Source: Isoptericola halalbus
Lineage (GTDB): Bacteria; Actinomycetota; Actinomycetes; Actinomycetales; Cellulomonadaceae
Length of the DNA stretch: 64,000 nt
Reading direction: 5' to 3'
Assembly (NCBI GenBank): GCA_009663185.1
Contig: VJZX01000001.1
Location: 62,001 to 126,000, forward strand
Shown: positions 1 through 64,000 of the stretch, piece after piece
Layout of the letters: every line of letters starts with the position of its first letter
How positions within the stretch are numbered: position 1 is the stretch's first letter
The notes under the pieces: model-generated
Told to the model about the DNA's origin: nothing
Database searches by the model: none
Seen by the model: the letters and a program-made list of their open reading frames with translations, nothing else
Program-made: the position numbers and the translations under genes

Positions 1-1247
1 AACATCACCGATGCGCGGGGCCGGAGCGACGTCATGCCCTCCGGAAGCGCCTTGGTCCCAACCCAGATATCAGGCGAACCGTCGTCGGGCTTGATCCACC
101 CGAAGCCCTTCTCTGCGTTGAACCATTTCACGACCCCGGTGATGGTCGCGGTCCTCCCATTGCCGCCAGCCCCAACCGCTTCGTGGTTATGGGGATCGGC
201 CTCCTCCGTTCTTTGCGGATCTTCTTCCCCTCCGCCTGAAGGGACCAACACCCCATTCTCGAAGACCCAGTGGCTTGCGTGAGCAGCGACGTCCGCCTCG
301 ATCCTGGCGAGCGTCGCCAGACTGTCGCCAGGGGCGATGAAGTGAACCTTGAAGCCCTCGACTTCCCGAATCGTCCTCCGTTGCAACCTGTCAAAGCCCG
401 AGGGAACGTCTGTGGCCGCTCCACAACTGAATCGGATGTGGCGATCGTGCGGTCCGTAAAAGCCCTCCACCGGTTGATGCCACTTGGCGATAAAGAGATG
501 AGCGCTGGTTGGCCGGTGCGCAACGAACCTCGTACGCCCGAGGTACTCGCCGAGTTCCTCGATCGAGTAATCGCCAGCTTTCGCGTAGAGGTTGACCGTG
601 ACCTCCGAGTTGGGCGGAAGATCGTCGTTGAGGCGGTCAAGTAGCCAAGTGACGTGTGCTAGTCGACCTCGGGCGTCCCCGCCGAACTCCCTCTCTCCGA
701 ACAGGTATGGATCGCAGACGTGCACTTCGGTCGATGCTTGGGTCGCGCGCGACCACCGGAGCGCCCAGATTTCGTCTCGTGACGTTCCCTTCGGATGGGT
801 CGGCTCGGCGTCGATGGTGCGCAGCCGCTCGATCAACGCCGATCGATCGAACCGCTTGACCGTCGTGAGTTCGGGCACCCACCCGTCGGGCGGTCGTTTC
901 CCGATCGACTCCGTGACGACGGCCATGTCCACGGCGTCCCGCAGACTCGCCGAGATGATGCCGTCAGAGTCGAACCAGTCGCTCGTCAGTGCGTTCTCGT
1001 CACTCCCAACGCCGATGCGGCCGGTTCCATGGAGTGCCGTGAGTAGGTGCTGCCAGATCTCTCCGACCTCTCCGTCCGCGTGTGCGACGGCGTCGAAGAG
1101 CGCGCCGACATCACCCTTGCCCCGGAGGTGCAGTACGCCATATCGCTGCAGTTCCCGAGCAACACGCGCGTGAGCGTCGGCGCGGTCCTCGGCATCGCCG
1201 CTGGGCTCCGTAAGCGAGCGCGCGTCTACCGCAACCTGGGCAATCAC
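1..1247 (-). CDS. Protein with HDR-motif (PLD/MIT_C-like?) domain and C-terminal cold-shock domain, partial
   Basis: I read this frame by hand on the minus strand; it is open for 415 residues and continues past the left edge. The GTG start overlaps the stop of the upstream ATPase gene (GTGA), which implies translational coupling. Residues about 1-150 are not recognised. Around residue 267 there is HDRHIRF in a beta-rich context, which recalls the HDRxIRF motif of phospholipase-D-like MIT_C domains; that link is tentative. From about residue 370 there is a clear cold-shock (OB-fold) domain with [19 protein letters not shown], containing the RNP1-like KGFGWI; the RNP2 position reads DIWVGT instead of the usual DVFVH. 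A Glu/Gly-rich linker separates the two parts. Coupling to an ATPase plus a nucleic-acid-binding tail suggests an effector subunit, but no function is proven. Confidence 0.75.
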
Positions 1248-2851
1248 GCGCGTCCGCCCAAGACGTCTGCGAGGCTGTCGTCGAAGAACCCAGTGGGCCA
1301 GGGATCGAGAAGTTCGCCGCGCCGGCCGAGCCGGAGTCGCTCGACTGTCGCACCGACACCGGGCTGGTTGTCGACATACAGCACCGAGACATCTTCGGGC
1401 GCGATCGTGCCCTCGCGCACCAGACGGCGTACACGAAGGAGAAGGTTCTCCGAGTGGGTCTCCGCAATGATCTGGTTGCCCTGCTCGATGACCGCTTCCA
1501 CGAAGAGATCGCCGAGGTTCGACTGGAGTCGCGGGTGAAGGTGAAGTTCGGGCTGCTCAATACAGACCACCTGACCCGACCGACCCAGACACTCGGTGAC
1601 GATCGGCAGCAGTTGGCTGACGCCATAGCCCACATCGGACAGGCTGACCTTCACCTGCGACCGATTGTCCGTGAGCTCGAACGAGTAGCCCAGTTCGGTC
1701 CCGGAACGAGCCTCGATCGCGCGGTCGACGCTGATGTCGTACGGGACCTCGAGCCTGTCGAGCCAAGCGTTGACTTCAGAGAGCAGCCGCTCGCTGCGGT
1801 GCAGACGGGAGACGAGGTCCAGCGCGGTCGGCTCATCCGATCCGTCGTTCAGGGAGACACAGCGCGGAGCGGGACGAATAGGCCCGAGCGTGCGGAGGTT
1901 CGACTGGAGGATCTCGCGGCCTTCGCGCGCGACCTCCGCGAAGGGGCCAGCAGTTGCCTTGAGCCCGTGGATCCAGCCGTGCTCAAGGTCGCCCTTCCTC
2001 CAACGGGCGACGACCTTCTCGAGATCGCGCTCGATGGCTTCCGCAAGGCGATACTCGGACAGCGCGTCGAGACCGGTCACGTCACCCGGCGTCATGACGA
2101 GAGTCAGCGCTGACGGTACGTCCGGGCCGGACTGCCAATCCTCCGGGGAGTTCCAGACCACGAGGCGGGTCGATTGCAGGGCACCGGAGCGGAGCCCAAA
2201 CTCCACGAACCTGAGCAACTCCGCTTCCTGTGAGGAACTGCCCCACGACGGGATCCTCTCCCGCAGAACCGCGGCGGCACCAGGGTCGCTTAGGTCGAGA
2301 CTCCAGCGCTGCACGTAGGTACCGCCCCGCTCATCCTCTTCCCAGACCTCCGGTTGGGGCTCAGAGAGCGCAGGCAGCCCCGCGACGCGGATCGCGGTCC
2401 TGAAGTACACCCTCTCCTCGTCCTGGCGGAACCTGAACTCGAAGCCGTTTACAGCCATGATGGGCCGGGTGTCGAGGTCGTCTGGGTCGGGGCCGACGAT
2501 CCATTCAGTCGACACCTCCATTGCGAAAGAGGCCCCGAGCGTCACCTCTCGCTCGACGTCGTGCCCGCTGACGAACTGCCGGAAGTTACGAACGTTCACC
2601 TTCGGCCCCTCTGGCTCGAAGGCGTTGGCTTCAAGGCTCTGTGCGAGCAGGAGCAGCGACTGGATGACTGTCGACTTGCCGGCGGCGTTGGGGCCGAAGA
2701 GAAGAGTGAGCGGGGCGAGCGGAACCGTGTGCTCGCCGACGAACGACTTGGCGTTCCCGATGCGCAGTTCCTGAAGGAGATGCGGTGACAGCGCGACGAG
2801 GCTGCCTTCCCCTGCGCTCGCGGCCGCAGGGGTGTCATTTCCGTCGCGCAT
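1244..2851 (-). CDS. AAA family ATPase with DUF3696-type C-terminus
   Basis: This is an SMC/RecF-like P-loop ATPase of about 535 residues. The Walker [10 protein letters not shown] is near residue 53. A long middle segment is followed by [14 protein letters not shown] (signature-like) and the Walker B/D-loop [10 protein letters not shown] near residue 440. The end reads WPTGFFDD, the usual tail of DUF3696 proteins. Such ATPases occur as the energy-using partner in many prokaryotic conflict systems. I prefer the ATG at 2851, preceded by GAAGGAG at a good distance; a GTG at 2866 with GAGGAG upstream is also possible. It overlaps the downstream cold-shock gene by 4 bases and lies 93 bases after the S1-domain gene, all on the minus strand. 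The family is clear; its role in defence is inference. Confidence 0.85.
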
Positions 2852-2944
2852 TGCGTACTCCTTCACTTCTTGCTCCTCGTGGATGCTACAGACCTTCTCA
2901 AGGCCGCCGGCATGGCGTGGCCGCGACCGTGCTGGCGAACCTGC

Positions 2945-4120
2945 TCATCGCTCGTTGGCGAGCGCGAAGTTGAGCTTTCCCTCGTCGTTCTTGCCAGTGA
3001 CCCGCACGTGGAGCCACTGGCCGACGTTCACCAGCGCCGCAGCATCCTCGACGGGACGCCCGCCGTTGAGTGCAGCGAGCTCGGACTTGTGCAGGAGCCC
3101 AGACTCTCCGGACTGGAGGCGGACGAACACGCCGAACGGCTTGACGCCTGTGACCTCACCCCAGCAGGGCTCGTACCCCCGGGTGGGAGCCGGCGGCACC
3201 GCTGCCTGGATCCGGGCGACGTCGACCTGTCCCGCGGCGTAGATCTTCGCCAGCTCGATGCGGTGGTCGACCTGGTTCAGCCACTCGTCGAGCACCTGGG
3301 ACGGCTTCGTCGTCCCGCGCGCCTGGTGCACGCCTTCGAGGAGTTGCTGCTCCAGGTCGGCTGCGCAGGAGTTCCAGAGGATCTCCCGTGCCGCTGCCTC
3401 CGGCGACGCCACCGTCCCCACGGGAGCACCCTGCAGGATCGCGACCAGCTCGAGGTGGGCGCGCGCGAACTTGGCGGCGACCGAGACCTTCGCGCGAGCC
3501 CATCCCTTCTCGATGGCACGGACCTGGGCAGGCACCGAACGGCCGACGTTCTGGGCGACCGCGGCCAGGTGCTTCTTCTCCAGCCCAGCGATGAACTCGA
3601 AGGGCACGACGTTTGCGGACGGGCTGCCCGACATCTCTACGACGGACGTGATGCTCGGGACAGACCCGCTGTTGACGGTGACGAGCTGGGACATGGGGGC
3701 ACCCTCCTGGGGGACGACGATGTGACGGTCAAGGTCAAGGCCCGTGGTGGCAGCGGGCTGCTCGTGCGGGTCCGCCCGCTCCGGGGCTGGTGAACTGCTC
3801 AGCGAGAGCCCACTGGGGCGACTCGCGTCGATAGGTCGGCGCGTGCCGACGATGGCGCGAGCGACGTCTGCGATCAGGGCTCCGGCGTTGCCTGCGGATC
3901 GCATGGACTGGCCGATTGTCTGCCCGGCTCGGCCCTTGCTGTAGTACTTGCCGTCGTGATTGCCGTATGCCTGCAGGGTGGCGATCTGCCGCGGGGTCGC
4001 GGGCTGTGACCACATGCGCGTGTTCGCCGCGCGTCGCGCCGAGGACGTCCCGCCGCCGTTGCGCGCGGAGGAGCCTGAGGCGCGGTTGCCAGTGCTGGCG
4101 CTGCGGTATCCCTTGGCCAT
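2945..4120 (-). CDS. S1 RNA-binding domain protein
   Basis: The product is 391 residues. A low-complexity Ser/Arg/Gly-rich start is followed by a short TPRQIATLQAYG motif near residue 42, similar to the small helical motif found in phage and mobile-element proteins. The middle is predicted helical. The last 75 residues form an S1/OB-fold domain: GEVTGVKPFGVFVRL, GLLHKSEL, then VGQWLHVRV and KLNFALA. The start is supported by GGAGAGGAG upstream of ATG 4120. It is probably the first gene of the minus-strand operon that continues with the AAA ATPase and the cold-shock-domain protein, so two of the three products carry OB-fold nucleic-acid-binding domains. It might instead be a native element gene unrelated to the pair; the 93-base gap leaves this open. 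Confidence 0.8.
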   Translation of the reverse strand: MAKGYRSASTGNRASGSSARNGGGTSSARRAANTRMWSQPATPRQIATLQAYGNHDGKYYSKGRAGQTIGQSMRSAGNAGALIADVARAIVGTRRPIDASRPSGLSLSSSPAPERADPHEQPAATTGLDLDRHIVVPQEGAPMSQLVTVNSGSVPSITSVVEMSGSPSANVVPFEFIAGLEKKHLAAVAQNVGRSVPAQVRAIEKGWARAKVSVAAKFARAHLELVAILQGAPVGTVASPEAAAREILWNSCAADLEQQLLEGVHQARGTTKPSQVLDEWLNQVDHRIELAKIYAAGQVDVARIQAAVPPAPTRGYEPCWGEVTGVKPFGVFVRLQSGESGLLHKSELAALNGGRPVEDAAALVNVGQWLHVRVTGKNDEGKLNFALANER

Positions 4121-4250
4121 GCCAAACTCCTCTCCTGCTGGCCGGCGAAGGGTCCGCCGGAAAATGCAAAGTCGACCAGGTTAAGGTCGGGCGGCTCCGG
4201 AAGTCAACTCCACTTGAAACATGCGGAGCGCGGGGACGTGGAGGTCGCGA

Positions 4251-4305
4251 CCTCCCATACCAGCTCGCCCCGATCTCCCATACGCCGTCGGGCGACCTCC
4301 CATAC
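4251..4305 (+). repeat. Three direct repeats CTCCCATAC with 22-23 bp period (iteron- or operator-like)
   Basis: The decamer CCTCCCATAC (second copy TCTCCCATAC) begins at 4251, 4274 and 4296, giving a spacing of 23 and 22 bases, about two helical turns. The intervening DNA is GC-rich and includes CGACCTCCCATAC twice. The array lies in the divergent region between the S1-domain gene and the primase-polymerase gene. That setting fits either replication iterons or an operator for a dimeric repressor. A related inverted copy lies about 85 bases downstream. Confidence 0.6.
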
Positions 4306-4385
4306 CGCTCGCCGGGCCCGAATCGCGTGTCGTCAGCCCCTCATTCCGAGCGACTTCTGGGAGGTGCCCGACCTGCGGGTGATGC

Positions 4386-4407
4386 ACCTCCTATACGTAT
4401 GGAAGGT
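4386..4407. promoter_or_regulatory. Inverted repeat related to the upstream direct repeats
   Basis: ACCTCCTATAC is followed directly by GTATGGAAGGT, an imperfect 11-base palindrome (9 of 11 pairs) whose half-site is the CTCCCATAC repeat. It lies 42 bases before the start of the primase-polymerase gene. The site is likely bound by the same protein as the direct repeats, and could act as operator or origin element. The rest of 4121-4448 shows nothing else that I can name. Confidence 0.5.
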
Positions 4408-4448
4408 GGGGTGTATGGCCAGAAGTCTGGTGACATGGGCAGCGCACC

Positions 4449-5405
4449 GTGGCGGGCATGGACACCACGCCCGCCCCGCACGGTTCGTCGGCCGCGAGTC
4501 ACGCCTCAGGCATGCCGGACCTGGCCGCGTTCGCCCTCGCGTTCCGGGCCGCCGACAGCGCGCCGTCGCTCGCTGAGGCCGCGCACACCTACGCCGCTGT
4601 CGGCGTGCCGGTGTTCCCGTGCGTGTCCGGGGCGAAGCAGCCGCTCACGAATCGTGGCTTCCACGACGCGTCCAGCGACCAACGCCTCGTGGAGGCGTGG
4701 TGGCGCTGGACGCCGGACGCGAACGTCGGCATCCCGACCGGAGCGGCATCGGGTCTCGACGTCGTCGATGTCGACCAGCACTCCGAGTCCGGGTTCCCAG
4801 CTTTCAACGGCGCGACGCGTCGTGGATTGACGGCCGGGTGGGCGTGGACGGTGCGCACGCCGTCGGGCGGGATGCACTTCTACTTCCCGCACCCGGTCGG
4901 CGTCGAGCAGCGGTCGTGGACGACCCGGGCCCGGATCGATTTCCGCGGCGACGGCGGGTACGTTGTCGCCCCGCCATCACGCGTCCGTCTCGGAGACGGC
5001 GAGCTGCGCTACTACCAGTTCGGCGTGCAGTCCCCGCGCCAGTCGGCTCCTGTGGACGCCGTGGCGCTGCGGGCGTTCCTGGACCCGCCCCGCCCGCGCC
5101 TGGCGCGCCCGGAGGGGGCACCGCGCGGAGCGGGGCGCACCAACCCCGAACGCCTCGCCGGCTTCGTCGCGAGCACCGGCGAGGGTCGGCGCAACTCCGT
5201 CTTGTTCTGGGCCGCGTGCGAGATGGTGCGCGACGCCTACGACCCGGCCTCGGTGCTCGGCGTCCTGGGTCCTGCCGCCGCGCACGCGGGCCTGGGTGAG
5301 CGGGAGATCGAGGCCACCGTGCGCAGCGCGTTCAAGCGTGCCGTTCCGATCACCACCCGGGGCGGCGGGGGCCGCCCTTTCGCCAGTGAGGGGGTCCACC
5401 TGTGA
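4449..5405 (+). CDS. Bifunctional DNA primase/polymerase (Prim-Pol) domain protein
   Basis: The product is 318 residues. The Prim-Pol domain spans about residues 35-215: AAHTYAAVGVPVFPC, then the acidic motif DVVDVDQH near residue 103, TPSGGMHFYF near 140, and RIDFRGDGGYVVAPPS near 165. This order matches the AEP-type N-terminal primases of actinobacterial plasmids and ICEs. The C-terminal 100 residues are a helical tail with no helicase domain, so a separate helicase would be needed. The GTG at 4449 is the longest start; an ATG at 4458 is also possible. The gene is the first of a rightward run of overlapping genes and probably initiates replication of the excised element, perhaps at the repeats just upstream. 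Confidence 0.88.
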   Translation: MAGMDTTPAPHGSSAASHASGMPDLAAFALAFRAADSAPSLAEAAHTYAAVGVPVFPCVSGAKQPLTNRGFHDASSDQRLVEAWWRWTPDANVGIPTGAASGLDVVDVDQHSESGFPAFNGATRRGLTAGWAWTVRTPSGGMHFYFPHPVGVEQRSWTTRARIDFRGDGGYVVAPPSRVRLGDGELRYYQFGVQSPRQSAPVDAVALRAFLDPPRPRLARPEGAPRGAGRTNPERLAGFVASTGEGRRNSVLFWAACEMVRDAYDPASVLGVLGPAAAHAGLGEREIEATVRSAFKRAVPITTRGGGGRPFASEGVHL

Positions 5406-5884
5406 ACACCAACGGCTATGACGACCGGCGTGACCAATCGCCGCCGACTCCGACCACGCCGTCGCGCGCGGCGGCACCGAAGCATCCGAGCGGGCTGGTC
5501 CACGGGGATCCGTCGCTCCGCCAGGTTCGCCCGGAGGTTCCTCCGACGCCGGCAGCCGGGCCGCGCTCAAAGGTCATCTGGGCGCACTCGACCGACGCCG
5601 CCGCATTGGGCATGAAGGTGCTCGGGCGGGGCATCGGCAAGGGCCTGGACTTCCAGGTGGCCGCGACCAAGACCGCCGTGCGCGTCCCAGTCCGGGCGGC
5701 GGGCGCTGTCGGCCGGCGGGTGTCGGCGTCGTATGCGGCGCGCAAGGAGCGGGCACGTGAGGCCGTCACTCCGGCAACGCCCGGCACACCGGGGACGCCG
5801 GTCACTCCGGTGGGCCCATCGGCGTCGGGGACCGCGCGGGGGTCGCGGGCCGTCTCGGGGCCTGGGGTGGTGTGGCAGCCATGA
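5402..5884 (+). CDS. Hypothetical protein, Pro/Thr-rich
   Basis: A 160-residue product overlaps the primase stop by 4 bases (GTGA), so it is cotranslated. The first 55 residues are Pro/Thr-rich and presumably disordered. Residues about 58-120 form one possibly amphipathic helical stretch with Ala, Arg and Val. The tail has TPATPGTPGTPVTP repeats. No domain is recognised. Its place between primase and a ParB-bearing block suggests a maintenance or transfer accessory role, which is only inference. Confidence 0.6.
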   Translation: MNTNGYDDRRDQSPPTPTTPSRAAAPKHPSGLVHGDPSLRQVRPEVPPTPAAGPRSKVIWAHSTDAAALGMKVLGRGIGKGLDFQVAATKTAVRVPVRAAGAVGRRVSASYAARKERAREAVTPATPGTPGTPVTPVGPSASGTARGSRAVSGPGVVWQP

Positions 5885-6768
5885 GCGTCATCGAGATCGC
5901 TCCGACGACGGACTTCCGGACGGCCGACGGGCTGCGGGAGGTGCTGCTGCGGCTGCATCGTGACCCCACGCTGTGGCGCACCGCCCCGATCGCGGCGGCT
6001 CTCCTCGAGCATTGCCGCGAGAAGTACGCGGCGCTGGCTCGTAAGCACGGGCAGTCGCCGGACGACGCGATGCGTGTGGCGTTCGAGCTCCTGCGCGCCG
6101 ACGGAACCCGATGGGCAGCCGACCCCTGGGGTGCCCTGACCCGCGGGGTGCGGGTCGCCCTGCTGACATCACAGTTCGAGGACGCCCTCATGTGCGGGCG
6201 CAATCAGGCATCCCACCTCATCACCACGAGCTCGCCGCGCTGGGTGGCCCGATTCGGAGAACACGACCACCTGGAGCACTACGTCGAGGGGTTCGTCGCC
6301 GACGTCGAGGCTGCGGCCGGCGAGCCGCAGTGGGATGCGTTCACCGTCGTCGAAGGCATCGTGGACTCCGCAGTCGAGGTGCTGACCGCGTGCGGGTGGC
6401 CCTCCGCAACGGCAGGTCACGCCGTCGGGCTCATCGCTTCACGGCTCATCGCCTCCTACGGTGACGGCGCAGAACCGGAGCTCGCGCGGACGCGCGCACA
6501 CGAGTACCTGCGCCACGACATCGACTCACCACGTCTGCTCGGACTCGACCGGCGGCCATGGCTCGCGCTGCTGACCGCCGTCCTAGGCAGCCCATCGCCG
6601 CACTGGCACGGCACCGCCGTCGGGCACGGGATGTTCCTGCGCCTAGCATCCGGAGCGTCTCGTGACGACCTGCTCGCCGACGGCCGGCTCGTCACCACGC
6701 TGTGCGCCGCCGCCCCGACGTCGGTGACGCGGCAGGACGACGGGATGCGGGAGGTGCGCCATGCCTGA
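5881..6768 (+). CDS. Conserved ICE hypothetical protein
   Basis: A 295-residue soluble, mostly helical product starts at ATG 5881, overlapping the previous stop (ATGA). It has no signal peptide or membrane segment. Features that can be seen are a TADGLREVLLRLHRD start, a central EHDHLEHYVEGFVADVEAA helix and a conserved-looking RAHEYLRHD segment. I do not recognise a family. It overlaps the ParB-like gene by 8 bases, so it belongs to the replication/partition block of the element. Confidence 0.6.
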   Translation: MSVIEIAPTTDFRTADGLREVLLRLHRDPTLWRTAPIAAALLEHCREKYAALARKHGQSPDDAMRVAFELLRADGTRWAADPWGALTRGVRVALLTSQFEDALMCGRNQASHLITTSSPRWVARFGEHDHLEHYVEGFVADVEAAAGEPQWDAFTVVEGIVDSAVEVLTACGWPSATAGHAVGLIASRLIASYGDGAEPELARTRAHEYLRHDIDSPRLLGLDRRPWLALLTAVLGSPSPHWHGTAVGHGMFLRLASGASRDDLLADGRLVTTLCAAAPTSVTRQDDGMREVRHA

Positions 6769-7777
6769 GCACGCCTACTCACCGGCGGTCCTCCCTATCA
6801 CGGCCATCACGGTCGGGCACCGGTACCGCCGCGACCTCGGCGACCTGTCCGGGCTCATCTCCTCGATCCGCGGAATCGGGTTGCTCAACCCGCCGGTCGT
6901 CTCGTCCGACGGCGTCCTGCTGTGCGGGGCGCGACGGCTGGCGGCGGTCCAGCAGCTCGGCTGGAGCCAGGTCGAGGTGCGGGTTGCCACCGACGCGAGC
7001 GGCACCCTGACCGCAGTGCTCGCCGAGCAGCACGAGAACGAGCTGCGGCTCGACTTGTCGCCGGTGGAGCAGGCGACGCTCTACGCCGAGCTCAAGGAGG
7101 TCTACGCCGAGGATGCCCGACGTCGGCAGGAGTCGTCACGGTTCGGCGGAGCCGGGGTTCTCGAGGGAGGTGACGGTGGTGGCGATTCGCCACCACCGTG
7201 GGGTGAGTCGGGCAAGAGCCGCGACAAGGCGGCCCTCGCGGTCACCGGGAAAGAGTCATACAAGCGACTCGACCAGATCACCAAGGTGCAGGCCGTCGTC
7301 GACGACCCCGAACTCCCTCTGACCGTCCGCCGCTTGGCCGAGGAGATCCTCGACGAGATCAACGCCGGCGGCTCCGTGGACCCGCTGTACCGGAAGGTGA
7401 TGACGGCGGTGCAGCTCGCAACCGCGACCCCGCCGGCCCCGCCTGCTCGAAAGGAGGCGTCGGAGGAGGAGATCGCCGAGCTCTCCCGGCAGGCGCTGGC
7501 GACCGCGCAGGCGCGGCGGGCCGAGGAGATCCAGGCGGCGGCCGCGCGGCGGCTCGCGGCATCGACGGCGGTGCGCAACCCGATGACGGTCGTGTTGACG
7601 TGGAAGCCGTTCGAGGGCTGGCCGCGGCACTACGACGTCGAGCAGGTCGCGCGCTCGGTGCCCCAGAAGGACTGGGAGTTCGTCTGCCGGGTCCACGAGG
7701 ACATCGACCGCTGGATCGACGCCGTCAACGAGGCTCGAGCAGCGCTGGGCGGCGACGAGACGACCGAAGCGGTGTGA
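6761..7777 (+). CDS. ParB/Spo0J-like partition protein
   Basis: The product is 338 residues. The N-terminal ParB domain spans residues about 5-110: LPITAITVGHRYRRDLGD, LISSIRGIGLLNPPVV, GARRLAAVQQLGW near residue 56 (the GERR nucleotide-binding box with Ala for Glu), and HENELRLDLSPVEQA near residue 90. A Gly/Pro-rich insert at about 128-150 precedes a helical middle region. The C-terminal part (about 230-335) has long charged helices rather than a classical ParB dimer domain. No ParA is visible. In ICEs such ParB-like proteins serve maintenance or regulation. The insert is encoded by a perfect inverted repeat, listed separately. Confidence 0.85.
   Translation: MPEHAYSPAVLPITAITVGHRYRRDLGDLSGLISSIRGIGLLNPPVVSSDGVLLCGARRLAAVQQLGWSQVEVRVATDASGTLTAVLAEQHENELRLDLSPVEQATLYAELKEVYAEDARRRQESSRFGGAGVLEGGDGGGDSPPPWGESGKSRDKAALAVTGKESYKRLDQITKVQAVVDDPELPLTVRRLAEEILDEINAGGSVDPLYRKVMTAVQLATATPPAPPARKEASEEEIAELSRQALATAQARRAEEIQAAAARRLAASTAVRNPMTVVLTWKPFEGWPRHYDVEQVARSVPQKDWEFVCRVHEDIDRWIDAVNEARAALGGDETTEAV
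7173..7199. repeat. Perfect 13-bp inverted repeat inside the ParB-like gene
   Basis: ACGGTGGTGGCGA and TCGCCACCACCGT are separated by one base (7173-7185 and 7187-7199). The repeat encodes the Gly/Ser/Pro insert of the ParB-like protein. A palindrome of this length inside coding DNA is unusual and could be a protein-binding site (parS-like or transfer-related) or a small inserted repeat. Its function is unknown. Confidence 0.55.
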
Positions 7778-7780
7778 GTC

Positions 7781-8491
7781 ATGCGCCCACTGCTCGCCTC
7801 AAGTTCTCGTCGTCGGCCGCTCGCGTGGATCGCGGCAGTGCTGGTCGTCGTCCTCGGCGTCCTCGCCGTGGCGTCCGTGGTTCAGCGCGAGTCCAGTGCC
7901 GTGCCGACGGGTCGCGTCGATCCTGCCTCCGCCGGCCCCGATGTCACAGGCCCGTCCGCGACGCCGAACCCAAACCCTGCTACTAGGCCGGCCCTCCGCA
8001 CGCGGGAGCTCGAGCCAATCCACGAGACGTCCGACCCGGCCGCGTTCGCGCGGGCGGCAGCCGAAGCGCTCTTCGAGTGGGACACAGCCTCCGGTGTGTC
8101 CCTGGGCGACTACAGGGGCCGGCTCCTGGTGGTCGCCGACCCGACCGGCGTGGAGTCGCCCGGCCTCGTGGCCGACCTGGCCGCCTACCTGCCGGAGACG
8201 ACGGTGTGGGAGCACCTGTCGCGGTACTCGACCCGGCAGTGGCTCCAGGTCACCGACGTCTGGGTGCCCGGGCAGTGGCACGAGGCCCTCGCCCAGGTTC
8301 CCGCAGGGACGGTCGCCGACGGCACGACGGCGTTGACCGTCACCGGAGTTCGGCATCGGGCCGGGGTGTGGGACGGCGAACCGGTCGCCTCGGCCCACGA
8401 CGTCGCGTTCACGCTTTTCGTCGTCTGCGGCCCCACCTACCCGACCTGTCACCTGCTGCGGGTCTCGCAGCTCGACAACCCGCTGAAGTGA
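7781..8491 (+). CDS. Single-pass membrane protein of the transfer apparatus
   Basis: A 236-residue product has a short basic start, one membrane helix at about residues 14-33 (WIAAVLVVVLGVLAVASVV), and a long outside portion. The Pro/Thr linker runs to about residue 65. The soluble part (about 80-236) has an alpha/beta pattern like VirB8/TcpC or NTF2-like transfer proteins, and it contains two Cys near the end (VVCGPTYPTCHLL) that may form a disulfide. It begins 3 bases after the ParB gene and precedes the M23 hydrolase. A VirB8-like scaffold role is plausible from topology and position only. Confidence 0.65.
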   Translation: MRPLLASSSRRRPLAWIAAVLVVVLGVLAVASVVQRESSAVPTGRVDPASAGPDVTGPSATPNPNPATRPALRTRELEPIHETSDPAAFARAAAEALFEWDTASGVSLGDYRGRLLVVADPTGVESPGLVADLAAYLPETTVWEHLSRYSTRQWLQVTDVWVPGQWHEALAQVPAGTVADGTTALTVTGVRHRAGVWDGEPVASAHDVAFTLFVVCGPTYPTCHLLRVSQLDNPLK

Positions 8492-8503
8492 AGGGGGCAG
8501 GTC

Positions 8504-9691
8504 ATGCGTAGTTTCATCGTCGGGCTGCTCGTGCTCCTCGCAGGGCCGGTGACCGGCCTGGTTGCGATAGCCGCGGTCATGGCCCGCGGAGCGGAGTCCT
8601 CGTGCTCGACGCCGTCGCTGCCCGCTGTGGGCGAGATCCCGGACGGGCTCATCGCCACCACCTCCAACGGCACCCGGATCTCGCTGAACCGCACCCAGCT
8701 CGGTCACGCGGCCACCATCATCGACGTCGGGTCACGTACCGGCGGTGTGGGGCGGGACGGCGTCGTGGTCGCGCTCATGGCGGCGCTGACCGAGTCGAGC
8801 CTGCGGATGCTCGCCAACACCGGCGCCTACCCCGCCTCGGGCTCGTTCCCGAACGACGGCGACGCCTCCGACCACGACAGCCTCGGGCTTTTCCAGATGC
8901 GCCCGGTCGCCGGGTGGGGAACAGTCGCCGACCTGATGGACCCGGCTTACCAGGCCGCGGCGTTCTTCGGCGGGCCCGAGGGTCCGAACGGCGGGTCGCC
9001 GCGCGGGCTGCTCGACATTCCCGACTGGGCCTCGCTGTCCAAGGGCGCGGCGGCCCAAGCGGTCGAGGTTTCCGCGTACCCGGACCGGTACGCGCGGTTC
9101 GAGCCGGTCGCCGAACAGATCCTCGACACCCTCGCTCCACCGACCAGCGCGCCGGCCTCCGTCTCCCCCGAGGCGGCCCTCGTGTCCACGAGCCGCACAG
9201 TGTTCCCGCTCCCGGCAGGCACCTGGACCCGCACCAGCGAGTACGGGATGCGCCTCAACCCCGTGCTGCACGTCTGGCGGCTGCACGCCGGGGTCGACCT
9301 CGCCGCCGACGCGGGCACCCCGGTGCTCGCGACCGCGCCGGGACGTGTCGTCGCCGCAGAGCACTCCGGCGGACTCGGCATCCACGTCGCCGTCGAACAC
9401 GCGGTCGGTGGCGAGCGAGTCGTCAGCGTCTACGGACACCTGCGCGAGACGGCGGTCGCCGTCGGAGACGTCGTGGCCGCCGGTCAGGTGCTCGGGGAAG
9501 TCGGCTCGACGGGGAACTCCACCGGACCGCACCTGCACTTCGAGATCCGCCTCGGCGGCCTGGACGCGGACGCGATCGACCCGTCCGGCTGGCTGGAGGC
9601 CGCCCTTGCCAGCGGCGAGCTCGCCGCCTCCGACGTCACCCACGGCGGGACGCCCGCCGCGTGGTGCGGTCCGCAGGAGGTGACGACGTGA
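8504..9691 (+). CDS. Secreted M23 peptidase / cell-wall hydrolase of the T4SS
   Basis: A 395-residue product begins with an N-terminal membrane/signal segment (about residues 4-27). Residues about 60-200 look like a lysozyme-type fold: AALTESSLRMLANTG, then DSLGLFQMRP. Residues about 235-360 form an M23 endopeptidase domain with HAGVDLAA near 260 (H and D zinc ligands), VYGHL near 312 and PHLHFEIR near 344. Such two-domain enzymes open peptidoglycan for the conjugation channel (VirB1-like role). The start has AAGGGGG upstream. It overlaps the next small gene by 4 bases. Confidence 0.9.
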   Translation: MRSFIVGLLVLLAGPVTGLVAIAAVMARGAESSCSTPSLPAVGEIPDGLIATTSNGTRISLNRTQLGHAATIIDVGSRTGGVGRDGVVVALMAALTESSLRMLANTGAYPASGSFPNDGDASDHDSLGLFQMRPVAGWGTVADLMDPAYQAAAFFGGPEGPNGGSPRGLLDIPDWASLSKGAAAQAVEVSAYPDRYARFEPVAEQILDTLAPPTSAPASVSPEAALVSTSRTVFPLPAGTWTRTSEYGMRLNPVLHVWRLHAGVDLAADAGTPVLATAPGRVVAAEHSGGLGIHVAVEHAVGGERVVSVYGHLRETAVAVGDVVAAGQVLGEVGSTGNSTGPHLHFEIRLGGLDADAIDPSGWLEAALASGELAASDVTHGGTPAAWCGPQEVTT

Positions 9692-9981
9692 CCGACTTCG
9701 CACCCGTGCAGTCGGGCGACGTCGCACCCGACTTCGGGGCCGTCACCGCCGTGACCGCGCTGCCCGACGTCGTTGGCGCGCTGCTGACCATCGCGCTGAT
9801 CACCGCCGTCGGGCTGCTCATCATCTGCGCCGTCTCCTGGGCCATCGCGTCCGGCTCCGGCTCCTGGCACACCGCCGCCCGCGCACGGGCCGGCGTGCTC
9901 GTCGCCGTCGGCGGCGCCGCCCTCACCGGGGGCGCGCTGGCGTGGACCGACTACCTGCTCGAAGTCGGCACTCGGCTGTGA
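9688..9981 (+). CDS. Small two-helix membrane protein, DUF6112/VirB2-like
   Basis: A 97-residue product starts at GTG 9688, overlapping the M23 stop (GTGA). Two membrane helices at about residues 28-52 and 66-84 flank a short Ser/Gly/His loop and a basic ARARAG segment. This layout matches the 10,762-11,070 product (same length, same loop position, both ending near Trp/Phe-rich residues), so the two are likely paralogues. They resemble pilin-like or channel subunits encoded just before VirB6-type genes in actinobacterial ICEs. The role as pilin is inference. Confidence 0.75.
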   Translation: MTDFAPVQSGDVAPDFGAVTAVTALPDVVGALLTIALITAVGLLIICAVSWAIASGSGSWHTAARARAGVLVAVGGAALTGGALAWTDYLLEVGTRL

Positions 9982-10019
9982 CCTGGGCAATGTCATTCGA
10001 GCCCTGCCAGAATCAGGTC

Positions 10020-10697
10020 GTGCCAATCCCTTGGAGCATGCCTTCGATCCTGACGGTCGAGCGAACCTCCGACGCCGTCGCGCACCTCCAGCAGTACTTT
10101 GGCCGGACCTGGTACCCGCCAGGCCAGGAGAACCGCGGCTACACAGGTGGCCACTTCGAAGACATCGGAGGGCGCTGGAACACGCCCGAAGCGGCATTCA
10201 CGATCACGCCGGCGGACCTCGTTGCCGTCACCTGCCTTTCAGTATCTATCCCTGCCCACGCCGCGATACGCATCCTCGGTCCAGAGGCCAACGCGATCTC
10301 GGCACTCCTGCACGAGATCCCGACTGACCTCGACCTCTGGAACGCACTCGACGAGCATCTGGATGACGACTCACCCGCCGGGCGGCTCTGGCGCTTGCTA
10401 CGAGGCAGCCGGGACATGGGACCAACAACGACGAGCAAGCTCATCGCACGCAAGCGAGCTCGCCTCGCGCCGATCTACGACGATGTCGTTCGAAGCGAGC
10501 TTGGCCTCAGGAACTCTCGGGGGTACTGGACTGGCATGCGCGACCTCCTCAATCGGGAAGTTGAGCCCGGAAAGCCACTTCATGACCACCTCACAGAGCT
10601 AGCTCGGGAAGCGAAGCTGGACCCTGTGGTCACACCACTACGAGTACTCGACGTCGTGGTCTGGAAGGACGGCAGGTCCCGCTGGCGACAGCGCTGA
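10020..10697 (+). CDS. DUF6308 family protein (cargo)
   Basis: The product is about 225 soluble residues. Key segments are YTGGHFEDIGGRW, then ADLVAVTCLSVSIP, and MGPTTTSKLIARKRARLAPI, a pattern I associate with DUF6308. The family's function is unknown; it is found as a solitary gene in many actinobacteria. The start is uncertain: GTG 10020, ATG 10038 and ATG 9990 are all in frame. Codon use is visibly less GC-rich at third positions than in the neighbours. It stands between two paralogous membrane genes and so looks like an inserted gene, perhaps a defence or stress cargo. Confidence 0.75.
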   Translation: MPIPWSMPSILTVERTSDAVAHLQQYFGRTWYPPGQENRGYTGGHFEDIGGRWNTPEAAFTITPADLVAVTCLSVSIPAHAAIRILGPEANAISALLHEIPTDLDLWNALDEHLDDDSPAGRLWRLLRGSRDMGPTTTSKLIARKRARLAPIYDDVVRSELGLRNSRGYWTGMRDLLNREVEPGKPLHDHLTELAREAKLDPVVTPLRVLDVVVWKDGRSRWRQR

Positions 10698-10761
10698 CCG
10701 CCGGTGGCCCCTGGCGCGCACCTAAGAGGAGTCCGACTCCTCTGCGCGCACGGAGCCCACC

Positions 10762-11070
10762 ATGCTCACACTCCCCCAGCCGGCTGGACTGCCGACTGAC
10801 ATCGACATCGACCCGAACTCCTCGGGCTTGCCCGGCATCGCCCAGTTGCGCGAGATCGTCGGCGCGGTGATGACGATCGGCCTGATCCTCGCCGTCCTCG
10901 CCGTGATCATCGCGGCCCTGGTGTGGGCGTTCGGATCCAACTCCTCCAACCCGCACCTGGCCTCACGCGGCAAGTCCGGCGTCCTGGTGGCGCTTGCGGC
11001 GGCTGTCGTGTGTGGCGGGGCGGTCGCGCTCGTCAACTTCTTCTGGAACGTCGGCCAGACCGTCTCCTGA
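10762..11070 (+). CDS. Small two-helix membrane protein, DUF6112/VirB2-like, second copy
   Basis: A 102-residue product has helices at about residues 35-58 and 72-93, with a SNSSNPHLASRGKSG loop between. It follows the same plan as the 9,688-9,981 product. It lies just before the VirB6-like gene, which is the usual position of this family in T4SS-type ICEs. It may form part of the pilus or membrane channel. The in-frame start ATG 10762 has no strong ribosome site; translation may be helped by the upstream GAGGAGTCC at 10,727-10,735. Confidence 0.78.
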   Translation: MLTLPQPAGLPTDIDIDPNSSGLPGIAQLREIVGAVMTIGLILAVLAVIIAALVWAFGSNSSNPHLASRGKSGVLVALAAAVVCGGAVALVNFFWNVGQTVS

Positions 11071-11086
11071 CGGCAACGGCTCGGGG

Positions 11087-12394
11087 ATGGTGAGTCGGAT
11101 GGCGATGTGCGACCTGCCCGTCGTGGCGGCCGTGTGTCAGGCCGCCGGTGAGGGTGTGACCAACGCTTTCGTCGCTGGGCTCGCGTGGCTGGCGGACGCC
11201 GTCGCCGGGATGTCGGCGTACCTGTTCGAAGCCTTCTGGGTGATGTTCGAGACCACGACGTTCGTCGACATCACCTCCGGGCGCTTTACCCGGGTCTACA
11301 ACCAGCTGTTCGGCATCGCGGTGTTCGTGATGCTCGCCTTCTTCCTGCTCCAAGTCATCGGCGGGATGGTCCGCCGCGAGCCGGCCGCCCTGTCTCGTGC
11401 GGCGCTCGGGCTGGCCAAGTCCGTCCTCGGGTCATTCGTCGCGCTGACCCTCATCGCCCTCGCACTGGAGATCGTCGACCGGCTGTCCATCGCCCTCGTC
11501 GAGGCGACCGGCACGACCGTGGCGCAGATGGGCAACGACATCACCTTGCTGTCCGGGACCGTCGCCGTCGGCGCCACCGCGGGACCTGGCGTCGCGATCC
11601 TGCTGACCTTGTTCCTCGCGGGCCTGGCGGTCGGGGCGGGGTTCATCGTGTGGATCACCCTGCTCGTGCGCAAGGCCCTGCTCCTGGTCACGATCGTCTT
11701 TGCGCCCCTCGCCCTCGCGGGCGCGTCCTGGGACGCCACCCGCGGCTGGGTGACCCGGTGGGCGCAGTTCGTGCTCGCCCTCATCGTGAGCAAGCTCGTG
11801 ATGGTCGTGTTCTTCCTGCTCGCCGCTGAGCAGGCCGCCGCCCCCATCGAGGCCGACCTCGCCTCGATCGCCGACCCGCTCGCCGGGATCGTGCTGCTCC
11901 TGGTGGCCGGGTTCGCCCCGTATCTGACGTACAAGGCGATCAGCTTCATGGGCATCGACTTCTACCACGCGATGTCCACCGAGCAGGAGGCCAAGCAGGC
12001 CCTCAACCGTCCCGTCCCTGTCCCTCCCAACCCGTTCCGCCGCGCCGCGCCAAAGGTGCTAAACGTCGCCGCCGACGGCGGTGGACCTGGTGGCTCGACG
12101 TTGGGCGGCCGTGGGGCGGTGCCGCCACCGAGCGTGCGCACACCCGGCGGCCCGACGGCCGGTGCTCCTGCGGCTGGCGGTGGGTCCTCGGCCAGCGGTT
12201 CAGGCGCGGCAGGCGCGGGAGCGGGTGGCGCAGCGGCGGCCGGCGCCGGTGTGGCAGCCGCCGGTGCCGTCGTCGCCAAGGAAGCAGCGACGGCAGGACC
12301 AAAGCTCGGGGCCGTCGTAGCCGGACACACCGGCGCCCAGACCGACGCCGCTCACAACTCAACCCCAGGCACTCAGCAGGGAGACCGACGATGA
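11087..12394 (+). CDS. VirB6/TrbL-like conjugal transfer membrane protein
   Basis: The product is about 435 residues with at least six hydrophobic helices between about residues 15 and 290 (for example VYNQLFGIAVFVMLAFFLL and GIVLLLVAGFAPYLTYKAI). The C-terminal 125 residues are a Gly/Ala/Pro-rich disordered tail. This is the standard layout of the actinobacterial VirB6/TrbL channel component. The start could be ATG 11087, 11099 or 11105. It overlaps the SCO6880-like gene by 4 bases. In the complex it would form the inner-membrane pore for DNA passage. Confidence 0.85.
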   Translation: MVSRMAMCDLPVVAAVCQAAGEGVTNAFVAGLAWLADAVAGMSAYLFEAFWVMFETTTFVDITSGRFTRVYNQLFGIAVFVMLAFFLLQVIGGMVRREPAALSRAALGLAKSVLGSFVALTLIALALEIVDRLSIALVEATGTTVAQMGNDITLLSGTVAVGATAGPGVAILLTLFLAGLAVGAGFIVWITLLVRKALLLVTIVFAPLALAGASWDATRGWVTRWAQFVLALIVSKLVMVVFFLLAAEQAAAPIEADLASIADPLAGIVLLLVAGFAPYLTYKAISFMGIDFYHAMSTEQEAKQALNRPVPVPPNPFRRAAPKVLNVAADGGGPGGSTLGGRGAVPPPSVRTPGGPTAGAPAAGGGSSASGSGAAGAGAGGAAAAGAGVAAAGAVVAKEAATAGPKLGAVVAGHTGAQTDAAHNSTPGTQQGDRR

Positions 12395-13845
12395 CCACAA
12401 CCCCGACCACCGACACAGGCCTCGCGCCGGTGAAGTTCTCTCGCCTCGCCCGCCGCGGCGTGCTCCTTGGCCTGTCCGCCGCGCAGCTCGCCGTCGTCGG
12501 CGTCGGAGCAGTCGGCCTGGTGGCCGCGCTCGTGGCCGGCGGCATGGCGCCTGCGTGCGCGACGCCGCTGCTCGCCGTGTGCGCCGCGCTCGCCTTCGTC
12601 CGGGTCGGCGGGCGGCCCGTCGTCGAGTGGCTCCCCGTCGCCGCCGCGTGGGCACGGCGCTCCGCCACGGGGCAACTGGAATACCGCGCGCGGATCAGCA
12701 AACCTCGCCCTGCCGGGACGCTCGCGCTACCCGGAGACGACGCCCGGCTGCGCCAGTGGGTCGACGCCTCCACGGGAGCGGTCATGGTCCACGACCCGCA
12801 CGCCGCCACCCTGACCGCAGTCCTTTCCGTCTCCCATCCGGCGTTCATCCTGCTCGACCCCGCAGACCAGCAGCGCCGGGTCACCGCGTGGGGGCGGGTG
12901 CTCGCCACCACCTGCCGCTCGGGGAACATCGCGGCATTCCAGGTCGTCGAGCGCACCCTGCCTGACTCCGGCCGGGCCGTGGCGGACTGGTGGGAGACCC
13001 ACGGCACCCACGACGACTCGTGGGCCTCTCGGCTCTACGGTGACCTCGTCGCCACCGCCGGCCCCGCCGGCGAACGCCACGCCACGACCATCTCCCTGTC
13101 CTTGGACATGCGGGCGGCCGCCCGCACGGTCCGGGCCGCCGGTGGCGGGATGCGCGGAGCTGCCGCCGTGCTGCACCGCGAGGTCGAGACCCTCATCTCG
13201 GCGCTGCGCACCGCCGAGCTCGCCTCGACCGGGATGCTCGATGCCGGGGATCTCGCCCTCATCCTTCGCACCGCCTACGACCCCGCCGTCGGCGCGGCCC
13301 TCGAACGCCACGGCGACGTCGGGCGCGACCTCGCCACCGCCGGCCCCATCTCGGTCGCCGAGTCCTGGGGGCACCTGCGGTCCGACTCCGCCTACCACTG
13401 CGTGCTGTGGATCTCCGAATGGCCCCGATCCCTGGTCTACCCGGGCTTCCTCGCCCCCCTCATGCTCGCCGCGGGAGTCCGGCGCACGTTCTCCATGACC
13501 TTCCAGCCCGTGCGCGCCGACGTCGCCGCCCGCGACATCCGCCGCAAGAAGACCGAGTACCTTTCCGACGCCACCCAGCGCGCCAAGATCGGGCAGATCG
13601 AAGACGCAGCCCAGGCCGCCGAGTACGCCGACGTCCTCGCCCAAGAAGCCGACCTCACCAACGGCCACGGAGTGCTCCGAGCTGTCGGCCTGGTGACCGT
13701 CAGCGCACCCGACCCCGAGGAACTCGAGCGGGCCGTCGCCGCCATCGAGCAGGCCGCGATCCAAGCCTCCTGCGAGACCCGCCGCCTGCGGGGCCAGCAA
13801 GCCCAAGCCTTCACCGCGACCCTGCCGTTGTGTCGACGGATGTGA
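12391..13845 (+). CDS. SCO6880-family T4SS protein (PrgI/VirB3-like N-terminus)
   Basis: The product is 484 residues. Two close membrane helices at about residues 28-70 form a PrgI/VirB3-like anchor. The soluble part begins with PAGTLALPGDDARLRQWVD and runs through LRSDSAYHCVLWISEWPRS to QAQAFTATLPLCRRM at the end. This matches the SCO6880 family, the N-terminal half of a split VirB4 system; the ATPase half is the gene at 16,976. Normally the two halves are close; here about 2.7 kb of cargo and minus-strand genes separate them. The stop is only 10 bases from the cargo cassette, but the end looks intact. Confidence 0.87.
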   Translation: MTTTPTTDTGLAPVKFSRLARRGVLLGLSAAQLAVVGVGAVGLVAALVAGGMAPACATPLLAVCAALAFVRVGGRPVVEWLPVAAAWARRSATGQLEYRARISKPRPAGTLALPGDDARLRQWVDASTGAVMVHDPHAATLTAVLSVSHPAFILLDPADQQRRVTAWGRVLATTCRSGNIAAFQVVERTLPDSGRAVADWWETHGTHDDSWASRLYGDLVATAGPAGERHATTISLSLDMRAAARTVRAAGGGMRGAAAVLHREVETLISALRTAELASTGMLDAGDLALILRTAYDPAVGAALERHGDVGRDLATAGPISVAESWGHLRSDSAYHCVLWISEWPRSLVYPGFLAPLMLAAGVRRTFSMTFQPVRADVAARDIRRKKTEYLSDATQRAKIGQIEDAAQAAEYADVLAQEADLTNGHGVLRAVGLVTVSAPDPEELERAVAAIEQAAIQASCETRRLRGQQAQAFTATLPLCRRM

Positions 13846-13855
13846 GGTTCGGCCA

Positions 13856-14410
13856 TCAAGCAGCGCGGTGCCGATGGGCGAGCCGAAGAGCGATGATCAG
13901 CCCCAAGAGCCCGACCGTTGTGCCGAGACACGCAGCAACGAACCGGATTACCCCGCGAAAGGGCTCGTCACCACCCGCGGGGCGGGCCGCGGACTCCTCT
14001 GACGCGCGCGCGTCCACGCGTGCTGCCGCGACGAGCCCCTGTGGGTCATCACCGAATGCGGCTGTGATCTGACCAGGCGTGGGAGCTGTTGGCAGTTCCC
14101 ATAGGGACCGGTATGCGTCGGCGACCAGCGGCCAGACGACGCGGATTCCCTCGTCGACGGAGTTCACTTCGTCGGCCAGAGGTGGCGCCACCACAAACTC
14201 ATGCGGGATTGGCCGGCCAGCGTCGTCTCGCCGCCCCTCTGGGTCGAGGAAGCGAAGGGCCACACCGCCGTCGGTGCGACGAAGGACGGTCGGCTCGCCC
14301 GAAAGCCCCGCGAACGCTTCTCGATGGGTGACAAATGGCTTCGGGAAACCTCCGGTCAGCAGGAAGCGGAATCCCCAGGCATGACCGCCTGCGACCCAGA
14401 TCAACTTCAC
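13856..14410 (-). CDS. Hypothetical protein with C-terminal membrane helix, partner of the GTPase
   Basis: A 184-residue product starts at GTG 14410, overlapping the stop of the GTPase gene (GTGA), so the two are translationally coupled. The soluble part has GFRFLLTGGFPKPFVTHREA, then LRRTDGGVALRFLDPEGR and an IPHEFVVAPP segment. A single membrane helix sits at about residues 157-178, ending in a basic RLAHRHR tail, i.e. a tail-anchored protein. No family is recognised. Coupling to the GTPase suggests a membrane effector or anchor for it. Confidence 0.7.
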   Translation of the reverse strand: MKLIWVAGGHAWGFRFLLTGGFPKPFVTHREAFAGLSGEPTVLRRTDGGVALRFLDPEGRRDDAGRPIPHEFVVAPPLADEVNSVDEGIRVVWPLVADAYRSLWELPTAPTPGQITAAFGDDPQGLVAAARVDARASEESAARPAGGDEPFRGVIRFVAACLGTTVGLLGLIIALRLAHRHRAA

Positions 14411-15585
14411 TGTTGCCCTCGGCGAAGAACCTTGCGCTCCTCGCCCTCGGCAAGGTCACGTCCGAACTTCGCAAGCGTGGCCGCTCCGTAGTCCTTCTTC
14501 GCGAGCGCGTCCTCATAAGCTTGCTCAAGCTGCTCCTTGGCGACCGGAGCGAACTGCTCAAGTGCGGGGATCAGCCAGGCTGCGACAAACAGTCCGATCT
14601 TGGGGATCTTCACCGCCACGAGTTTCAGGACGTCCATGAGCCGGGGAAGGTAGTCATCGACGTTGTCGACGAGCTTGGCCAAGACCTTCGCCGAGATGTC
14701 GTACCTCTTGGCCCAAAGCGCCAACCGCTCCAGAGGGAGCATCGTCGCCACCGGCAAGATCAGGTCGAGGCCAATGCGCTCAGACACCTTGATGGCGTTC
14801 GGCTCGAACTTTGCAGACGACAGCAGGATGAAGTCCTCACCGATCGACAAGGCTTCATCAGTTGTGACGAACTCCTTGAGCGCGTCACCGAGCGCGGCCA
14901 TGTCGCCTTGCGCCTTCTTGACCATGAGATTCCTGAACTTCTGGACGTCCAGGTCGGGATGGAGGTCCGCCTTGGAGAGCGCGAACACCCAGATGCGCGG
15001 GAAACGGTCCTGCTTCTTGCCGTCGATGAGGATGTCGTCCTTGCGGTTCAGCAGCTCGTTCTTGAAGTCGGCGAGCAGCAGCTTCAGGTACTTCTCCTCT
15101 TGGCTCGCGTAGTCCAGCAGCTTCTGGCCGTCGACCAGGATGAACGCGACGTCCGATTGCATGAGGTTCCTGAAGGTCCTCACGCGAGCTTCAAGCTCCT
15201 CGGGGTCCTCCGTGCTCGGATCCTCCGTGAACCACTCACCGGGGTAGTCGTGCCAGACCAGCCTCAGCCCGTCGAACTCCTTCGGCTTCGCCTCACCGGT
15301 GAGGTCCAGCACGAACTTGTACGCCTGCGCATCGGCCGCGGCGGTACTCAGGGGTGGCGTGTCGTCCTCAAGCATCTGCAGGTAGTTGGCGTGGAGGGCG
15401 TTCCCCTGCTTGGTGCTCTCAGCACGAACCGTGTAAAGCGAGGTGTCGTACGAGGAGTCCTGAGTCATCCCGTAGAACGACGAGATCAGGACCGTCTTGC
15501 CAGAGCCGCGCTCACCAAACACGGCGATGTGCTGGTCCTTGAGGTTGAGTGCCATGCGGTGACTCTGGCCCACCGGCACGTCCAC
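14407..15585 (-). CDS. TRAFAC-like GTPase of a putative conflict cassette
   Basis: The product is 392 residues (or 382 from ATG 15555). The G1 P-loop GERGSGKT is near residue 24. The G3-like DYPGEWF is near residue 113. The G4 SKAD is near residue 209 after RIWVFAL. The C-terminal 130 residues are helical, with hydrophobic stretches (IPKIGLFVAAWLIPALEQF) that may touch the membrane. The pattern recalls the bacterial GTPases of GAP1/double-GTPase conflict systems, but this is a single GTPase domain and the assignment is tentative. It is encoded against the transfer operon, has lysine-rich and less GC-rich codon use, and is followed by a coupled tail-anchored protein. Confidence 0.8.
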   Translation of the reverse strand: MDVPVGQSHRMALNLKDQHIAVFGERGSGKTVLISSFYGMTQDSSYDTSLYTVRAESTKQGNALHANYLQMLEDDTPPLSTAAADAQAYKFVLDLTGEAKPKEFDGLRLVWHDYPGEWFTEDPSTEDPEELEARVRTFRNLMQSDVAFILVDGQKLLDYASQEEKYLKLLLADFKNELLNRKDDILIDGKKQDRFPRIWVFALSKADLHPDLDVQKFRNLMVKKAQGDMAALGDALKEFVTTDEALSIGEDFILLSSAKFEPNAIKVSERIGLDLILPVATMLPLERLALWAKRYDISAKVLAKLVDNVDDYLPRLMDVLKLVAVKIPKIGLFVAAWLIPALEQFAPVAKEQLEQAYEDALAKKDYGAATLAKFGRDLAEGEERKVLRRGQQ

Positions 15586-15654
15586 CGCAAGCGAATGTCC
15601 GACGCTGACCGTGGCGACGATACCGGAAGTAACGACCGTGCCGGAGTTGCTCGT

Positions 15655-16071
15655 TCACACCGTCGGGGGCGGTCCCGTCTTCGGGCGGCGCGGGATCGTG
15701 GCGTAGACGTCGTGGGCGCGCAGCCAGACGACGAGCTCGTGCTGGTTGGTCGGGCCGGTCACAGGCTTGATCATCACCATGACGTGCGTCGGGGTCCAGC
15801 GGATCGCTCGGCCCGGGATCAGTTCCTCGTGGGTGGTCCAGACCAGGTGGGCGATCACAGGTCGGTCGCCCTGCGGGCGCACGGGCACGTGGTCGGGCAT
15901 GGAGTAGTTGATCGGCTGGGCGGCCGGCCACGGCGACGGTGGCGCGGGGGCGGTCGTGATCTGCGACGGCGGCGGGTCGTCCTGGCCGAGCCCGCGCCGG
16001 TAGGCCTTCTTGTCCCGGATCAGACGCCATGGGTCGGGCGCCTGGTCGCGGTGGCGGTCACGCTCTTGCAC
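15655..16071 (-). CDS. Small hypothetical protein
   Basis: A 138-residue product from a GTG start. The first 25 residues are charged (ERDRHRD), the next 40 are Pro-rich, and the C-terminal half has a compact look: ERPVIAHL-type strand, WTPTHVMVMIKPVTG and HDVYATIPRR. No family is recognised. It lies on the minus strand between the GTPase cassette and an excisionase-like HTH gene. It may be a native accessory gene of the element rather than part of the cassette. Confidence 0.5.
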   Translation of the reverse strand: MQERDRHRDQAPDPWRLIRDKKAYRRGLGQDDPPPSQITTAPAPPSPWPAAQPINYSMPDHVPVRPQGDRPVIAHLVWTTHEELIPGRAIRWTPTHVMVMIKPVTGPTNQHELVVWLRAHDVYATIPRRPKTGPPPTV

Positions 16072-16142
16072 CCTCGCAGGATAAACGTAGGTCGAACGCT
16101 TGTTCGAGTCCGTGGCGAGTCAGGGTCGCGTCTCATCGCGTC

Positions 16143-16379
16143 TCATTCGTCTGCGGTCGTCCGGGAGGGGAGGTCGCCTGCGGCGACGCGGTCGCGGACG
16201 GCCTGGTACTGGCGCTGGACGTAGGCCTCGAGTTCGGTTGCCTCGACGCGCCATACGCCTCGTCGGCGGATCTTGATGGCGGGCAGGTCGCCGCTTCGTA
16301 GGAGCGCGTAGGCCTGGGGGCTGGAGATGTTCAGGATCTCCTGGACTTCGGCGATCGTGAGGAAGCGCTTGTCGGCCAT
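16143..16379 (-). CDS. Helix-turn-helix (MerR/excisionase-type) DNA-binding protein
   Basis: The product is 78 residues: FLTIAEVQEILNISSPQAYA forms the winged-HTH start, followed by LLRSGDLPAIKIRRRGVWRV, the typical wing of the excisionase/HTH_17 family. A charged helical tail follows. It is divergent from the 16,524 gene with 144 bases between, so it may regulate the VirB4-VirD4 operon. It is distinct from the excisionase-like gene beside the integrase. Confidence 0.85.
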   Translation of the reverse strand: MADKRFLTIAEVQEILNISSPQAYALLRSGDLPAIKIRRRGVWRVEATELEAYVQRQYQAVRDRVAAGDLPSRTTADE

Positions 16380-16523
16380 GACCGCATCTTCACTGAGCGG
16401 CCGGCCTGGACGCTGTCACTCATCCACAGGGTCGCGGGCCTCTACCTCGCAGTCGCGCTGCCCGGCTGATCGGCTCCGTAGGCGCACCTGCCAGGTGACC
16501 ATTCGAGTCATCTGGGGGCCACG

Positions 16524-16982
16524 ATGGTGCACGACGACCCGCCCGAGAAGGCCGGCGACAAGGCCGAGGACGCGCTCAAGGGGTTGGCTCATTCGACCCG
16601 GAGGTTCGCGCACCCGTCCGAGACGTACTGGGTGATCGGGTCGCTGCTGTCCGGGTCGCTGGCCCTGGAGCAGTCGCTCTACCAGATCGCCACGGCCCAC
16701 AACCGTCCCGACCTCGCCCTCGACGAGCGTGGCGACGCTTCCCGCGGGCAGGAGTTGATGCGGGGCGCGATGGCCGACCTGCGGTCGGCGGCCGACGCGA
16801 TCGACAAGGCGTACGCGCACCTGAATTCCGCGTCGCAGAAGTCGGGGGCGATCGCGTGGAACCCCACACCTCCCGACGCCGCGGCTGACAAGGTGCCCCG
16901 GCGGCGGGGGCCGGGTCCGAAGGTCGTCGATCTCGGAGCGCACAGCCGCCTTCCGTCGCCGGGGACGGGGCTGTCGTGGTGA
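16524..16982 (+). CDS. Small helical protein at head of VirB4/VirD4 operon
   Basis: A 152-residue product begins with charged residues and carries a helical core (ETYWVIGSLLSGSLALEQSLYQ) and a second helix (LMRGAMADLRSAADAIDKAY). The tail is Pro/Arg-rich. No signal or clear membrane segment. CTGGGGGCC lies upstream of ATG 16524. It overlaps the VirB4-like gene by 7 bases. Function unknown; position suggests a transfer accessory. Confidence 0.62.
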   Translation: MVHDDPPEKAGDKAEDALKGLAHSTRRFAHPSETYWVIGSLLSGSLALEQSLYQIATAHNRPDLALDERGDASRGQELMRGAMADLRSAADAIDKAYAHLNSASQKSGAIAWNPTPPDAAADKVPRRRGPGPKVVDLGAHSRLPSPGTGLSW

Positions 16983-18532
16983 GGGCGTCCAAGCGCGAGC
17001 GGGTGCACTCGGCGGTGTTCGTTGCCCCGGCTCGAGAACGACGCCGCACGCGCAGGACGCGCGAGCAAGCCGCAGCAGAAGTGACGGCGGCGGCCATCCG
17101 TGCGGCGAAAGCCGAGACGCGTGCGGAGCACGAGGCCGAGCAGGCCGAACGTCGGTCGACGGCCTACCTGCCTGCCGCGGGCGAGGCGGGGCCGGCCGCG
17201 TTGCGCACGCCCTTGAAGCTCCGGCTGCCCAAGCATCAGGACACTTCGGCGACGTTCGCTGGGGCGTACCCGTTCATCGCCGAGGGTGGCCTCGGCTCGC
17301 GGGGCGTGTTCGTCGGGCAAGACCTGTACTCGGGGTCGGCGTTCGTCTACGACCCATGGGAGTTCTACGACCACGGTCTTCTGACCGCGCCGAACGTCGT
17401 GCTGGCCGGGATCGTGGGGTCCGGCAAGTCGTCTCTGGCCAAGTCTTTGTGTGTGCGCTCGTCGGTGTTCGGACGGCGGGTGTACGTGCCGTGCGACCCG
17501 AAGGGCGAGCACACCGCCGTGGCACAAATGGTGGGCGGGCGGGCGATCGCGCTCGGCCCGGGCATGGCAAACCGGCTGAACCCGCTCGACGACGACGTGC
17601 GCCTTCCAAGCGTCGACGACGTCGCCTGGGCGAGCCAGGTTGCGGGGCGTCGTCGCGAGCTTCTCGGCGCGCTCGCGGAGACGGTCCTGGACCGGCCGCT
17701 GACGCCGTTGGAGCACACCGCGATCGACGTCGCGCTGGCCGAGTCGGTCCGGCGGGCGCCGGTGCCGGTGCTTCCGGTCGTCGTCGACCACCTTCTGGAC
17801 CCGCGCGAGGACCCCGGCGGACGGCTCGCCGAGGACGGGCGGCTTCCCGGGCACGCGTTGCGGCGGCTGGTGGCCGGGGACCTGGCGGGGATGTTCGACG
17901 GGCCGTCGACTGTCGCGTTCGACCCGAGCCTGCCGATGCTCACGGTGGACCTGTCGCGGGTCGCGCAGAACACCACGGCGATGTCGGTCCTCATGACGTG
18001 CTGCTCGGCGTGGATGGAGTCCGCCTTGGCCGACCCGAACGGTGGGGCGCGGTGGGTCATCTACGACGAGGCATGGCGGCTGATGGAGCATCCCGCGCTT
18101 CTGCGGCGCATGGACGCCCACTGGCGGCTCGCGCGGGCGTACGGGATCTCGAACATGCTGATTTTCCACAAGCTGTCCGACCTGGACAACGTCGGCGACT
18201 CCGGCTCGGCCATGCGGGCGCTGGCCTCCTCGCTGCTGGCCAACGCCGACACCCGGATCATCTACCGCCAAGAGCCCGACCAACTCGGGGCGACTGCGGC
18301 CGCCCTCGGCCTGACCCGCACCGAGCAGTCGCTGCTGCCGACGCTCGGGGTCGGGCAGGGGCTGTGGCGCATCCAGGACCGCTCCTTTGTGGTCCAGGCC
18401 CAGCTCCACCCCGGCGAGGTCCCGGTCTACGACACCTCCCAGCGCTACCGCAACGCCCTCCAAGGCGGCGACCCCTACATCGGAGACGGCGGCGCACCTG
18501 TCTCGCAGAACCCGAGACGTGGAGGTGCGTGA
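16976..18532 (+). CDS. VirB4-like conjugation ATPase
   Basis: The product is 518 residues. An Arg/Glu-rich start (about residues 1-60) is followed by the ATPase. The Walker A GIVGSGKSSLAK is near residue 145, VPCDPKGEH near 180, and the Walker B WVIYDEAWRLM near 363. This is the ATPase half of the split VirB4/SCO6880 pair and would energise the secretion channel from the cytoplasmic face. The start is GTG 16976 (a second GTG follows at once). The ArdC gene begins in its stop codon (TGATG). Confidence 0.88.
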   Translation: MVRASKRERVHSAVFVAPARERRRTRRTREQAAAEVTAAAIRAAKAETRAEHEAEQAERRSTAYLPAAGEAGPAALRTPLKLRLPKHQDTSATFAGAYPFIAEGGLGSRGVFVGQDLYSGSAFVYDPWEFYDHGLLTAPNVVLAGIVGSGKSSLAKSLCVRSSVFGRRVYVPCDPKGEHTAVAQMVGGRAIALGPGMANRLNPLDDDVRLPSVDDVAWASQVAGRRRELLGALAETVLDRPLTPLEHTAIDVALAESVRRAPVPVLPVVVDHLLDPREDPGGRLAEDGRLPGHALRRLVAGDLAGMFDGPSTVAFDPSLPMLTVDLSRVAQNTTAMSVLMTCCSAWMESALADPNGGARWVIYDEAWRLMEHPALLRRMDAHWRLARAYGISNMLIFHKLSDLDNVGDSGSAMRALASSLLANADTRIIYRQEPDQLGATAAALGLTRTEQSLLPTLGVGQGLWRIQDRSFVVQAQLHPGEVPVYDTSQRYRNALQGGDPYIGDGGAPVSQNPRRGGA

Positions 18533-19605
18533 TGCGCACGATGCATCGCGACGAGGCGACCGAGGCCGAGCGGCAGTCGCAGATCGACGCCCTGCACACC
18601 AAGCTCACCGAGTCGGTGGCCGCGATCGTCACCGGCGAGGACTGGATCCGAGCGATCCAGGTCGCAGCCCGGTTCCGGGCACGGAGCTTCAACAACACCC
18701 TGCTCATCTGGGTCCAGCACGCCGAAGCCTTCGAACAGGGTCGCGTGGACGCCCCGACCCCGACCTATGTCGCCGGATACAAGCAGTGGGCGTCGATGGG
18801 CCGGCAGGTGATGCGCGGGCAGAAGGGGTACGCGATCCTCGCGCCGGTCACCTACCGGTACGCCGCCGACGGCCCGATCGCCCCGCCCGACACATGGCGG
18901 CGACTCGGCCGCGGCGAGCCGCTGCGCCCGGGCGAGGTCGTCAAGTCCAAGCTGGTCAACACCCGCCGCACCCACGTGTGGGACGTCAGCCAGACCGAGG
19001 GCGACCCTATCCCCACCCCACCCTCGCCCGAGCTGCTCGCCGGGGACGCTCCCACGGGGCTATGGGACGGCATCGCCGCACAGGTCGCCGCAGAAGGGTT
19101 CGACCTGCGCACCGTCGCGTCGGCCCAGCAGATCCTCGGGGCCAACGGCCTGACCGACTTCGGCAGCAAGGTCGTCTCCGTCCGCACCGACATGGACCCG
19201 GCAGCGCAGGTCAAAACGCTGATCCACGAGCTCGGACACGCCAAGCTCCATGACCCGCACACCGAGTCCGTCGTCGTGCACCGGGGCATCGCGGAAGTCG
19301 AGGCCGAGTCGATCGCGCTCATGGTCGGCGCCGCCCACGGCATGGACACCACTGGTTACACGATCCCGTACGTGTCGAGCTGGGCCTCGGACGTGCCGGG
19401 CAAGAACCCGGTCGAGGTCGTCATCGAGACCGCCGCCCGGGTGCGCTCAACCTCCCTGGAGATCCTCGCCGGGCTCGACACCCAGCAGATCCCCGACGGA
19501 GACCCGCCCGGCCTGGACCGCGACGCACTCGCCAAGACCCGGAACGCAGGCACGACCGCAAGCCGGGCTGTGGAGTCCCTCGCGAGCCTGGAAGTGGCCC
19601 GATGA
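18532..19605 (+). CDS. ArdC-type antirestriction protein (ssDNA-binding N-domain, metallopeptidase C-domain)
   Basis: The product is 357 residues. The ArdC N-terminal domain spans about residues 10-140: NNTLLIWVQHAEAFEQG, then VAGYKQWASMGRQVMRGQKG. The C-terminal zinc-peptidase domain has LIHELGHAKLHD near residue 231 (HExxH) and a downstream EVEAESIALMV with the third ligand. ArdC proteins protect incoming conjugative DNA from host restriction, so its place between VirB4 and VirD4 fits early expression in a new host. Its start overlaps the ATPase stop by one base and it overlaps the next gene by 4. Confidence 0.9.
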   Translation: MRTMHRDEATEAERQSQIDALHTKLTESVAAIVTGEDWIRAIQVAARFRARSFNNTLLIWVQHAEAFEQGRVDAPTPTYVAGYKQWASMGRQVMRGQKGYAILAPVTYRYAADGPIAPPDTWRRLGRGEPLRPGEVVKSKLVNTRRTHVWDVSQTEGDPIPTPPSPELLAGDAPTGLWDGIAAQVAAEGFDLRTVASAQQILGANGLTDFGSKVVSVRTDMDPAAQVKTLIHELGHAKLHDPHTESVVVHRGIAEVEAESIALMVGAAHGMDTTGYTIPYVSSWASDVPGKNPVEVVIETAARVRSTSLEILAGLDTQQIPDGDPPGLDRDALAKTRNAGTTASRAVESLASLEVAR

Positions 19606-20162
19606 TCCGCCACGACACCGCGCCGACGGTCCCGGTCGTGCTCCCGCTCGTCGAGGTCTCCATCGCCGACGACGAGACCATCACCATCCGCCTCGACGGG
19701 GTGGAGCTGATCCCGAGCACGCGCCCGACGCGGGCCAACCTGCGTCCACAGATCGCCGCCCTCGCTGCCGAGCGTGGCACCCCGCTCAAGGTCCACGTCA
19801 CCGAGGGCGACGGCCGTTCCTTCGTCGACTACGTGTCCCCCGACGACGCCGCGACGACCGCGCTTCCGGGCCCGCCGCCATCCGAGCCCGACGTCGTCGA
19901 GCCGCAGCGGACGGAACCGGAGCCGTTCGAGCTCACCGACCCTGACGGGCTGCTCGTCGGCCTGTCCGGGGGTGGGTTCCTACCCGGAGAGCCGGTCGCG
20001 TTCGCCGTCGTCGTCACGCGAATCGACGCCGACGACGACGGGGCCGCCGTCCTGCGACTGCCCGCCGCGGTGCTCACCCGTAGGCCGGGACCGTTCGTGC
20101 TGTTTGGGCAGCGCTCGGGCACGCTCGTGGTGGCCGACCCGTTCGGAGGCGACCAGGCATGA
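19602..20162 (+). CDS. Hypothetical transfer-operon protein
   Basis: A 186-residue product starts at ATG 19602 within the end of ardC and ends overlapping VirD4 by 4 bases. It is acidic, beta-rich, with VEVSIADDETITIRLDGVEL, a PLKVHVTEGDGRSFVDYV segment and a C-terminal FVLFGQRSGTLVVADPF. A Pro/Glu-rich linker lies near residue 90-105. No family is recognised. Tight overlaps on both sides imply cotranslation with the coupling protein. Confidence 0.65.
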   Translation: MIRHDTAPTVPVVLPLVEVSIADDETITIRLDGVELIPSTRPTRANLRPQIAALAAERGTPLKVHVTEGDGRSFVDYVSPDDAATTALPGPPPSEPDVVEPQRTEPEPFELTDPDGLLVGLSGGGFLPGEPVAFAVVVTRIDADDDGAAVLRLPAAVLTRRPGPFVLFGQRSGTLVVADPFGGDQA

Positions 20163-21952
20163 CCACCACTCCTGCACCGCAGAACAATGGCGACGACCTG
20201 CTGCTCAACATCGGCCTCGGACTACTTGGGACGGCCGTCGCTCTCGCCGCGGTCCTGCGCGCGGCCGGGACCGTGGCCGCCCGCCTCACCGGCGTTGACT
20301 CGCCGTCTGGTGGGCTCAAGACGGTCATCGGGACGGTCATCGGGATCGTCCGCACGCCGGGCGACCCGGGCCGGGCGCTCGGGACCCAGAACCTGAACCC
20401 GGTCGTCTTCTGGGCCGTCGTCGCCCTGATGGTCGCCCTGCTCGTTACCGTCGCCGTCGGCGTCTGGCACCTGGCGACCAGGTCGCGGACCGCGACGAAG
20501 CGCGACCCGCACCACCAGCCCGGGACCGCCACCGCCGGTGACGTGCGAAAGACAGCCTCCTCGCGGCAGCTGCGCCGCCGCTCGGCGAACCTGCGCCCCT
20601 CGCTGACCAAGCCGGCCGCGACCGACGTCGGCTACCTGCTCGGCGCGTGCGAGGTCCACGACGTGTGGGCGTCGGTCGAGGACTCGATCCTTGTGCTCGG
20701 CCCGCCCCGGTCCGGCAAGGGCCTGCACCTGGTCATCAACGCGATCCTCGACGCCCCCGGCGCAGTCGTGACCACCTCGACCCGGCCGGACAACCTCGCC
20801 GTCACGCTCACCGCCCGCCGATGCCTTGGCCCGGTCGCGGTGTTCGACCCGCAAGGGCTCGCCGAGGGCATCACCACCGCGATGCGCTGGTCGCCGGTGC
20901 GTGGGTGCGAGTCCGCACAGACCGCGATGACCCGTGCCCACGGCCTGGCGGCGTCGACCGGGCTGTCCAAGGGCGGCACAGATTCGGGAGGGTTCTGGGA
21001 GAAGAAGACCAAGACCGTCCTGCAAGCCCTCCTGCACGCGGCGGCCCTGGGCGGGTGCACCGCCCGGGATCTCTACGAGTGGTCGCTCGCCCCGGCCGCA
21101 GCCGGGGCGGCGGTGCAGATCCTGTCAACCGACCCGCGCGCCGCCCACGGGTGGGCCGACGCGCTGTCCACCGAGATCCACGCCGACCCCCGCACCCGAG
21201 ACTCGGTGTGGATGGGCGTCTCCCTCGCCCTGGACTGTCTCGCCGACCCCAAGGTCATGGATGCCGTGACGCCTCGGGCCGGTGAGGACTTCGACCCCGA
21301 ACAGTTCCTCCGGGACAACGGCACCTTGTACCTGCTTGGCACCGCGGGCGGGGCGGCAGGTGCAGGCCCCCTGGTGGCGGCGTTCATCGAAGACCTCGTC
21401 GAGACCGCCAAGCGCGTGGCCGCCCGCATGCCCGGCCAGCGCCTAGACCCACCACTACTGCTCGCCCTCGATGAGATCGGCAACCTCGCCCCACTCCCGT
21501 CCTTACCGAAGCTCATGTCCGACGGCGGCGGCTCGGGCATCACGACGATGCCCGTGCTGCAGTCGCTGGCCCAGGCACGCTCCAAGTGGGGACACGACGA
21601 CGCCGGCACCATCTGGGACTCCTCGATCGTCAAGATCGTCCTCGGCGGCGGGTCCGTGGCCGCCGACCTCAAAGACATCTCCGCCCTCATCGGCGAACGC
21701 GACGAAGACACCGACAGCGTCTCCGTCGGCGACCGCGGCACGCGCTCGGTGCAACGCTCCACCCGCAGGGTGCCGATCATGCCGCCCGAAGCCCTGCGCC
21801 AGCTCCCGTTCGGGACAGCCGCCGTCCTGCTGCGCTCTGCACCGGTGCTCATCACCGACCTGCGCAAGTGGGAGGACCGCAAGGACGCAGCGCACCTCAA
21901 GAAGGACCGCGCCGCCATCGAGGAACTACTCATCGGGAACGACGGCGAGTGA
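20159..21952 (+). CDS. VirD4/TraG-like type IV coupling protein
   Basis: The product is 597 residues. Two membrane segments at about residues 15-40 and 80-103 anchor it. The Walker A GPPRSGKGLHLV is near residue 180 and the Walker B LLLALDEIGNLAPLPSLPKL near 437, followed by the TraG-type GGGSGITTMPVLQSLAQARS. Coupling proteins carry relaxase-bound DNA to the secretion channel. It is the last gene of the rightward VirB4-ArdC-VirD4 run and is followed at once by a terminator. Confidence 0.92.
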   Translation: MTTTPAPQNNGDDLLLNIGLGLLGTAVALAAVLRAAGTVAARLTGVDSPSGGLKTVIGTVIGIVRTPGDPGRALGTQNLNPVVFWAVVALMVALLVTVAVGVWHLATRSRTATKRDPHHQPGTATAGDVRKTASSRQLRRRSANLRPSLTKPAATDVGYLLGACEVHDVWASVEDSILVLGPPRSGKGLHLVINAILDAPGAVVTTSTRPDNLAVTLTARRCLGPVAVFDPQGLAEGITTAMRWSPVRGCESAQTAMTRAHGLAASTGLSKGGTDSGGFWEKKTKTVLQALLHAAALGGCTARDLYEWSLAPAAAGAAVQILSTDPRAAHGWADALSTEIHADPRTRDSVWMGVSLALDCLADPKVMDAVTPRAGEDFDPEQFLRDNGTLYLLGTAGGAAGAGPLVAAFIEDLVETAKRVAARMPGQRLDPPLLLALDEIGNLAPLPSLPKLMSDGGGSGITTMPVLQSLAQARSKWGHDDAGTIWDSSIVKIVLGGGSVAADLKDISALIGERDEDTDSVSVGDRGTRSVQRSTRRVPIMPPEALRQLPFGTAAVLLRSAPVLITDLRKWEDRKDAAHLKKDRAAIEELLIGNDGE

Positions 21953-21958
21953 GGGGCC

Positions 21959-21997
21959 GCAGGGATCGGACGGACCGAGTGGTCGTCTGATCCCCGC
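21959..21997. terminator. Hairpin between convergent VirD4-like and minus-strand gene
   Basis: GCAGGGATCGGACG and CGTCTGATCCCCGC pair over 12 of 14 positions with an 11-base loop. TT follows on the plus side. It begins 7 bases after the VirD4 stop and ends 7 bases before the stop of the opposing gene, the right place for a bidirectional terminator. Confidence 0.6.
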
Positions 21998-22003
21998 TTC
22001 GTC

Positions 22004-22738
22004 CTACTTGACGTGACGCCCGGCCTTCATCACCCCGGACGCTGCCCCGGCCAGCGCCCGCGGCGTCCGGGCCGCCTGGCGTGCGGCCCGGTCCAACTCA
22101 GCGCGAGCGTGTGCACGGCCGATCTTCCGGTCGAGCTCACGCAGCCAGCTCGCAAGCCCGTGGACATCGGCCAGGACGGCGGCGCGCAGCGCATACCCGT
22201 CCGGGTCGAGCTCGCGCAGCCACTCGACGTACCGGGATACGCGGTCCCCCATCAATGCGGGGATCAGGGCGTGCTCGCGCAGGTCGTCGGTGCTGACGAG
22301 CTCGGCCGGCGGCTGACCGGGTCCCCCCTCCTCGAGGACGAAGACCCCGAGTGCACGCGCCTGCACGAACACCGGCGCGAGCCGGACTGCCCGGTAGTCG
22401 CGGGCACGGCGGACCGGCTCCACCGCCTCGGGGCCGCTGTCCGCGCCGCTGTGGTCGGTCTCGCCGATGACGATGACGCCGCCGTCCCATTGGCCCGCGT
22501 TCTTGCCGTCCGGCAGATTCGCGCGGCGCGTGACCTCGGCCTCCAAGGACGCGCACAGGTCACACAGCGTCTTGTTCAGCTTCAGCAGGGACATGCCCCA
22601 GTCGCCCACCAGGCATGCGGTGCACAGCTGACCCCTGCTGATCACGTGGCCGCCACGAGCCACGATCTCGCTCTTCGTCCGGGCGTCCGGACGCCACTCG
22701 ACGACGCCGTCCGGACGCAGGAACTTCTGGTCTGACAT
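22004..22738 (-). CDS. Hypothetical protein with two Cys-pair motifs
   Basis: The product is 244 residues. LCTACLV near residue 38 and TLCDLCASLEAEVTRR near 57 form two CxxC pairs that may bind zinc. The rest is mostly charged helices, with RYVEWLRELDPDGYALRAA and SWLRELDRKIGRAHARAEL. The last 30 residues are Ala/Arg-rich. It is the only plus-to-minus reversal in this part and is divergent from the SSB-like gene across about 260 bases. I cannot name it. Confidence 0.6.
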   Translation of the reverse strand: MSDQKFLRPDGVVEWRPDARTKSEIVARGGHVISRGQLCTACLVGDWGMSLLKLNKTLCDLCASLEAEVTRRANLPDGKNAGQWDGGVIVIGETDHSGADSGPEAVEPVRRARDYRAVRLAPVFVQARALGVFVLEEGGPGQPPAELVSTDDLREHALIPALMGDRVSRYVEWLRELDPDGYALRAAVLADVHGLASWLRELDRKIGRAHARAELDRAARQAARTPRALAGAASGVMKAGRHVK

Positions 22739-22998
22739 AGGTGTCTCCCTTCGCGCTTCCCGGCACGGGGTTCGTGACGGACCGGTCTTCCTCCTGGGGC
22801 ACCGTGCGCGAGGTTGCGCGGTTGCCGGACCAGCACGCGGAGGGCGTATCGCTGGCCGCTCTTGACCTGGGCAGAAACCTAGCGCACACCGCCGACACGC
22901 ACGCCGCGCGAATCACCAGACGGGGACGGCGCGGGCCGCGCACCTTATGTCAACGGCGGCGAACACACCGGTCACCGCCTCGGCATCAGGAGCACCTC

Positions 22999-23568
22999 GT
23001 GTCCACGATTCCCGTCTCTGAGTCCATCGCGGGCTTCATCGCCTCGAATCCCAAGCTCGTCGAGCTCACCTCCGGCGCGCACCAGCTGTATTTCCGCGTG
23101 GGCATCCCGCGATACACCCGCGGCACTGACGGCCGGCCGCAGGCGATCGACCCGGCCTGGGCAGACATGGTCCTGTGGGGCCAGCAGGCGTCCGCCGCGG
23201 CCGCGGCGTTCAAGCCGGGTGACTACTTCGTCGCCTCCGGTGTCACCGAGACCTACCCGACGGCCGCCGGTGATCGGCAGAGGTTCGTCGCCCGCCGCAT
23301 CGGGCACGACGTCACCAGGCCTCACCCGCGCCGCGGCTCGCAGCGGTCGGCGAACCACCCGGCCGGCCGCGCACTGCCCGGCGTCGACGCCGAGTCTCCG
23401 GACCAGACGACGGCCGAGCAAGCTGCGGATGTGCCGGCGGCGGGGCCACGGCTGCGGGTGGTGCCGGACCTGCCCGCACAGCCGAACCCCGTCCGGCACG
23501 GCGGCGCACTGCCGCCTGTCCCGCCCCCGCCAGCCGTGAGGCACGACGCCGCAGGGCCCGAGCTCTGA
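22999..23568 (+). CDS. SSB-like single-stranded DNA-binding protein
   Basis: A 189-residue product has an OB-fold-like N-terminal half: LTSGAHQLYFRVGIPRYTRG, ADMVLWGQQASAAAAAFKPG and DYFVASGVTE, followed by RFVARRIGHDV. These match the strand order of SSB proteins. The C-terminal 80 residues are Pro-rich and disordered and end in PEL, not the usual DDDIPF acidic tip. GTG 22999 is preceded by AGGAG at 22,989; the same frame is open upstream to 22,741, but that extension looks non-coding. It opens the last rightward operon of the element. Confidence 0.75.
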   Translation: MSTIPVSESIAGFIASNPKLVELTSGAHQLYFRVGIPRYTRGTDGRPQAIDPAWADMVLWGQQASAAAAAFKPGDYFVASGVTETYPTAAGDRQRFVARRIGHDVTRPHPRRGSQRSANHPAGRALPGVDAESPDQTTAEQAADVPAAGPRLRVVPDLPAQPNPVRHGGALPPVPPPPAVRHDAAGPEL

Positions 23569-23584
23569 AGGGCGGTGACCCGAA

Positions 23585-24175
23585 ATGACCACGCCCGACG
23601 ACCACGAACCTCCGCGTCCGGAGGACTACCTGCCCGGGCTCTTCGAACCTGCCGAGCCGAGCGAACTGGTCGACGGCCCCGCCGTCGCCACCACTCCCGA
23701 CGGCGAGCCCGACGAACTGATCCCCATCAACTGGAACCAGCTCACCGCCGAGCAGGCGCAGGCCGCGTGGCTCGACCTCAACTCCTGGGTCACATGGCTG
23801 CGGAAAGTCTTCGGGCTGCCGCCGACGATCGTGCCGCCGCTGTGGCACCGCCACGATGAGCTCGTCTGGGAGCTCTCGGCCCTGCACGTGCACTGGCTGG
23901 CCTGCTACGACCCGGACGCCTCACCATCGGCCCCGATCGCGTGGATGCGCGACTTCGCCGACGCCCGCAGTCGCCTTCGCGAGTGGGTCGCAGCGTGCGG
24001 CACCCGCCTGGACCGCGATCGACCCACCCGCATCCCGGCCTGGCCGGGCGAAGAGCCCGACCCCGAGGCGGCCACCGCCGGCGAGCGACAGATCGTCAAC
24101 CGGGACGAAGACTTCGCCGCGTTCGTCATGGACGACCTCGCCGCCCGCCACAAGCACTTCGGAGGTGGATCATGA
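23585..24175 (+). CDS. DUF4913 family protein
   Basis: The product is 196 residues. An acidic, Pro-rich N-terminus (about 45 residues) precedes WLDLNSWVTWLRKVFGLPP, then PPLWHRHDELVWELSALHVHW and WMRDFADARSRLREWVAACG. The Trp/His pattern with a paired LxALxxxW segment fits DUF4913, a family common in actinobacterial plasmids and ICEs. Function is unknown. It overlaps the next gene's start by 4 bases. Confidence 0.72.
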   Translation: MTTPDDHEPPRPEDYLPGLFEPAEPSELVDGPAVATTPDGEPDELIPINWNQLTAEQAQAAWLDLNSWVTWLRKVFGLPPTIVPPLWHRHDELVWELSALHVHWLACYDPDASPSAPIAWMRDFADARSRLREWVAACGTRLDRDRPTRIPAWPGEEPDPEAATAGERQIVNRDEDFAAFVMDDLAARHKHFGGGS

Positions 24176-25182
24176 CCATCGACGCACCGCGCGAGCTGCG
24201 CATCCGCGCTGACGAACTGGCCGCCAACGACCACTCCACAATGGGCGCCACCGAGACCCACCACCTGGTCGGCGGCCAGTTGTGGCGCACGTTCCGCGCC
24301 CTCGGCTACACCGAAGGCGTCGTCCTCGGTGCCGGCGACGGCGCGGTTCCCATGGTCGGCATCCCGGAGATGGACCAAGCGTCGGAGGACTCGGTCGTGG
24401 CCGACCTCGACTCCCAGCACAGGCCACGTCGGCCCGTGCAGGACCTGGAGGCATGGCCCGGCGGGGAAGACTTCGACGTCGTCATCACCGCCCTGGCGGG
24501 CTACGACGTGCGCCTGACCTACAAGCCCAACATCGTGCGCCGCCGGGCTGACCAGCTCGAGGCCGCGCTTCTGGCCGTCTATTTCACCAGGCCCGGCGGA
24601 CTCACCGCCCTGGTCGCCACCCACGACCTCATGGACAACCCCATCCCGTTCGGGCGCCGCCACCTGGCGGACATGGCCGACCTCGTCGGCGCCGTGCGCC
24701 TGCCCGCTGGCACCTACCGGCAGACGGCGGGGACCGACGAGGTCGCCGACCTGCTCATGTTCCGCCGCCGGGCCTGGCATGAGCGCCGGCGCGGACCGGA
24801 CTTCGAGAACGCTCCCGGCATCTACCTCGATGGGGAGATGGTCACCGTCAACACCTACTTCGACACGAACGTCGACCAGGTCCTCGGAACCATCGCGTAC
24901 GACCCGACCGGGCAGCCCTCCATGAACGTCACTGTCACCGGCACGCCCGAACGCTTCGCCCCCGCGCTGGCCGACGCGATGGACTTCGTCATCGCCACCG
25001 GGCAGCACCATGACCTGACGATGAAGCCCCACGGCGCCGTGCTGCACAGCCTCGCGGCCGACATCCGCACCCACCGGGCCTCACCGCGCCGGCTGCGCAC
25101 CCGCGATGCCGCGCAGCCCGACGCCGGTCCAGCGGGTCCGGCGGGACGCTACCGCCCGGCCGGACCCGAGATCGGAACCTGA
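24172..25182 (+). CDS. Stand-alone, degenerate DNA methyltransferase-like protein
   Basis: The product is 336 residues. Several segments match the methyltransferase domain that is usually fused to a large SNF2-type helicase in actinobacterial ICEs: FTRPGGLTALVATHDLMDN, ADMADLVGAVRLPAGTYRQ, AGTDEVADLLMFRRR and VTVNTYFDTNVDQVLGT. The expected SAM-binding motif I (EPGCGSG-like) reads VVLGAGDGA and the catalytic NPPF/NVPF motif IV reads ITALAGYD, so it probably lacks methylation activity. No helicase domain follows. GGAGGTGG precedes the ATG. The family call is from recognised blocks; loss of activity is inference from the missing residues. Confidence 0.75.
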   Translation: MTIDAPRELRIRADELAANDHSTMGATETHHLVGGQLWRTFRALGYTEGVVLGAGDGAVPMVGIPEMDQASEDSVVADLDSQHRPRRPVQDLEAWPGGEDFDVVITALAGYDVRLTYKPNIVRRRADQLEAALLAVYFTRPGGLTALVATHDLMDNPIPFGRRHLADMADLVGAVRLPAGTYRQTAGTDEVADLLMFRRRAWHERRRGPDFENAPGIYLDGEMVTVNTYFDTNVDQVLGTIAYDPTGQPSMNVTVTGTPERFAPALADAMDFVIATGQHHDLTMKPHGAVLHSLAADIRTHRASPRRLRTRDAAQPDAGPAGPAGRYRPAGPEIGT

Positions 25183-25211
25183 TGAGCCCGCCGTCACCAG
25201 CCCGTGCCCTC

Positions 25212-25242
25212 GTCGGCCATCGCCACCTCGGCGGTGGCCGAC
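25212..25242. terminator. Bidirectional hairpin between methyltransferase-like and integrase genes
   Basis: GTCGGCCATCGCC and GGCGGTGGCCGAC pair over 12 of 13 positions with a 5-base loop. It lies between two convergent stops (25,182 and 25,290). There is no long T-run, which is common in GC-rich actinobacteria. Confidence 0.6.
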
Positions 25243-25289
25243 GGCATGTCAAGGACGGGCTACGCCGTCTCACTGCGTTCGGCACTGCG

Positions 25290-26507
25290 CTAACCGAGCT
25301 CGATCTCCTCGATCACGGGATGCGAGGAGTTCCCGAGCGCAGCTTCAAGGATGTCGGCGGTCGTCGGGTTCACGATCACGTTCGGCTCGATGTAATGGAT
25401 GCGCGTGATCTCCGTGTTCGTATGCCCGAGCAGCTCAGCGGCGAGCTGGATCCCGCGGGCTCGGTCGATGGTGGTCGCAACGGTCCGCCTGAAGGCATGG
25501 GGCGTGACGTGTCCGACCTCCGAGCCCTTGAGTTGGGTCGCAAGCGCCCGGCGGAAGTTGTTGGTCGACATCGGCGTCCCGCGCCGGGTGGAGAAGATCA
25601 GGGCGTCCGGCTCGATCGGGCCCAGTCGCGACAGATGCGTCGCGAGCGCGTCGGCAGCGAACCTCGGGATGGTGACCGTCCGGTTCGACTTGGCCGTCTT
25701 CGGATGGCCCTGACGGTGGACGGGGCCACGGCCGACCTGGATCACCGTCCCTGCGATGCGCACGGTTGGGAGCCCCGACTCGAGCTCGACGTCCATGCGC
25801 CGCAAGGCGAGCACCTCACCGATACGCGCCGATGTCCCGAGCATCACCTCGATGATCACGGGAATCTGCGGGTCTGGCTTCGGTCCCGGCTTGCCCTCTC
25901 TACCAACCTGGAACTGCGTAAGGGCCGCTCGCAGGTCCTCAATCGTGTCGACCGCGAGTGCCTTGGCCTGGCGCGGAGGACGGTGGAGCTGCTCGACGCC
26001 ATGAACGGGGTTACGATCGAGCACCTCCCAGCGGACCGCGAGTCCGAACGCGAGCCGCAGGACGGTCTTCGCCTTCCGAGCGCGGTTGTAGCTGAGCTTG
26101 CGAAGGTTCTTGAGGAGCTCGTCGACCTTGCGAACTGTGATTTCCCGGAGCGCGAAGTGCTGGAAAGCAGGGAGCACGAGATTGCGAATGTCCTTCTCGT
26201 AGGTGTACCGCGTGCTTGCGGCGAGCCGGCCCACGTCGTCGAGGCTTTGCAGCCAGGCATCGACGAGGTCGGGGAACAACGAGTCGGCCGTCAGCGCCGT
26301 CGAGGTCTTGGCCGGCGCAATGGTCAGCTCGGAGAGCTTCACCTTCAGCCGACGCAACGCCTCGGCCTTGGAACGGCCGGTGCTCTTGACTTTGCGAATC
26401 CGGCCGTCGACGGCCCGCAGCCGTACCTCCACTTGGATGCGTCCGCTTGGCAACGTCACGTAGTTCGGCGACCCGTAGGTCCCGACGGCGATGCGAGGCC
26501 TGGCCAT
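25290..26507 (-). CDS. Tyrosine site-specific recombinase (integrase)
   Basis: The product is 405 residues. The N-terminal arm-binding domain starts near IQVEVRLRAVDGRIRKVKST, the core SAM-like domain follows, and the catalytic part shows GTSARIGEVLALR (first Arg), PHAFRRTVATT near residue 335 (HxxR), LGHTN (second His) and the Tyr of RIHYIEP near residue 371. All five family residues can be seen, so it is likely active. It integrates the element at the nearby tRNA-Pro and is transcribed away from it. It follows the excisionase-like gene after 6 bases. Confidence 0.95.
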   Translation of the reverse strand: MARPRIAVGTYGSPNYVTLPSGRIQVEVRLRAVDGRIRKVKSTGRSKAEALRRLKVKLSELTIAPAKTSTALTADSLFPDLVDAWLQSLDDVGRLAASTRYTYEKDIRNLVLPAFQHFALREITVRKVDELLKNLRKLSYNRARKAKTVLRLAFGLAVRWEVLDRNPVHGVEQLHRPPRQAKALAVDTIEDLRAALTQFQVGREGKPGPKPDPQIPVIIEVMLGTSARIGEVLALRRMDVELESGLPTVRIAGTVIQVGRGPVHRQGHPKTAKSNRTVTIPRFAADALATHLSRLGPIEPDALIFSTRRGTPMSTNNFRRALATQLKGSEVGHVTPHAFRRTVATTIDRARGIQLAAELLGHTNTEITRIHYIEPNVIVNPTTADILEAALGNSSHPVIEEIELG

Positions 26508-26513
26508 GGTCGC

Positions 26514-26750
26514 TCACCGATCCTTGGGGTCGGCAAGGACACCCGGCGCGAACTCCCGGCATCGCTGGAGCCACACGCGCACGTCGGACGGTGCGTAGCG
26601 CAGGTGGTTGCCGATCTTGTAGGCGGCGGGGCCTTCCCCGTGCAGCCGCCAGTCCTTGATCGTCTTGATCGGCACACCGATGATCTCGGAAAGGGTGGCG
26701 ATGCTCATCAGCGGCTCGAGGCCGTTCTCCGGTGCGGTGAGGTTGCTCAT
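26514..26750 (-). CDS. Excisionase-like helix-turn-helix protein
   Basis: From ATG 26750 the product is 78 residues: MSIATLSEIIGVPIKTIKDW is the HTH, then GPAAYKIGNHLRYAPSDVRV is the wing typical of Xis/HTH_17 proteins. The frame is open to ATG 26882, which would add 44 Arg/Ala-rich residues without a domain, so the shorter start seems more likely. Next to the integrase it probably directs excision and represses or activates the int promoter. Confidence 0.85.
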   Translation of the reverse strand: MSNLTAPENGLEPLMSIATLSEIIGVPIKTIKDWRLHGEGPAAYKIGNHLRYAPSDVRVWLQRCREFAPGVLADPKDR

Positions 26751-26885
26751 GCACCCCAGGTGCGCGCCCCGATCCGCCGCACTCGGCCCGCGCCGGACCG
26801 CCCTCGCGGCCGGCGCCGTGTGCACCGCCATTCCAAGGGGTTCCTGAGCGGGTTTTCGCCCTGTATTCGCCCTGTGAGCCATGTT

Positions 26886-26913
26886 CTGGTGACCTTTCGC
26901 TGTCGGTCACCAG
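26886..26913. repeat. Perfect 9-bp inverted repeat upstream of excisionase-like gene
   Basis: CTGGTGACC and GGTCACCAG are separated by 10 bases (26,886-26,894 and 26,905-26,913). It lies between the excisionase-like gene and the tRNA-Pro and is a good candidate for an operator or recombinase/excisionase binding site. Confidence 0.55.
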
Positions 26914-26931
26914 CCCTTCGCGGGTTCGGCA

Positions 26932-26969
26932 ATGGCCTCCTACCTGCACTGATGCAGGCAAGAGGCCAT
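26932..26969. terminator. Strong hairpin 9 bp from tRNA-Pro 3' end (terminator and/or att element)
   Basis: ATGGCCTCCTACCTGCA and TGCAGGCAAGAGGCCAT pair over 15 of 17 positions with a 4-base loop. It lies just past the 3' end of tRNA-Pro on its transcribed strand, so it may end tRNA transcription. Its position at the integration point also makes it a candidate part of the attachment site, brought in by the element. The sequence alone cannot separate the two roles. Confidence 0.6.
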
Positions 26970-26977
26970 CGTCTCCG

Positions 26978-27051
26978 TCGGGGTGACTGGATTCGAACCA
27001 GCGACCCTCTGCTCCCAAAGCAGATGCGCTACCAAGCTGCGCCACACCCCG
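26978..27051 (-). tRNA. tRNA-Pro(TGG), probable ICE attachment site
   Basis: The cloverleaf reads CGGGGTG acceptor, GCGC D-stem, anticodon stem TCTGC/GCAGA with loop TTTGGGA (anticodon TGG), T-loop GGTTCGAATCC and CACCCCG with discriminator A, 74 bases. CCA is not encoded. The tRNA is read leftward, so its 3' end faces the integrase and element, as expected for tRNA-targeting integrases. Confidence 0.97.
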
Positions 27052-27207
27052 TGCGCCCAAAGGGCACCGCTGCAGTGTAGTGCTCTGACGGCGCGAAGGG
27101 CACGACCACGCGGGAGCTGGACGTGGCTGGTGAGCGCTGCACCTTTGCTAGGGTGATGCCCGCGAACCGACGCTCCGGGCTAGCCCGGGGACCGCCGTCG
27201 GGCACGT

Positions 27208-27278
27208 GCGGGCGTAGCTCAATGGTAGAGCCCCAGTCTTCCAAACTGGCTACGCGGGTTCGATTCCCGTCGCCCGCT
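27208..27278 (+). tRNA. tRNA-Gly(TCC)
   Basis: The 71-base gene has GCGGGCG/CGCCCGC acceptor arms, D-loop AATGGTA, anticodon loop CTTCCAA (anticodon TCC), and T-loop GGTTCGATTCC. The discriminator is T and CCA is not encoded. Its 3' half overlaps, antisense, the end of bioF. Confidence 0.97.
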
Positions 27279-28452
27279 CCGACAGACGACCGACCGCCTT
27301 CCGGCGGTCACCTACGACGGTCCGCACGACCGTGTCGACGGCCCAGCCGACCTGCTCGTCGGTAAGGTCGGCACGGGCCGTCAGGCGCAGCCGCGGGCGG
27401 CGGACCGACGGCGGGCGGAAGCAGCCCACGGCCAGTCCCTCGGCCCGGCACCGGGCAGCCCACTCGACCGCCTCCGCGGCGGACGGCGCCAGCACGGAGA
27501 CAACGGCAGCGTCGGGCTTCGTGGCGTCGAGCCCGGCCGCCCGCAACCGCTCCGACAGCTCGCTGGCGACCTGACGCACACGCGCGGCTCGCTGCGGTTC
27601 GTCCCGAAGCACCCCGAGCGCGGCCAGCGCCCCACCGACCGCCGCCGGCGTGAGCCCGGTGTCGAACATGAAGGTGCGCGCCGCATTGACGAGGTAGTCG
27701 ACGACCCGCGCAGGCCCGAGCACAGCTCCGCCCTGAGCGCCGAGCGCCTTCGAGAGCGTGACGGTGACGACGACGTCGGGAGCCCCGGCGATCCCGGCGG
27801 CCCAGGCGGCGCCGCGCCCGCCGTCGCCGACGACACCGAGCCCGTGCGCGTCGTCGACGAGGAGCGCCGCACCGTGCGCCCGGCACTCCCGGGCCAGCGC
27901 CGGCAGCGGCGCGAGGTCGCCCTCGACCGAGAACACGCCGTCGGTGACGACCAGCGCGCGCCCCTCGTGCGTATGCAGTGCCTCGGCGACCGCCGAGGGC
28001 TCGGCGTGGGCCACCACCTCGGTCGTGGCCTCGGCCAGGCGGCAGCCGTCGATGAGGGAGGCATGGTTGCCGACGTCGGACACCACGAGCGTGCCCCGCG
28101 GAGCCAGGGCGGTCAGCGCGCCGAGGTTGGCGGCGTAGCCCGAGGCGAAGACGAGGGCGGCCTCGAAGCCGCAGAAGGCGGCCAGCTCCGCCTCGAGCCG
28201 GGCGTGCAGCGCGGTGCTGCCGGAGACGAGGCGCGACCCGGTCGCGCCCGCACCCCAGGTCCGGGCCGCGTCGGCCGCGGCACCCACGACGCGCGGGTCC
28301 AGCGAAAGGCCGAGGTAGTCGTTGCCGGAGAGGTCCAGCACGTCCTCGTCCGCGGGGCGCGGGCGCAGCTCGCGCAGCAGGCCCGCCCGACGGCGGCGGG
28401 CGAGTTCGCCGTCGACCCAGCCGAACACGTCGGCGCTTTGTAGGTCTCCCAT
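27250..28452 (-). CDS. bioF: 8-amino-7-oxononanoate synthase
   Basis: The product is about 400 residues. It joins pimeloyl-ACP/CoA and L-alanine to KAPA, the first ring-building step of biotin synthesis. The PLP-binding Lys is in VTLSKALGAQGGAV; GNDYLGLS, FASGYAAN, GNHASLIDG and DDAHGLGVVG are all family motifs. ATG 28452 has GGAGGAG upstream. The final residues (ATGIEPA) are encoded antisense to tRNA-Gly, so the real stop lies inside the tRNA gene. It is divergent from bioB; a perfect palindrome GGTCCGGACC lies at 28,463-28,472, 10 bases upstream of the start, and may be an operator. Confidence 0.92.
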   Translation of the reverse strand: MGDLQSADVFGWVDGELARRRRAGLLRELRPRPADEDVLDLSGNDYLGLSLDPRVVGAAADAARTWGAGATGSRLVSGSTALHARLEAELAAFCGFEAALVFASGYAANLGALTALAPRGTLVVSDVGNHASLIDGCRLAEATTEVVAHAEPSAVAEALHTHEGRALVVTDGVFSVEGDLAPLPALARECRAHGAALLVDDAHGLGVVGDGGRGAAWAAGIAGAPDVVVTVTLSKALGAQGGAVLGPARVVDYLVNAARTFMFDTGLTPAAVGGALAALGVLRDEPQRAARVRQVASELSERLRAAGLDATKPDAAVVSVLAPSAAEAVEWAARCRAEGLAVGCFRPPSVRRPRLRLTARADLTDEQVGWAVDTVVRTVVGDRRKAVGRLSERATGIEPA

Positions 28453-28582
28453 AACTCCTCCCGGTCCGGACCGACCGTACCTGCCGAAGGTTCCCGCGTG
28501 AGGTGCCCCGACGCACACACCACCGCGACGAGCGTTGTGGGGTCGCACCATCCCACAGGGTGCGGCCGGCGGGCCAGGATCG

Positions 28583-29674
28583 ATGTCCATGGACGCTGCC
28601 GACCTCACCGCCCTGCTCTCGTCGCTCGTCGAGAAGGGTCTCCGGGCCGACCGGGACGACCCCGTCACCCGCGAGGAGGCGCTGGCCGTCCTCGCGACGT
28701 CGGACGACGACCTGCTCGACGTTCTCGCGGCGGCCGGTCGCGTGCGTCGCCGGTGGTTCGACAACCGCGTCAAGCTCAACTACCTCGTCAACCTCAAGTC
28801 CGGCCTGTGCCCCGAGGACTGCTTCTACTGCTCCCAGCGTCTCGGCTCGGAGGCGGGCGTCCTCAAGTACACCTGGCTGTCGCCGGGTCAGGCCGCCGAG
28901 GCGGCCTCTGCGGGCGTCGCGGGTGGCGCACGGCGGGTGTGCCTCGTGGCGAGCGGCCGCGGCCCGACCGACCGGGACGTGGACCGGGTGTGCCGCACCG
29001 TCGGCGCCATCCGCGAGCAGAACCCCCAGGTCGAGGTGTGCGCGTGTCTCGGCTTCCTCGGCGACGGCCAGGCCGAGCGGCTGCGGGAGGCCGGCGTCGA
29101 CGCGTACAACCACAACCTCAACACGTCCGAGGCCACATACGGCGACATCTGCACGACCCACGAGTACGCCGACCGGGTCGACACCGTCCAGCGCGCGCAG
29201 TTCGCGGGCCTGTCTCCGTGCTCGGGCCTCATCGCCGGCATGGGCGAGAGCGACGAGGACCTCGTGGACGTCGTGCTGGCGCTGCGCGACCTCGACCCCG
29301 ACTCGGTTCCCGTGAACCTCCTCGTCCCGTTCGACGGCACCCCGCTCGCGGGGACCTGGGAGCTCACGCCCCAGCGCGCGCTGCGGATCCTCGCCATGGT
29401 GCGGTTCGTGTGCCCCGACGCCGAGGTGCGTCTCGCCGCCGGGCGAGAGGTGCACCTGCGCACCCTGCAGCCGCTCGCGCTACACGTCGTGAACTCCCTC
29501 TTCCTCGGCGACTACCTCACGAGCGAGGGGCAGGCCGGGCGCGCGGACCGGGAGATGATCGCCGACGCCGGGTTCGTCGTGGAGGGTGCCGACGCCCCCG
29601 GAGAGGCGGCCCGCCCGGATCTCGTCGCCGCGCGCCGGCGCGGCGCCGGCACGGACGTGCCGCCCAATGCGTGA
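28583..29674 (+). CDS. bioB: Biotin synthase
   Basis: The 363-residue product is a radical-SAM enzyme that inserts sulfur into dethiobiotin. The cluster motif [10 protein letters not shown] is near residue 75, and NHNLNTSE, then TPLAGT and AGREVHL are typical BioB blocks. ATG 28583 (or 28589) has AGGA a few bases upstream. Its end overlaps bioA by 8 bases, so it heads the bioB-bioA-bioD-P450 operon. Confidence 0.95.
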
Positions 29675-30965
29675 GGTGCCGCAGGCCCTGCTCGCCGCCG
29701 ACCGGGCGCACGTCTGGCACCCGTACGCCCCCATGCCCGGCCGGACGCCGCCCCTCGTCGTGACGTCCGCCTCCGGCGTGCGGCTCCGGCTCGCCGAGCC
29801 CGCCCATGGCCACGACGAGCTCGTGGACGGCATGTCGTCGTGGTGGTCCGCGATCCACGGGTACGCCCACCCCGTCCTCGACGCCGCCGCGCGGGACCAG
29901 CTCGGGCGGATGAGCCACGTCATGTTCGGCGGCCTCACGCACGAGCCCGCCGTCCGGCTCGCGACCCGCCTGGTGGAGATCACCCCCGCCGGGCTCGAGC
30001 ACGTCTTCCTCGCCGACTCCGGCTCGGTCGCCGTCGAGGTGGCCCTCAAGATGTGCCTGCAGCACTGGGCTTCGGTGGGGCAGCCGGAGAAGCACCGCCT
30101 GCTCACGTGGCGCGGCGGCTACCACGGCGACACCTGGCACGCGATGTCCGTCTGCGACCCCGACGGAGGCATGCACCGCCTCTGGTCGGGGGCGCTGCCG
30201 CAGCAGGTGTTCGCCCCAGCGCCGCCACCCGGCTTCGACGCCGCTCCGGATCCGGCCTACGAGCGGACCCTGGTCGACCTGGTCGCACGCCACGCGCACG
30301 AGCTCGCCGCCGTCGTCGTGGAGCCGGTCGTGCAGGGCGCCGGTGGAATGCGGTTCCACTCGCCGCACTACCTGCGTGTCCTGCGCGAGGCGTGCGACGC
30401 GCACGACGTGCTGCTCGTGCTCGACGAGGTCGCGACCGGGTTCGGCCGCACGGGCGAGCTCTTCGCCGCAGACCACGCCGGCGTCACGCCCGACGTCATG
30501 TGCGTCGGCAAGGCGCTGACCGGCGGCTACCTGAGCCTGGCCGCCACGCTGTGCACCACCCGTGTCGCCGACGGCATCTCCCGCGGCGACGTGCCCGTCC
30601 TCGCCCACGGGCCCACCTTCATGGGCAACCCGCTGGCCGCCGCCGTCGCTGGGGCGTCGGTCGACCTGCTGCTGGCCGGCGACTGGCGTGCCGACGTCGG
30701 CCGCCTGGAGACCGGGCTCCGCGCGGGCCTCGCCGCCGCCGCCGGCCTGGCGGGGGTGCGCGACGTGCGCGTGCTGGGTGCGATCGGCGTCGTCCAGCTC
30801 GACCACGAGGTCGACGTCACCGCCGTGACCCGTGCCGCCGTCCGCGAGGGCGTCTGGCTGCGCCCCTTCCGCGACCTGGTCTACACGATGCCGCCCTACG
30901 TCACGTCCGACGACGACCTGGACCGGATCTGCGCCGCCGTCCGGGCGGCCGCGGCGGCGGCGTGA
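29667..30965 (+). CDS. bioA: Adenosylmethionine-8-amino-7-oxononanoate aminotransferase
   Basis: The 432-residue PLP aminotransferase converts KAPA to DAPA using SAM as amino donor. HVWHPYAPM opens the domain, [16 protein letters not shown] carries the BioA-type Trp/Tyr pair, [15 protein letters not shown] includes the PLP-contacting Asp, and [14 protein letters not shown] holds the Lys. ATG 29667 overlaps bioB by 8 bases; bioD starts in its stop (GTGA). Confidence 0.95.
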
Positions 30966-31687
30966 GCGCGGTGGACGGGATGGACGGGGTGGACGGGATG
31001 GACCGGATCCTGGTGGTGACCGGCACCGGCACGGAGGTCGGCAAGACGATCACGACGGCGGCCCTGGCCGCCGTCGTGATCGCGGCGGGCCGCACGGTGG
31101 CCGTCGTCAAGCCCGCCCAGACGGGTGTGGCCGACGGCGAACCGGGCGACGTCGACGTCGTCGCGCGCCTCGCCGCCGGCGTCACGGCGCGCGAGCTCGC
31201 CCGCTACCCGGAGCCGCTCGCGCCGGCCACCGCCGCCCGCCGGTCGGGCCGTGCACCGGTGAGGCCCGCCGAGGTCGGGGCTGTCGTCCAGGCGCTCGCG
31301 AGGACGCACGACCTCGTGCTCGTGGAGGGCGCGGGGGGCCTGCTCGTGCGGCTCGACGACGCCGGGAGCACGCTGGCCGACGTCGCCGCCCTGGTCGGGG
31401 CGCCCGTCCTCGTCGTGGCCGCGGCCGGCCTGGGCACGCTCAACGCCACCGCACTCACGACCGAGGTGCTCCGGACGCGCGGGCTGGCCTGCCCCGGCGT
31501 CGTGGTGGGCGCCCTGCCCTCGGAGCCGGACCTCGCGGCCCGCTGCAACCTCACGGACCTGCCCGAGGTGGCGGGCGTCCCGCTGCTGGGCGTCCTCCCG
31601 GCGGGCGCGGGCGACCTGGACGGAGCCGCCTTCCGCGAGCAGGCCGCCGACTGGCTCGCCCCGCGCCTCGGCGGGCGGTGGGGCTAG
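30962..31687 (+). CDS. bioD: Dethiobiotin synthetase
   Basis: The 241-residue P-loop ligase forms the ureido ring of dethiobiotin from DAPA, CO2 and [19 protein letters not shown] is the Walker [18 protein letters not shown] and GLGTLN are the family motifs. The GTG start overlaps bioA. The start codons are followed by an in-frame 9-base tandem repeat (30,971-31,003) giving [11 protein letters not shown] before the conserved domain. Confidence 0.93.
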
Positions 31688-32805
31688 TGCTGTTCCAGCT
31701 CTGGCGGCACCGTCCGCCAGCCCCGGTCTTCCGGGAGGAGGGCCAGGTCGTCGTGGCCTCGCACGCGCTGGCGCGCCTCGTGCTGACCGACGGCGAGAGG
31801 TTCTCCCCCGCCAACGCGCTCGACGCGATCACCCCGCTGCCGCCGGCCGTGCTGCGGGAGCTCGCCCGGCACCGCTTCCGCCTGCCGCCCACGCTCGCGA
31901 ACAACGCGTCGGCGAGCCACCCCCGCGTGCGGGCGCTGTTCGCCGAGGCGTTCCACCCCGAGCGGGTGGCGGCGCTGCGCCCGTGGCTCACGGGCACGTC
32001 GCGGCGCGCGGTGACGCGCGTGGCCACGCGGCTGCGTGCGGGTGAGGTCGTCGACCTCGACGCGGCGGTGTCGTCCGAGATCCCGCTCGCGGCCCTCGGG
32101 CGGCTCCTCGGTCTCGATCCCGGCGCGACGCCTGGGGTCAAGCAGTTCTCCCGGGCGGCGCTCGAGCTGTTCTGGGGCCGCCCGGACCTCGCGCGCCAGC
32201 TCGAGCTGGCCGGCGTCGTCGGGCCGTATCACCGACGCCTGCGCGGCTGGGTGGCCCGCGCCGACGGACCCCTCGCCGTACTTCGCGACTCGGAGGGCGA
32301 CGACATCGCGACGGCCGCGCTCTTCTTTCTGCTCGTCGCCGGTCAGGAGACCACGTCGCAGCTCCTGACCCTGGTGGCGCACCGGCTCGTCGAGGAGCCC
32401 GCGCTGTGCGACGCCGAACCCGCCGCCCTCATCGAGGAAGGCCTCCGGCTCCACTCGTCGATCACGTCCTGGCGGCGGGTCGCCGCCGTCGACACCGAGC
32501 TGGGCGGCGTGCCCGTGCGCCGGGGCGAGCCGGTGCTCGTGTGGCTGGCTGCCGCCGGGACCGACCATGGCGTGGCCGATCAGCCCCACCGCCTGGTGCC
32601 CGGGCAGCGCGGCTCGCGGCGGCACCTCGCGTTCGGGGCGGGCGCGCACCGCTGCCTGGGCAGCCAGCTCGCCCGGCTCGAGGCCGAGGTGGTGCTCGGT
32701 GATCTGGCCCCCCTGCTGCGCCGGTGCCGCGTGGTCGAGCCCCCGGCCGGCGAGGACAACGTGTCTTTTCGCATGCCGGGGCCGTTCCGCGTCGCACTTC
32801 GCTGA
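31687..32805 (+). CDS. Cytochrome P450, last gene of the biotin operon
   Basis: The 372-residue product starts at GTG 31687, overlapping the bioD TAG by one base. The I-helix LVAGQETTSQLL is near residue 218, the ExxR motif EEGLRLH near 250, and the haem-binding FGAGAHRCLG near 315 with Cys near 323. All P450 landmarks are present, so it should bind haem. In Bacillus the BioI P450 (in the biotin operon) cleaves acyl-ACP to pimeloyl-ACP; the tight overlap here suggests a similar feeder role. That role is inference, and it could instead serve another pathway. Confidence 0.88.
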   Translation: MLFQLWRHRPPAPVFREEGQVVVASHALARLVLTDGERFSPANALDAITPLPPAVLRELARHRFRLPPTLANNASASHPRVRALFAEAFHPERVAALRPWLTGTSRRAVTRVATRLRAGEVVDLDAAVSSEIPLAALGRLLGLDPGATPGVKQFSRAALELFWGRPDLARQLELAGVVGPYHRRLRGWVARADGPLAVLRDSEGDDIATAALFFLLVAGQETTSQLLTLVAHRLVEEPALCDAEPAALIEEGLRLHSSITSWRRVAAVDTELGGVPVRRGEPVLVWLAAAGTDHGVADQPHRLVPGQRGSRRHLAFGAGAHRCLGSQLARLEAEVVLGDLAPLLRRCRVVEPPAGEDNVSFRMPGPFRVALR

Positions 32806-32977
32806 CGCTTCTCAGGGGATTTCCGCCGCCCGCTCTGCGAGACGGACGTTGTCCGTGTCATGAACAGCGGATACGCTCCTTCCATCCGCACGGGTTGCGT
32901 CGCAGCGACCCGCCCGCGGCAGGATCGACCGCACGCTCGCGGCACCCGAGGCGCCGCCCGCACGGAGGGACACGGAC

Positions 32978-33052
32978 ATGCGTCGCACGCACGTCACCGT
33001 CGTCACCACCCTCCCCTGCTCGTACGTCTCCTGCTGCTGCCGCTGTCTCTAG
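32978..33052 (+). CDS. Cysteine-rich leader peptide upstream of cysK
   Basis: A short ORF of 24 codons ends in a cluster of cysteine codons: five Cys, with three consecutive (SCCCRCL) followed by the stop. GGAGGG at 32,964-32,969 lies 8 bases before the ATG. It stands 190 bases before cysK, with no other ORF between. In mycobacteria, poly-Cys leader ORFs before sulfur-metabolism genes act as cysteine-responsive attenuators: slow Cys decoding changes expression of the downstream genes. Here the same role for cysK-cysE is an inference from position and codons. Confidence 0.8.
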   Translation: MRRTHVTVVTTLPCSYVSCCCRCL

Positions 33053-33241
33053 GGCGTCCGCGTCACGCCTGACCCGCCGACCGACGGGCCGTGGCGATCG
33101 CGCGACGCTCGCAGGCTCCTCGCACCAAGCCGGCCACCGGCGTCGTGCACCTGGCCTGCCCGGTGGCGATGCCACCACCTCCCCGCCACCCTGGACGCAA
33201 CCGCGACCGTCAGCAACGCACCTATTCGAAGAGGAAGACCT
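33053..33241 (+). promoter_or_regulatory. Leader-to-cysK region, presumed attenuator
   Basis: These 189 bases lie between the poly-Cys ORF stop and the cysK start. No strong Rho-independent hairpin with T-run stands out, so any attenuation would be Rho-dependent or act on ribosome access. AAGAGGA lies just before cysK's ATG. Nothing else is recognised. The region 32,806-32,977 upstream would hold the promoter; none is clear. Confidence 0.5.
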
Positions 33242-34177
33242 ATGGCCCAGATCTACGCCGACGCGACCCAGCTCATCGGCCGCACCCCGCTCGTCAAGCT
33301 CAACCGGCTCGTCGACGGCGCCGCCGCGACCGTCGCCGCAAAGCTCGAGTTCTACAACCCCGCCAACTCCGTGAAGGACCGCATCGGCGTGTCGATCATC
33401 GACGCGGCGGAGGCCTCGGGCGAGCTCCAGCCGGGCGGGACGATCGTCGAGGGCACGTCGGGCAACACGGGTATCGCGCTGGCCTGGGTCGGCGCGGCCC
33501 GCGGCTACAACGTCGTCCTCACGATGCCCGAGACCATGTCCAAGGAGCGTCGCGCCCTGCTGCGCGCGTACGGTGCGGAGCTCGTGCTCACGCCGGGCTC
33601 GGAGGGCATGAAGGGCGCGGTGGCGGCCGCCGAGAAGATCGCCGCCGAGCGTCCTGGCGCGATCCTGGCCCGCCAGTTCGCCAACGAGGCCAACCCGAAG
33701 ATCCACCGCGAGACGACGGCTGAGGAGATCTGGGCCGACACCGACGGCGAGGTCGACATCATCATCTCGGGCATCGGCACCGGCGGCACGATCACCGGCA
33801 TCGGGCAGGCGCTCAAGGACCGCAAGCCGGGCCTGCAGCTGATCGCCGTCGAGCCCGAGGAGTCGCCGATCCTCAACGGCGGCGCCCCCGGCCCGCACAA
33901 GATCCAGGGCATCGGCGCGAACTTCGTGCCGGAGATCCTCGACACGAACATCTACGACGAGGTCATCGACGTCAACGCCGAGACCGCCGTCGACTTCGCC
34001 CGCCGCGCCGCCAAGGAGGAGGGCCTCCTCGTGGGCATCTCGTCCGGTGCGGCCCTCGCCGCCGCCGTCCAGGTCGCGCAGCGTCCGGAGAACGCCGGCA
34101 AGACCGTCGTCGTCATCGTCCCCGACTTCGGCGAGCGCTACCTGTCGACCATCCTCTACTCGGACCTGATGGACTGA
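33242..34177 (+). CDS. cysK: Cysteine synthase (O-acetylserine sulfhydrylase)
   Basis: The 311-residue PLP enzyme makes cysteine from O-acetylserine and sulfide. The PLP Lys is in NSVKDRIG near residue 45; [26 protein letters not shown] and [11 protein letters not shown] complete the family. It is in operon with cysE (one base between stop and start) and follows the poly-Cys leader. Confidence 0.96.
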
Positions 34178-34178
34178 C

Positions 34179-34862
34179 GTGACCACCAACCACATCGCGC
34201 GCACGTCGGGGAACGGCCAGGTCGCCGCCTACGACGAGTTCGACCATGCGATGCCCGAGGGCCACCGGCCCGGGCTGCGCCACCTCCTCGAGATCCTTCT
34301 CGAGGACCTGGACGCGGCCCACGCGCACGACCCGGCCGCCCGCACGCGGCTCGAGGTCGCGCTCGGGTACCCCGGCGTGCACGCGGTGTGGGTGCACCGG
34401 CTCACCCACCGCATGTGGCACAACCCGGCCCTGCGGCTTCCCGCCCGGCTGGTCTCGCAGCTCGCCCGGTTCCTCACCGGGATCGAGATCCACCCGGGCG
34501 CCCAGATCGGGAGGCGCCTGTTCATCGACCACGGCATGGGCGTGGTCATCGGGGCGACGACCGTCATCGGCGACGACTGCGTGCTGTTCCACGGGTCGAC
34601 GCTCGGCGGCCGGTCGATGAGTCCGGGCAAGCGGCACCCCACGCTCGGCGACCGCGTCATGATCGGCGCGGGGGCAAAGGTGCTCGGCCCGGTCTGGGTC
34701 GGCGACGACGCGCAGGTCGGCGCGAACGCCGTCGTGACGAAGGACGTCCCCGTCGCCTGCGTGGCGGTGGGCATCCCGGCCAAGGTGCGCGAGCCTCGCG
34801 TGAAGCCCGCGGCGCGCCCGCGCGTCGAGGACGCGTCGGAGCTCATCGAGTACGTGATCTGA
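34179..34862 (+). CDS. cysE: Serine O-acetyltransferase
   Basis: The 227-residue product is a left-handed beta-helix enzyme making O-acetylserine, the substrate of Cys[21 protein letters not shown], then [14 protein letters not shown] and [10 protein letters not shown] are the hexapeptide blocks. The C-terminus ends in EYVI, and an Ile tail is typical for docking into CysK. The GTG start is one base after the cysK stop. A terminator follows directly. Confidence 0.94.
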
Positions 34863-34875
34863 GACCTCCGAGAGG

Positions 34876-34913
34876 ACGTGGTGTGGTGCGCCGGCCGGCG
34901 CGCCGCACCACGT
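34876..34913 (+). terminator. Terminator after cysE
   Basis: ACGTGGTGTGGTGCGCCGG and CCGGCGCGCCGCACCACGT pair over 17 of 19 positions, followed by TCTGCTTT. It starts 14 bases after the cysE stop and ends the cysK-cysE operon. The rest of the gap to 35,113 shows no gene. Confidence 0.8.
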
Positions 34914-35113
34914 TCTGCTTTACCGCGACACCGCTCCCCGTCCTCGATCTCGTCCTCGACCTCGACCTCGGGCAGCGCGGACGCGAGCCGGGCGACGTCG
35001 TCGGACGTGGCCGTGCGCCGACCGTGCGCCGCGCCCGCTAGGGTGTGAACCGCACTACCCGAGACGCCGGGTCCCGGGTATATCTGGGTACATCCGACTC
35101 GACGAGGAGCACC

Positions 35114-36226
35114 ATGCGCATCGGCCTCCAGACGGGCTACTGGTCCCGCCGCCCACCCAAGGGCATCGTCCCGGCGCTCGTGGCGGCCGAGCGGCTCGGG
35201 CTCGACTCGGTCTGGACCGCCGAGGCCTACGGGTCCGACGCGTTCACGCCGCTGGCCTGGTGGGGCTCGCGCACGCGGCGGCTGCGCCTCGGCACGGGCA
35301 TCGCCCAGATGGCCGCGCGCACGCCGACGGCGACCGCGATGCAGGCGATCACCCTCGACCACCTGTCGGGCGGGCGGTTCGTGCTCGGCCTCGGCGCGTC
35401 CGGCCCTCAGGTGGTCGAGGGCTGGTACGGCCAGTCCTACCGCCGCCCGCTCGCCCGCACGCGCGAGTTCGTCGACATCGTCCGGCAGGTGATCGCCCGC
35501 GAGCGCCCCGTCGCCTACGACGGCGAGTTCTTCCACCTCCCGCTCCCGGGGGACACACCGGGCGCCCTGGGCCTCGGCAAGCCGCTCAAGTCGACGGTCC
35601 ACCCGCTGAGGAGCGAGATCCCGATCGTGCTCGCGGCGCAAGGCCCGAAGAACGTCGCGCTCGCGGCCGAGATCGCCGACGGCTGGATGGCCGGCTTCTA
35701 CGCCCCGCGCCTGGACCCGCAGTTCCGCGAGCTCCTGGCCGCGGGCTTCGCGGTGCGCGCCGACGAGCGCTCCCCCGCCGCGGGGTTCGAGGTCCTGGCC
35801 ACCGTCCCGGTCGTCGTGCGCGACGACATCGAGCAGGCCGCCGACGTCGTCCGCCCGTATGTGGCGCTCTACGCCGGCGGGATGGGAGCGAAAGAGGCGA
35901 ACTTCCACAAGCAGTCGCTCGACCGGCTCGGCTACGGCAAGGCGCTCGACGAGGTGCAGGACCTCTACCTCGCGGGCCGCAAGGAGGACGCCGCCCGCGC
36001 CGTTCCGCTCGAGCTCGTCGAGGAGGTCGCGCTGGTCGGACCGCCCGGCAAGATCGGGCGCGACCTCGAGCGCTGGGAGAGCACGGCGGTGACCACGCTG
36101 CTGCTGCAGGGCGACCCGGCGTCGGTTCTCACGGCGCTCGCGGCGGCGCAGGAGCCGACGGTCGGCGGGCGCGTGCGCGCGGGCGCCGGCTCGCTCCTGA
36201 GCAGGGTCGCGCCTCGCCGGGTGTGA
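35114..36226 (+). CDS. LLM-class (luciferase-like) flavin/F420-dependent oxidoreductase
   Basis: The 370-residue product starts at ATG 35114, with GACGAGGAG upstream; the frame is open from 35,045 but that part is unlikely. The TIM-barrel shows MRIGLQTGYW, SVWTAEAYGSDAFTP, LGTGIAQMAARTPTATAMQA, HLSGGRFVLGLGASGPQVVE and IPIVLAAQGPKNVALAAEIADGW, all close to the F420-dependent LLM subfamily. The substrate is unknown. It is expressed on its own. Confidence 0.88.
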   Translation: MRIGLQTGYWSRRPPKGIVPALVAAERLGLDSVWTAEAYGSDAFTPLAWWGSRTRRLRLGTGIAQMAARTPTATAMQAITLDHLSGGRFVLGLGASGPQVVEGWYGQSYRRPLARTREFVDIVRQVIARERPVAYDGEFFHLPLPGDTPGALGLGKPLKSTVHPLRSEIPIVLAAQGPKNVALAAEIADGWMAGFYAPRLDPQFRELLAAGFAVRADERSPAAGFEVLATVPVVVRDDIEQAADVVRPYVALYAGGMGAKEANFHKQSLDRLGYGKALDEVQDLYLAGRKEDAARAVPLELVEEVALVGPPGKIGRDLERWESTAVTTLLLQGDPASVLTALAAAQEPTVGGRVRAGAGSLLSRVAPRRV

Positions 36227-36230
36227 CGAG

Positions 36231-36611
36231 CTACTCGTCCGGGAACCAGACGGCGCGGCGCAGGTCGACGCGGCGACCGTCACGCGCGAGCGGGCACCCC
36301 TCGGCGCGCAGCTCGGTCAGGGCACGGTCGAGGTGCCTCGCGGGCGGGCTGCCGGCGGCGTTGACGACCCGCCACCACGGCACGCCCGAGCCTGCCCGGG
36401 CCATCACCTGACCGACCTGCCGGGGACCGCCACGCCCGAGGACGTCCGCGACGGCGTCGGCCACGATCCCGTAGGTCGTCGCACGTCCGGACGGGATGCG
36501 CTCGACGACCGCGAGCACCTCGTCGAGATATTCCTCGGCGGGCGTCACGGTGGCGTGGGCGTCGTCGCGGGGGACCATGCGTTGCACCATGACACCCAGG
36601 CCGGCCGGCAT
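36231..36611 (-). CDS. Alkyltransferase-like (MGMT-family) DNA repair protein lacking the acceptor Cys
   Basis: The product is about 126 residues. IPSGRATTYGIVADAV and RQVGQVMARAGSGVPWWRVVN match the DNA-binding domain of O6-alkylguanine-DNA alkyltransferases, but the acceptor PCHRV reads PWWRV. Such ATL proteins bind alkylated DNA and pass it to nucleotide excision repair rather than remove the alkyl group. The start is uncertain: ATG 36611, 36590 and 36578 are in frame. It converges with the LLM gene, 4 bases apart. Confidence 0.85.
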   Translation of the reverse strand: MPAGLGVMVQRMVPRDDAHATVTPAEEYLDEVLAVVERIPSGRATTYGIVADAVADVLGRGGPRQVGQVMARAGSGVPWWRVVNAAGSPPARHLDRALTELRAEGCPLARDGRRVDLRRAVWFPDE

Positions 36612-36717
36612 CAAGGCGGGGCATCGAGGCGGAATTCAGGACGGGGCATCAAGAGAGGCGTCGCGGCGAGGCCGTAAAGGAGTGGCGGGCGGCCGTGACC
36701 GCCCCGACGATCGAGCC

Positions 36718-38019
36718 ATGCTCATCGACGCGCCCCTGCCCGACGGATACCGCTTCCGCCAGCTCACCGCCGACGACCGCCACGCTGTGACCCTCCTGGA
36801 CACCTGGGCGTTCCCGTCCCCGGTCGAGCCGGAGGAGATCGAGAAGATGCCCTCGTCCCTGACCTGGTCGCGGGCGGTCGGGGTCGCCGTGGACGGGCCG
36901 GACGCCGACGACGCCGGTACGCCGCTGGCGGCCATGCACGCGTCCTACCCGTTCGGCGAGTTCCCCGTCCCGGGTGGCACCCTCCCGACCGCGGGTCTGA
37001 CCTGGGTCGGAGTGCACCCGCAGCACCGGCGGCGCGGTCTGGCCTCCGCGATGGTCGACCTCCACCTCGCCCGATGCCGCGAGCGAGGTGAGCCGCTGTC
37101 CGCGCTGTTCGCCGCCGAGTACCCGATCTACGGCCGGTTCGGCTACGGCAAGGCGGCCGACGACGCCCGGCTCACCATCCCCCGCGGCGCCCGCCTGCGC
37201 GACGTGCCGGGCGCCGACCAGCACACCGTGCGCGTCGAGCACGTCTCGCGCGAACGGCACGGCGCCCTCGTCGACGCGGTGCACCGCGCCGCAGGCGCGG
37301 GCGAGCTGACCGGGATCAACCGGCCCGGCTGGGCCACCCGCGAGACCGAGGAGCTGCAGGCGTCCTGGTGGCACGACCCGACCGGGTTCCGCCACGGCCA
37401 GGAGTCCCGCCGGATCGCGATCGTCGAGCGCGACGGCGAGGCGCGCGGCTACGCGCTCTTCCGCCGCAAGCTCGACTGGGTGCCCACGGGCACCGAGGGA
37501 ACGGTGAACATCATCGAGGTCGTCGCTCTCGATGTCGCGGCGGCGCGGGCGCTGTGGGGCGTCCTGACCGATCTTGACCTCATGACCGAGACCAAGCCGT
37601 TCATCCTCGCCACCGACGACCCGGTCCTGCGCCTCCTCGACAACCGGCGGGCCACCGGACCGCTGGTCGCCGACAACCTGTGGGTGCGCGTCGTCGACGT
37701 GCCCGCGGCGCTCTCCGGGCGCCAGTACTCGGCCGACGTCGACGTCGTGCTCGGCGTCACCGACGCGCGGCTGCCCAACAACGCGGGCGCCTGGCGGCTG
37801 CGCGCCACCGCGTTCGGCGAGGCGACGTGCGAGCGCACCGACGCGTCGCCCGACCTGGAGCTCGACGTGCGCGAGCTCGGCTCGGTCTACCTCGGCGGGG
37901 AGTCGCTCGCGGCGCTCGCGGCCGCCGGTCTCGTGACCGAGCGGACGCCGGGCGCGCTGGCGCGCGCGTCGACGGCGTTCGGTTGGCCGCTCGCGCCGGT
38001 GTGCAGCTGGATCTTCTGA
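36718..38019 (+). CDS. Eis-like GNAT N-acetyltransferase
   Basis: The 433-residue product has the two-lobed Eis layout: N-terminal GNAT with LPTAGLTWVGVHPQHRRRGL and the acetyl-CoA loop RRRGLASAMV near residue 105, then YPIYGRFGYG. The second GNAT-like lobe and a C-terminal sterol-carrier-like domain follow (VDVVLGVTDARLP onward). It ends in SWIF, and Eis proteins use the C-terminal carboxylate as catalytic group. It may acetylate amines, including aminoglycosides; the substrate here is unknown. Confidence 0.88.
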   Translation: MLIDAPLPDGYRFRQLTADDRHAVTLLDTWAFPSPVEPEEIEKMPSSLTWSRAVGVAVDGPDADDAGTPLAAMHASYPFGEFPVPGGTLPTAGLTWVGVHPQHRRRGLASAMVDLHLARCRERGEPLSALFAAEYPIYGRFGYGKAADDARLTIPRGARLRDVPGADQHTVRVEHVSRERHGALVDAVHRAAGAGELTGINRPGWATRETEELQASWWHDPTGFRHGQESRRIAIVERDGEARGYALFRRKLDWVPTGTEGTVNIIEVVALDVAAARALWGVLTDLDLMTETKPFILATDDPVLRLLDNRRATGPLVADNLWVRVVDVPAALSGRQYSADVDVVLGVTDARLPNNAGAWRLRATAFGEATCERTDASPDLELDVRELGSVYLGGESLAALAAAGLVTERTPGALARASTAFGWPLAPVCSWIF

Positions 38020-38109
38020 CGCGTCTGCGCAGGCGCCGGGCGCCGTGGCGAGGCGACGTCGCGATGGGTCCGGCGCCCGCCGCCCGTCTACACCGGCAGG
38101 AGGTGCACC

Positions 38110-38949
38110 ATGCCCGTTTCCGCTCCTACCGCGCTCGTGACCGGCCGGGGCCTGGTCGAGGCCCCACGCTGGGGCGACGGCCGGCTCTGGTTCTCCGACT
38201 GGGACGCCGGCGAGGTGCTCACGCTCGACCCGGCACGCCCCGACGCCGCGCCCGACGTCGTCGCGCGCGTCCAGTCCTTCCCCCTGTGCTCCGCGCTCGC
38301 GCCCGACGGCCGGCTGGTCGTCGTCGACGCACCGCGCTCGCGGCTGCTGCGCCGTGAGCGCGACGGGACGCTCACGCCGTTCGCGGATCTGTCCGCCGTC
38401 GGGCCCGAGGGCTGGAACGACGTGGTCGTCGACGCCCGCGGACGCACGTACGTCAACGGCGGCACGTTCGACGGCCAGGTCGGCGTCGTCGTGCTCGTGA
38501 CGCCCGACGGCGCGGCGCGGCAGGTCGCCGACGGGTTCGCCTTCCCCAACGGCATGGCCGTGACGCCCGACGGCGGCACGCTGCTCGTCGCCGACTCCTG
38601 GGCGCAGGAGGTCGTGGCCTTCGCGATCGAGCCCAACGGCACGCTGACGCACCGGCGCACGTGGGCGTCGGTGCCGGAGTACCCCGACGGCATCTGTCTC
38701 GACGACGATGGGGCGCTCTGGTTCGCCGACGTCAGCACCGCCCGCTGCGTGCGGGTGGCGGAGGGGGGCCGCGTCCTCGAGGAGGTCCAGGCCGACCGGG
38801 GCTGCTTCGCCTGCGTGCTCGGCGGACGCGACCGGCGCACCCTCTTCGTCACGGCCGCGACGTGGCGCGGCTTCGACGAGGGCGTGGTGCCAGGCTCGGG
38901 GCAGGTCTTCGCCGTCGACGTGGAGGTGGGCGGCGCCGGCGCCCCGTGA
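38110..38949 (+). CDS. SMP-30/gluconolactonase family protein
   Basis: The 279-residue product forms a six-bladed propeller: VEAPRWGDGRLWFSDWDAGE (metal-binding Glu), GPEGWNDVVVDARGRTYVN (Asn/Asp ligands), FPNGMAVTPDGGTLLVADSW and PEYPDGICLDDDGALWFADV. It likely hydrolyses a sugar lactone or related ester. AGGAGG at 38,099-38,104 lies before the ATG. It converges with the Nei-type gene. Confidence 0.88.
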   Translation: MPVSAPTALVTGRGLVEAPRWGDGRLWFSDWDAGEVLTLDPARPDAAPDVVARVQSFPLCSALAPDGRLVVVDAPRSRLLRRERDGTLTPFADLSAVGPEGWNDVVVDARGRTYVNGGTFDGQVGVVVLVTPDGAARQVADGFAFPNGMAVTPDGGTLLVADSWAQEVVAFAIEPNGTLTHRRTWASVPEYPDGICLDDDGALWFADVSTARCVRVAEGGRVLEEVQADRGCFACVLGGRDRRTLFVTAATWRGFDEGVVPGSGQVFAVDVEVGGAGAP

Positions 38950-38958
38950 CCACAGCGT

Positions 38959-40050
38959 TCAGGCCTGGCAGGTGCCGCACCAGTACAGGGCGCGGCCCGC
39001 CAGCTCCTTGGTGAGCACCGGCGCCCCGCACACCCGGCACGGCAGCCCGTCGCGGTGGTAGACGTAGAACGCCTCGTCGGGCGGGACCGCGCCCGGGGTG
39101 CCGTCGGTGTTCTGGCGGGTGCGCCGCCGGCCCGCACGGGGTGCGCCGCGGCCCGAACCGTCGTCGGGCAGCCCCGCGACGGGCGGACCGAAGCCTGGCA
39201 GGGCGGCGTCGCGGTCCTCGGGCCGCGTGGTCACGATGGCGCCGGTGGCGGCGCCGTCGCGCATGAGGACGACGAGGTCGTCCCAGATCGCCCCGAGCGT
39301 CGAGGCGGGCACGTCACGGCCGGCCCGCAGCGGGTCGACGCCGGCGCGGAACAGCACCTCGGCGCGGTAGATGTTCCCGACGCCGGCCACGACCGCCTGG
39401 TCCATGAGCTGCTGCCCGACGGCGACGCGCGAGCGGCGTACCCGGCAGGCGAACGCCTCGCGCGCCGCGTCGAGCGAGGCGTGACCGCCGTCCGGCCGGA
39501 TCGGGTCCGCCCCCAGGCGCGCCTCGACGGCGGCCTTCTCCTCGGGCGTGACGACCTCGCACGCGGCCGGGCCGGTGAGGTCGGCGACGGCGTGCGCGCC
39601 GAGCAGCCGCACACGCACGGCTCCGCGCGGCGCAGGCGCCGCCCATTCCCCCACCCCCGGCGAGCTGTCAGAAGCACGTGAGCCTTGAGGGTCACCGGCG
39701 TCTGACAACTCGGGGGCGGGGACGGTCTCGCGCTCCCCGACCCGCTTGCGCGGCGCACCGATCGCGTGCACGACGTCGGCGCTGCCGTCGCTCGCGAACG
39801 TCCACGCCCCGTACAGGCCGAGGTGCACGCGCAGCCAGCGCTCCGCCGTCGTGCCGGTCGGCGCCAACGCTCCCCCGAAGCCGAGGAAGAGCTGCTTGCC
39901 CCACGCCTCCGCGGCGACGAGCACCTGCCCGTCGAGCAGGGCGGCGCCGTCGGCGAACCGGCCCTGTGGGCTGATCATCCGCAGGGCATGGCCGGCGAAC
40001 AGCTGGTCGAACGTCCGCGCGAGGCGGTGGACGGTGTGCCCCTCGGGCAC
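38959..40050 (-). CDS. Fpg/Nei family DNA glycosylase
   Basis: The 363-residue product starts MPEGHTVHRLARTF, with the catalytic Pro1/Glu2 after Met removal, as in Nei. Central QQLMDQAVVAGVGNIYRAEVL is the H2TH motif, and the zinc finger at the end has CRVCGAPV and YWCGTCQA. It removes oxidised bases. A REP-like palindrome (39,661-39,712) adds about 25 disordered residues between the domains, near residues 113-138. It is followed by 1 base after rpiB, so the two form one unit. Confidence 0.9.
   Translation of the reverse strand: MPEGHTVHRLARTFDQLFAGHALRMISPQGRFADGAALLDGQVLVAAEAWGKQLFLGFGGALAPTGTTAERWLRVHLGLYGAWTFASDGSADVVHAIGAPRKRVGERETVPAPELSDAGDPQGSRASDSSPGVGEWAAPAPRGAVRVRLLGAHAVADLTGPAACEVVTPEEKAAVEARLGADPIRPDGGHASLDAAREAFACRVRRSRVAVGQQLMDQAVVAGVGNIYRAEVLFRAGVDPLRAGRDVPASTLGAIWDDLVVLMRDGAATGAIVTTRPEDRDAALPGFGPPVAGLPDDGSGRGAPRAGRRRTRQNTDGTPGAVPPDEAFYVYHRDGLPCRVCGAPVLTKELAGRALYWCGTCQA
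39661..39712. repeat. REP-like inverted repeat inside the nei-type gene
   Basis: CGAGCTGTCAGA and TCTGACAACTCG (11 of 12 paired) flank 28 bases with AGCACGTGAGCCTTGAGGG. The element keeps the reading frame and encodes a Ser/Asp/Pro-rich insert. The structure suggests a mobile palindromic repeat, but only this copy was noticed here. Confidence 0.5.
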
Positions 40051-40051
40051 G

Positions 40052-40528
40052 TCAGGCCGAGGGCTCGGAACTGGCCACCGGGCGCGACGCCTCGTACCGG
40101 GCGAGCTGGTCGATGCGGCGCTGGTGTCGCTCGTCGCCGCTGAACGGCTCGGCGACGAACGCCTCGACGAAGCTCGTCGACTCGGCGAGCGTGTGCATGC
40201 GCCCGCCGACCGCGATCACGTTCGCGTCGTTGTGCTGACGACCCAGCTTCGCCGTCTCGAGCGACCAGGCGAGGACCGCGCGGACGCCGGTGACCTTGTT
40301 CGCGGCGATCTGCTCGCCGTTGCCCGACCCGCCGATGACGATGCCGAGCGAGCCAGGCTCGGTCACGACGGCCTCGCCCGCGGCGAGGCAGAACGAGGGG
40401 TAGTCGTCGAGGGGGTCGTAGGAGTGGGCACCGTGGTCGACGACGTCGTGACCCGCGGCGCGCAGGTGCTCGACCAGGTGGGTCTTGAGCTCGTATCCGG
40501 CGTGATCGGCGGCGATGTGCAGACGCAT
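40052..40528 (-). CDS. rpiB: Ribose-5-phosphate isomerase B
   Basis: The 158-residue product interconverts ribose 5-phosphate and ribulose 5-phosphate. MRLHIAADHAGYELK starts the domain, and GIVIGGSGNGEQIAANKV is the actinobacterial form with Glu where the E. coli-type enzyme has Cys as base. CRISP family residues near EAFVAEPFSGDERHQRRIDQ close the fold. ATG 40528 is preferred, 40537 being possible. Confidence 0.93.
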   Translation of the reverse strand: MRLHIAADHAGYELKTHLVEHLRAAGHDVVDHGAHSYDPLDDYPSFCLAAGEAVVTEPGSLGIVIGGSGNGEQIAANKVTGVRAVLAWSLETAKLGRQHNDANVIAVGGRMHTLAESTSFVEAFVAEPFSGDERHQRRIDQLARYEASRPVASSEPSA

Positions 40529-40605
40529 GGCCGTCATTCTCCCCCACCGCGCCCGACGTCCGTCCCCAGGTCTCACGCGTGGGCGGCGACCCGTAGTCTG
40601 GCGCC

Positions 40606-42621
40606 ATGACTGCACCCGAAGCGACCGGGCTGCGGTCCGGGATCGACACCTCCGCTCTCGACCCGGACGTCCGCCCGCAGGACGACCTCTTCCGCCACGT
40701 CAACGGGCGCTGGCTCGCCTCCCACGAGATCCCCGCCGACCGTGCCATGGACGGCGCGTTCCGCGCCCTGCACGACGCCGCCGAGGAGCAGGTGCGCGAC
40801 ATCATCACCGATGCCGCCGCCGCCATCGAGCGCGGCGACGCCTCGGGCACGCAGGCCCAGGTGGGCGCGCTGTTCGCGAGCTTCATGGACACCGAGCGCG
40901 TCGAGGCGCTCGGTGTGGCGCCGCTCGCCCCGGACCTCGCGCTCATCCATGGCGCGACGACGCAGGCCGAGCTCACGGGGGTTCTCGGGGCGCTGCAGCG
41001 CACGGGCGGCGCGGCCGCGCAGCGGTTCTGGGTCGACAACGACGCCAAGGACCCCGAGCGCTACGTCGTCTATCTGGTCCAGAGCGGGCTCGGGCTGCCC
41101 GACGAGGCGTACTACCGCGAGGACCAGTACGCCGCGATCCGCGCGAAGTACACGCCACACGTGGCGCGCATGCTCGAGATCGCCGGAGTGACGCCCGAGT
41201 CCTGGGGCACGACGGCGCAGGAGGCGGCCGAGCGCGTCGTCGCGCTCGAGACGAAGCTCGCCGGCCACCACTGGGACGTCGTGCGCGACCGCGACGCGAC
41301 GCTCACCTACAACCCGTTGTCCCTCGAGGCGCTCGCCGAGTCCGCGCCCGGCTTCGACTGGCACGCGTGGGTCACGGCCCTGGGCGCACCCGAGGGCGCG
41401 CTCGACGACGTCGTCGTGCGCGAGCCTGACTTCGCGACCGGCTTCGCGCAGCTGTGGGACTCCGAGCCGCTCGCCGACTGGCAGCTGTGGATGGTCTACC
41501 ACCTGATCACCGCCCGGGCGCCCTACCTGACCGACGAGATCGTCGAGGCGAACTTCGACTTCTACGGCCGCGTCCTGTCGGGCGCCCAGGAGGTGCGCGA
41601 GCGGTGGAAGCGCGGCGTCGCGCTCGTCGAGGGCGCGCTCGGCGAGGGCGTCGGCCAGGAGTACGTGGCCCGGCACTTCCCCCCGTCGCACAAGGCGCAC
41701 ATGGACCTGCTCGTGGCCAACCTCGTGGCGGCGTACCGCGAGTCGATCACGAACCTCGACTGGATGACCGAGGAGACCAAGGCCAAGGCCCTCGCCAAGC
41801 TGGAGAAGTTCACCCCGAAGGTCGGCTACCCCGACAAGTGGCGCGACTACTCGGGCCTCGTGGTCACCGCGGACGACCTGGTGGGCAACGTGTGCCGTTC
41901 CAACGCCTTCGACCTGGACTACGAGCTCGCCAAGATCGGCAAGCCGCTCGACCGCGCCGAGTGGTTCATGACGCCGCAGACGGTCAACGCCTACTACAAC
42001 CCGGGCATGAACGAGATCGTCTTCCCCGCGGCGATCCTCCAGCCCCCGTTCTTCGACCCCGACGCCGAGGACGCGGTGAACTACGGCGGCATCGGTGCGG
42101 TCATCGGGCACGAGATCGGCCACGGCTTCGACGACCAGGGCTCCAAGTACGACGGCGACGGCCGGCTCGAGGACTGGTGGACCGCCGAGGACCGGACCGA
42201 GTTCGAGAAGCGGACGAAGACGCTCATCGACCAGTACGCGGACTACCGGCCCGTGCAGCTGCCCGTCGACGGCCCGCGCGTGAACGGTGCGCTGACGATC
42301 GGCGAGAACATCGGCGACCTCGGGGGCCTGTCGATCGGGATCAAGGCCTACCGGATCGCGCTCGGGCGCCAGCTCGAGGAGGCTCCCGTCGTCGACGGCC
42401 TCACCGGCCTGCAGCGGGTGTTCCTCGGCTGGGCGCAGGTGTGGCAGGCCAAGGGCCGCGACGAGGAGGTCGTCCGGCGCCTGGCCACCGACCCGCACTC
42501 GCCCAACGAGTTCCGGTGCAACGGCGTCGTGCGCAACGTCGACGAGTTCTACACCGCGTACGACGCCGCGCCCGACGATGCGCTGTACCTCGCGCCCGAG
42601 GAGCGCGTGCGGATCTGGTGA
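40606..42621 (+). CDS. M13 family metallopeptidase (PepO-like)
   Basis: The 671-residue product has no signal peptide and is likely cytosolic. The neprilysin-type domain shows FRHVNGRWLASHEIP at the start, QTVNAYYNPGMNEIVFPAAI near residue 460, and HEIGHGFDDQG near residue 501 with the downstream ENIGDLGGL third zinc ligand. It ends in the family-typical RVRIW. It degrades peptides; the substrate is unknown. Confidence 0.94.
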   Translation: MTAPEATGLRSGIDTSALDPDVRPQDDLFRHVNGRWLASHEIPADRAMDGAFRALHDAAEEQVRDIITDAAAAIERGDASGTQAQVGALFASFMDTERVEALGVAPLAPDLALIHGATTQAELTGVLGALQRTGGAAAQRFWVDNDAKDPERYVVYLVQSGLGLPDEAYYREDQYAAIRAKYTPHVARMLEIAGVTPESWGTTAQEAAERVVALETKLAGHHWDVVRDRDATLTYNPLSLEALAESAPGFDWHAWVTALGAPEGALDDVVVREPDFATGFAQLWDSEPLADWQLWMVYHLITARAPYLTDEIVEANFDFYGRVLSGAQEVRERWKRGVALVEGALGEGVGQEYVARHFPPSHKAHMDLLVANLVAAYRESITNLDWMTEETKAKALAKLEKFTPKVGYPDKWRDYSGLVVTADDLVGNVCRSNAFDLDYELAKIGKPLDRAEWFMTPQTVNAYYNPGMNEIVFPAAILQPPFFDPDAEDAVNYGGIGAVIGHEIGHGFDDQGSKYDGDGRLEDWWTAEDRTEFEKRTKTLIDQYADYRPVQLPVDGPRVNGALTIGENIGDLGGLSIGIKAYRIALGRQLEEAPVVDGLTGLQRVFLGWAQVWQAKGRDEEVVRRLATDPHSPNEFRCNGVVRNVDEFYTAYDAAPDDALYLAPEERVRIW

Positions 42622-42779
42622 TCACCGGGGGGAGGTCGTGACACGTCGTCGCTCGGCAGACCATCCGGCCGCTCGTACCTCGCGGCCTCCCGCCAGGCCC
42701 AGCCAGCCTCGCGCCGACGTGTCCCGATCTCCCGCCTCCGTATGCCCGTCGCCTGCGCTGCCGGTCAGGGCCGCTACGG

Positions 42780-44147
42780 TCAGAACCTGCCGATCCCGGC
42801 GCGGGCCAGGGAGAAGCCGCGGCCGCTGGGGTCGTACGTGCACGACATCCCGGTGTCCGCGCTCGAGCACGTGTAGTCGCCCTCGGTGATCGAGTCGCCG
42901 TACTCGAGCACGTCCATGCCGCCGCCGGCCTTCTTGGGCTGCTCCGCCGTCGGCACGCACGGCAGCGAAACCTGACCTTCGCCGTCGAGCGCGACGACGT
43001 AGCCGGTGGTGCCGTCGCAGCCCTCGACGGGAGCGGGCTGCTGGTTGAGCTCGGCGATGCCGCACGAGGCACCAGCCGACGTGATCTGGCAGGTGATGTT
43101 GCGCGACGGCGAGGCGAACTCGGCGAGGACCTCGGCGTCGGCGGCCGCGCCCCCGTCCTGCGTGGCGTCGTCGCCCTGCTCGCCGGTCCCCTGGGTCGCC
43201 TGCGCGCCGGCGCCCGGGCCCGCGGGGTCCGTGCTCGGCGAGTCGCCGAAGATCTGGATCGCGAACACCACCGCGACGATGAGCAGCAGGGCGTCGACCG
43301 CGATGAACGCGATCCAGCCCGGGGTCAGGCCGCGGCGCTTGCGCGGCTCCCGGCCGTTGCCGTTGCCGGCGGGAGCGGGCGGGGCAGGCGGCGCCGCGGC
43401 AGGCGCCGCGGCATACGTCTGCGCGGACGCGGCGTACCCGCCCGGCGGGATCTGCTGCGGCGGCTGCGCGGAGGCGCCGTTCCACTGGTCGCCCCACCAG
43501 TCGCCGCCGCCCGCGGCGGGAGCACCCGGGGCGTAGGCACCCGGTGCGTACGCGGCCGGCTGCGGGTGGACAGCCGGCTGTCGCTGCGTGGGCTGCGGCT
43601 GCTGGTGGGCCGGCTGGTGGGTCGGCTGCTGCGTCGGCTGGGGTTGCGGCGCGTAGGCCGGTTGCCCGTGGCCCTGCTGACCATAGGCCTGGGGGCGGAC
43701 CGCCTGCGGCTGGGCGTAGCCCTGCTGGGCGGGCGGCTGGTAGGCCGGCGGCTGCGCGGACCATGCCTGCGTCGGCGCATCGGACGGCGCGGCGGGCGCC
43801 GCCGGCTCGGGCGCCGGGGGGATCGGCTCGTGCGCCGTCGTGGGCGCCCCCGACGGAGCGACGGGCGCGGCCGACCATGCCTGCGTCGGCGCCTCGGACG
43901 GCGTGACGGGCGCCGCCGGCTCGGGCGCCGGCGGGATCGGCGCGTGCGCCGTCGTGGGCGCGACGTCGGGGGCGGACATGCTCTGAAGCTGGACCTCACC
44001 CGAGCCTGACGGCGTGGGCGACGGCGACCTGCGGTACGCCGACGGGACGCGTTGCACCCGGGGCGGCAGACCGGGCTCCGGCGTCCGTCCGGGCTCCGGC
44101 GCGGGGCCGGGCGGAGGTGGCGGCGGGGGCGGCACGGTGCCGGACAT
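42780..44147 (-). CDS. Pro/Gln-rich membrane protein with extracytoplasmic domain
   Basis: The 455-residue product has a long Pro/Ala/Gln-rich cytoplasmic region (about 1-270) with two near-identical 38-residue repeats (PEPAAPVTPSEAPTQAWSA-type) and PTQQPTHQPAHQQPQ runs. One membrane helix lies near residue 283-305 (IAFIAVDALLLIVAVVFAI). The outer domain (about 340-455) holds four to six Cys, for example ITCQITSAGASCGI and DYTCSSADTGMSCTY, likely as disulfides. No family is named; similar single-pass proteins occur across Micrococcales. Confidence 0.7.
   Translation of the reverse strand: MSGTVPPPPPPPPGPAPEPGRTPEPGLPPRVQRVPSAYRRSPSPTPSGSGEVQLQSMSAPDVAPTTAHAPIPPAPEPAAPVTPSEAPTQAWSAAPVAPSGAPTTAHEPIPPAPEPAAPAAPSDAPTQAWSAQPPAYQPPAQQGYAQPQAVRPQAYGQQGHGQPAYAPQPQPTQQPTHQPAHQQPQPTQRQPAVHPQPAAYAPGAYAPGAPAAGGGDWWGDQWNGASAQPPQQIPPGGYAASAQTYAAAPAAAPPAPPAPAGNGNGREPRKRRGLTPGWIAFIAVDALLLIVAVVFAIQIFGDSPSTDPAGPGAGAQATQGTGEQGDDATQDGGAAADAEVLAEFASPSRNITCQITSAGASCGIAELNQQPAPVEGCDGTTGYVVALDGEGQVSLPCVPTAEQPKKAGGGMDVLEYGDSITEGDYTCSSADTGMSCTYDPSGRGFSLARAGIGRF
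43759..43961. repeat. 89-bp near-identical tandem repeats, 114 bp apart, in Pro-rich gene
   Basis: 43,759-43,847 and 43,873-43,961 differ at only a few positions. The offset is 38 codons, so the repeats preserve the frame and encode two copies of a Pro/Ala-rich unit. Such repeats can change copy number by slippage. Confidence 0.8.
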
Positions 44148-44412
44148 GGGAGCTCCTCCCTCACGGGTCGGTGCGTCGCGCGCGAGCGCGCGCCGGACGC
44201 ACCGCGAAGGATGTCACGGTTTGGTCTCGGAGGTCGAACGCGTCCTGCTCACCAGGCGTTTCGCCGAGGCAATTCGTGGGAGGCGGGCCATGGCCCTGGC
44301 CTTGGTAAACCGTTCGGGCGCCGAGTGGCGAGATGGCATGATCGATCTGGGTCGCACCGGCGCGGCCCATACCCGCCGCCACCCGCGGCATCGTCAAGGA
44401 GAGGGAGCACCT

Positions 44413-46980
44413 GTGCCCGGAGAGAACCTGACCCGCGCGGAGGCGATCGAGCGCGCCGGCGTCGTGACCGCCGTCGAGTCCTACGCGATCGATCTCGACC
44501 TGACCACCGGACCGACCACGTTCGCCTCGACCACGGTCATCCGGTTCTCGGCCACCCCGGGCGCGAGCACCTTCGTCGACCTGGTCGCGCCCACCGTGCA
44601 CGAGGTCGTGCTCAACGGGCGCTCGCTCAACATCGCCGAGGTCTTCGCCGACTCGCGCATCTCACTCGACGGCCTCGCAGCGGCCAACGAACTGACCGTC
44701 GTCGCCGACTGCGCGTACATGAACACCGGTGAGGGCCTGCACCGCTTCGTGGACCCCGTCGACGGCGAGGTCTACCTCTACACGCAGTTCGAGGTGCCGG
44801 ACGCCCGCCGCGTCTTCGCGACGTTCGAGCAGCCCGACCTCAAGGCGCCGTTCCAGGTGACCGTCACGGCGCCGGCCGCGTGGCAGGTCGTGTCCAACCA
44901 GCCGACGCCTGCGCCGGATCCCGCGCAGCACGCCACCGAGCCCGACGCCGAGGCGGCGACGTGGCGCTTCGAGCCCACGCCCCGGATCTCGTCCTACCTC
45001 GTCGCGCTCGTCGCCGGCCCGTACGCGGTGCAGCGTGGCGAGCTGACGTCGTCGGACGGCCGGACGATCCCGCTCGGCGTGTTCTGCCGCGCCTCGCTCT
45101 CGGAGCACCTCGACGCGGGCTACATCATGGAGATCACGCGCAAGGGCTTCGAGTTCTACGAGAAGACGTTCGACTTCCCCTACCCATTCGCCAAGTACGA
45201 CCAGCTCTTCGTGCCCGAGTACAACATGGGCGCGATGGAGAACCCGGGCTGCGTCACGTTCACCGAGTCGTACGTGTTCCGCTCCAAGGTGACCGACGCC
45301 GTGCGCGAGCGCCGCGTGGTGACGATCCTGCACGAGCTCGCGCACATGTGGTTCGGCGACCTCGTGACGATGAAGTGGTGGAACGACCTGTGGCTCAACG
45401 AGTCGTTCGCCGAGTACGCGTCGACGCTCGCCACGGCCGAGGCGACCGAGTGGGAGGCTGCCTGGACCACGTTCTCCGCGATGGAGAAGACGTGGGCCTA
45501 CCGGCAGGACCAGCTGCCCTCGACCCACCCGATCGTCGCGCCGATCAACGACCTGGAGGACGTGCAGGTCAACTTCGACGGCATCACCTACGCCAAGGGC
45601 GCGTCGGTGCTCAAGCAGCTCGTCGCCTGGGTCGGCCGCGAGGAGTTCCTCGCGGGTGTCGCGGCGTACTTCACGAAGCATGCGTGGTCCAACACCGAGC
45701 TGGCCGACCTGCTCACCGAGCTCGAGGCCACGAGCGGCCGCGACCTCGCGTCCTGGTCGAAGCTCTGGCTCGAGACCGCCGGCGTCAACACGCTGCGGCC
45801 CGACGTCGCGGTCGACGCGGACGGCCGGATCAAAAGCTTCGCGGTGCTGCAGTCGGCGCCGGTCGACCACCCGACGATCCGCCCGCACCGACTGGGCATC
45901 GGCTTCTACGACCTCGTCGACGGTGCGCTTGTCCGCACGCATGCGGTGCAGGTCGACGTCGACGGCGAGCGCACCGAGGTGCCGTCGCTCGCCGGCCGCG
46001 ATCGTCCGGGCCTCATCCTGCTCAACGACGACGACCTCGCGTACGCCAAGATCCGCCTCGACGACGCGTCGCTCGCGTTCGCGATCGAGCACCTGTCACG
46101 GATCGCCGACCCGCTCGCCCGCTCGCTGGTGTGGGGCTCGGCCTGGGACGCGGTGCGCGACGGCGAGACCCCGGCGTCGTCGTACGTCGACCTGGTGCTG
46201 GGCAACATCGCCGCGGAGACGGAGTCGACGACCGTCCGCACCACGCTGGCCCAGCTCGGCCTGGCCGCGCGCAGGTACGTGGCGCCGTCGCGCCGGACCG
46301 AGACGCTCGCGCGGATCGGCGACGCGCTGTGGTCGCTCGCCCGTGAGGCTGGCGCGGGCTCCGACCTGCAGCTCCAGCTCGTCAAGTACTTCGCGCTGCT
46401 CGCCTCGACCCCCGAGCACGTGGCGCCACTGCGCGGGTTGCTCGACCGCACCGTGAGGCTCGATGGTCTCGAGATCGACACCGACCTGCGCTGGGAGATC
46501 CTCGAGGGCCTGGTGATCCTCGGCGCGGCCGGCGAGGACGAGATCGACGCGACGCTCGCCCAGGACGACACCGCGACGGGCCGCCAGGCGGCCGCCCGTG
46601 CTCGGGCCGCCATCCCGACGACCGCCGCGAAGGAGAAGGCGTTCGCCTCGATCGTCGAGACGACTGACGTCCCGAACGCGATCATCCGCTCGACCGCGGC
46701 CGGCTTCGTGCACGTCACGGCCGACGCGAGCGTGCTCGAGCCGCTCGTGAGCCGGTACGCGGACGCGCTGCTGCCGATCTGGTCCTCGCGGAGCTACCAC
46801 ATCAGCGAGGAGCTCATCGAGGGCCTCTACCCGGCGCCGCTCGCGTCGGAAGGGCTGCGCGACGCCGTGCGCGGCTGGCTCGAGGCCAACGAAGACGCGC
46901 CCGCCGCGCTGCGCCGCATGGTCACCGAGCAGCTTGCCGACACCGAGCGGGCCCTGGCCGCCCAGGCCGCCGACGCCTGA
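44413..46980 (+). CDS. pepN: Aminopeptidase N (M1)
   Basis: The 855-residue product has the exopeptidase GAMENPG near residue 272 and HELAHMWFGDLVTMKWWNDL near residue 306 with the third ligand in NESFAEY. The actinobacterial form with a GTG start (GTGCCCGGAG) at 44413 has GAGGGAGCA upstream; the frame is open far upstream to 44,014, but that part antisenses the neighbour's end and is not used. It trims N-terminal residues from peptides in the cytosol. The gap 44,148-44,412 holds its promoter; none is clear. Confidence 0.95.
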   Translation: MPGENLTRAEAIERAGVVTAVESYAIDLDLTTGPTTFASTTVIRFSATPGASTFVDLVAPTVHEVVLNGRSLNIAEVFADSRISLDGLAAANELTVVADCAYMNTGEGLHRFVDPVDGEVYLYTQFEVPDARRVFATFEQPDLKAPFQVTVTAPAAWQVVSNQPTPAPDPAQHATEPDAEAATWRFEPTPRISSYLVALVAGPYAVQRGELTSSDGRTIPLGVFCRASLSEHLDAGYIMEITRKGFEFYEKTFDFPYPFAKYDQLFVPEYNMGAMENPGCVTFTESYVFRSKVTDAVRERRVVTILHELAHMWFGDLVTMKWWNDLWLNESFAEYASTLATAEATEWEAAWTTFSAMEKTWAYRQDQLPSTHPIVAPINDLEDVQVNFDGITYAKGASVLKQLVAWVGREEFLAGVAAYFTKHAWSNTELADLLTELEATSGRDLASWSKLWLETAGVNTLRPDVAVDADGRIKSFAVLQSAPVDHPTIRPHRLGIGFYDLVDGALVRTHAVQVDVDGERTEVPSLAGRDRPGLILLNDDDLAYAKIRLDDASLAFAIEHLSRIADPLARSLVWGSAWDAVRDGETPASSYVDLVLGNIAAETESTTVRTTLAQLGLAARRYVAPSRRTETLARIGDALWSLAREAGAGSDLQLQLVKYFALLASTPEHVAPLRGLLDRTVRLDGLEIDTDLRWEILEGLVILGAAGEDEIDATLAQDDTATGRQAAARARAAIPTTAAKEKAFASIVETTDVPNAIIRSTAAGFVHVTADASVLEPLVSRYADALLPIWSSRSYHISEELIEGLYPAPLASEGLRDAVRGWLEANEDAPAALRRMVTEQLADTERALAAQAADA

Positions 46981-46984
46981 CCGC

Positions 46985-47175
46985 GAGGTAGAACGGCTCC
47001 CCGCGACGTAGAACGAGAGCGGGCCGTGCGGTTGATGCCGCCCGGCCCGCTCTTTGCACACGGCGCGGTCGGTGCCGAACACCGACCTGTGTCCCTGAAA
47101 GTCACCCTCCGCGCCGGGAAGACGACGTACAGGGACGCAAGTGCCGCCGTCGGGCAAGCCGAGCGGTTCTACCTC
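46985..47175. repeat. Inverted repeat flanking the pepN/malQ terminator
   Basis: GAGGTAGAACGGCTC (46,985-46,999) and GAGCGGTTCTACCTC (47,161-47,175) pair over 14 of 15 positions across 161 bases. A second, weaker copy of each (CGCGACGTAGAACG at 47,002 and CGCTCTACCTCG at 47,185) makes the unit nested, and the malQ stop codon sits in it. The array may be a palindromic repeat element. Confidence 0.5.
47016..47053. terminator. Convergent terminator between pepN and malQ
   Basis: AGAGCGGGCC and GGCCCGCTCT are a perfect 10-bp stem, with an inner GCGG/CCGC pair, followed by TT. It serves both convergent genes. The remaining 46,981-47,188 holds only the repeats listed. Confidence 0.8.
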
Positions 47176-47188
47176 GGCGCGAGACGCT

Positions 47189-49354
47189 CTACCTCGAGGT
47201 GTTGAGCGTGTGCACGAGCGAGCGCAGGCGCGCGTTGTCGAACAGGTCCTCGATCAGCACCACGTTTCCCGAGGCGTCGCCCAGCGGCACCTTCCAGTTC
47301 GGGTACTCCTGATCCGTGCCGGGCTGGTTCTGCGAGCGCCGCTCGCCCACCGCGTCGACGAGCTGCACGCCGACGAGCGCGGCGCGCGAGCGCCGGAGGT
47401 ACCGGTGCAGCGCCTCGACGATCTCGCGCTCCGACGGGTCGTCGCCGACGTAGCCGCGCTCGGCGAGCGTGAGGACGGCCGTGTCGCGCTCGGCGCGGGC
47501 CCGCTGTCGCAGCACGAGCGGGTCCTCGGCGAGCAGGCCCAGCCGCTCGCGCAGGTCGACGTGCTCGCCCGCCAGATATCCCGCCGTCGGCGGCATGTCG
47601 TGCGTGCCCACCGAGGCCAGCGTCATCCGCCGGTACTTCTCGGGCGGCAGCGGGCGGCCGTCGTCGTCCTTCTCGAACCACAGCACCGACGTGCCGAGGA
47701 TGCCGCGGTCGGCGAGATAGTCGCGCACCCACGGCTCGAACACGCCGAGGTCCTCGCCCACGACGATCGCGCCCGCACGGTGCGCCTCGAGGCACAGGAT
47801 GCCCACGAGCGCGTCGTGGTCGTAGCGCACGTAGGCGCCGGCGGAGGGCTTCGCGCCGCCGGGCACCCACCACAGCCGGAACAGGCCGAGGATGTGGTCG
47901 ACGCGCAGCGCACCCGCGTGCCGCAGGACCGTGCGCAGCATGTCCCGGTACGGCACGTACCCGGCCCTCGCCAGGGCGCGCGGGCTCCAGGGCGGCTGCG
48001 ACCAGTTCTGGCCCTGCTGGTTGTACATGTCGGGCGGCGCCCCGACGGAGACGCCGCGGGCGAGGACGTCCTGGTGCGCCCACGCGTCGGCGCCCTCGGG
48101 GTGCACGCCGACGGCGAGGTCGTGCATGATCCCGATCTTCATGCCGGCCTCGCGCGCGACCCGCTGCGCGGTGTGCTTCTGCTCGTCGGCGACCCACTGC
48201 AGCCAGCAGTAGAACTCGATCCGCTCGGAGAGCTCGGTGCGCAGCGCGGCGACCGCGGGCGAGTCCGGGACGGACAGCTCGCGCGGCCACTCCTTGCCGG
48301 CGAGGTGCTCGGCGATCGCGCACCACGTGGCGAAGTTCTGCAGGCCCTTGCCCTGCTCGGCGACGAACTCCTCGTACGCCGCCTGGCGCGCCGCACGCCG
48401 CGGGGCGGTGCACACGACCTCGAGCGCGGCCTTCTTGGCCTCCCAGACGGCGTCGCGGTCGATGGGGCCTGGGTCGTCGGTCAGCTCGCGCACGGGATCG
48501 GCCGCCCATTCGACGAGGGAGCGGTCCGCGGCCGACAGATAGGCGGTCTCGGGGATGTCCTCGACCCGCACGTAGACGGGGTTGAGGAAGCGCCGGCTCG
48601 TCGGCAGGTAGGGCGACGGCGTCATGGGCGTCACCGGCTCGGCCGCGGCGAGCGGGTTGACCGCGACGAAGTCGCCGTGCGCCCGGTGCGCGGTCAGCCA
48701 CGCCAGGTCCGCCAGGTCGGCGAGGTCCCCCAGCCCCCACGACGTGCGCGACCGCACCGAGTAGAGCTGGACGAGGAACCCCCAGACCTGCCCGTCCGCG
48801 ACGGCGGGCGGCAGCTCGAGACGCCGCGGGGTCACGACGAGCGTGACCCGCGTCTCGTGACCCTCGCTCAGCGCGTGCAGCGAGTGCCAGCCGAGCGGCA
48901 GGTCGGCCGGCAGGGTGAACGTCGCGCGGCCCACGCGGCGCCCGTCGACGACGCGCGGCTCGACGTACAGGTCGGCCTGCTCCAGGTCACGCCGCGGGCG
49001 GTGCTCGTGACGGCGTGCTGTCGGCTCCGCGCCGTCGACCTCGGTCCACACGTGCAAGGACGCGCCGTCGGACACGTGCACCGGGACCTGCGCCGCCTCG
49101 CCCTGGCGCACGACGACGGTCGGCGGCAGGACGTGGCGCCACTCCTCGTCGCGGGCCCGATGCAGGCTGTGCGTGATCTGCTGCGGGGTGGCCGCGGGTA
49201 CGCCGAGCGCCTCGAGGACCGCCACGAGCGTCGACGCGCGGACGCTCTCGGTCCCGCCGACGAACGCGTGGTACTCGGTGAGGACCCCGTGCGCGGCGGC
49301 GAGCTCGAGCAGCTCGGCCGGCACGTCGTCGCCGGTGGTCAGGTCGTCGCTCAC
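47189..49354 (-). CDS. malQ: 4-alpha-glucanotransferase (amylomaltase)
   Basis: The product is about 721 residues. It transfers maltosyl units between alpha-glucans. The GH77 motifs are SPYLPTSRRFLNPVYV near residue 245, LRVDHILGLFRLWWVPGG (nucleophile Asp), VVGEDLGVFE (acid/base Glu) and SVGTHDMPPTAGYLAGE. An actinobacterial N-terminal extension of about 120 residues with TFTLPADLPLGWHSL precedes the barrel. GTG 49354 is the start. It is on the minus strand alone. Confidence 0.95.
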   Translation of the reverse strand: MSDDLTTGDDVPAELLELAAAHGVLTEYHAFVGGTESVRASTLVAVLEALGVPAATPQQITHSLHRARDEEWRHVLPPTVVVRQGEAAQVPVHVSDGASLHVWTEVDGAEPTARRHEHRPRRDLEQADLYVEPRVVDGRRVGRATFTLPADLPLGWHSLHALSEGHETRVTLVVTPRRLELPPAVADGQVWGFLVQLYSVRSRTSWGLGDLADLADLAWLTAHRAHGDFVAVNPLAAAEPVTPMTPSPYLPTSRRFLNPVYVRVEDIPETAYLSAADRSLVEWAADPVRELTDDPGPIDRDAVWEAKKAALEVVCTAPRRAARQAAYEEFVAEQGKGLQNFATWCAIAEHLAGKEWPRELSVPDSPAVAALRTELSERIEFYCWLQWVADEQKHTAQRVAREAGMKIGIMHDLAVGVHPEGADAWAHQDVLARGVSVGAPPDMYNQQGQNWSQPPWSPRALARAGYVPYRDMLRTVLRHAGALRVDHILGLFRLWWVPGGAKPSAGAYVRYDHDALVGILCLEAHRAGAIVVGEDLGVFEPWVRDYLADRGILGTSVLWFEKDDDGRPLPPEKYRRMTLASVGTHDMPPTAGYLAGEHVDLRERLGLLAEDPLVLRQRARAERDTAVLTLAERGYVGDDPSEREIVEALHRYLRRSRAALVGVQLVDAVGERRSQNQPGTDQEYPNWKVPLGDASGNVVLIEDLFDNARLRSLVHTLNTSR

Positions 49355-49474
49355 GGGGACGATCCTGCCATCACCGGGTCCGACGGGCCGAACGCCCACG
49401 CGGCGTCTGCAAGGTTCCGTGAGGGTTTCGTCGTGGATCGTGGAGCACCCGGGAGCGCCCGCTACGGTGGCGCG

Positions 49475-50512
49475 GTGATCGGAACATCACCCGCAGCCCT
49501 GTCCGTGCCCGCCGTCACGATCCCGTCCACCACGACGCCGGAGCCTTCGTCGACGTCCTCACCCGACGTCGGCGCGGCCGTGAAGGAGACCGGCAACGCC
49601 TTCTTGGAGTGGTTCTCCGGCTGGCCGCTGCACGTGCTGATCATCCTCGTGACCGGGATCGTCCTGCTCGCCCTGCTCCGGCGGGCGATCGGCCACGTCG
49701 CCGAGTCGATCGCGACCGGCGCGGGCACGACGACCATGGACCCGCCCACCAGGCGCGGATTCTTCCGCCGTCCGCGGATCGTCGGGGACGCCCTCACGAT
49801 GGCCAACCCGCTTGCGACCGCGCGGCGGGCACAGCGGGCGCGCACCGTCGGATCGGTGCTCCGGTCGACGGCCAACATCGTCGTCGGCACGCTCATGGTG
49901 CTCACGATCCTTCAGGAGTTCGACGTCAACGTCGCGCCGCTCATGGCGTCGGCCGGCGTGGCCGGCGTCGCGCTGGGCTTCGGCGCCCAGAGCCTGGTGA
50001 AGGACTTCATCTCCGGTGTGTTCCTGCTCGTCGAGGACCAGTTCGGCGTCGGCGACGTCGTCGACCTCGGCTCCGGCGCGGTCGGGACGGTCGAGGAGGT
50101 CCAGCTCCGCACGACCCAGGTGCGCAGCTTCGACGGCACGCTCTGGTATGTCCGCAACGGCGAGATCCTGCGGGCAGGCAACCGGACCCAGCAGTGGTCG
50201 CGCGCGGTGGCCGAGGTGCGGGTCCCGATGGACGTCGACCTCGACGTCGTGCGCGGAGCGCTCGGGCGCGCGGCCGACACCGTGCACGCCGACCCCGAGC
50301 TCGCCGGCCACTTTCTCGAGGCCCCGTCGGTGCGCGGCGTCGACGCCGTGCACGACTTCACGATGACGTTCACCCTGCACGCGCGGGTGAATCCGGGCGA
50401 GCAGTGGGAGATCTCACGCGCGCTGCTGCGCGCCGCGCAGGCCCAGCTCCGCGGCGTCGGCGTGCTGAGCGCCGGCGAGGTGACCCTGGCCGAGCAGAGC
50501 GCCGAGGCGTAG
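49475..50512 (+). CDS. MscS-type mechanosensitive ion channel
   Basis: The 345-residue product starts at GTG 49475. A Thr/Ser/Pro-rich start is followed by a membrane helix at about 50-72, another at about 130-155, and the pore helix ASAGVAGVALGFGAQSLVKD near 167, the MscS signature. The beta domain shows VEDQFGVGDVVDL and RTTQVRSFDGTLWYVRNGEI. It probably releases solutes on hypo-osmotic shock. It converges with the small PTS gene, 8 bases apart. Confidence 0.93.
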   Translation: MIGTSPAALSVPAVTIPSTTTPEPSSTSSPDVGAAVKETGNAFLEWFSGWPLHVLIILVTGIVLLALLRRAIGHVAESIATGAGTTTMDPPTRRGFFRRPRIVGDALTMANPLATARRAQRARTVGSVLRSTANIVVGTLMVLTILQEFDVNVAPLMASAGVAGVALGFGAQSLVKDFISGVFLLVEDQFGVGDVVDLGSGAVGTVEEVQLRTTQVRSFDGTLWYVRNGEILRAGNRTQQWSRAVAEVRVPMDVDLDVVRGALGRAADTVHADPELAGHFLEAPSVRGVDAVHDFTMTFTLHARVNPGEQWEISRALLRAAQAQLRGVGVLSAGEVTLAEQSAEA

Positions 50513-50520
50513 CTCGAGCG

Positions 50521-50754
50521 TCAGGCGAGCAACGAGTCCATCTCGGCCGCGAGGTTGTCCGCCTCCGGTCCGACGATGACCTGCACGACCCGGCCGGAAC
50601 GGACCACCCCGAAGGCACCAGACTGCTTCAGGCCGGGCTCGTCCACGAGGTCGGGGTCCGTCACCTGGACACGCAGCCGCGTGATGCACGGCTCGAGCTC
50701 GACGACGTTGGTGGTGCCGCCCAGCGCTGCGAGGATGTTGTCCGCCTTGCTCAT
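50521..50754 (-). CDS. PTS glucose-type EIIB domain protein, stand-alone
   Basis: The 77-residue product reads MSKADNILAALGGTTNVVEL, then EPCITRLRV with the phosphorylated Cys at residue 23, and SGAFGVVRSGRVVQVIVGP. This is a complete EIIB domain without EIIC or EIIA. It may pair with an EIIC encoded elsewhere (GlcNAc/glucose group). No partner is nearby. Confidence 0.9.
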   Translation of the reverse strand: MSKADNILAALGGTTNVVELEPCITRLRVQVTDPDLVDEPGLKQSGAFGVVRSGRVVQVIVGPEADNLAAEMDSLLA

Positions 50755-50835
50755 TCGGTTGCTCCTGGAGGATGCGTCGTTGCAGGTCCGCTCTCAGAGT
50801 AGCCCCTCGCCTGCGACAAGGTCGGTCGCTCGGGG

Positions 50836-51246
50836 GTGAACCGGATCTGGGAGACTGGCCCGGTGCGACCTGACAACTTCTTCGACGCCGTCGGCGGGCA
50901 CGAGACGTTCGTGCGGCTCGTGGACGTCTTCTACGAGGGCGTGGCGACCGACGAGGTGCTGCGACCCATGTACCCCGAGGAGGACCTCGGTCCGGCGAAG
51001 GAACGCCTGACGCTGTTCCTCGAGCAGTACTGGGGCGGCCCGACGACGTACAGCGAGCAGCGCGGCCACCCACGCCTGCGCATGCGCCACATGCCCTTCA
51101 AGGTCAACCCTGACGCCCGCGACCGCTGGCTGCGGCACATGCGCGCCGCCGTCGACTCCCTCGACCTGACGCCCATCCACCAGGCCCAGCTGTGGGACTA
51201 CCTGGAGCGCGCGGCGTTCAGCATGATCAACACCTTCGAGGAGTGA
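50836..51246 (+). CDS. Truncated hemoglobin, group II (GlbO-like)
   Basis: The product is 136 residues from GTG 50836 or 127 from GTG 50863. [21 protein letters not shown] starts the globin, [18 protein letters not shown] follows, and [21 protein letters not shown] holds the distal/loop Tyr and Trp residues typical of group II (trHbO). The proximal His is in LRMRHMPF. It binds O2/NO. It is followed by tesB, 2 bases after its stop, as in other actinobacteria. Confidence 0.9.
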
Positions 51247-51248
51247 GC

Positions 51249-52175
51249 GTGAGCGAGACGACCACCCCGACCCACACCGCGCCGTCGGGCATTCCCGACG
51301 CGCTGGAGCGGCTGCTGTCCGTCCTCGACCTGCGCGAGGTCGACGGCTGGGGCCCGCGCGGCGAGGAGGACCTGTGGCGCGGCGACTCCGTGCCCGGCCC
51401 TGCGCAGCGCGTGTACGGCGGGCAGGTGCTCGCCCAGGCGCTCCTGGCCTGCGGTCGCACGGTCGAGGCCGGCCGTCTCCCCCACTCGATGCACGCGTAC
51501 TTCCTGCGCGTGGGCGCGCTCGACGTGCCGATCGACTTCGCGGTCGAGCGGCTGCGCGACGGCCGCTCGTTCAGCGCCCGCCGCACGCACGCGCTCCAGC
51601 ACGGCAAGCCGATCCTGTCGCTCACGGCGTCGTTCCAGGAGGCCCAGCCCGGCTACGAGCACTTCACGCCTGTGCCCGACGACGTCCCCGCGCCCGAGGA
51701 GGTCCCGTCGGCGATCGAGCTGCTCGGCGGGATCGACCACCCTGCGGCACGGTTCTGGTCGCACGAGTCGGCGTTCGACCTGCGCCACGTGGCCGGCTCG
51801 CTCTACCTCGGGGCGCCGGCCGACCGTTCCGACACCCAGCTGGTGTGGGTCCGCGCCCGCCACGAGATCGCCTCGGACGACCCGCTGCTGCACCGCGCCC
51901 TGCTCGCGTTCGCGTGCGACCAGGTCATGCTCGAGCCCGTGCTGCGCCAGGCGGGCAGGTCGTGGCTCGACGTCGGTGGCGCCGTCCCGATGGCGAGCAT
52001 CGACCATGCGATGTGGTTCCACCGCGACGCGCGAGCCGACGACTGGCTGCTGTACGTGCAGGAGTCGCCCGGTGCACAGGGCGGCCGCGGCCTCGGCCTG
52101 GCGCGCGTCTACGACCGCACCGGCAGCCTCGTGGCGAGCATCGCGCAGGAGGGCATGGTCCGCCTGCCCGCCTGA
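51249..52175 (+). CDS. tesB: Acyl-CoA thioesterase II
   Basis: The 308-residue double hot-dog enzyme hydrolyses acyl-CoA. RVYGGQVLAQALLACGRTV, HSMHAYFLRVGALDVPIDF, and ASIDHAMWFHRDARADDWLL are the TesB blocks; the catalytic Asp is in SIDHAMWFH. Start GTG 51249. It ends with GRGLGLARVYDRTGSLVAS. It is translated with the globin. Confidence 0.93.
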   Translation: MSETTTPTHTAPSGIPDALERLLSVLDLREVDGWGPRGEEDLWRGDSVPGPAQRVYGGQVLAQALLACGRTVEAGRLPHSMHAYFLRVGALDVPIDFAVERLRDGRSFSARRTHALQHGKPILSLTASFQEAQPGYEHFTPVPDDVPAPEEVPSAIELLGGIDHPAARFWSHESAFDLRHVAGSLYLGAPADRSDTQLVWVRARHEIASDDPLLHRALLAFACDQVMLEPVLRQAGRSWLDVGGAVPMASIDHAMWFHRDARADDWLLYVQESPGAQGGRGLGLARVYDRTGSLVASIAQEGMVRLPA

Positions 52176-52220
52176 CGCCGACGACGTGCCGGTGACCTGG
52201 TCGGCGGCCACACTGAATCG

Positions 52221-53210
52221 GTGCCACGACTTCGCCGCGTGTCCGTCTCGTCCCGGGGCTACGGGCGGCGGCGCGCGGGGCGGGGCTGGGTCTTCCTCGA
52301 CGTCGAGGGGGCGCGCCTCACGGATCCTGGGGAGGTCGCGCGATGCCGGCGCCTGGCCGTCCCGCCCGCCTGGCGCGACGTGTGGATCTGCCGGTACCCC
52401 GAGGGGCACATCCAGGCGTTCGGGTTCGACGACGCGGGCCGCGGCCAGTACATCTACCACGAGGCCTGGACCGAGCGGCGCCGGCGGCACAAGCACGACC
52501 GGGTGCTCGACGTCGGGCGGCGGCTCCCCGCGGCACGTCGCCGGGTGACGCGCGACCTCGGCCTGCCGGGCATGCCGCGCGAGAAGGTGCTCGCGCTCGC
52601 GTTCCGGCTCCTCGACCTGGCGTTGTTCCGCGCGGGCAGCGAGGCCTACGCGCGACGCAACAAGAGCTACGGCCTCGCGACGCTCCGCAAGGACCACGTG
52701 CGCGTGCGCCGGGACGGGTCGGTGCACTTCCGGTACCCGGCGAAGTCGGGCCAGGTACGGGACGTGCTCGTCGAGGACCCCGTCGTCGCCGAGCTGGTGG
52801 CGACCCTCAAACGCCGCCGTGGCGGCGAGGACCTGCTCGCGTGGCGCGAGGACGGCCCCGACGGGCGGATCCGCTGGCACGACGTGCGGAGCGCCGACGT
52901 GCAGGAGTACGTCAAGGAGCGGCTCGGCGACGACGCCACAGCCAAGGACTTCCGCACCTGGCACGCGACCGTCCTCGCCGCCCGGGCGCTGGCCGACGCG
53001 GGTGCGCCGCCGTCGTCGGCCCGCGGGCGACGCAAGGTCATCGCCGGGATCGTGCGCGACGTCGCCGACGAGCTGGGCAACACGCCGGCCGTGGCCCGCT
53101 CGTCGTACATCGACCCGCGCCTGTGGGACCTGTGGGAGCGCGGAGAGACGATCGGGTCGACCCGCTCGTCGCGGCGCGCCGAGCGCGAGTTACTGGAGCT
53201 GCTGGGATGA
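52221..53210 (+). CDS. DNA topoisomerase IB
   Basis: The 329-residue product is the small bacterial type IB enzyme. RRLAVPPAWRDVWICRYPEG, GHIQAFGFDDAGRGQYIYH and KSYGLATLRKDHVRV are the N-terminal and core blocks. The catalytic KDFRTWHATV (Arg) is near residue 246, and the Tyr of SSYIDPRLW near residue 296. It relaxes supercoils through a 3'-phosphotyrosyl link. The next gene starts in its stop codon. Confidence 0.92.
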   Translation: MPRLRRVSVSSRGYGRRRAGRGWVFLDVEGARLTDPGEVARCRRLAVPPAWRDVWICRYPEGHIQAFGFDDAGRGQYIYHEAWTERRRRHKHDRVLDVGRRLPAARRRVTRDLGLPGMPREKVLALAFRLLDLALFRAGSEAYARRNKSYGLATLRKDHVRVRRDGSVHFRYPAKSGQVRDVLVEDPVVAELVATLKRRRGGEDLLAWREDGPDGRIRWHDVRSADVQEYVKERLGDDATAKDFRTWHATVLAARALADAGAPPSSARGRRKVIAGIVRDVADELGNTPAVARSSYIDPRLWDLWERGETIGSTRSSRRAERELLELLG

Positions 53211-54688
53211 GGATCGCGGTCACCGGGGTCACCGGATACGTGGGGGGCCGCCTGGTTCCCGAGCTGCTGGCCGCGGGCCACGACGTGGTCGCCCTCGCCC
53301 GCCAGCCCGCCCGGCTCGCCGGCCGCGACTGGGCTGGGCGCGTCGAGCTCGTCGAGGCAGACGCGACCGACCTGGTGCAGCTGCGCGCCGCGCTCGACGG
53401 CGTCGACGTTGCCTACTACCTCATCCACTCACTGGGTACGGGACGGACGTTCGAGGCGCTCGACCGCCGCGTCGCCCGGACGTTCGCCCAGTCGGCGCGC
53501 GAGGCCGGCGTCGGCCGGATCGTCTACCTCGGCGGGCTGTCGCCCGACATCCCCGACGAGGAGCTCTCCCCACACCTGGCGTCGCGCAAGGAGGTCGGAG
53601 AGATCCTGCTGGCGTCAGGCGTCCGGACGACGGTGCTGCGAGCCGCGGTGATCCTCGGCTCCGGGTCGGCATCGTTCGAGATGATGCGGTACCTGACGGA
53701 GCGCCTGCCCGCCATGACGACGCCGAGATGGGTCGACAACCGCATCCAGCCGATCGCGATCCGGGACGTGCTGCACTACCTGGTCGGCGCGGCGTCGATG
53801 CCCGGCGACGTGTCGCGCGGCTTCGACATCGGCGGACCGGACGTGCTCACGTACCGCGAGATGATGCAGCGCTACGCGCGGGTCGCCGGGCTTCCCCGCC
53901 GGTTCATCGTCGGCGTCCCGGTCCTGACCCCGCGGCTGTCGAGCCTGTGGGTCGGCCTGGTCACGCCGGTGCCCTCCGGGATCGCGCGCCCGCTCGTCGC
54001 CTCGCTCCAGCACGAGGTCGTGTGCCGCGAGCGCGACATCGCGCGCCACGTGCCGGACCCGCCCGGCGGCCTCACGGGCGTGGACCGCGCCATCAAGCTC
54101 GCCCACGAGCGGATCCACGACGGCGAGGTCACGACTCGCTGGTCGTCGGCGTCGGTGCCGGGCGCACCGTCCGACCCGCTGCCCTCGGACCCCGACTGGG
54201 CCGGCGGCTCGCTCTACGCCGACGTCCGGGAGGCCGTCGTCGCGGCCCCGCGCGACGTCCTGTGGTCCGTCCTCGAGGAGATCGGCGGCGAGAACGGCTG
54301 GTACTCCTGGCCGGTCGCCTGGCGGCTTCGCGGCGTGCTCGACCGCCTGGTCGGCGGGCCGGGACTGCGCCGCGGGCGGCGAGACAGGCAGCACCTGGTG
54401 GTCGACGACGCGCTCGACTTCTGGCGCGTCGAGGCCATCGAGCCCGGCCGCCGCCTCCTGCTGCGGGCCGAGATGCGGCTGCCCGGGCTCGCCTGGCTCG
54501 AGCTGCGCACCGACGAGAGTCCCGACGGCCGCGGGAGCTTGTTCCGTCAGCGGGCGGTGTTCCACCCCCGCGGTCTGATCGGCCAGCTCTACTGGTGGGC
54601 AGTCGCTCCGTTCCACGGTGTCGTGTTCGGCGGCATGCGACGGAACGTCACAGCCGAGGCCGAGCGCCGAGCCCTGGCGCGGTCCTAG
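53207..54688 (+). CDS. SDR-type NAD(P)H-binding protein with DUF2867 domain
   Basis: The 493-residue product has a Rossmann start MRIAVTGVTGYVGGRLVPEL, YYLIHSLGTG near residue 70 and DIGGPDVLTYREMMQRYARV, the atypical SDR (NmrA/complex I-like) fold. From about residue 330 a DUF2867 domain follows (YWWAVAPFHGVVFGGM near the end). It may act on quinones or membrane lipids; no substrate is known. ATG 53207 overlaps the topoisomerase stop (ATGA). Its last 4 bases overlap the end of the opposing kinase-like gene. Confidence 0.86.
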   Translation: MRIAVTGVTGYVGGRLVPELLAAGHDVVALARQPARLAGRDWAGRVELVEADATDLVQLRAALDGVDVAYYLIHSLGTGRTFEALDRRVARTFAQSAREAGVGRIVYLGGLSPDIPDEELSPHLASRKEVGEILLASGVRTTVLRAAVILGSGSASFEMMRYLTERLPAMTTPRWVDNRIQPIAIRDVLHYLVGAASMPGDVSRGFDIGGPDVLTYREMMQRYARVAGLPRRFIVGVPVLTPRLSSLWVGLVTPVPSGIARPLVASLQHEVVCRERDIARHVPDPPGGLTGVDRAIKLAHERIHDGEVTTRWSSASVPGAPSDPLPSDPDWAGGSLYADVREAVVAAPRDVLWSVLEEIGGENGWYSWPVAWRLRGVLDRLVGGPGLRRGRRDRQHLVVDDALDFWRVEAIEPGRRLLLRAEMRLPGLAWLELRTDESPDGRGSLFRQRAVFHPRGLIGQLYWWAVAPFHGVVFGGMRRNVTAEAERRALARS

Positions 54689-55890
54689 GAAGCGAGGGGC
54701 TCCGGGGTGAGGGGGCCGGAGATCGCGAATGCCGGGAAGATCGGCGGCGGCGACCCTGCGGCCGGCCACCGCTCGACCATGGCCTCAGCGAGGCGGCCAA
54801 GCCACGTCGACATCGCCGGGAGAACTCCGGCGCGGTCAGCGAGACGACGGAACACCTCGATCTGTTGAACCAGCTGAGCGCGGCGGCGCCATCGGTCGTG
54901 AGCCGATTGCCCCGGCGAGGCCAGCAGCGGAAGGCGGAGCGTCCGAGTGACGAGCAGGGTCGCGGCGCCGACCGCAAGCATCTCGTCGTAGTGGACGAGT
55001 GCGTCACGGGCGGCGCCGAGCTCCTCCTGGTAGGCGATCTCGGCGGACTCCACCACGCTCGACGGCAGCACGGCCCAGTGCGCGCTGTACGTGGGGAAGG
55101 GAAAGTGGAGGAACGACGCATCCATGCCGATGTGCCCGAACGAGCACCCCTCGAAGTCGACCAGCCGGATGCCGTCGTCCGCCACCAGCGCGTTCGTCGG
55201 GTTCAGGTCGTGATGCACGAGCCCGCCATGCTGGCGTGGGTCGTCCAGGTCTGCTCTCAGCCTGCCGATGTCGTCGTCGAGCGCCCGCCCGGGTTCGGGA
55301 AAGCCGAGACCGTCGCAGGCGCGCTCGACCTCCTGCCACCGCCATATGCCCTGAGACCCGACGCGTCCGCCCGTGCTCACGTCAGCATCACCAAACCCAG
55401 CAAGCGCGGCACGGTAATCGTCATGTCGGCCGGCGGTTGCCGAGTGCAACCGTCCTACCGCTCGTGCGAACCCGACGGTGGCCTCTGTGGCGCACGTCGC
55501 GTTGTTCCCGAGGAGCACCGACTCCAACGTCGGCCATGATCCGAGATCCGACTGGATCACGAAGCCGTTCATGTCATCGACGTGGAGCACCTGCGCAGCG
55601 ATGCCGGTCGTCCGCGAGAAACGCAGGCCGACAATCTCACGTCGCAGGTGCGCGGGGCCGCCGAATCCCTCGCCGTCCACGCGCCGGGTCTTGACGATGA
55701 CCGAACGGCCCAGGCCGTCGTACTGCGCATCGAGCAGCACCCTGGTGACCGGTGCCCAGGAGTGGCCGACATGGCGCTCTTCGACGATCGCCGCTCGCTG
55801 GCCGCACAGTCCAGCGAGTGCCTCGAGGACGGCCTCTCGTCGCTGCTCGGTGAGCGAATACTGAGGCACCGACGACTTGGCACTGTCCAT
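54685..55890 (-). CDS. APH/choline-kinase-like phosphotransferase
   Basis: The 401-residue product has the aminoglycoside-phosphotransferase fold: GLVHHDLNPTNALVADDG (Brenner-type HxDxxxxN) near residue 225 and IRLVDFEGCSFGHIGMD (DFG-like metal site) near residue 245. The N-lobe Lys is in VIVKTRRV. The C-terminal helices are long. The substrate is unknown; codon use is less GC-rich than neighbours, so recent transfer is possible. Confidence 0.85.
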   Translation of the reverse strand: MDSAKSSVPQYSLTEQRREAVLEALAGLCGQRAAIVEERHVGHSWAPVTRVLLDAQYDGLGRSVIVKTRRVDGEGFGGPAHLRREIVGLRFSRTTGIAAQVLHVDDMNGFVIQSDLGSWPTLESVLLGNNATCATEATVGFARAVGRLHSATAGRHDDYRAALAGFGDADVSTGGRVGSQGIWRWQEVERACDGLGFPEPGRALDDDIGRLRADLDDPRQHGGLVHHDLNPTNALVADDGIRLVDFEGCSFGHIGMDASFLHFPFPTYSAHWAVLPSSVVESAEIAYQEELGAARDALVHYDEMLAVGAATLLVTRTLRLPLLASPGQSAHDRWRRRAQLVQQIEVFRRLADRAGVLPAMSTWLGRLAEAMVERWPAAGSPPPIFPAFAISGPLTPEPLAS

Positions 55891-55947
55891 CAGGCAACGG
55901 TACAGAACGGTCAGATCACCTAGTTTCGTCGAGGCAACCCGTGCTCG

Positions 55948-56448
55948 CTATCCACGTCGGAAGACCAGCGGCTCGCCCGTGAAGGCCGCCCAGGCGGCGC
56001 GCTCGGTGTCGGTGATGCGGCGTGGATGGCCGGTCGCGGCGTCGATGAGCACGATGGTTGTCGCCGCGCGCACGTATGGCTCGCCGCCCGACGCCGGGCC
56101 GGTGCGCGGGAACCCGCCGGGCGCGCCGTCGTGCACCTCGTAGCAGACGTCCAGGCTCGCGCCGCCGATCTTGCCGATCCACAGCTCGACGCGCACGGGT
56201 GTGCGCGAGAAGCTGAGCGGCCGCAGATACTCGATCTGCTGGGCCGCCACGAGGGTGTGCGACGACGCGGTGGGGCCCGAGTCCAGGATCGCCGTCGGCC
56301 AGCCGTCGCCGTCCTCCGCCTCGGGGTGCCGCCAGAACGCGGTGATGCGGGCGTCCTCGAGGAGCCGGAACATCGCCACGTTGTTGACGTGCTGGTATGC
56401 GTCGAGGTCGGACCAGCGCAGCGGGACGGGGACGTGCAGTCGCATCAT
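55948..56448 (-). CDS. Hot-dog acyl-CoA thioesterase
   Basis: The 166-residue product has the 4-hydroxybenzoyl-CoA thioesterase-like motif WSDLDAYQHVNNVAMFRLLE with the catalytic Asp. IEYLRPLSF and ASLDVCYEVHDG follow. ATG 56448 (MMRLHVPVPLRW) is the likely start; the frame is open upstream into the terminator. It cleaves a fatty or aryl-CoA thioester. Confidence 0.9.
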   Translation of the reverse strand: MMRLHVPVPLRWSDLDAYQHVNNVAMFRLLEDARITAFWRHPEAEDGDGWPTAILDSGPTASSHTLVAAQQIEYLRPLSFSRTPVRVELWIGKIGGASLDVCYEVHDGAPGGFPRTGPASGGEPYVRAATTIVLIDAATGHPRRITDTERAAWAAFTGEPLVFRRG

Positions 56449-56489
56449 GCCCCGAATCGTCGCACGGTGGTTCCCCCGTGCCGCTGCCG

Positions 56490-56539
56490 TGGTTCTGATC
56501 GGTTGCGGAATGCGCGCATTCCGCACCCCATCAGAACCA
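56490..56539. terminator. 50-bp near-perfect palindrome downstream of exported protein gene
   Basis: From TGGTTCTGAT to ATCAGAACCA the palindrome is centred on TGCGCGCA at 56,511-56,518; only a few inner pairs fail. It lies 14 bases after the stop of the minus-strand gene and before the thioesterase gene, which fits a terminator; its symmetry also suggests a repeat element. Confidence 0.7.
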
Positions 56540-56552
56540 TCGTGGGTGCGGG

Positions 56553-57410
56553 TCAGCCGGTGGCGTCCTCGACGAGGCGGGTGCGGGCCTCGTGCACGGT
56601 GATCGGTCCGGCGCTGCTGGTCGTGGTGGCGGTGCCGGGGACGTCGGTCCAGGTCGGGGTGCCGGTGATCTGGAACTGGCCGCGCCAGGTGGTGCTCAGC
56701 TCGATGGTGACCTCTCCCGGGGTGGTGTAGGCGTGCCCGACGGTGTGGTCCGGGTACGGGGCGCCGGGCTGGTCGGTCACCAACGGGGCGGTGCCGTCGT
56801 CATAGTCCCAGGCGAACTCCTCCGGGACCGCGCGGATGGTGACCGGGACCCCGAGCAGGGTGGTGTCGAACTCCTGCGGCTGGTCCTCGGTGTAGGTGAT
56901 GGTCTCGACGTTGATCAGGGTCCAGCCGTCCGGGGGCTGCACGTGCAGCGGGGAGGGCTGGATCTTCAGGGTGGCGAACTCGGTGGCGGCGGCGTCCAGC
57001 AGGTCGGCCGGGCTGACGCACGTGCCCTCGTTGACCAGCTCCGCCCTGCCGACACTGCCGTCCTCGAGGCGTTCGGCGCGGAACAGCGCGTCCAGGGCGT
57101 ACTCGTCGTCGCCGCACTCCAGGCCCTGGTAGGCCGTCTGACGGCCTTCGCGGCACGACTCCGCGAGTCGGGTGCCGCTCGCGTCGCCCACGTCTCGCAG
57201 CCAGCACAGCGCCGGCGTGGTGCGCCAGTAGACATAGTCGGACGAGCCACTCGAGGACGAAGTGATCAGCCCGTGCTGCCCCGGAAGGGTGGCTTCGGTA
57301 TGGATCGTGCTGCCCCCGGTCTCGCACGTAATCATCTCGCCACACTTCCCAGCTCCCATAGGTAGCGTGAACGAGAGGCTCGCCGTTGCCACAAGTGCGA
57401 GTGCCAGCAT
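56553..57410 (-). CDS. Exported protein with PKD-type domain
   Basis: The product is 285 residues from ATG 57410. It starts with a signal-like hydrophobic segment (MLALALVATASLSFTLPMG). The middle has several Cys (LCWLRDVGD, SCREGRQTAY, LECGDDEY). The last 120 residues look like a PKD-like beta sandwich (DYDDGTAPL, HTVGHAYTTPGEVTIELS). It starts 2 bases after the DUF6318 gene stop, so the two are one operon, likely a cell-surface pair. Confidence 0.75.
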   Translation of the reverse strand: MLALALVATASLSFTLPMGAGKCGEMITCETGGSTIHTEATLPGQHGLITSSSSGSSDYVYWRTTPALCWLRDVGDASGTRLAESCREGRQTAYQGLECGDDEYALDALFRAERLEDGSVGRAELVNEGTCVSPADLLDAAATEFATLKIQPSPLHVQPPDGWTLINVETITYTEDQPQEFDTTLLGVPVTIRAVPEEFAWDYDDGTAPLVTDQPGAPYPDHTVGHAYTTPGEVTIELSTTWRGQFQITGTPTWTDVPGTATTTSSAGPITVHEARTRLVEDATG

Positions 57411-57412
57411 GG

Positions 57413-58015
57413 TCAATTCTCCGGTGCGGGGGCGACGGTCACGACCACCCAACTGCCCTTTCGTAAACCCATCTCTACACGCATGATGGCGACGACCTTC
57501 TCGGCCGAGGACTCGACGGATCCATCCGGAAATATGGTGGTCGAAGCTTGCTGAGTCACCTCCAGGTCCAGTGGATAGATGCCGGTCAGAGCGTCTCGCT
57601 GGTACGTCTGGAAGAGTCGAGAGGTAACGTCCCCGCCATCAATTGTGAGGTCCTTCTTGCGGATCTCCGAAGACCGTTCGAGTACGGTCTGGCAGAAGGT
57701 GCATGCCCGGTGAGACATCTCTTCCCACTCGGCAGTGTCTCCTGTGGCCTTGGTGTACTTGTAGAGAGACAGGAAATACTCCGCCGCTGCGGCCGCGCCG
57801 TCGGCGTCGTGCTTGTCCATGGCAGCGGGTCGCTCGGGCTTGGGGATCTCGGGCTCGGCGGACGGGCTGGGCGACGGAGACGGGCTGGGCGTCGCTGCAG
57901 CCGAGGGCGTGGGCGAGGCCGGACCGGCGGGCTCCTCGGCCCCCGAGCAGGCGGCCAGCAGGCCGGTCAGCGCCAGGACGGCGGCAATCATCGTGCGGCG
58001 AGCGGTGCGGGGCAT
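57413..58015 (-). CDS. DUF6318 family lipoprotein
   Basis: The 200-residue product has a lipobox LTGLLAACSGAEE near residue 16-25, then a Ser/Pro linker, then a conserved region AAAEYFLSLYKYTKATGDTA, MSHRACTFCQTVLE and WVVVTVAPAPEN. DUF6318 proteins are exported in actinobacteria; function unknown. It is followed by the PKD-type protein gene with a 2-base gap. Confidence 0.82.
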   Translation of the reverse strand: MPRTARRTMIAAVLALTGLLAACSGAEEPAGPASPTPSAAATPSPSPSPSPSAEPEIPKPERPAAMDKHDADGAAAAAEYFLSLYKYTKATGDTAEWEEMSHRACTFCQTVLERSSEIRKKDLTIDGGDVTSRLFQTYQRDALTGIYPLDLEVTQQASTTIFPDGSVESSAEKVVAIMRVEMGLRKGSWVVVTVAPAPEN

Positions 58016-58214
58016 GCGTGCGTCCCTCGGGTCGGCCTTGAGCGGTCACGTGGCCGAGGTGCCGGTGGCCCCCACGGCGCCGATGAGCGTATCGGCATCA
58101 CACCGCGCGGGCGAGACGACACGTCCGCGCTGTGGACAACTCCGCCGCAGGTAGGCGGCTCGTCGGTGTTGAGCCGCGAGCTCTACTCGCGGTGTGACTG
58201 AGCCCGCCGGGCGC

Positions 58215-59930
58215 TCAGGACGCCGCGATCGCCGCGGCCAGCCGGCAACGCCCGAGCGCGGTCATCTCCTCGCTGACGGGCATCCACACGAGCCGGTCCG
58301 CGACCTCGGCCACCGACTCGCTGAGGCGCCGCCGCGCCCGCGCGGCCCGCCGTCGGGCACCGAACGCGGCGAAGAGTCGCGAGACGAGCGCGAGCAGCAG
58401 GCCGAGCACGACGCCGCCGATCGCGAGCAGCGTCGCCCACGGGACCTCGAGGACTCCCCCGCCTCTGTCGGACATGTCGACCATCAGCTCGGGCATGATC
58501 AGCGGCGGGAGCTGGAAGTACGCCACGGCCGCAGCCGCCGCGAGCCACAGCAGCCCGGCAATCGCCGCGGTGAGGAGGAGCCACTGCAGCACCCCGACGG
58601 CTCGCCACCACACGGGCCGGCGTGCCGCCTCGAGCTGGGTGCCCGCGACGGCCGCGTCCAACGCGTCGGGCAGCCGGTCGATACCCTCCTGCGCGCGGTG
58701 CCGGGCGGCGAGAACCCACGGGTCGGGAGCGCCCTCGGTCACGCGGTCGACATACCGGCGCACCGCCGAGGCGGACGCGGCGCGCACCGACGGCCGGGTC
58801 CGGGGAAGGGAGGTGCGTACGAGGTCGGGCCGCTCCCCCGACCTGGCGGGGTCGGGCTTCAGCCCGAGCCGGCGCAGGGGGTCGGGACGGAACCGTCCCA
58901 GCCAGCGGGTCACCGGCCACCCCGTCGCGGCGCGCGCGTCGCGAACGGCCGACCGGCGTACGGCGTCGACGACGGTCGGCACCCCGGCGGCGTCCTCCAG
59001 CGCGGCGGTGAGTGCGTCCCTGGCCCGCTCCCCCGCGCGCTCCGACGGCGCCTGACCGCACACGTCGAGGATCCGCCGGCCGACGGCACGCTCGTCCCCG
59101 GCCAGCCGCGCCGTCGCGGCCTCGCGGCGCTGGGCAGCGTCGGCGAGGAGCCGGCGCAGATGGTCGACGCCCTGGCCGGTGCGGGCCGACATCCCCAGCA
59201 CGCGCGCGCCGTCGAGCCCGTCGGCGGCGACGAGGCGCCGCAGGTCGGCGAGCATCGCGTCGGTCTCGGCAGGGGCGAGGCGGTCGACCTGGTTGAGCGC
59301 CACGACCACGACGTCGGCACGCCCGGCGAGAGCCCGCAGGTACCGCTCGTGCAGCGCGTTGTCGGCGTACTTCTGCGGATCGACGCCCCACACGAGCAGA
59401 TCGGCGCGCTCGACGAGCCGCTCGGCCCGGACGCGGTGCTCGGTGATGACCGAGTCGTGGTCGGGCAGGTCGAGCAGCACGAGTCCGGTCGTGATGCCCA
59501 CGGGCGTGCGGTGGCGCCGGAACAGCCCCCGTGCGGTGGGCGCCGGGCCGGGACTCGGGCTCGGGTTCGCCGACCCGTCCGCGACGGGAGCGACCGGCAT
59601 CTCGTGCCGTCGTCGGACGTCGAGCCAGTCGAGCAGCGGGTCTGCGCCCGCGCCCCAGACGGCCGCGAGCGCGTGCGCGGTCGTGGGACGGCGCACTCCG
59701 GGCGGGGCGATCTCATCCCCCACCACGGCGTTCAGCACGCTCGACTTGCCGGAGCCCGTCGCGCCGGCGAGCGCCACGACCGTGTGCTCGGCGGACAACC
59801 CGCCGCGCTCGCGGGCACGGGCGACGACCGCGCGCCCCTCGTCGAGCAGGTCACGGTCGAGGCGGCCCGTGCCCTCGGCCACGGCGGCCTCGAGCGCCGC
59901 GGTGCGCGCGGCGAGGTCGATGCGGCTCAC
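58215..59930 (-). CDS. Dynamin-like membrane GTPase, second of pair
   Basis: The product is 571 residues. The G1 GATGSGKSSVLN is near residue 55, the G3 DLPDHDS near 155, and G4 NQVDRL near 200. Two membrane helices lie near 440-462 and 488-508 (for example LLLTAAIAGLLWLAAAAAV). GTG 59930 overlaps the stop of the partner gene (GTGA). Paired dynamin-like proteins in Streptomyces (DynA/DynB) support septum membranes; a similar role is inference. Confidence 0.82.
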   Translation of the reverse strand: MSRIDLAARTAALEAAVAEGTGRLDRDLLDEGRAVVARARERGGLSAEHTVVALAGATGSGKSSVLNAVVGDEIAPPGVRRPTTAHALAAVWGAGADPLLDWLDVRRRHEMPVAPVADGSANPSPSPGPAPTARGLFRRHRTPVGITTGLVLLDLPDHDSVITEHRVRAERLVERADLLVWGVDPQKYADNALHERYLRALAGRADVVVVALNQVDRLAPAETDAMLADLRRLVAADGLDGARVLGMSARTGQGVDHLRRLLADAAQRREAATARLAGDERAVGRRILDVCGQAPSERAGERARDALTAALEDAAGVPTVVDAVRRSAVRDARAATGWPVTRWLGRFRPDPLRRLGLKPDPARSGERPDLVRTSLPRTRPSVRAASASAVRRYVDRVTEGAPDPWVLAARHRAQEGIDRLPDALDAAVAGTQLEAARRPVWWRAVGVLQWLLLTAAIAGLLWLAAAAAVAYFQLPPLIMPELMVDMSDRGGGVLEVPWATLLAIGGVVLGLLLALVSRLFAAFGARRRAARARRRLSESVAEVADRLVWMPVSEEMTALGRCRLAAAIAAS

Positions 59931-61984
59931 CAGGCGGAGTCCTTCCGTCCGAACAGCCAGCCCCAGAAGCCGGAGCGCCGTTGAGGGCCGGCGTCGGGCA
60001 CCTCGCCCGGGGGCTCGACGCGCGGGACTCCGTCGGTGGTGGGCCGGCGGAGGGCGCCCACGCCGCGGAGCATCCCGCCGCTGAACGGGCGGGTCGTGCC
60101 GCCGGCCTCGGCGGGGCGCACGGAGCGCTCGGAGCGCGCCGCACCCTCGACCGCCCGCGCCGCCTCGCGCAGCCCGTCGCCCGCAGGGGCGCGGGTGCCG
60201 AGCGCGTCGAGCTGGGCGGTGTATCGGGCGGCCTGACCGTCGAGCACCGACTGGACGCGGGCGTTCAGGCGCTTCTTGGCCTCGACCGACAGCCGCCGCA
60301 CGGCGTCGTCGCCGAACACGGCCTCGAGCAGCTTCTGCGCCAGGATCGCGGTGCCGCCCGCGATCCCGATCTCGGCGCCCGTGAGCCCCGCCGTCGAGGC
60401 GAAGACGAGGATCATGAGGCACACACCGAGCGCGTTCACCCCCAGCGACAGGGCACGCGCGGTGCCGCGCTTCTCGGCGCCCTGCTCGCGCACGAGCTCG
60501 AGGACGTCCGACTGCCAACCGCGGATCTCCTCGCCGACCTGGGCGCGCAGGCCGCCCGAGGTGCGTGACAGCTCGAGGCCCTGCAGCAGCGCGGCGCCAG
60601 CGGCGTCGCCGCGCCACGTCTCGTACGTGCGCTCCGCGGCCTGCTCGGCGGCGTCGAGGACGACGGACTCGAGCCCGTGCGCGATCGCCTGCTCCACCTG
60701 CGGCGCCTGGCGCGGCTTGCCGCGGAAGAAGGCGACGAGCGCGTCGCGTGCACGGCCCACGCCGGCCTCGACGGACCTGAAGAACTCGCTCGTGCCGACG
60801 AAGTCCTGCCAGCGTGCGAGCACCTCGCCGCGCAGGAGGGCGCCGTCGGACGTGGCGGCGTCGACCTGCGCGAGCGCGTCGCCGTGGTGGCGGTGCACGG
60901 CGTCACGCAGGCGCGCGTCGGCGGCCTGCTGGGCGTCGGCGGCGTCGGCGAGGTGGACCGCGCGGCGCACGAGGTCGTCGATGACGCCGTCGCGCGTCGC
61001 TGCGATGACGCGTGCGCGGGCCTCCGGGTCCCCGCCGAGGCCGGTGAGCCAGGTCGCGACCTCACCGACCGCCTCCTCGGGCAGGTAGCCGTCGTCGAGC
61101 GCACCGGGGCCGGCGTCGGCCGCCTCGGGGATGACGAAGAGCGGCGCGTCACCGAGGCCGTGCTCGGCCATGAGCCGGCGCAGGTCGTCGGCGACCGTCT
61201 CCGCGCCCGGGTCGACCCGGTCGAGCACCATCGCCACCTGCGCCCTGCGCGCGGCCGCCTGCACGAGCAGGTCCCAGGGCACGGCGTCGGCGTACCGGGC
61301 GGCGGTGGTGACGAACAGCCACAGGTCGGCCGCGCCGAGCAGCTCCGCCGCGAGCTCGCGGTTGGCGGTCTCGACCGAGTCGATGTCGGGTGCGTCGAGC
61401 AGCGCGAGCCCTTGCGGCAGGGCGTCGCTCTTGACCAGGCGCAGGGACCGCCCCGTCACCGTGCCGGAAGGCTGGCGGGCTTCGGGTCGGGGTGCGTCCG
61501 AGGCGTCGGTCGTGACGCGCGCGAGCCCAGGCAGCACCCGGTCGGTCGTGAACCAGCGCGCGTCCAACGGGTGGTGCACGAGCACCGGCGCGCGCGTCGT
61601 CGGGCGCAGCACCCCTGGAGCAGAGACCTGCTCTCCCAGCAGGGAGTTCACGAGCGTCGACTTGCCCGCACCGGTCGACCCGCCGACGACGACGAGCAGC
61701 GGGGCCCGCTCGGCCCGCAGCCGCGGCAGGAGATAGTCGTCGAGCTGGTCGACCGCACGCGCGCGGTCAGCTCGCGCGACCGCGGCGCCCGGCGTCTCGA
61801 GCGGCAGGCGCAGCGCGCCCAGGCGTGCCCGGAGCGTGTCGAGCGCGTCGATGAGGGCGACGATCGACGCGCCCGGACCGGGCAGGTCACCCGCGGAGAG
61901 GACGTCGGGCGGGCCCGCCGCGTGCTTCCCGACTGCGGGTGCCGACTCGATCGGGCCGCGCGGCACGTCGTCGGCTGGGGTCAT
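59927..61984 (-). CDS. Dynamin-like GTPase, first of pair
   Basis: The product is 685 residues. The G1 GGSTGAGKSTLVN is near residue 100, and the G3 LLDAPDIDSVE near residue 190. A G4-like VLDRVDPG lies near 240. The C-terminal part is helical with a hydrophobic hairpin (LGVCLMILVFASTAGLTGAE) near 515, and it ends with GFWGWLFGRKDS. It starts at ATG 61984. It is coupled to the second GTPase by a 4-base overlap. Confidence 0.82.
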   Translation of the reverse strand: MTPADDVPRGPIESAPAVGKHAAGPPDVLSAGDLPGPGASIVALIDALDTLRARLGALRLPLETPGAAVARADRARAVDQLDDYLLPRLRAERAPLLVVVGGSTGAGKSTLVNSLLGEQVSAPGVLRPTTRAPVLVHHPLDARWFTTDRVLPGLARVTTDASDAPRPEARQPSGTVTGRSLRLVKSDALPQGLALLDAPDIDSVETANRELAAELLGAADLWLFVTTAARYADAVPWDLLVQAAARRAQVAMVLDRVDPGAETVADDLRRLMAEHGLGDAPLFVIPEAADAGPGALDDGYLPEEAVGEVATWLTGLGGDPEARARVIAATRDGVIDDLVRRAVHLADAADAQQAADARLRDAVHRHHGDALAQVDAATSDGALLRGEVLARWQDFVGTSEFFRSVEAGVGRARDALVAFFRGKPRQAPQVEQAIAHGLESVVLDAAEQAAERTYETWRGDAAGAALLQGLELSRTSGGLRAQVGEEIRGWQSDVLELVREQGAEKRGTARALSLGVNALGVCLMILVFASTAGLTGAEIGIAGGTAILAQKLLEAVFGDDAVRRLSVEAKKRLNARVQSVLDGQAARYTAQLDALGTRAPAGDGLREAARAVEGAARSERSVRPAEAGGTTRPFSGGMLRGVGALRRPTTDGVPRVEPPGEVPDAGPQRRSGFWGWLFGRKDSAW

Positions 61985-62049
61985 GCGCCCAGTGTGCACA
62001 GATCGGGCGAAGCGCGCAGGTCAGCGTTGTGGGGTGGACACCCACAGCG

Positions 62050-62988
62050 TCAGACGGGCAGGCGGTGGCGCAGCCAGGGGACGCAGACCTCGGCCTGGGC
62101 GCGCTGGAACGCCCGCACGTGCGGGATCCGAGGTGGGGGCTGCTGCAACGACGCGTGGACGAAGTAGCCCGTCAGCGCCGCGAGGTAGCACGTGACGGCG
62201 TCGGCGTCCGTACCGCGTGGCAGGGGGTGGCGGGCGAGCACGTCCTCAGGGTCGGGTCCACCCTCGACCCGCACCGACGGAAGCATCCCCACGACGTCGC
62301 AGAACGCGGCCCCGCGGAACGCGTACGGCCAGTCGACAGCGACCGCGGTGCCGTCGGGCCGCAGCAGCACGTTGTCGGCCCGCAGGTCGCCGTGCTGGAG
62401 CCACGGACCGGCCGCGGCCTGTGCCAGCGGGGCCTCGAGGTCGGCCAGTCGTTCGAGGTTCGCGGCGACCCACGGGTCGTAGGTGCCCAGGCTCACGGGC
62501 CGCTCTTCGGCGAGCCGCGCCCAGAATCCGAAGGGGATCTCGTCGCCGGCCTCGGGCAGGACGCCGGCCGGCACCTCGTGCGACGCCACCTCCCGGGCGA
62601 GGTCGACGACGGCGGTCAGCTCGTCGTCGTCCCACGGCGTGCGCGGGGCGCGCCCGGCGACAGCGTCGAACCCGAGCACGACCCACCCGCCGTCGGGAAC
62701 CCTGAGCGACCAGCGCAAGGGGGCCACCGGGGCGCCGTCGGGCAGCAAGGCGTGCCGGGCAGCCTCGGCGCCGTAGAGGCGAGCGGCGACCTCGTGCCCG
62801 CCGTCGACGGCCTTGACGAACACCGGCCCGGCCTCCGTGCGCAGCGTCGAGGCCAGCCCCGGCGAGTAGCCACCGTCGTGGCTGGTCCAGCCCGTCACCG
62901 GTGCACCGAGCCGCGCCTCGACCTCCGCGCGCACGTGGGCGGGCAGCTCGGGCCAGGTCGGTCGGGTGCGTGTCTCGGCGGTCGTCAT
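62050..62988 (-). CDS. Aminoglycoside/choline-kinase-like phosphotransferase
   Basis: The 312-residue product has the same kinase fold as the 54,685 gene: WLQHGDLRADNVLLRPDG (HGDxxxxN) near residue 200 and AVDWPYAFRGAAFCDVV with the metal-binding Asp. The N-lobe VFVKAVDGG has the Lys. Substrate unknown. ATG 62988. Confidence 0.88.
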   Translation of the reverse strand: MTTAETRTRPTWPELPAHVRAEVEARLGAPVTGWTSHDGGYSPGLASTLRTEAGPVFVKAVDGGHEVAARLYGAEAARHALLPDGAPVAPLRWSLRVPDGGWVVLGFDAVAGRAPRTPWDDDELTAVVDLAREVASHEVPAGVLPEAGDEIPFGFWARLAEERPVSLGTYDPWVAANLERLADLEAPLAQAAAGPWLQHGDLRADNVLLRPDGTAVAVDWPYAFRGAAFCDVVGMLPSVRVEGGPDPEDVLARHPLPRGTDADAVTCYLAALTGYFVHASLQQPPPRIPHVRAFQRAQAEVCVPWLRHRLPV

Positions 62989-63037
62989 GCGAGGTGATGC
63001 TGCCCGCCACACGGGCCGCAGATCAACGGGAAATGCG

Positions 63038-63095
63038 TGTGAGCGGGATTTCGGCCCACCTCCGCGTGCGGACGTGGGCCGAAATCCCGCTCACA
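63038..63095. terminator. Perfect 22-bp inverted repeat after ettA
   Basis: TGTGAGCGGGATTTCGGCCCAC and its exact complement are separated by 14 bases. It lies 3 bases downstream of the ettA stop on the minus strand, so it likely ends that transcript. There is no T-run, and the arms are long for a plain terminator. Confidence 0.75.
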
Positions 63096-63098
63096 GCG

Positions 63099-64000
63099 TC
63101 AGTCGCGGGTGAGCTTGCGGTAGGTCACGCGGTGCGGCCGCGCGGCCTCGGCGCCGAGTCGCTCGACCTTGTTGTCCTCGTAGGACGCGAAGTTGCCCTC
63201 GAACCAGTACCAGGCCGCCGGGTTCTCCTCGGTGCCCTCGTAGGCGAGGATGTGTGTCGCGACGCGGTCGAGGAACCACCGGTCGTGCGAGACGACGACG
63301 GCGCAGCCCGGGAACTCGAGAAGCGCGTTCTCGAGCGAGCCGAGAGTCTCGACGTCGAGGTCGTTGGTCGGCTCGTCGAGCAGGAGCAGGTTGCCGCCCT
63401 GCTTGAGCGTCAGCGCCAGGTTGAGGCGGTTGCGCTCGCCGCCGGACAGCACGCCCGCGGGCTTCTGCTGGTCAGGGCCCTTGAAGCCGAACGACGCGAC
63501 GTAGGCGCGCGACGGGATCTCGACGTTGCCGACCTTGATGAAGTCGAGACCGTCCGAGACGACCTCCCACAGCGTCTTCTTGGGGTCGATGCCGCCGCGG
63601 CTCTGGTCGACGTACGAGACCTTGACCGTGTCGCCGATCTTGAGCTCGCCGCCGTCGAGCGGCTCGAGGCCCACGATCGTCTTGAACAGCGTCGTCTTGC
63701 CGACGCCGTTGGGGCCGATGACGCCGACGATGCCGTTGCGCGGCAGCGTGAAGCTGAGCCCGTCGATGAGCCGGCGGTCGCCGAAGCCCTTCTGGAGGTT
63801 CGTCGCCTCGAGGACCAGGCTGCCCAGGCGCGGACCGGCCGGGATCTGGATCTCCTCGAAGTCGAGCTTGCGCGTCCGCTCGGCCTCGGCCGCCATCTCC
63901 TCATAGCGCTGCAGGCGCGCCTTGCTCTTGGCCTGGCGGCCCTTGGCGCTCTGGCGCACCCACTCGAGCTCGGACTTAAGGCGCTTGGCGAGCTTGGCGT
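63099..64000 (-). CDS. ettA: ABC-F ATPase, EttA-like, C-terminal part
   Basis: Only the last 300 residues are in the window; the gene continues past the right edge. The inter-domain linker EWVRQSAKGRQAKSKARL carries the P-site tRNA interaction region typical of EttA. The second ABC domain has GPNGVGKTTL (Walker A), LSGGERNRL, LLLDEPTNDLD and SHDRWFLDR, and the end reads HRVTYRKLTRD. EttA gates translation elongation according to energy state. ABC-F is certain; the EttA call is likely from the linker and ending. Confidence 0.93.
   Translation of the reverse strand, partial: AKLAKRLKSELEWVRQSAKGRQAKSKARLQRYEEMAAEAERTRKLDFEEIQIPAGPRLGSLVLEATNLQKGFGDRRLIDGLSFTLPRNGIVGVIGPNGVGKTTLFKTIVGLEPLDGGELKIGDTVKVSYVDQSRGGIDPKKTLWEVVSDGLDFIKVGNVEIPSRAYVASFGFKGPDQQKPAGVLSGGERNRLNLALTLKQGGNLLLLDEPTNDLDVETLGSLENALLEFPGCAVVVSHDRWFLDRVATHILAYEGTEENPAAWYWFEGNFASYEDNKVERLGAEAARPHRVTYRKLTRD

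Follow-up and report, generated by a model that had tools for sequence, protein, structure and literature searches.

Among described defense systems, the one closest to the locus analyzed here is Menshen, which we take to comprise NsnA (DUF262), the ATPase NsnB, and NsnC; a study of Menshen domain polymorphism may already describe a PLD/MIT_C effector class. DUF262 and OLD-type proteins are named among the Menshen parts in one source (PMC10952713). PARIS, Septu, Gabija, and other pairs of an OLD-ABC ATPase and a nuclease resemble the locus in that an ABC ATPase is joined to a partner protein, the partners listed in a second source being Toprim, HNH, PD-(D/E)xK, and PIN (PMC12839542). In the literature searched, DUF3696 appeared in a single, unrelated paper, and the pair of ATPase and partner described below is absent from that literature and from the PADLOC models. 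We propose, with a probability of about 0.58, that three genes of Isoptericola halalbus constitute a Menshen-like defense module carried on a conjugative element.

Organization of the locus

The window, i.e., the whole stretch of 64,000 nucleotides that was analyzed (contig VJZX01000001.1, positions 62,001 to 126,000), begins with three minus-strand genes, A, B, and C. All three, as described in the first-pass annotation, were found in place by ORF calling, and the last two overlap. Gene A (positions 2945 to 4120) codes for 391 amino acids with an S1 domain detected by Pfam, and gene B (positions 1244 to 2866) codes for 540 amino acids, assigned by Pfam, PADLOC, and PDB profile searches to the OLD-type ABC ATPases with a C-terminal DUF3696. 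Gene C (positions 1 to 1247) is truncated by the window edge; the complete ORF (L006:11937-13247) extends 64 bases beyond this edge and codes for 436 amino acids, predicted to form a PLD-fold (MIT_C-like) core, a disordered linker, and a cold-shock tail. The stop codon of B and the start codon of C overlap by 4 nt (GTGA, positions 1244 to 1247, minus strand), C starting with the GTG at 1247 and B ending with TGA, an arrangement that suggests translational coupling of the two genes. The carrier of the trio is a conjugative element, which outside the trio was sampled with nine proteins.

Gene B encodes an OLD-type ABC ATPase

Pfam matched B to AAA_21 (1.6e-24), AAA_15 (1.1e-21), and, at residues 488 to 534 (positions 1265 to 1405, minus strand), to DUF3696 (2.4e-6). 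The Walker A motif GPNAAGKST (residues 58 to 66; positions 2669 to 2695, minus strand) contains G58, N60, G63, K64, and S65, which are invariant in all 13 aligned ATPases; the alignment also places the Walker B region, EQPELHLHP, at residues 437 to 445 (positions 1532 to 1558, minus strand), followed by ETHSE at residues 469 to 473. In the PDB profile search, the OLD family came first (6p74, 1.2e-14), followed by PtuA (4.5e-6), an Smc4 construct (6.1e-6), and AriA (7.1e-6), which places the Septu and PARIS proteins PtuA and AriA among the nearest solved ATPases. The first-pass description of B as SMC/RecF-like is thereby refined, OLD being its nearest relative by a wide margin; B as an SMC/RecF repair ATPase was rejected, as OLD ranks clearly first and the Smc4 chain is preceded by PtuA and followed by AriA.

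The best of 105 PADLOC families for B was the Menshen ATPase NsnB (5.3e-56), followed by PDC-M55A (1.4e-45) and HEC-03B; NsnB was likewise first for the ATPases of five relatives that were scanned, with the same top three. With Menshen, the locus also shares a three-part makeup, but A differs and C may do so. Specifically, A is an S1 protein, with no DUF262 among its Pfam matches, instead of an NsnA, and C, a PLD/MIT_C-like protein with a cold-shock tail, had no NsnC match up to an E value of 10, nor did three of its relatives, the presence of an NsnC model being assumed. No NsnB-NsnC structure was found for comparison. The likeness to HEC-03 extends to a DUF3696-annotated ATPase with an overlapping downstream gene at two loci (L137 and L139), but the partners there match HEC-03A at 2e-24, whereas C does not match it; HEC-03A (159 positions) is PIN-like by eye and adjoins RNA ligase genes at both loci, and HEC-03 was rejected as the identity of the locus because its partner differs from C. 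None of the other PDC-M55 proteins was matched by A or C; a DUF262 protein of R. opacus matched PDC-M55C weakly (E = 0.016). As for PARIS and other OLD-Toprim systems, Pfam found no Toprim family in B and neither Toprim nor DUF4435 in C, and no DUF4435 in B. C had no Pfam match to an HNH family, such as the PtuB type of Septu, or to a helicase, and for Gabija the GajA models cover the ATPase parts of B alone, with no helicase in the trio.

Since A does not match NsnA and C does not match HEC-03A, the trio was not filed under Menshen or HEC-03. The first-pass statement that the combination could not be matched to a named system holds for A, which matched no PADLOC model up to an E value of 10, and for the core of our C, which likewise had no PADLOC match; the B-C core, however, resembles Menshen, PARIS, Septu, and HEC-03, and the system is therefore not without named relatives. 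A match to a known non-defense operon was not found for the trio. On pROB02 of R. opacus, NsnA lies beside such an ATPase, whose overlapping partner matches no PADLOC model; the effector slot thus seems to vary. More generally, other ATPases of the B family adjoin partners of other classes (HEC-03A, PLD-like, and others), which argues for a constant switch with exchangeable effectors.

Gene C encodes a predicted PLD-fold protein with a cold-shock tail

The bulk of C, overlooked in the first pass even though its cold-shock end had been recognized, contains an MIT_C/PLD-like domain (residues 159 to 296; positions 360 to 773, minus strand) identified by hhalign and Foldseek. Comparison of C with the C-terminal domains of three BrxL proteins by hhalign gave a probability of 95.5 and an E value of 1.5e-8. 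With the predicted model of C, whose mean pLDDT is about 83 over residues 1 to 340, Foldseek placed MITD1 at ranks 1 to 4 and phospholipases D next (2ymb, E = 1e-4; 4a5z, probability 1.00; 1f0i, E = 3.3e-3), PLD3 bound to ssDNA being a weaker fold match. A profile search ranked MITD1 second (E = 0.00099), after a designed repeat protein, and a viral fold library returned one weak PLD match. Judged by its model, C has the PLD/MITD1 fold, and its relatives include MITD1 as well as the domain with which some BrxL proteins end. A relative of C at locus L110 matches a PADLOC model of BrxL (0.0012) in the region of the PLD-fold domain. The likeness to BrxL lies in this homologous domain, whereas the trio lacks a BrxL-type ATPase, its switch being an OLD-type ABC ATPase; the BREX core genes BrxC, PglX, and PglZ were not among the matches listed for the trio.

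In the alignment of the 13 C proteins, residues D179, W201, H267, R269, F273, and G284 are invariant, and H267, R269, and F273 form part of the H-x-R motif HDRHIRF (residues 267 to 273; positions 429 to 449, minus strand). Of an HKD-type set, H and R (in place of K) are present in 13 of 13 proteins and D286, after the H-x-R, in only 6, which speaks against a complete set; C has no canonical H-x-K-x4-D. C may have nuclease activity. The closest solved fold, human MITD1, which we take to be a non-catalytic membrane-binding domain, and the missing canonical motif would instead fit a membrane- or protein-binding PLD fold that, activated by B, disturbs the membrane or recruits a factor; this is unlikely in view of the H-x-R and the D of a D-x-Y/F/W stretch being kept across very diverged members, the fold matches to phospholipases D and, more weakly, to ssDNA-bound PLD3, and a fused cold-shock domain that fits a nucleic-acid target. 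Also speaking against it, one source describes a C-terminal BrxL domain as an HKD endoDNase with a K-to-R change ('HRD') and argues that the HRD form keeps nuclease activity, which is itself a prediction (PMC12839542). The cold-shock domain of C (residues 370 to 434; positions 1 to 140, minus strand, the last residues lying outside the window; Pfam CSD, 8.4e-12) is present in only one of the 13 C proteins and is a local add-on.

Distribution and neighbors of the B-C pair

Full-length C as the query returned, beyond its own copy, CspA-type cold-shock domains alone, and the search was repeated with residues 1 to 335. Searching with C led to 13 loci, our own included, and at every one of them the gene immediately before C codes for an ATPase of the DUF3696 type, which is more than chance would produce. 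The conserved core is the ATPase with its PLD-fold partner; the first-pass view that two OB-folds around an ATPase are the defining trait is not supported, the cold-shock domain occurring in 1 and the S1 gene in 2 of the 13 loci. C is patchily distributed (8 of 345 genomes of the class and 4 of 396 of the order, our own counted). Single-sequence searches with C found nothing in genome contigs, viral contigs, or plasmids, a four-row profile found our own genome alone among 396 genomes of the phylum, and a six-row profile found nothing in viral contigs. A plasmid member in Azospirillum (L141), missed by the plasmid searches with C, was found via the ATPase plus a profile.

Defense genes were detected by profile beside 6 of the 12 foreign loci, the neighbors having been chosen by eye without a random-locus control: HsdM, HsdS, TIR_2, and ThsB at L098; HsdM and HsdS at L099; Azaca ZacB/ZacC at L114; type III CRISPR Csm3/Cas7 at L115 and L116; and HEC-06/Orf5/SspE-model matches plus a type I methylase in Demequina. 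The latter comprise two HEC-06/Orf5/SspE-matching genes, presumably of the DUF262 type, which lie past C at a distance of some 3 kb and are encoded on the opposite strand; NsnA was not among the matches listed for them (25 of 27 and 23 of 23). Such neighbor genes may act as sensors for B-C. At 6 of the 12 foreign loci no recognized defense gene was found, and L110 to L113 sit, by eye, among housekeeping genes, which are shared within each of the couples L110/L111 and L112/L113. These surroundings, together with the weaker SMC/Rad50 likeness of B (the Smc4 chain being third in the PDB list), would agree with a housekeeping or DNA-repair ATPase pair outside any conflict, a reading made quite improbable by the patchy distribution, the defense neighbors at half of the foreign loci, the low sequence identity of C, and the copies on conjugative-type elements (our own and that of Arthrobacter, L088). 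The layout of a coupled ATPase and partner on a conjugative element, from which a role in conflict had been proposed at the outset, is thus accompanied by defense-type relatives and neighbors.

Gene A and the trio in Demequina lignilytica

The S1 RNA-binding-type OB-fold of A, likewise recognized in the first pass, spans residues 321 to 382 (positions 2975 to 3160, minus strand; Pfam S1, E = 9e-8); the predicted model, which is of low confidence (pLDDT 53, two sequences), has OB strands at residues 318 to 387 and helices in the middle of the protein, at residues 174 to 306. The N-terminal domain (residues 22 to 80; positions 3881 to 4057, minus strand), which carries no family name, has the conserved motif ..PATxxQIxxLxAxxxxDGKYYSxGRAxQxI.. 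and also occurs within an otherwise different protein of 223 amino acids in genome G025, beside other genes. It is rare, with our own copy and three marginal matches in 197 genomes and none in the viral contigs or plasmids searched. Full-length A had no match in the plasmids searched and two matches of 26 residues each in viral contigs; it is known from two places in these searches, the present locus and Demequina lignilytica. A as a backbone gene of such conjugative elements was rejected, as it is missing from the related Arthrobacter element L088 (17-kb stretch) and as its full-length copy was found in our own genome alone among 248 searched, the matches of that sample not including Demequina.

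In Demequina, A-B-C recur in the same order. According to blastp of the predicted ORFs of the two regions (80 and 87), the three are the only genes that these regions (80 kb and 96 kb) have in common, so that the trio is conserved as neighbors once outside our genome, in an otherwise different region. The identity between the two trios is far higher for A (56%; 53% over 392 columns by blastp) than for B (40%) and C (26%), and A could accordingly have a function of its own. A is rare, and still it immediately precedes B-C on the same strand in two regions that are otherwise non-homologous; a linkage of A to the pair is therefore likely. This position is the point against a possible but rather doubtful alternative, namely, that B-C alone is the defense pair, A an unrelated RNA-binding or element-maintenance gene, and the cold-shock tail a recent fusion with no system-wide role, for which one can cite the absence of full-length A from 11 of the 13 B-C loci, its much stronger conservation, its N-terminal domain beside other genes in G025, and the confinement of the cold-shock domain to a single C protein. 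Retaining A in a Menshen-like module, we regard it as a candidate sensor.

Proposed mode of action and implications

The analysis shows how the genes are ordered and overlap, how far they are conserved, which domain families they contain, and which fold is predicted for C; that A senses, that C is a nuclease controlled by B, that neighboring genes serve as sensors, and that the outcome is defense are inferred. As an OLD-type ABC ATPase dimerizing around ATP, B would be the switch that stays constant and depends on ATP. C would be the effector, resembling a nuclease with the PLD fold and using H-x-R as its active-site motif; its synthesis would keep pace with that of B, which would restrain or activate it. 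Through its S1 OB-fold, A may serve as the upstream sensor or target-recognition part, a role that in relatives may fall to DUF262 (NsnA), to HsdM/HsdS, or to a fused methylase-like domain, and the tethered cold-shock OB-fold of our C probably helps to hold RNA or single-stranded DNA. Upon infection or entry of foreign DNA or RNA, A and/or the cold-shock tail would bind exposed single-stranded nucleic acid, the ATP state of B would change, and C would cleave nucleic acid, by which the invader or the cell would be stopped.

A more far-reaching version is offered tentatively: A-B-C may be a distinct element-borne system in which the S1 protein stands where Menshen has its DUF262 sensor and exposed RNA or ssDNA is the trigger, the effector being an ATP-gated PLD nuclease of the MITD1/BrxL type with a cold-shock tether; it would belong to a wider family of DUF3696 ATPases with PLD partners that the PADLOC models used do not recognize as such and that also acts as an accessory to type III CRISPR and type I restriction.

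To the defense systems with an ATPase switch, the locus would contribute effectors of a PLD-fold class and, possibly, a new sensor of the RNA/ssDNA type, and A-B-C offers a concrete, testable operon. Should a single ATPase switch accept inputs as different as DUF262, HsdM/HsdS, fused methylase-like, and S1 proteins, and act through PIN-like, PLD, and other proteins as outputs, the question of how it reads different signals could be put directly. Finally, MITD1, a human cytokinesis protein, has relatives in bacteria that the family would place in a biological context.

The operon and its carrier element

Three minus-strand genes encoding an S1 protein, an ATPase, and a cold-shock protein, which the first-pass annotation had proposed as a candidate conflict operon, were recovered as open reading frames with the corresponding domain matches. 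Gene A (4120-2945) carries an S1 OB-fold at its C-terminal end (E 9e-8), gene B (2866-1244) encodes an AAA_21/AAA_15 ATPase with a DUF3696 domain, and gene C starts at 1247 and extends 64 bases beyond the window edge; its frame of 436 amino acids, completed from the Isoptericola contig, closes with a cold-shock domain (E 8.4e-12). At the last two genes, for which coupling was claimed, the end of B overlaps the start of C in the sequence GTGA. Since T2SSE, T2SSF, and LysM genes, which we take to be a Tad-like cluster, flank the operon on one side, and a primase, an M23 peptidase, and a TraG/VirD4-type coupling protein on the other, the carrier is a conjugative-type element, in agreement with the mobile carrier suggested earlier. 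Just beyond the window edge, a 1220-aa frame with a LysM domain separates the operon from the Tad-like cluster (L006, the contig stretch of the organism itself, 8187-11849).

Distribution and predicted fold of C

With full-length C as the query, cold-shock domain matches swamped the result, and the query was then limited to residues 1-335. The genome samples searched overlapped in part. Counting the Isoptericola copy, 4 of the 396 genomes sampled from the order have C by the search with residues 1-335, and 8 of the 345 sampled from the class have it by a 6-row profile; among 396 genomes of the phylum, a 4-row C profile matched this copy alone. A profile scan of a genome collection gave three loci, including the already known one of Demequina. 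The resulting 13 distinct C loci are those of Isoptericola, Demequina (L086), Paractinoplanes (L087), and Arthrobacter (L088), together with L098, L099, and L110-L116. The other 12 proteins share 15-26% identity with the Isoptericola C, and D179, W201, H267, R269, F273, and G284 are unchanged in all 13.

MIT_C of Pfam is the PLD-like domain of human MITD1. Weak matches to it were obtained for 6 of the 13 C proteins (E up to 1, best 0.0019), and among PDB entries the 13-row C profile matched MITD1 with E values of 0.00099 and 0.002; the top-ranked match of this profile, a designed repeat protein (4.9e-6), involves a different part of C and looks spurious. The AlphaFold model of C has a mean pLDDT of 72, with residues 1-340 averaging about 83 (blocks 60-96) and values below 50 at residues 339-382 and 397-436. 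Its four best PDB matches are MITD1, followed by phospholipases D; as modeled, C is a PLD-fold protein.

Of 198 genomes sampled from the phylum, 3 have a MIT_C match above the cut-off, in each case as the C-terminal domain of a protein identified as BrxL by PADLOC (L117, L118, and L119). The 13-row C profile aligned with these three domains at 95.5% probability (E 1.5e-8), the 6-row profile at 75% (E 2.5e-5). PMC12839542 describes a C-terminal domain, present in 1030 of 2913 BrxL-bearing type 1 BREX taxa, as an HKD endoDNase in which arginine replaces lysine; the three MIT_C domains probably represent this HKD-type domain. The H and R of C that match the HKD-type set are invariant (13/13), and the D after them is found in 6 of 13.

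Pairing of B and C and their neighbors

In all 13 loci found with C as the query, a DUF3696-type ATPase lies immediately upstream of C. Relative to the last base of the ATPase stop codon, the candidate C start codons range from 32 nt upstream to 1 nt downstream (in L112 the candidate is TTG, with an alternative GTG 28 nt downstream). B and C belong together.

In four loci, an N6 methylase domain is fused N-terminally to the ATPase (Pfam, 8e-25 to 1e-36), giving proteins with an HsdM-like N-terminus and a DUF3696 ATPase (L087, 5110-7626; L088, 5134-7815; L098, 13896-16772; L099, 5924-8545). The fused methylases keep a DPxCG-type motif I, and their motif IV reads QPPW, EPPF, QPPW, and QPPF, respectively, i.e., QPP/EPP for NPP; the HsdM proteins adjoining two of the fusions retain NPPF and NPPY. 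The fused domain may sense methylation without being catalytic. EPPF is also motif IV of a separate methylase close to the Demequina trio.

When neighbors picked by eye were scanned by profile, defense genes were found near 6 of the 12 foreign loci: two HEC-06/Orf5/SspE-type genes, presumably DUF262-type, and a type I methylase in Demequina; HsdM, HsdS, TIR_2, and ThsB in L098; HsdM and HsdS in L099; Azaca ZacB/ZacC and a restriction gene in L114; and type III CRISPR Csm3/Cas7-type genes in L115 and L116. Among the picked neighbors of L087, L088, and L110-L113, the scan found no defense gene. The ATPase and PLD genes follow the Csm3/Cas7-type genes by 21 nt in L115 (4663-10255) and by 3 nt in L116 (9286-14800; B gene start predicted), an arrangement resembling an accessory module of a type III CRISPR operon. 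By eye, CRISPR-like repeats adjoin the pair in L115. In L088, on a related conjugative element, a 1397-aa protein beside the module (697-4890) has a P-loop GEPGIGKS near its start, appears STAND-like by eye, and matched no PADLOC model at 1e-10.

Gene A and the Demequina trio

In 248 genomes of the order, the A search returned A itself and, in genome G025, a match covering 57 residues of the N-terminal domain; the matches from this sample did not include Demequina. Of 14 genomes picked for holding B-C or an A relative, Isoptericola and Demequina have full-length A, the other 12 having generic S1 domains only, apart from the A N-terminal domain in G025. The Demequina trio has the same order, with 56%, 40%, and 26% identity for A, B, and C. 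Comparison of 80 predicted ORFs in 80 kb (Demequina) with 87 in 96 kb (Isoptericola) gave A, B, and C as the only matches at E 1e-4; the trio has thus been seen twice in different surroundings, and the B-C pair occurs more widely. The three genes, whose conservation as neighbors the first-pass annotation proposed to check, were found together again in Demequina. Among the 13 C proteins, the Isoptericola C alone has the cold-shock tail (1 of 13).

Demequina has a 69-aa frame in the A-B interval (L096, 2418-2627; G550:C15:72418-72627). In G025 (L100, 5214-10025), the A N-terminal domain is part of a 223-aa protein encoded beside a PP2C-like gene (by eye) and a 913-aa protein with weak mad6/PD-T4-6 matches and a start that is PIN-like by eye.

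ATPase B, its relatives, and their partners

The top PADLOC model for B is NsnB, the ATPase of Menshen (5.3e-56), followed by PDC-M55A and HEC-03B. Among solved structures, a profile of 13 B-type ATPases ranked OLD (6p74) first at 1.2e-14, with PtuA, an Smc4 construct, and AriA behind it (4.5e-6 to 7.1e-6). Walker A, EQPE-H-hP, and ETHSE motifs are kept across the ATPase set, and no Toprim family appeared among the Pfam matches of B and five scanned relatives.

Matches to B were obtained in 52 plasmid and 16 phage records, and eight of these relatives were examined. In all seven annotated records a downstream gene adjoins the ATPase gene, overlapping it in six and lying one base apart in phage P2-EC5; in the Azospirillum record, which lacks annotation, a full C relative (E 1.7e-28) occupies the next frame. 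On plasmids of Aeromonas (L137, 2700-5328) and Rhodococcus (L139, 2571-5133), the partner is HEC-03A, PIN-like by eye, and an RNA ligase family gene follows. In Deinococcus, the partner shows a weak match to the BrxL domain (E 1.4e-4); by eye, the partner in Methylocella, and perhaps in Acetobacter, is similar. The P2-EC5 partner, in the P2 prophage pair ORF555/ORF333 (L142, 243-2913), weakly matches a CARF-PDDEXK model (E 0.0042) and is a possible PD-(D/E)xK protein. On R. opacus pROB02 (L135, 2517-6971), an NsnB-like ATPase and a DUF2325-annotated partner, for which PADLOC gave no match up to E 1, stand beside HEPN and NsnA (DUF262; PADLOC, 1.9e-57); this locus is perhaps a Menshen variant with a different effector.

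Proposed function

We favor, at a probability of slightly under 60%, a Menshen-like sensor-switch-effector module, in which A or the cold-shock tail of C would contact exposed RNA or single-stranded DNA, B would switch with ATP, and C would cleave nucleic acid, presumably in defense. CSD-like OB-folds also occur in other conflict systems, such as CoCoNuTs (PMC11090510). The trio failed the sequence test for NsnA of Menshen, as well as those for HEC-03A of HEC-03 and for the Toprim and HNH domains of PARIS, Septu, and Gabija, and is therefore kept apart from these systems. C and three relatives gave no NsnC match up to E 10, in a model library presumed to include NsnC. A Menshen polymorphism study may already list PLD effectors. 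The differing partners of B-family ATPases support a single switch whose inputs and outputs can be exchanged.
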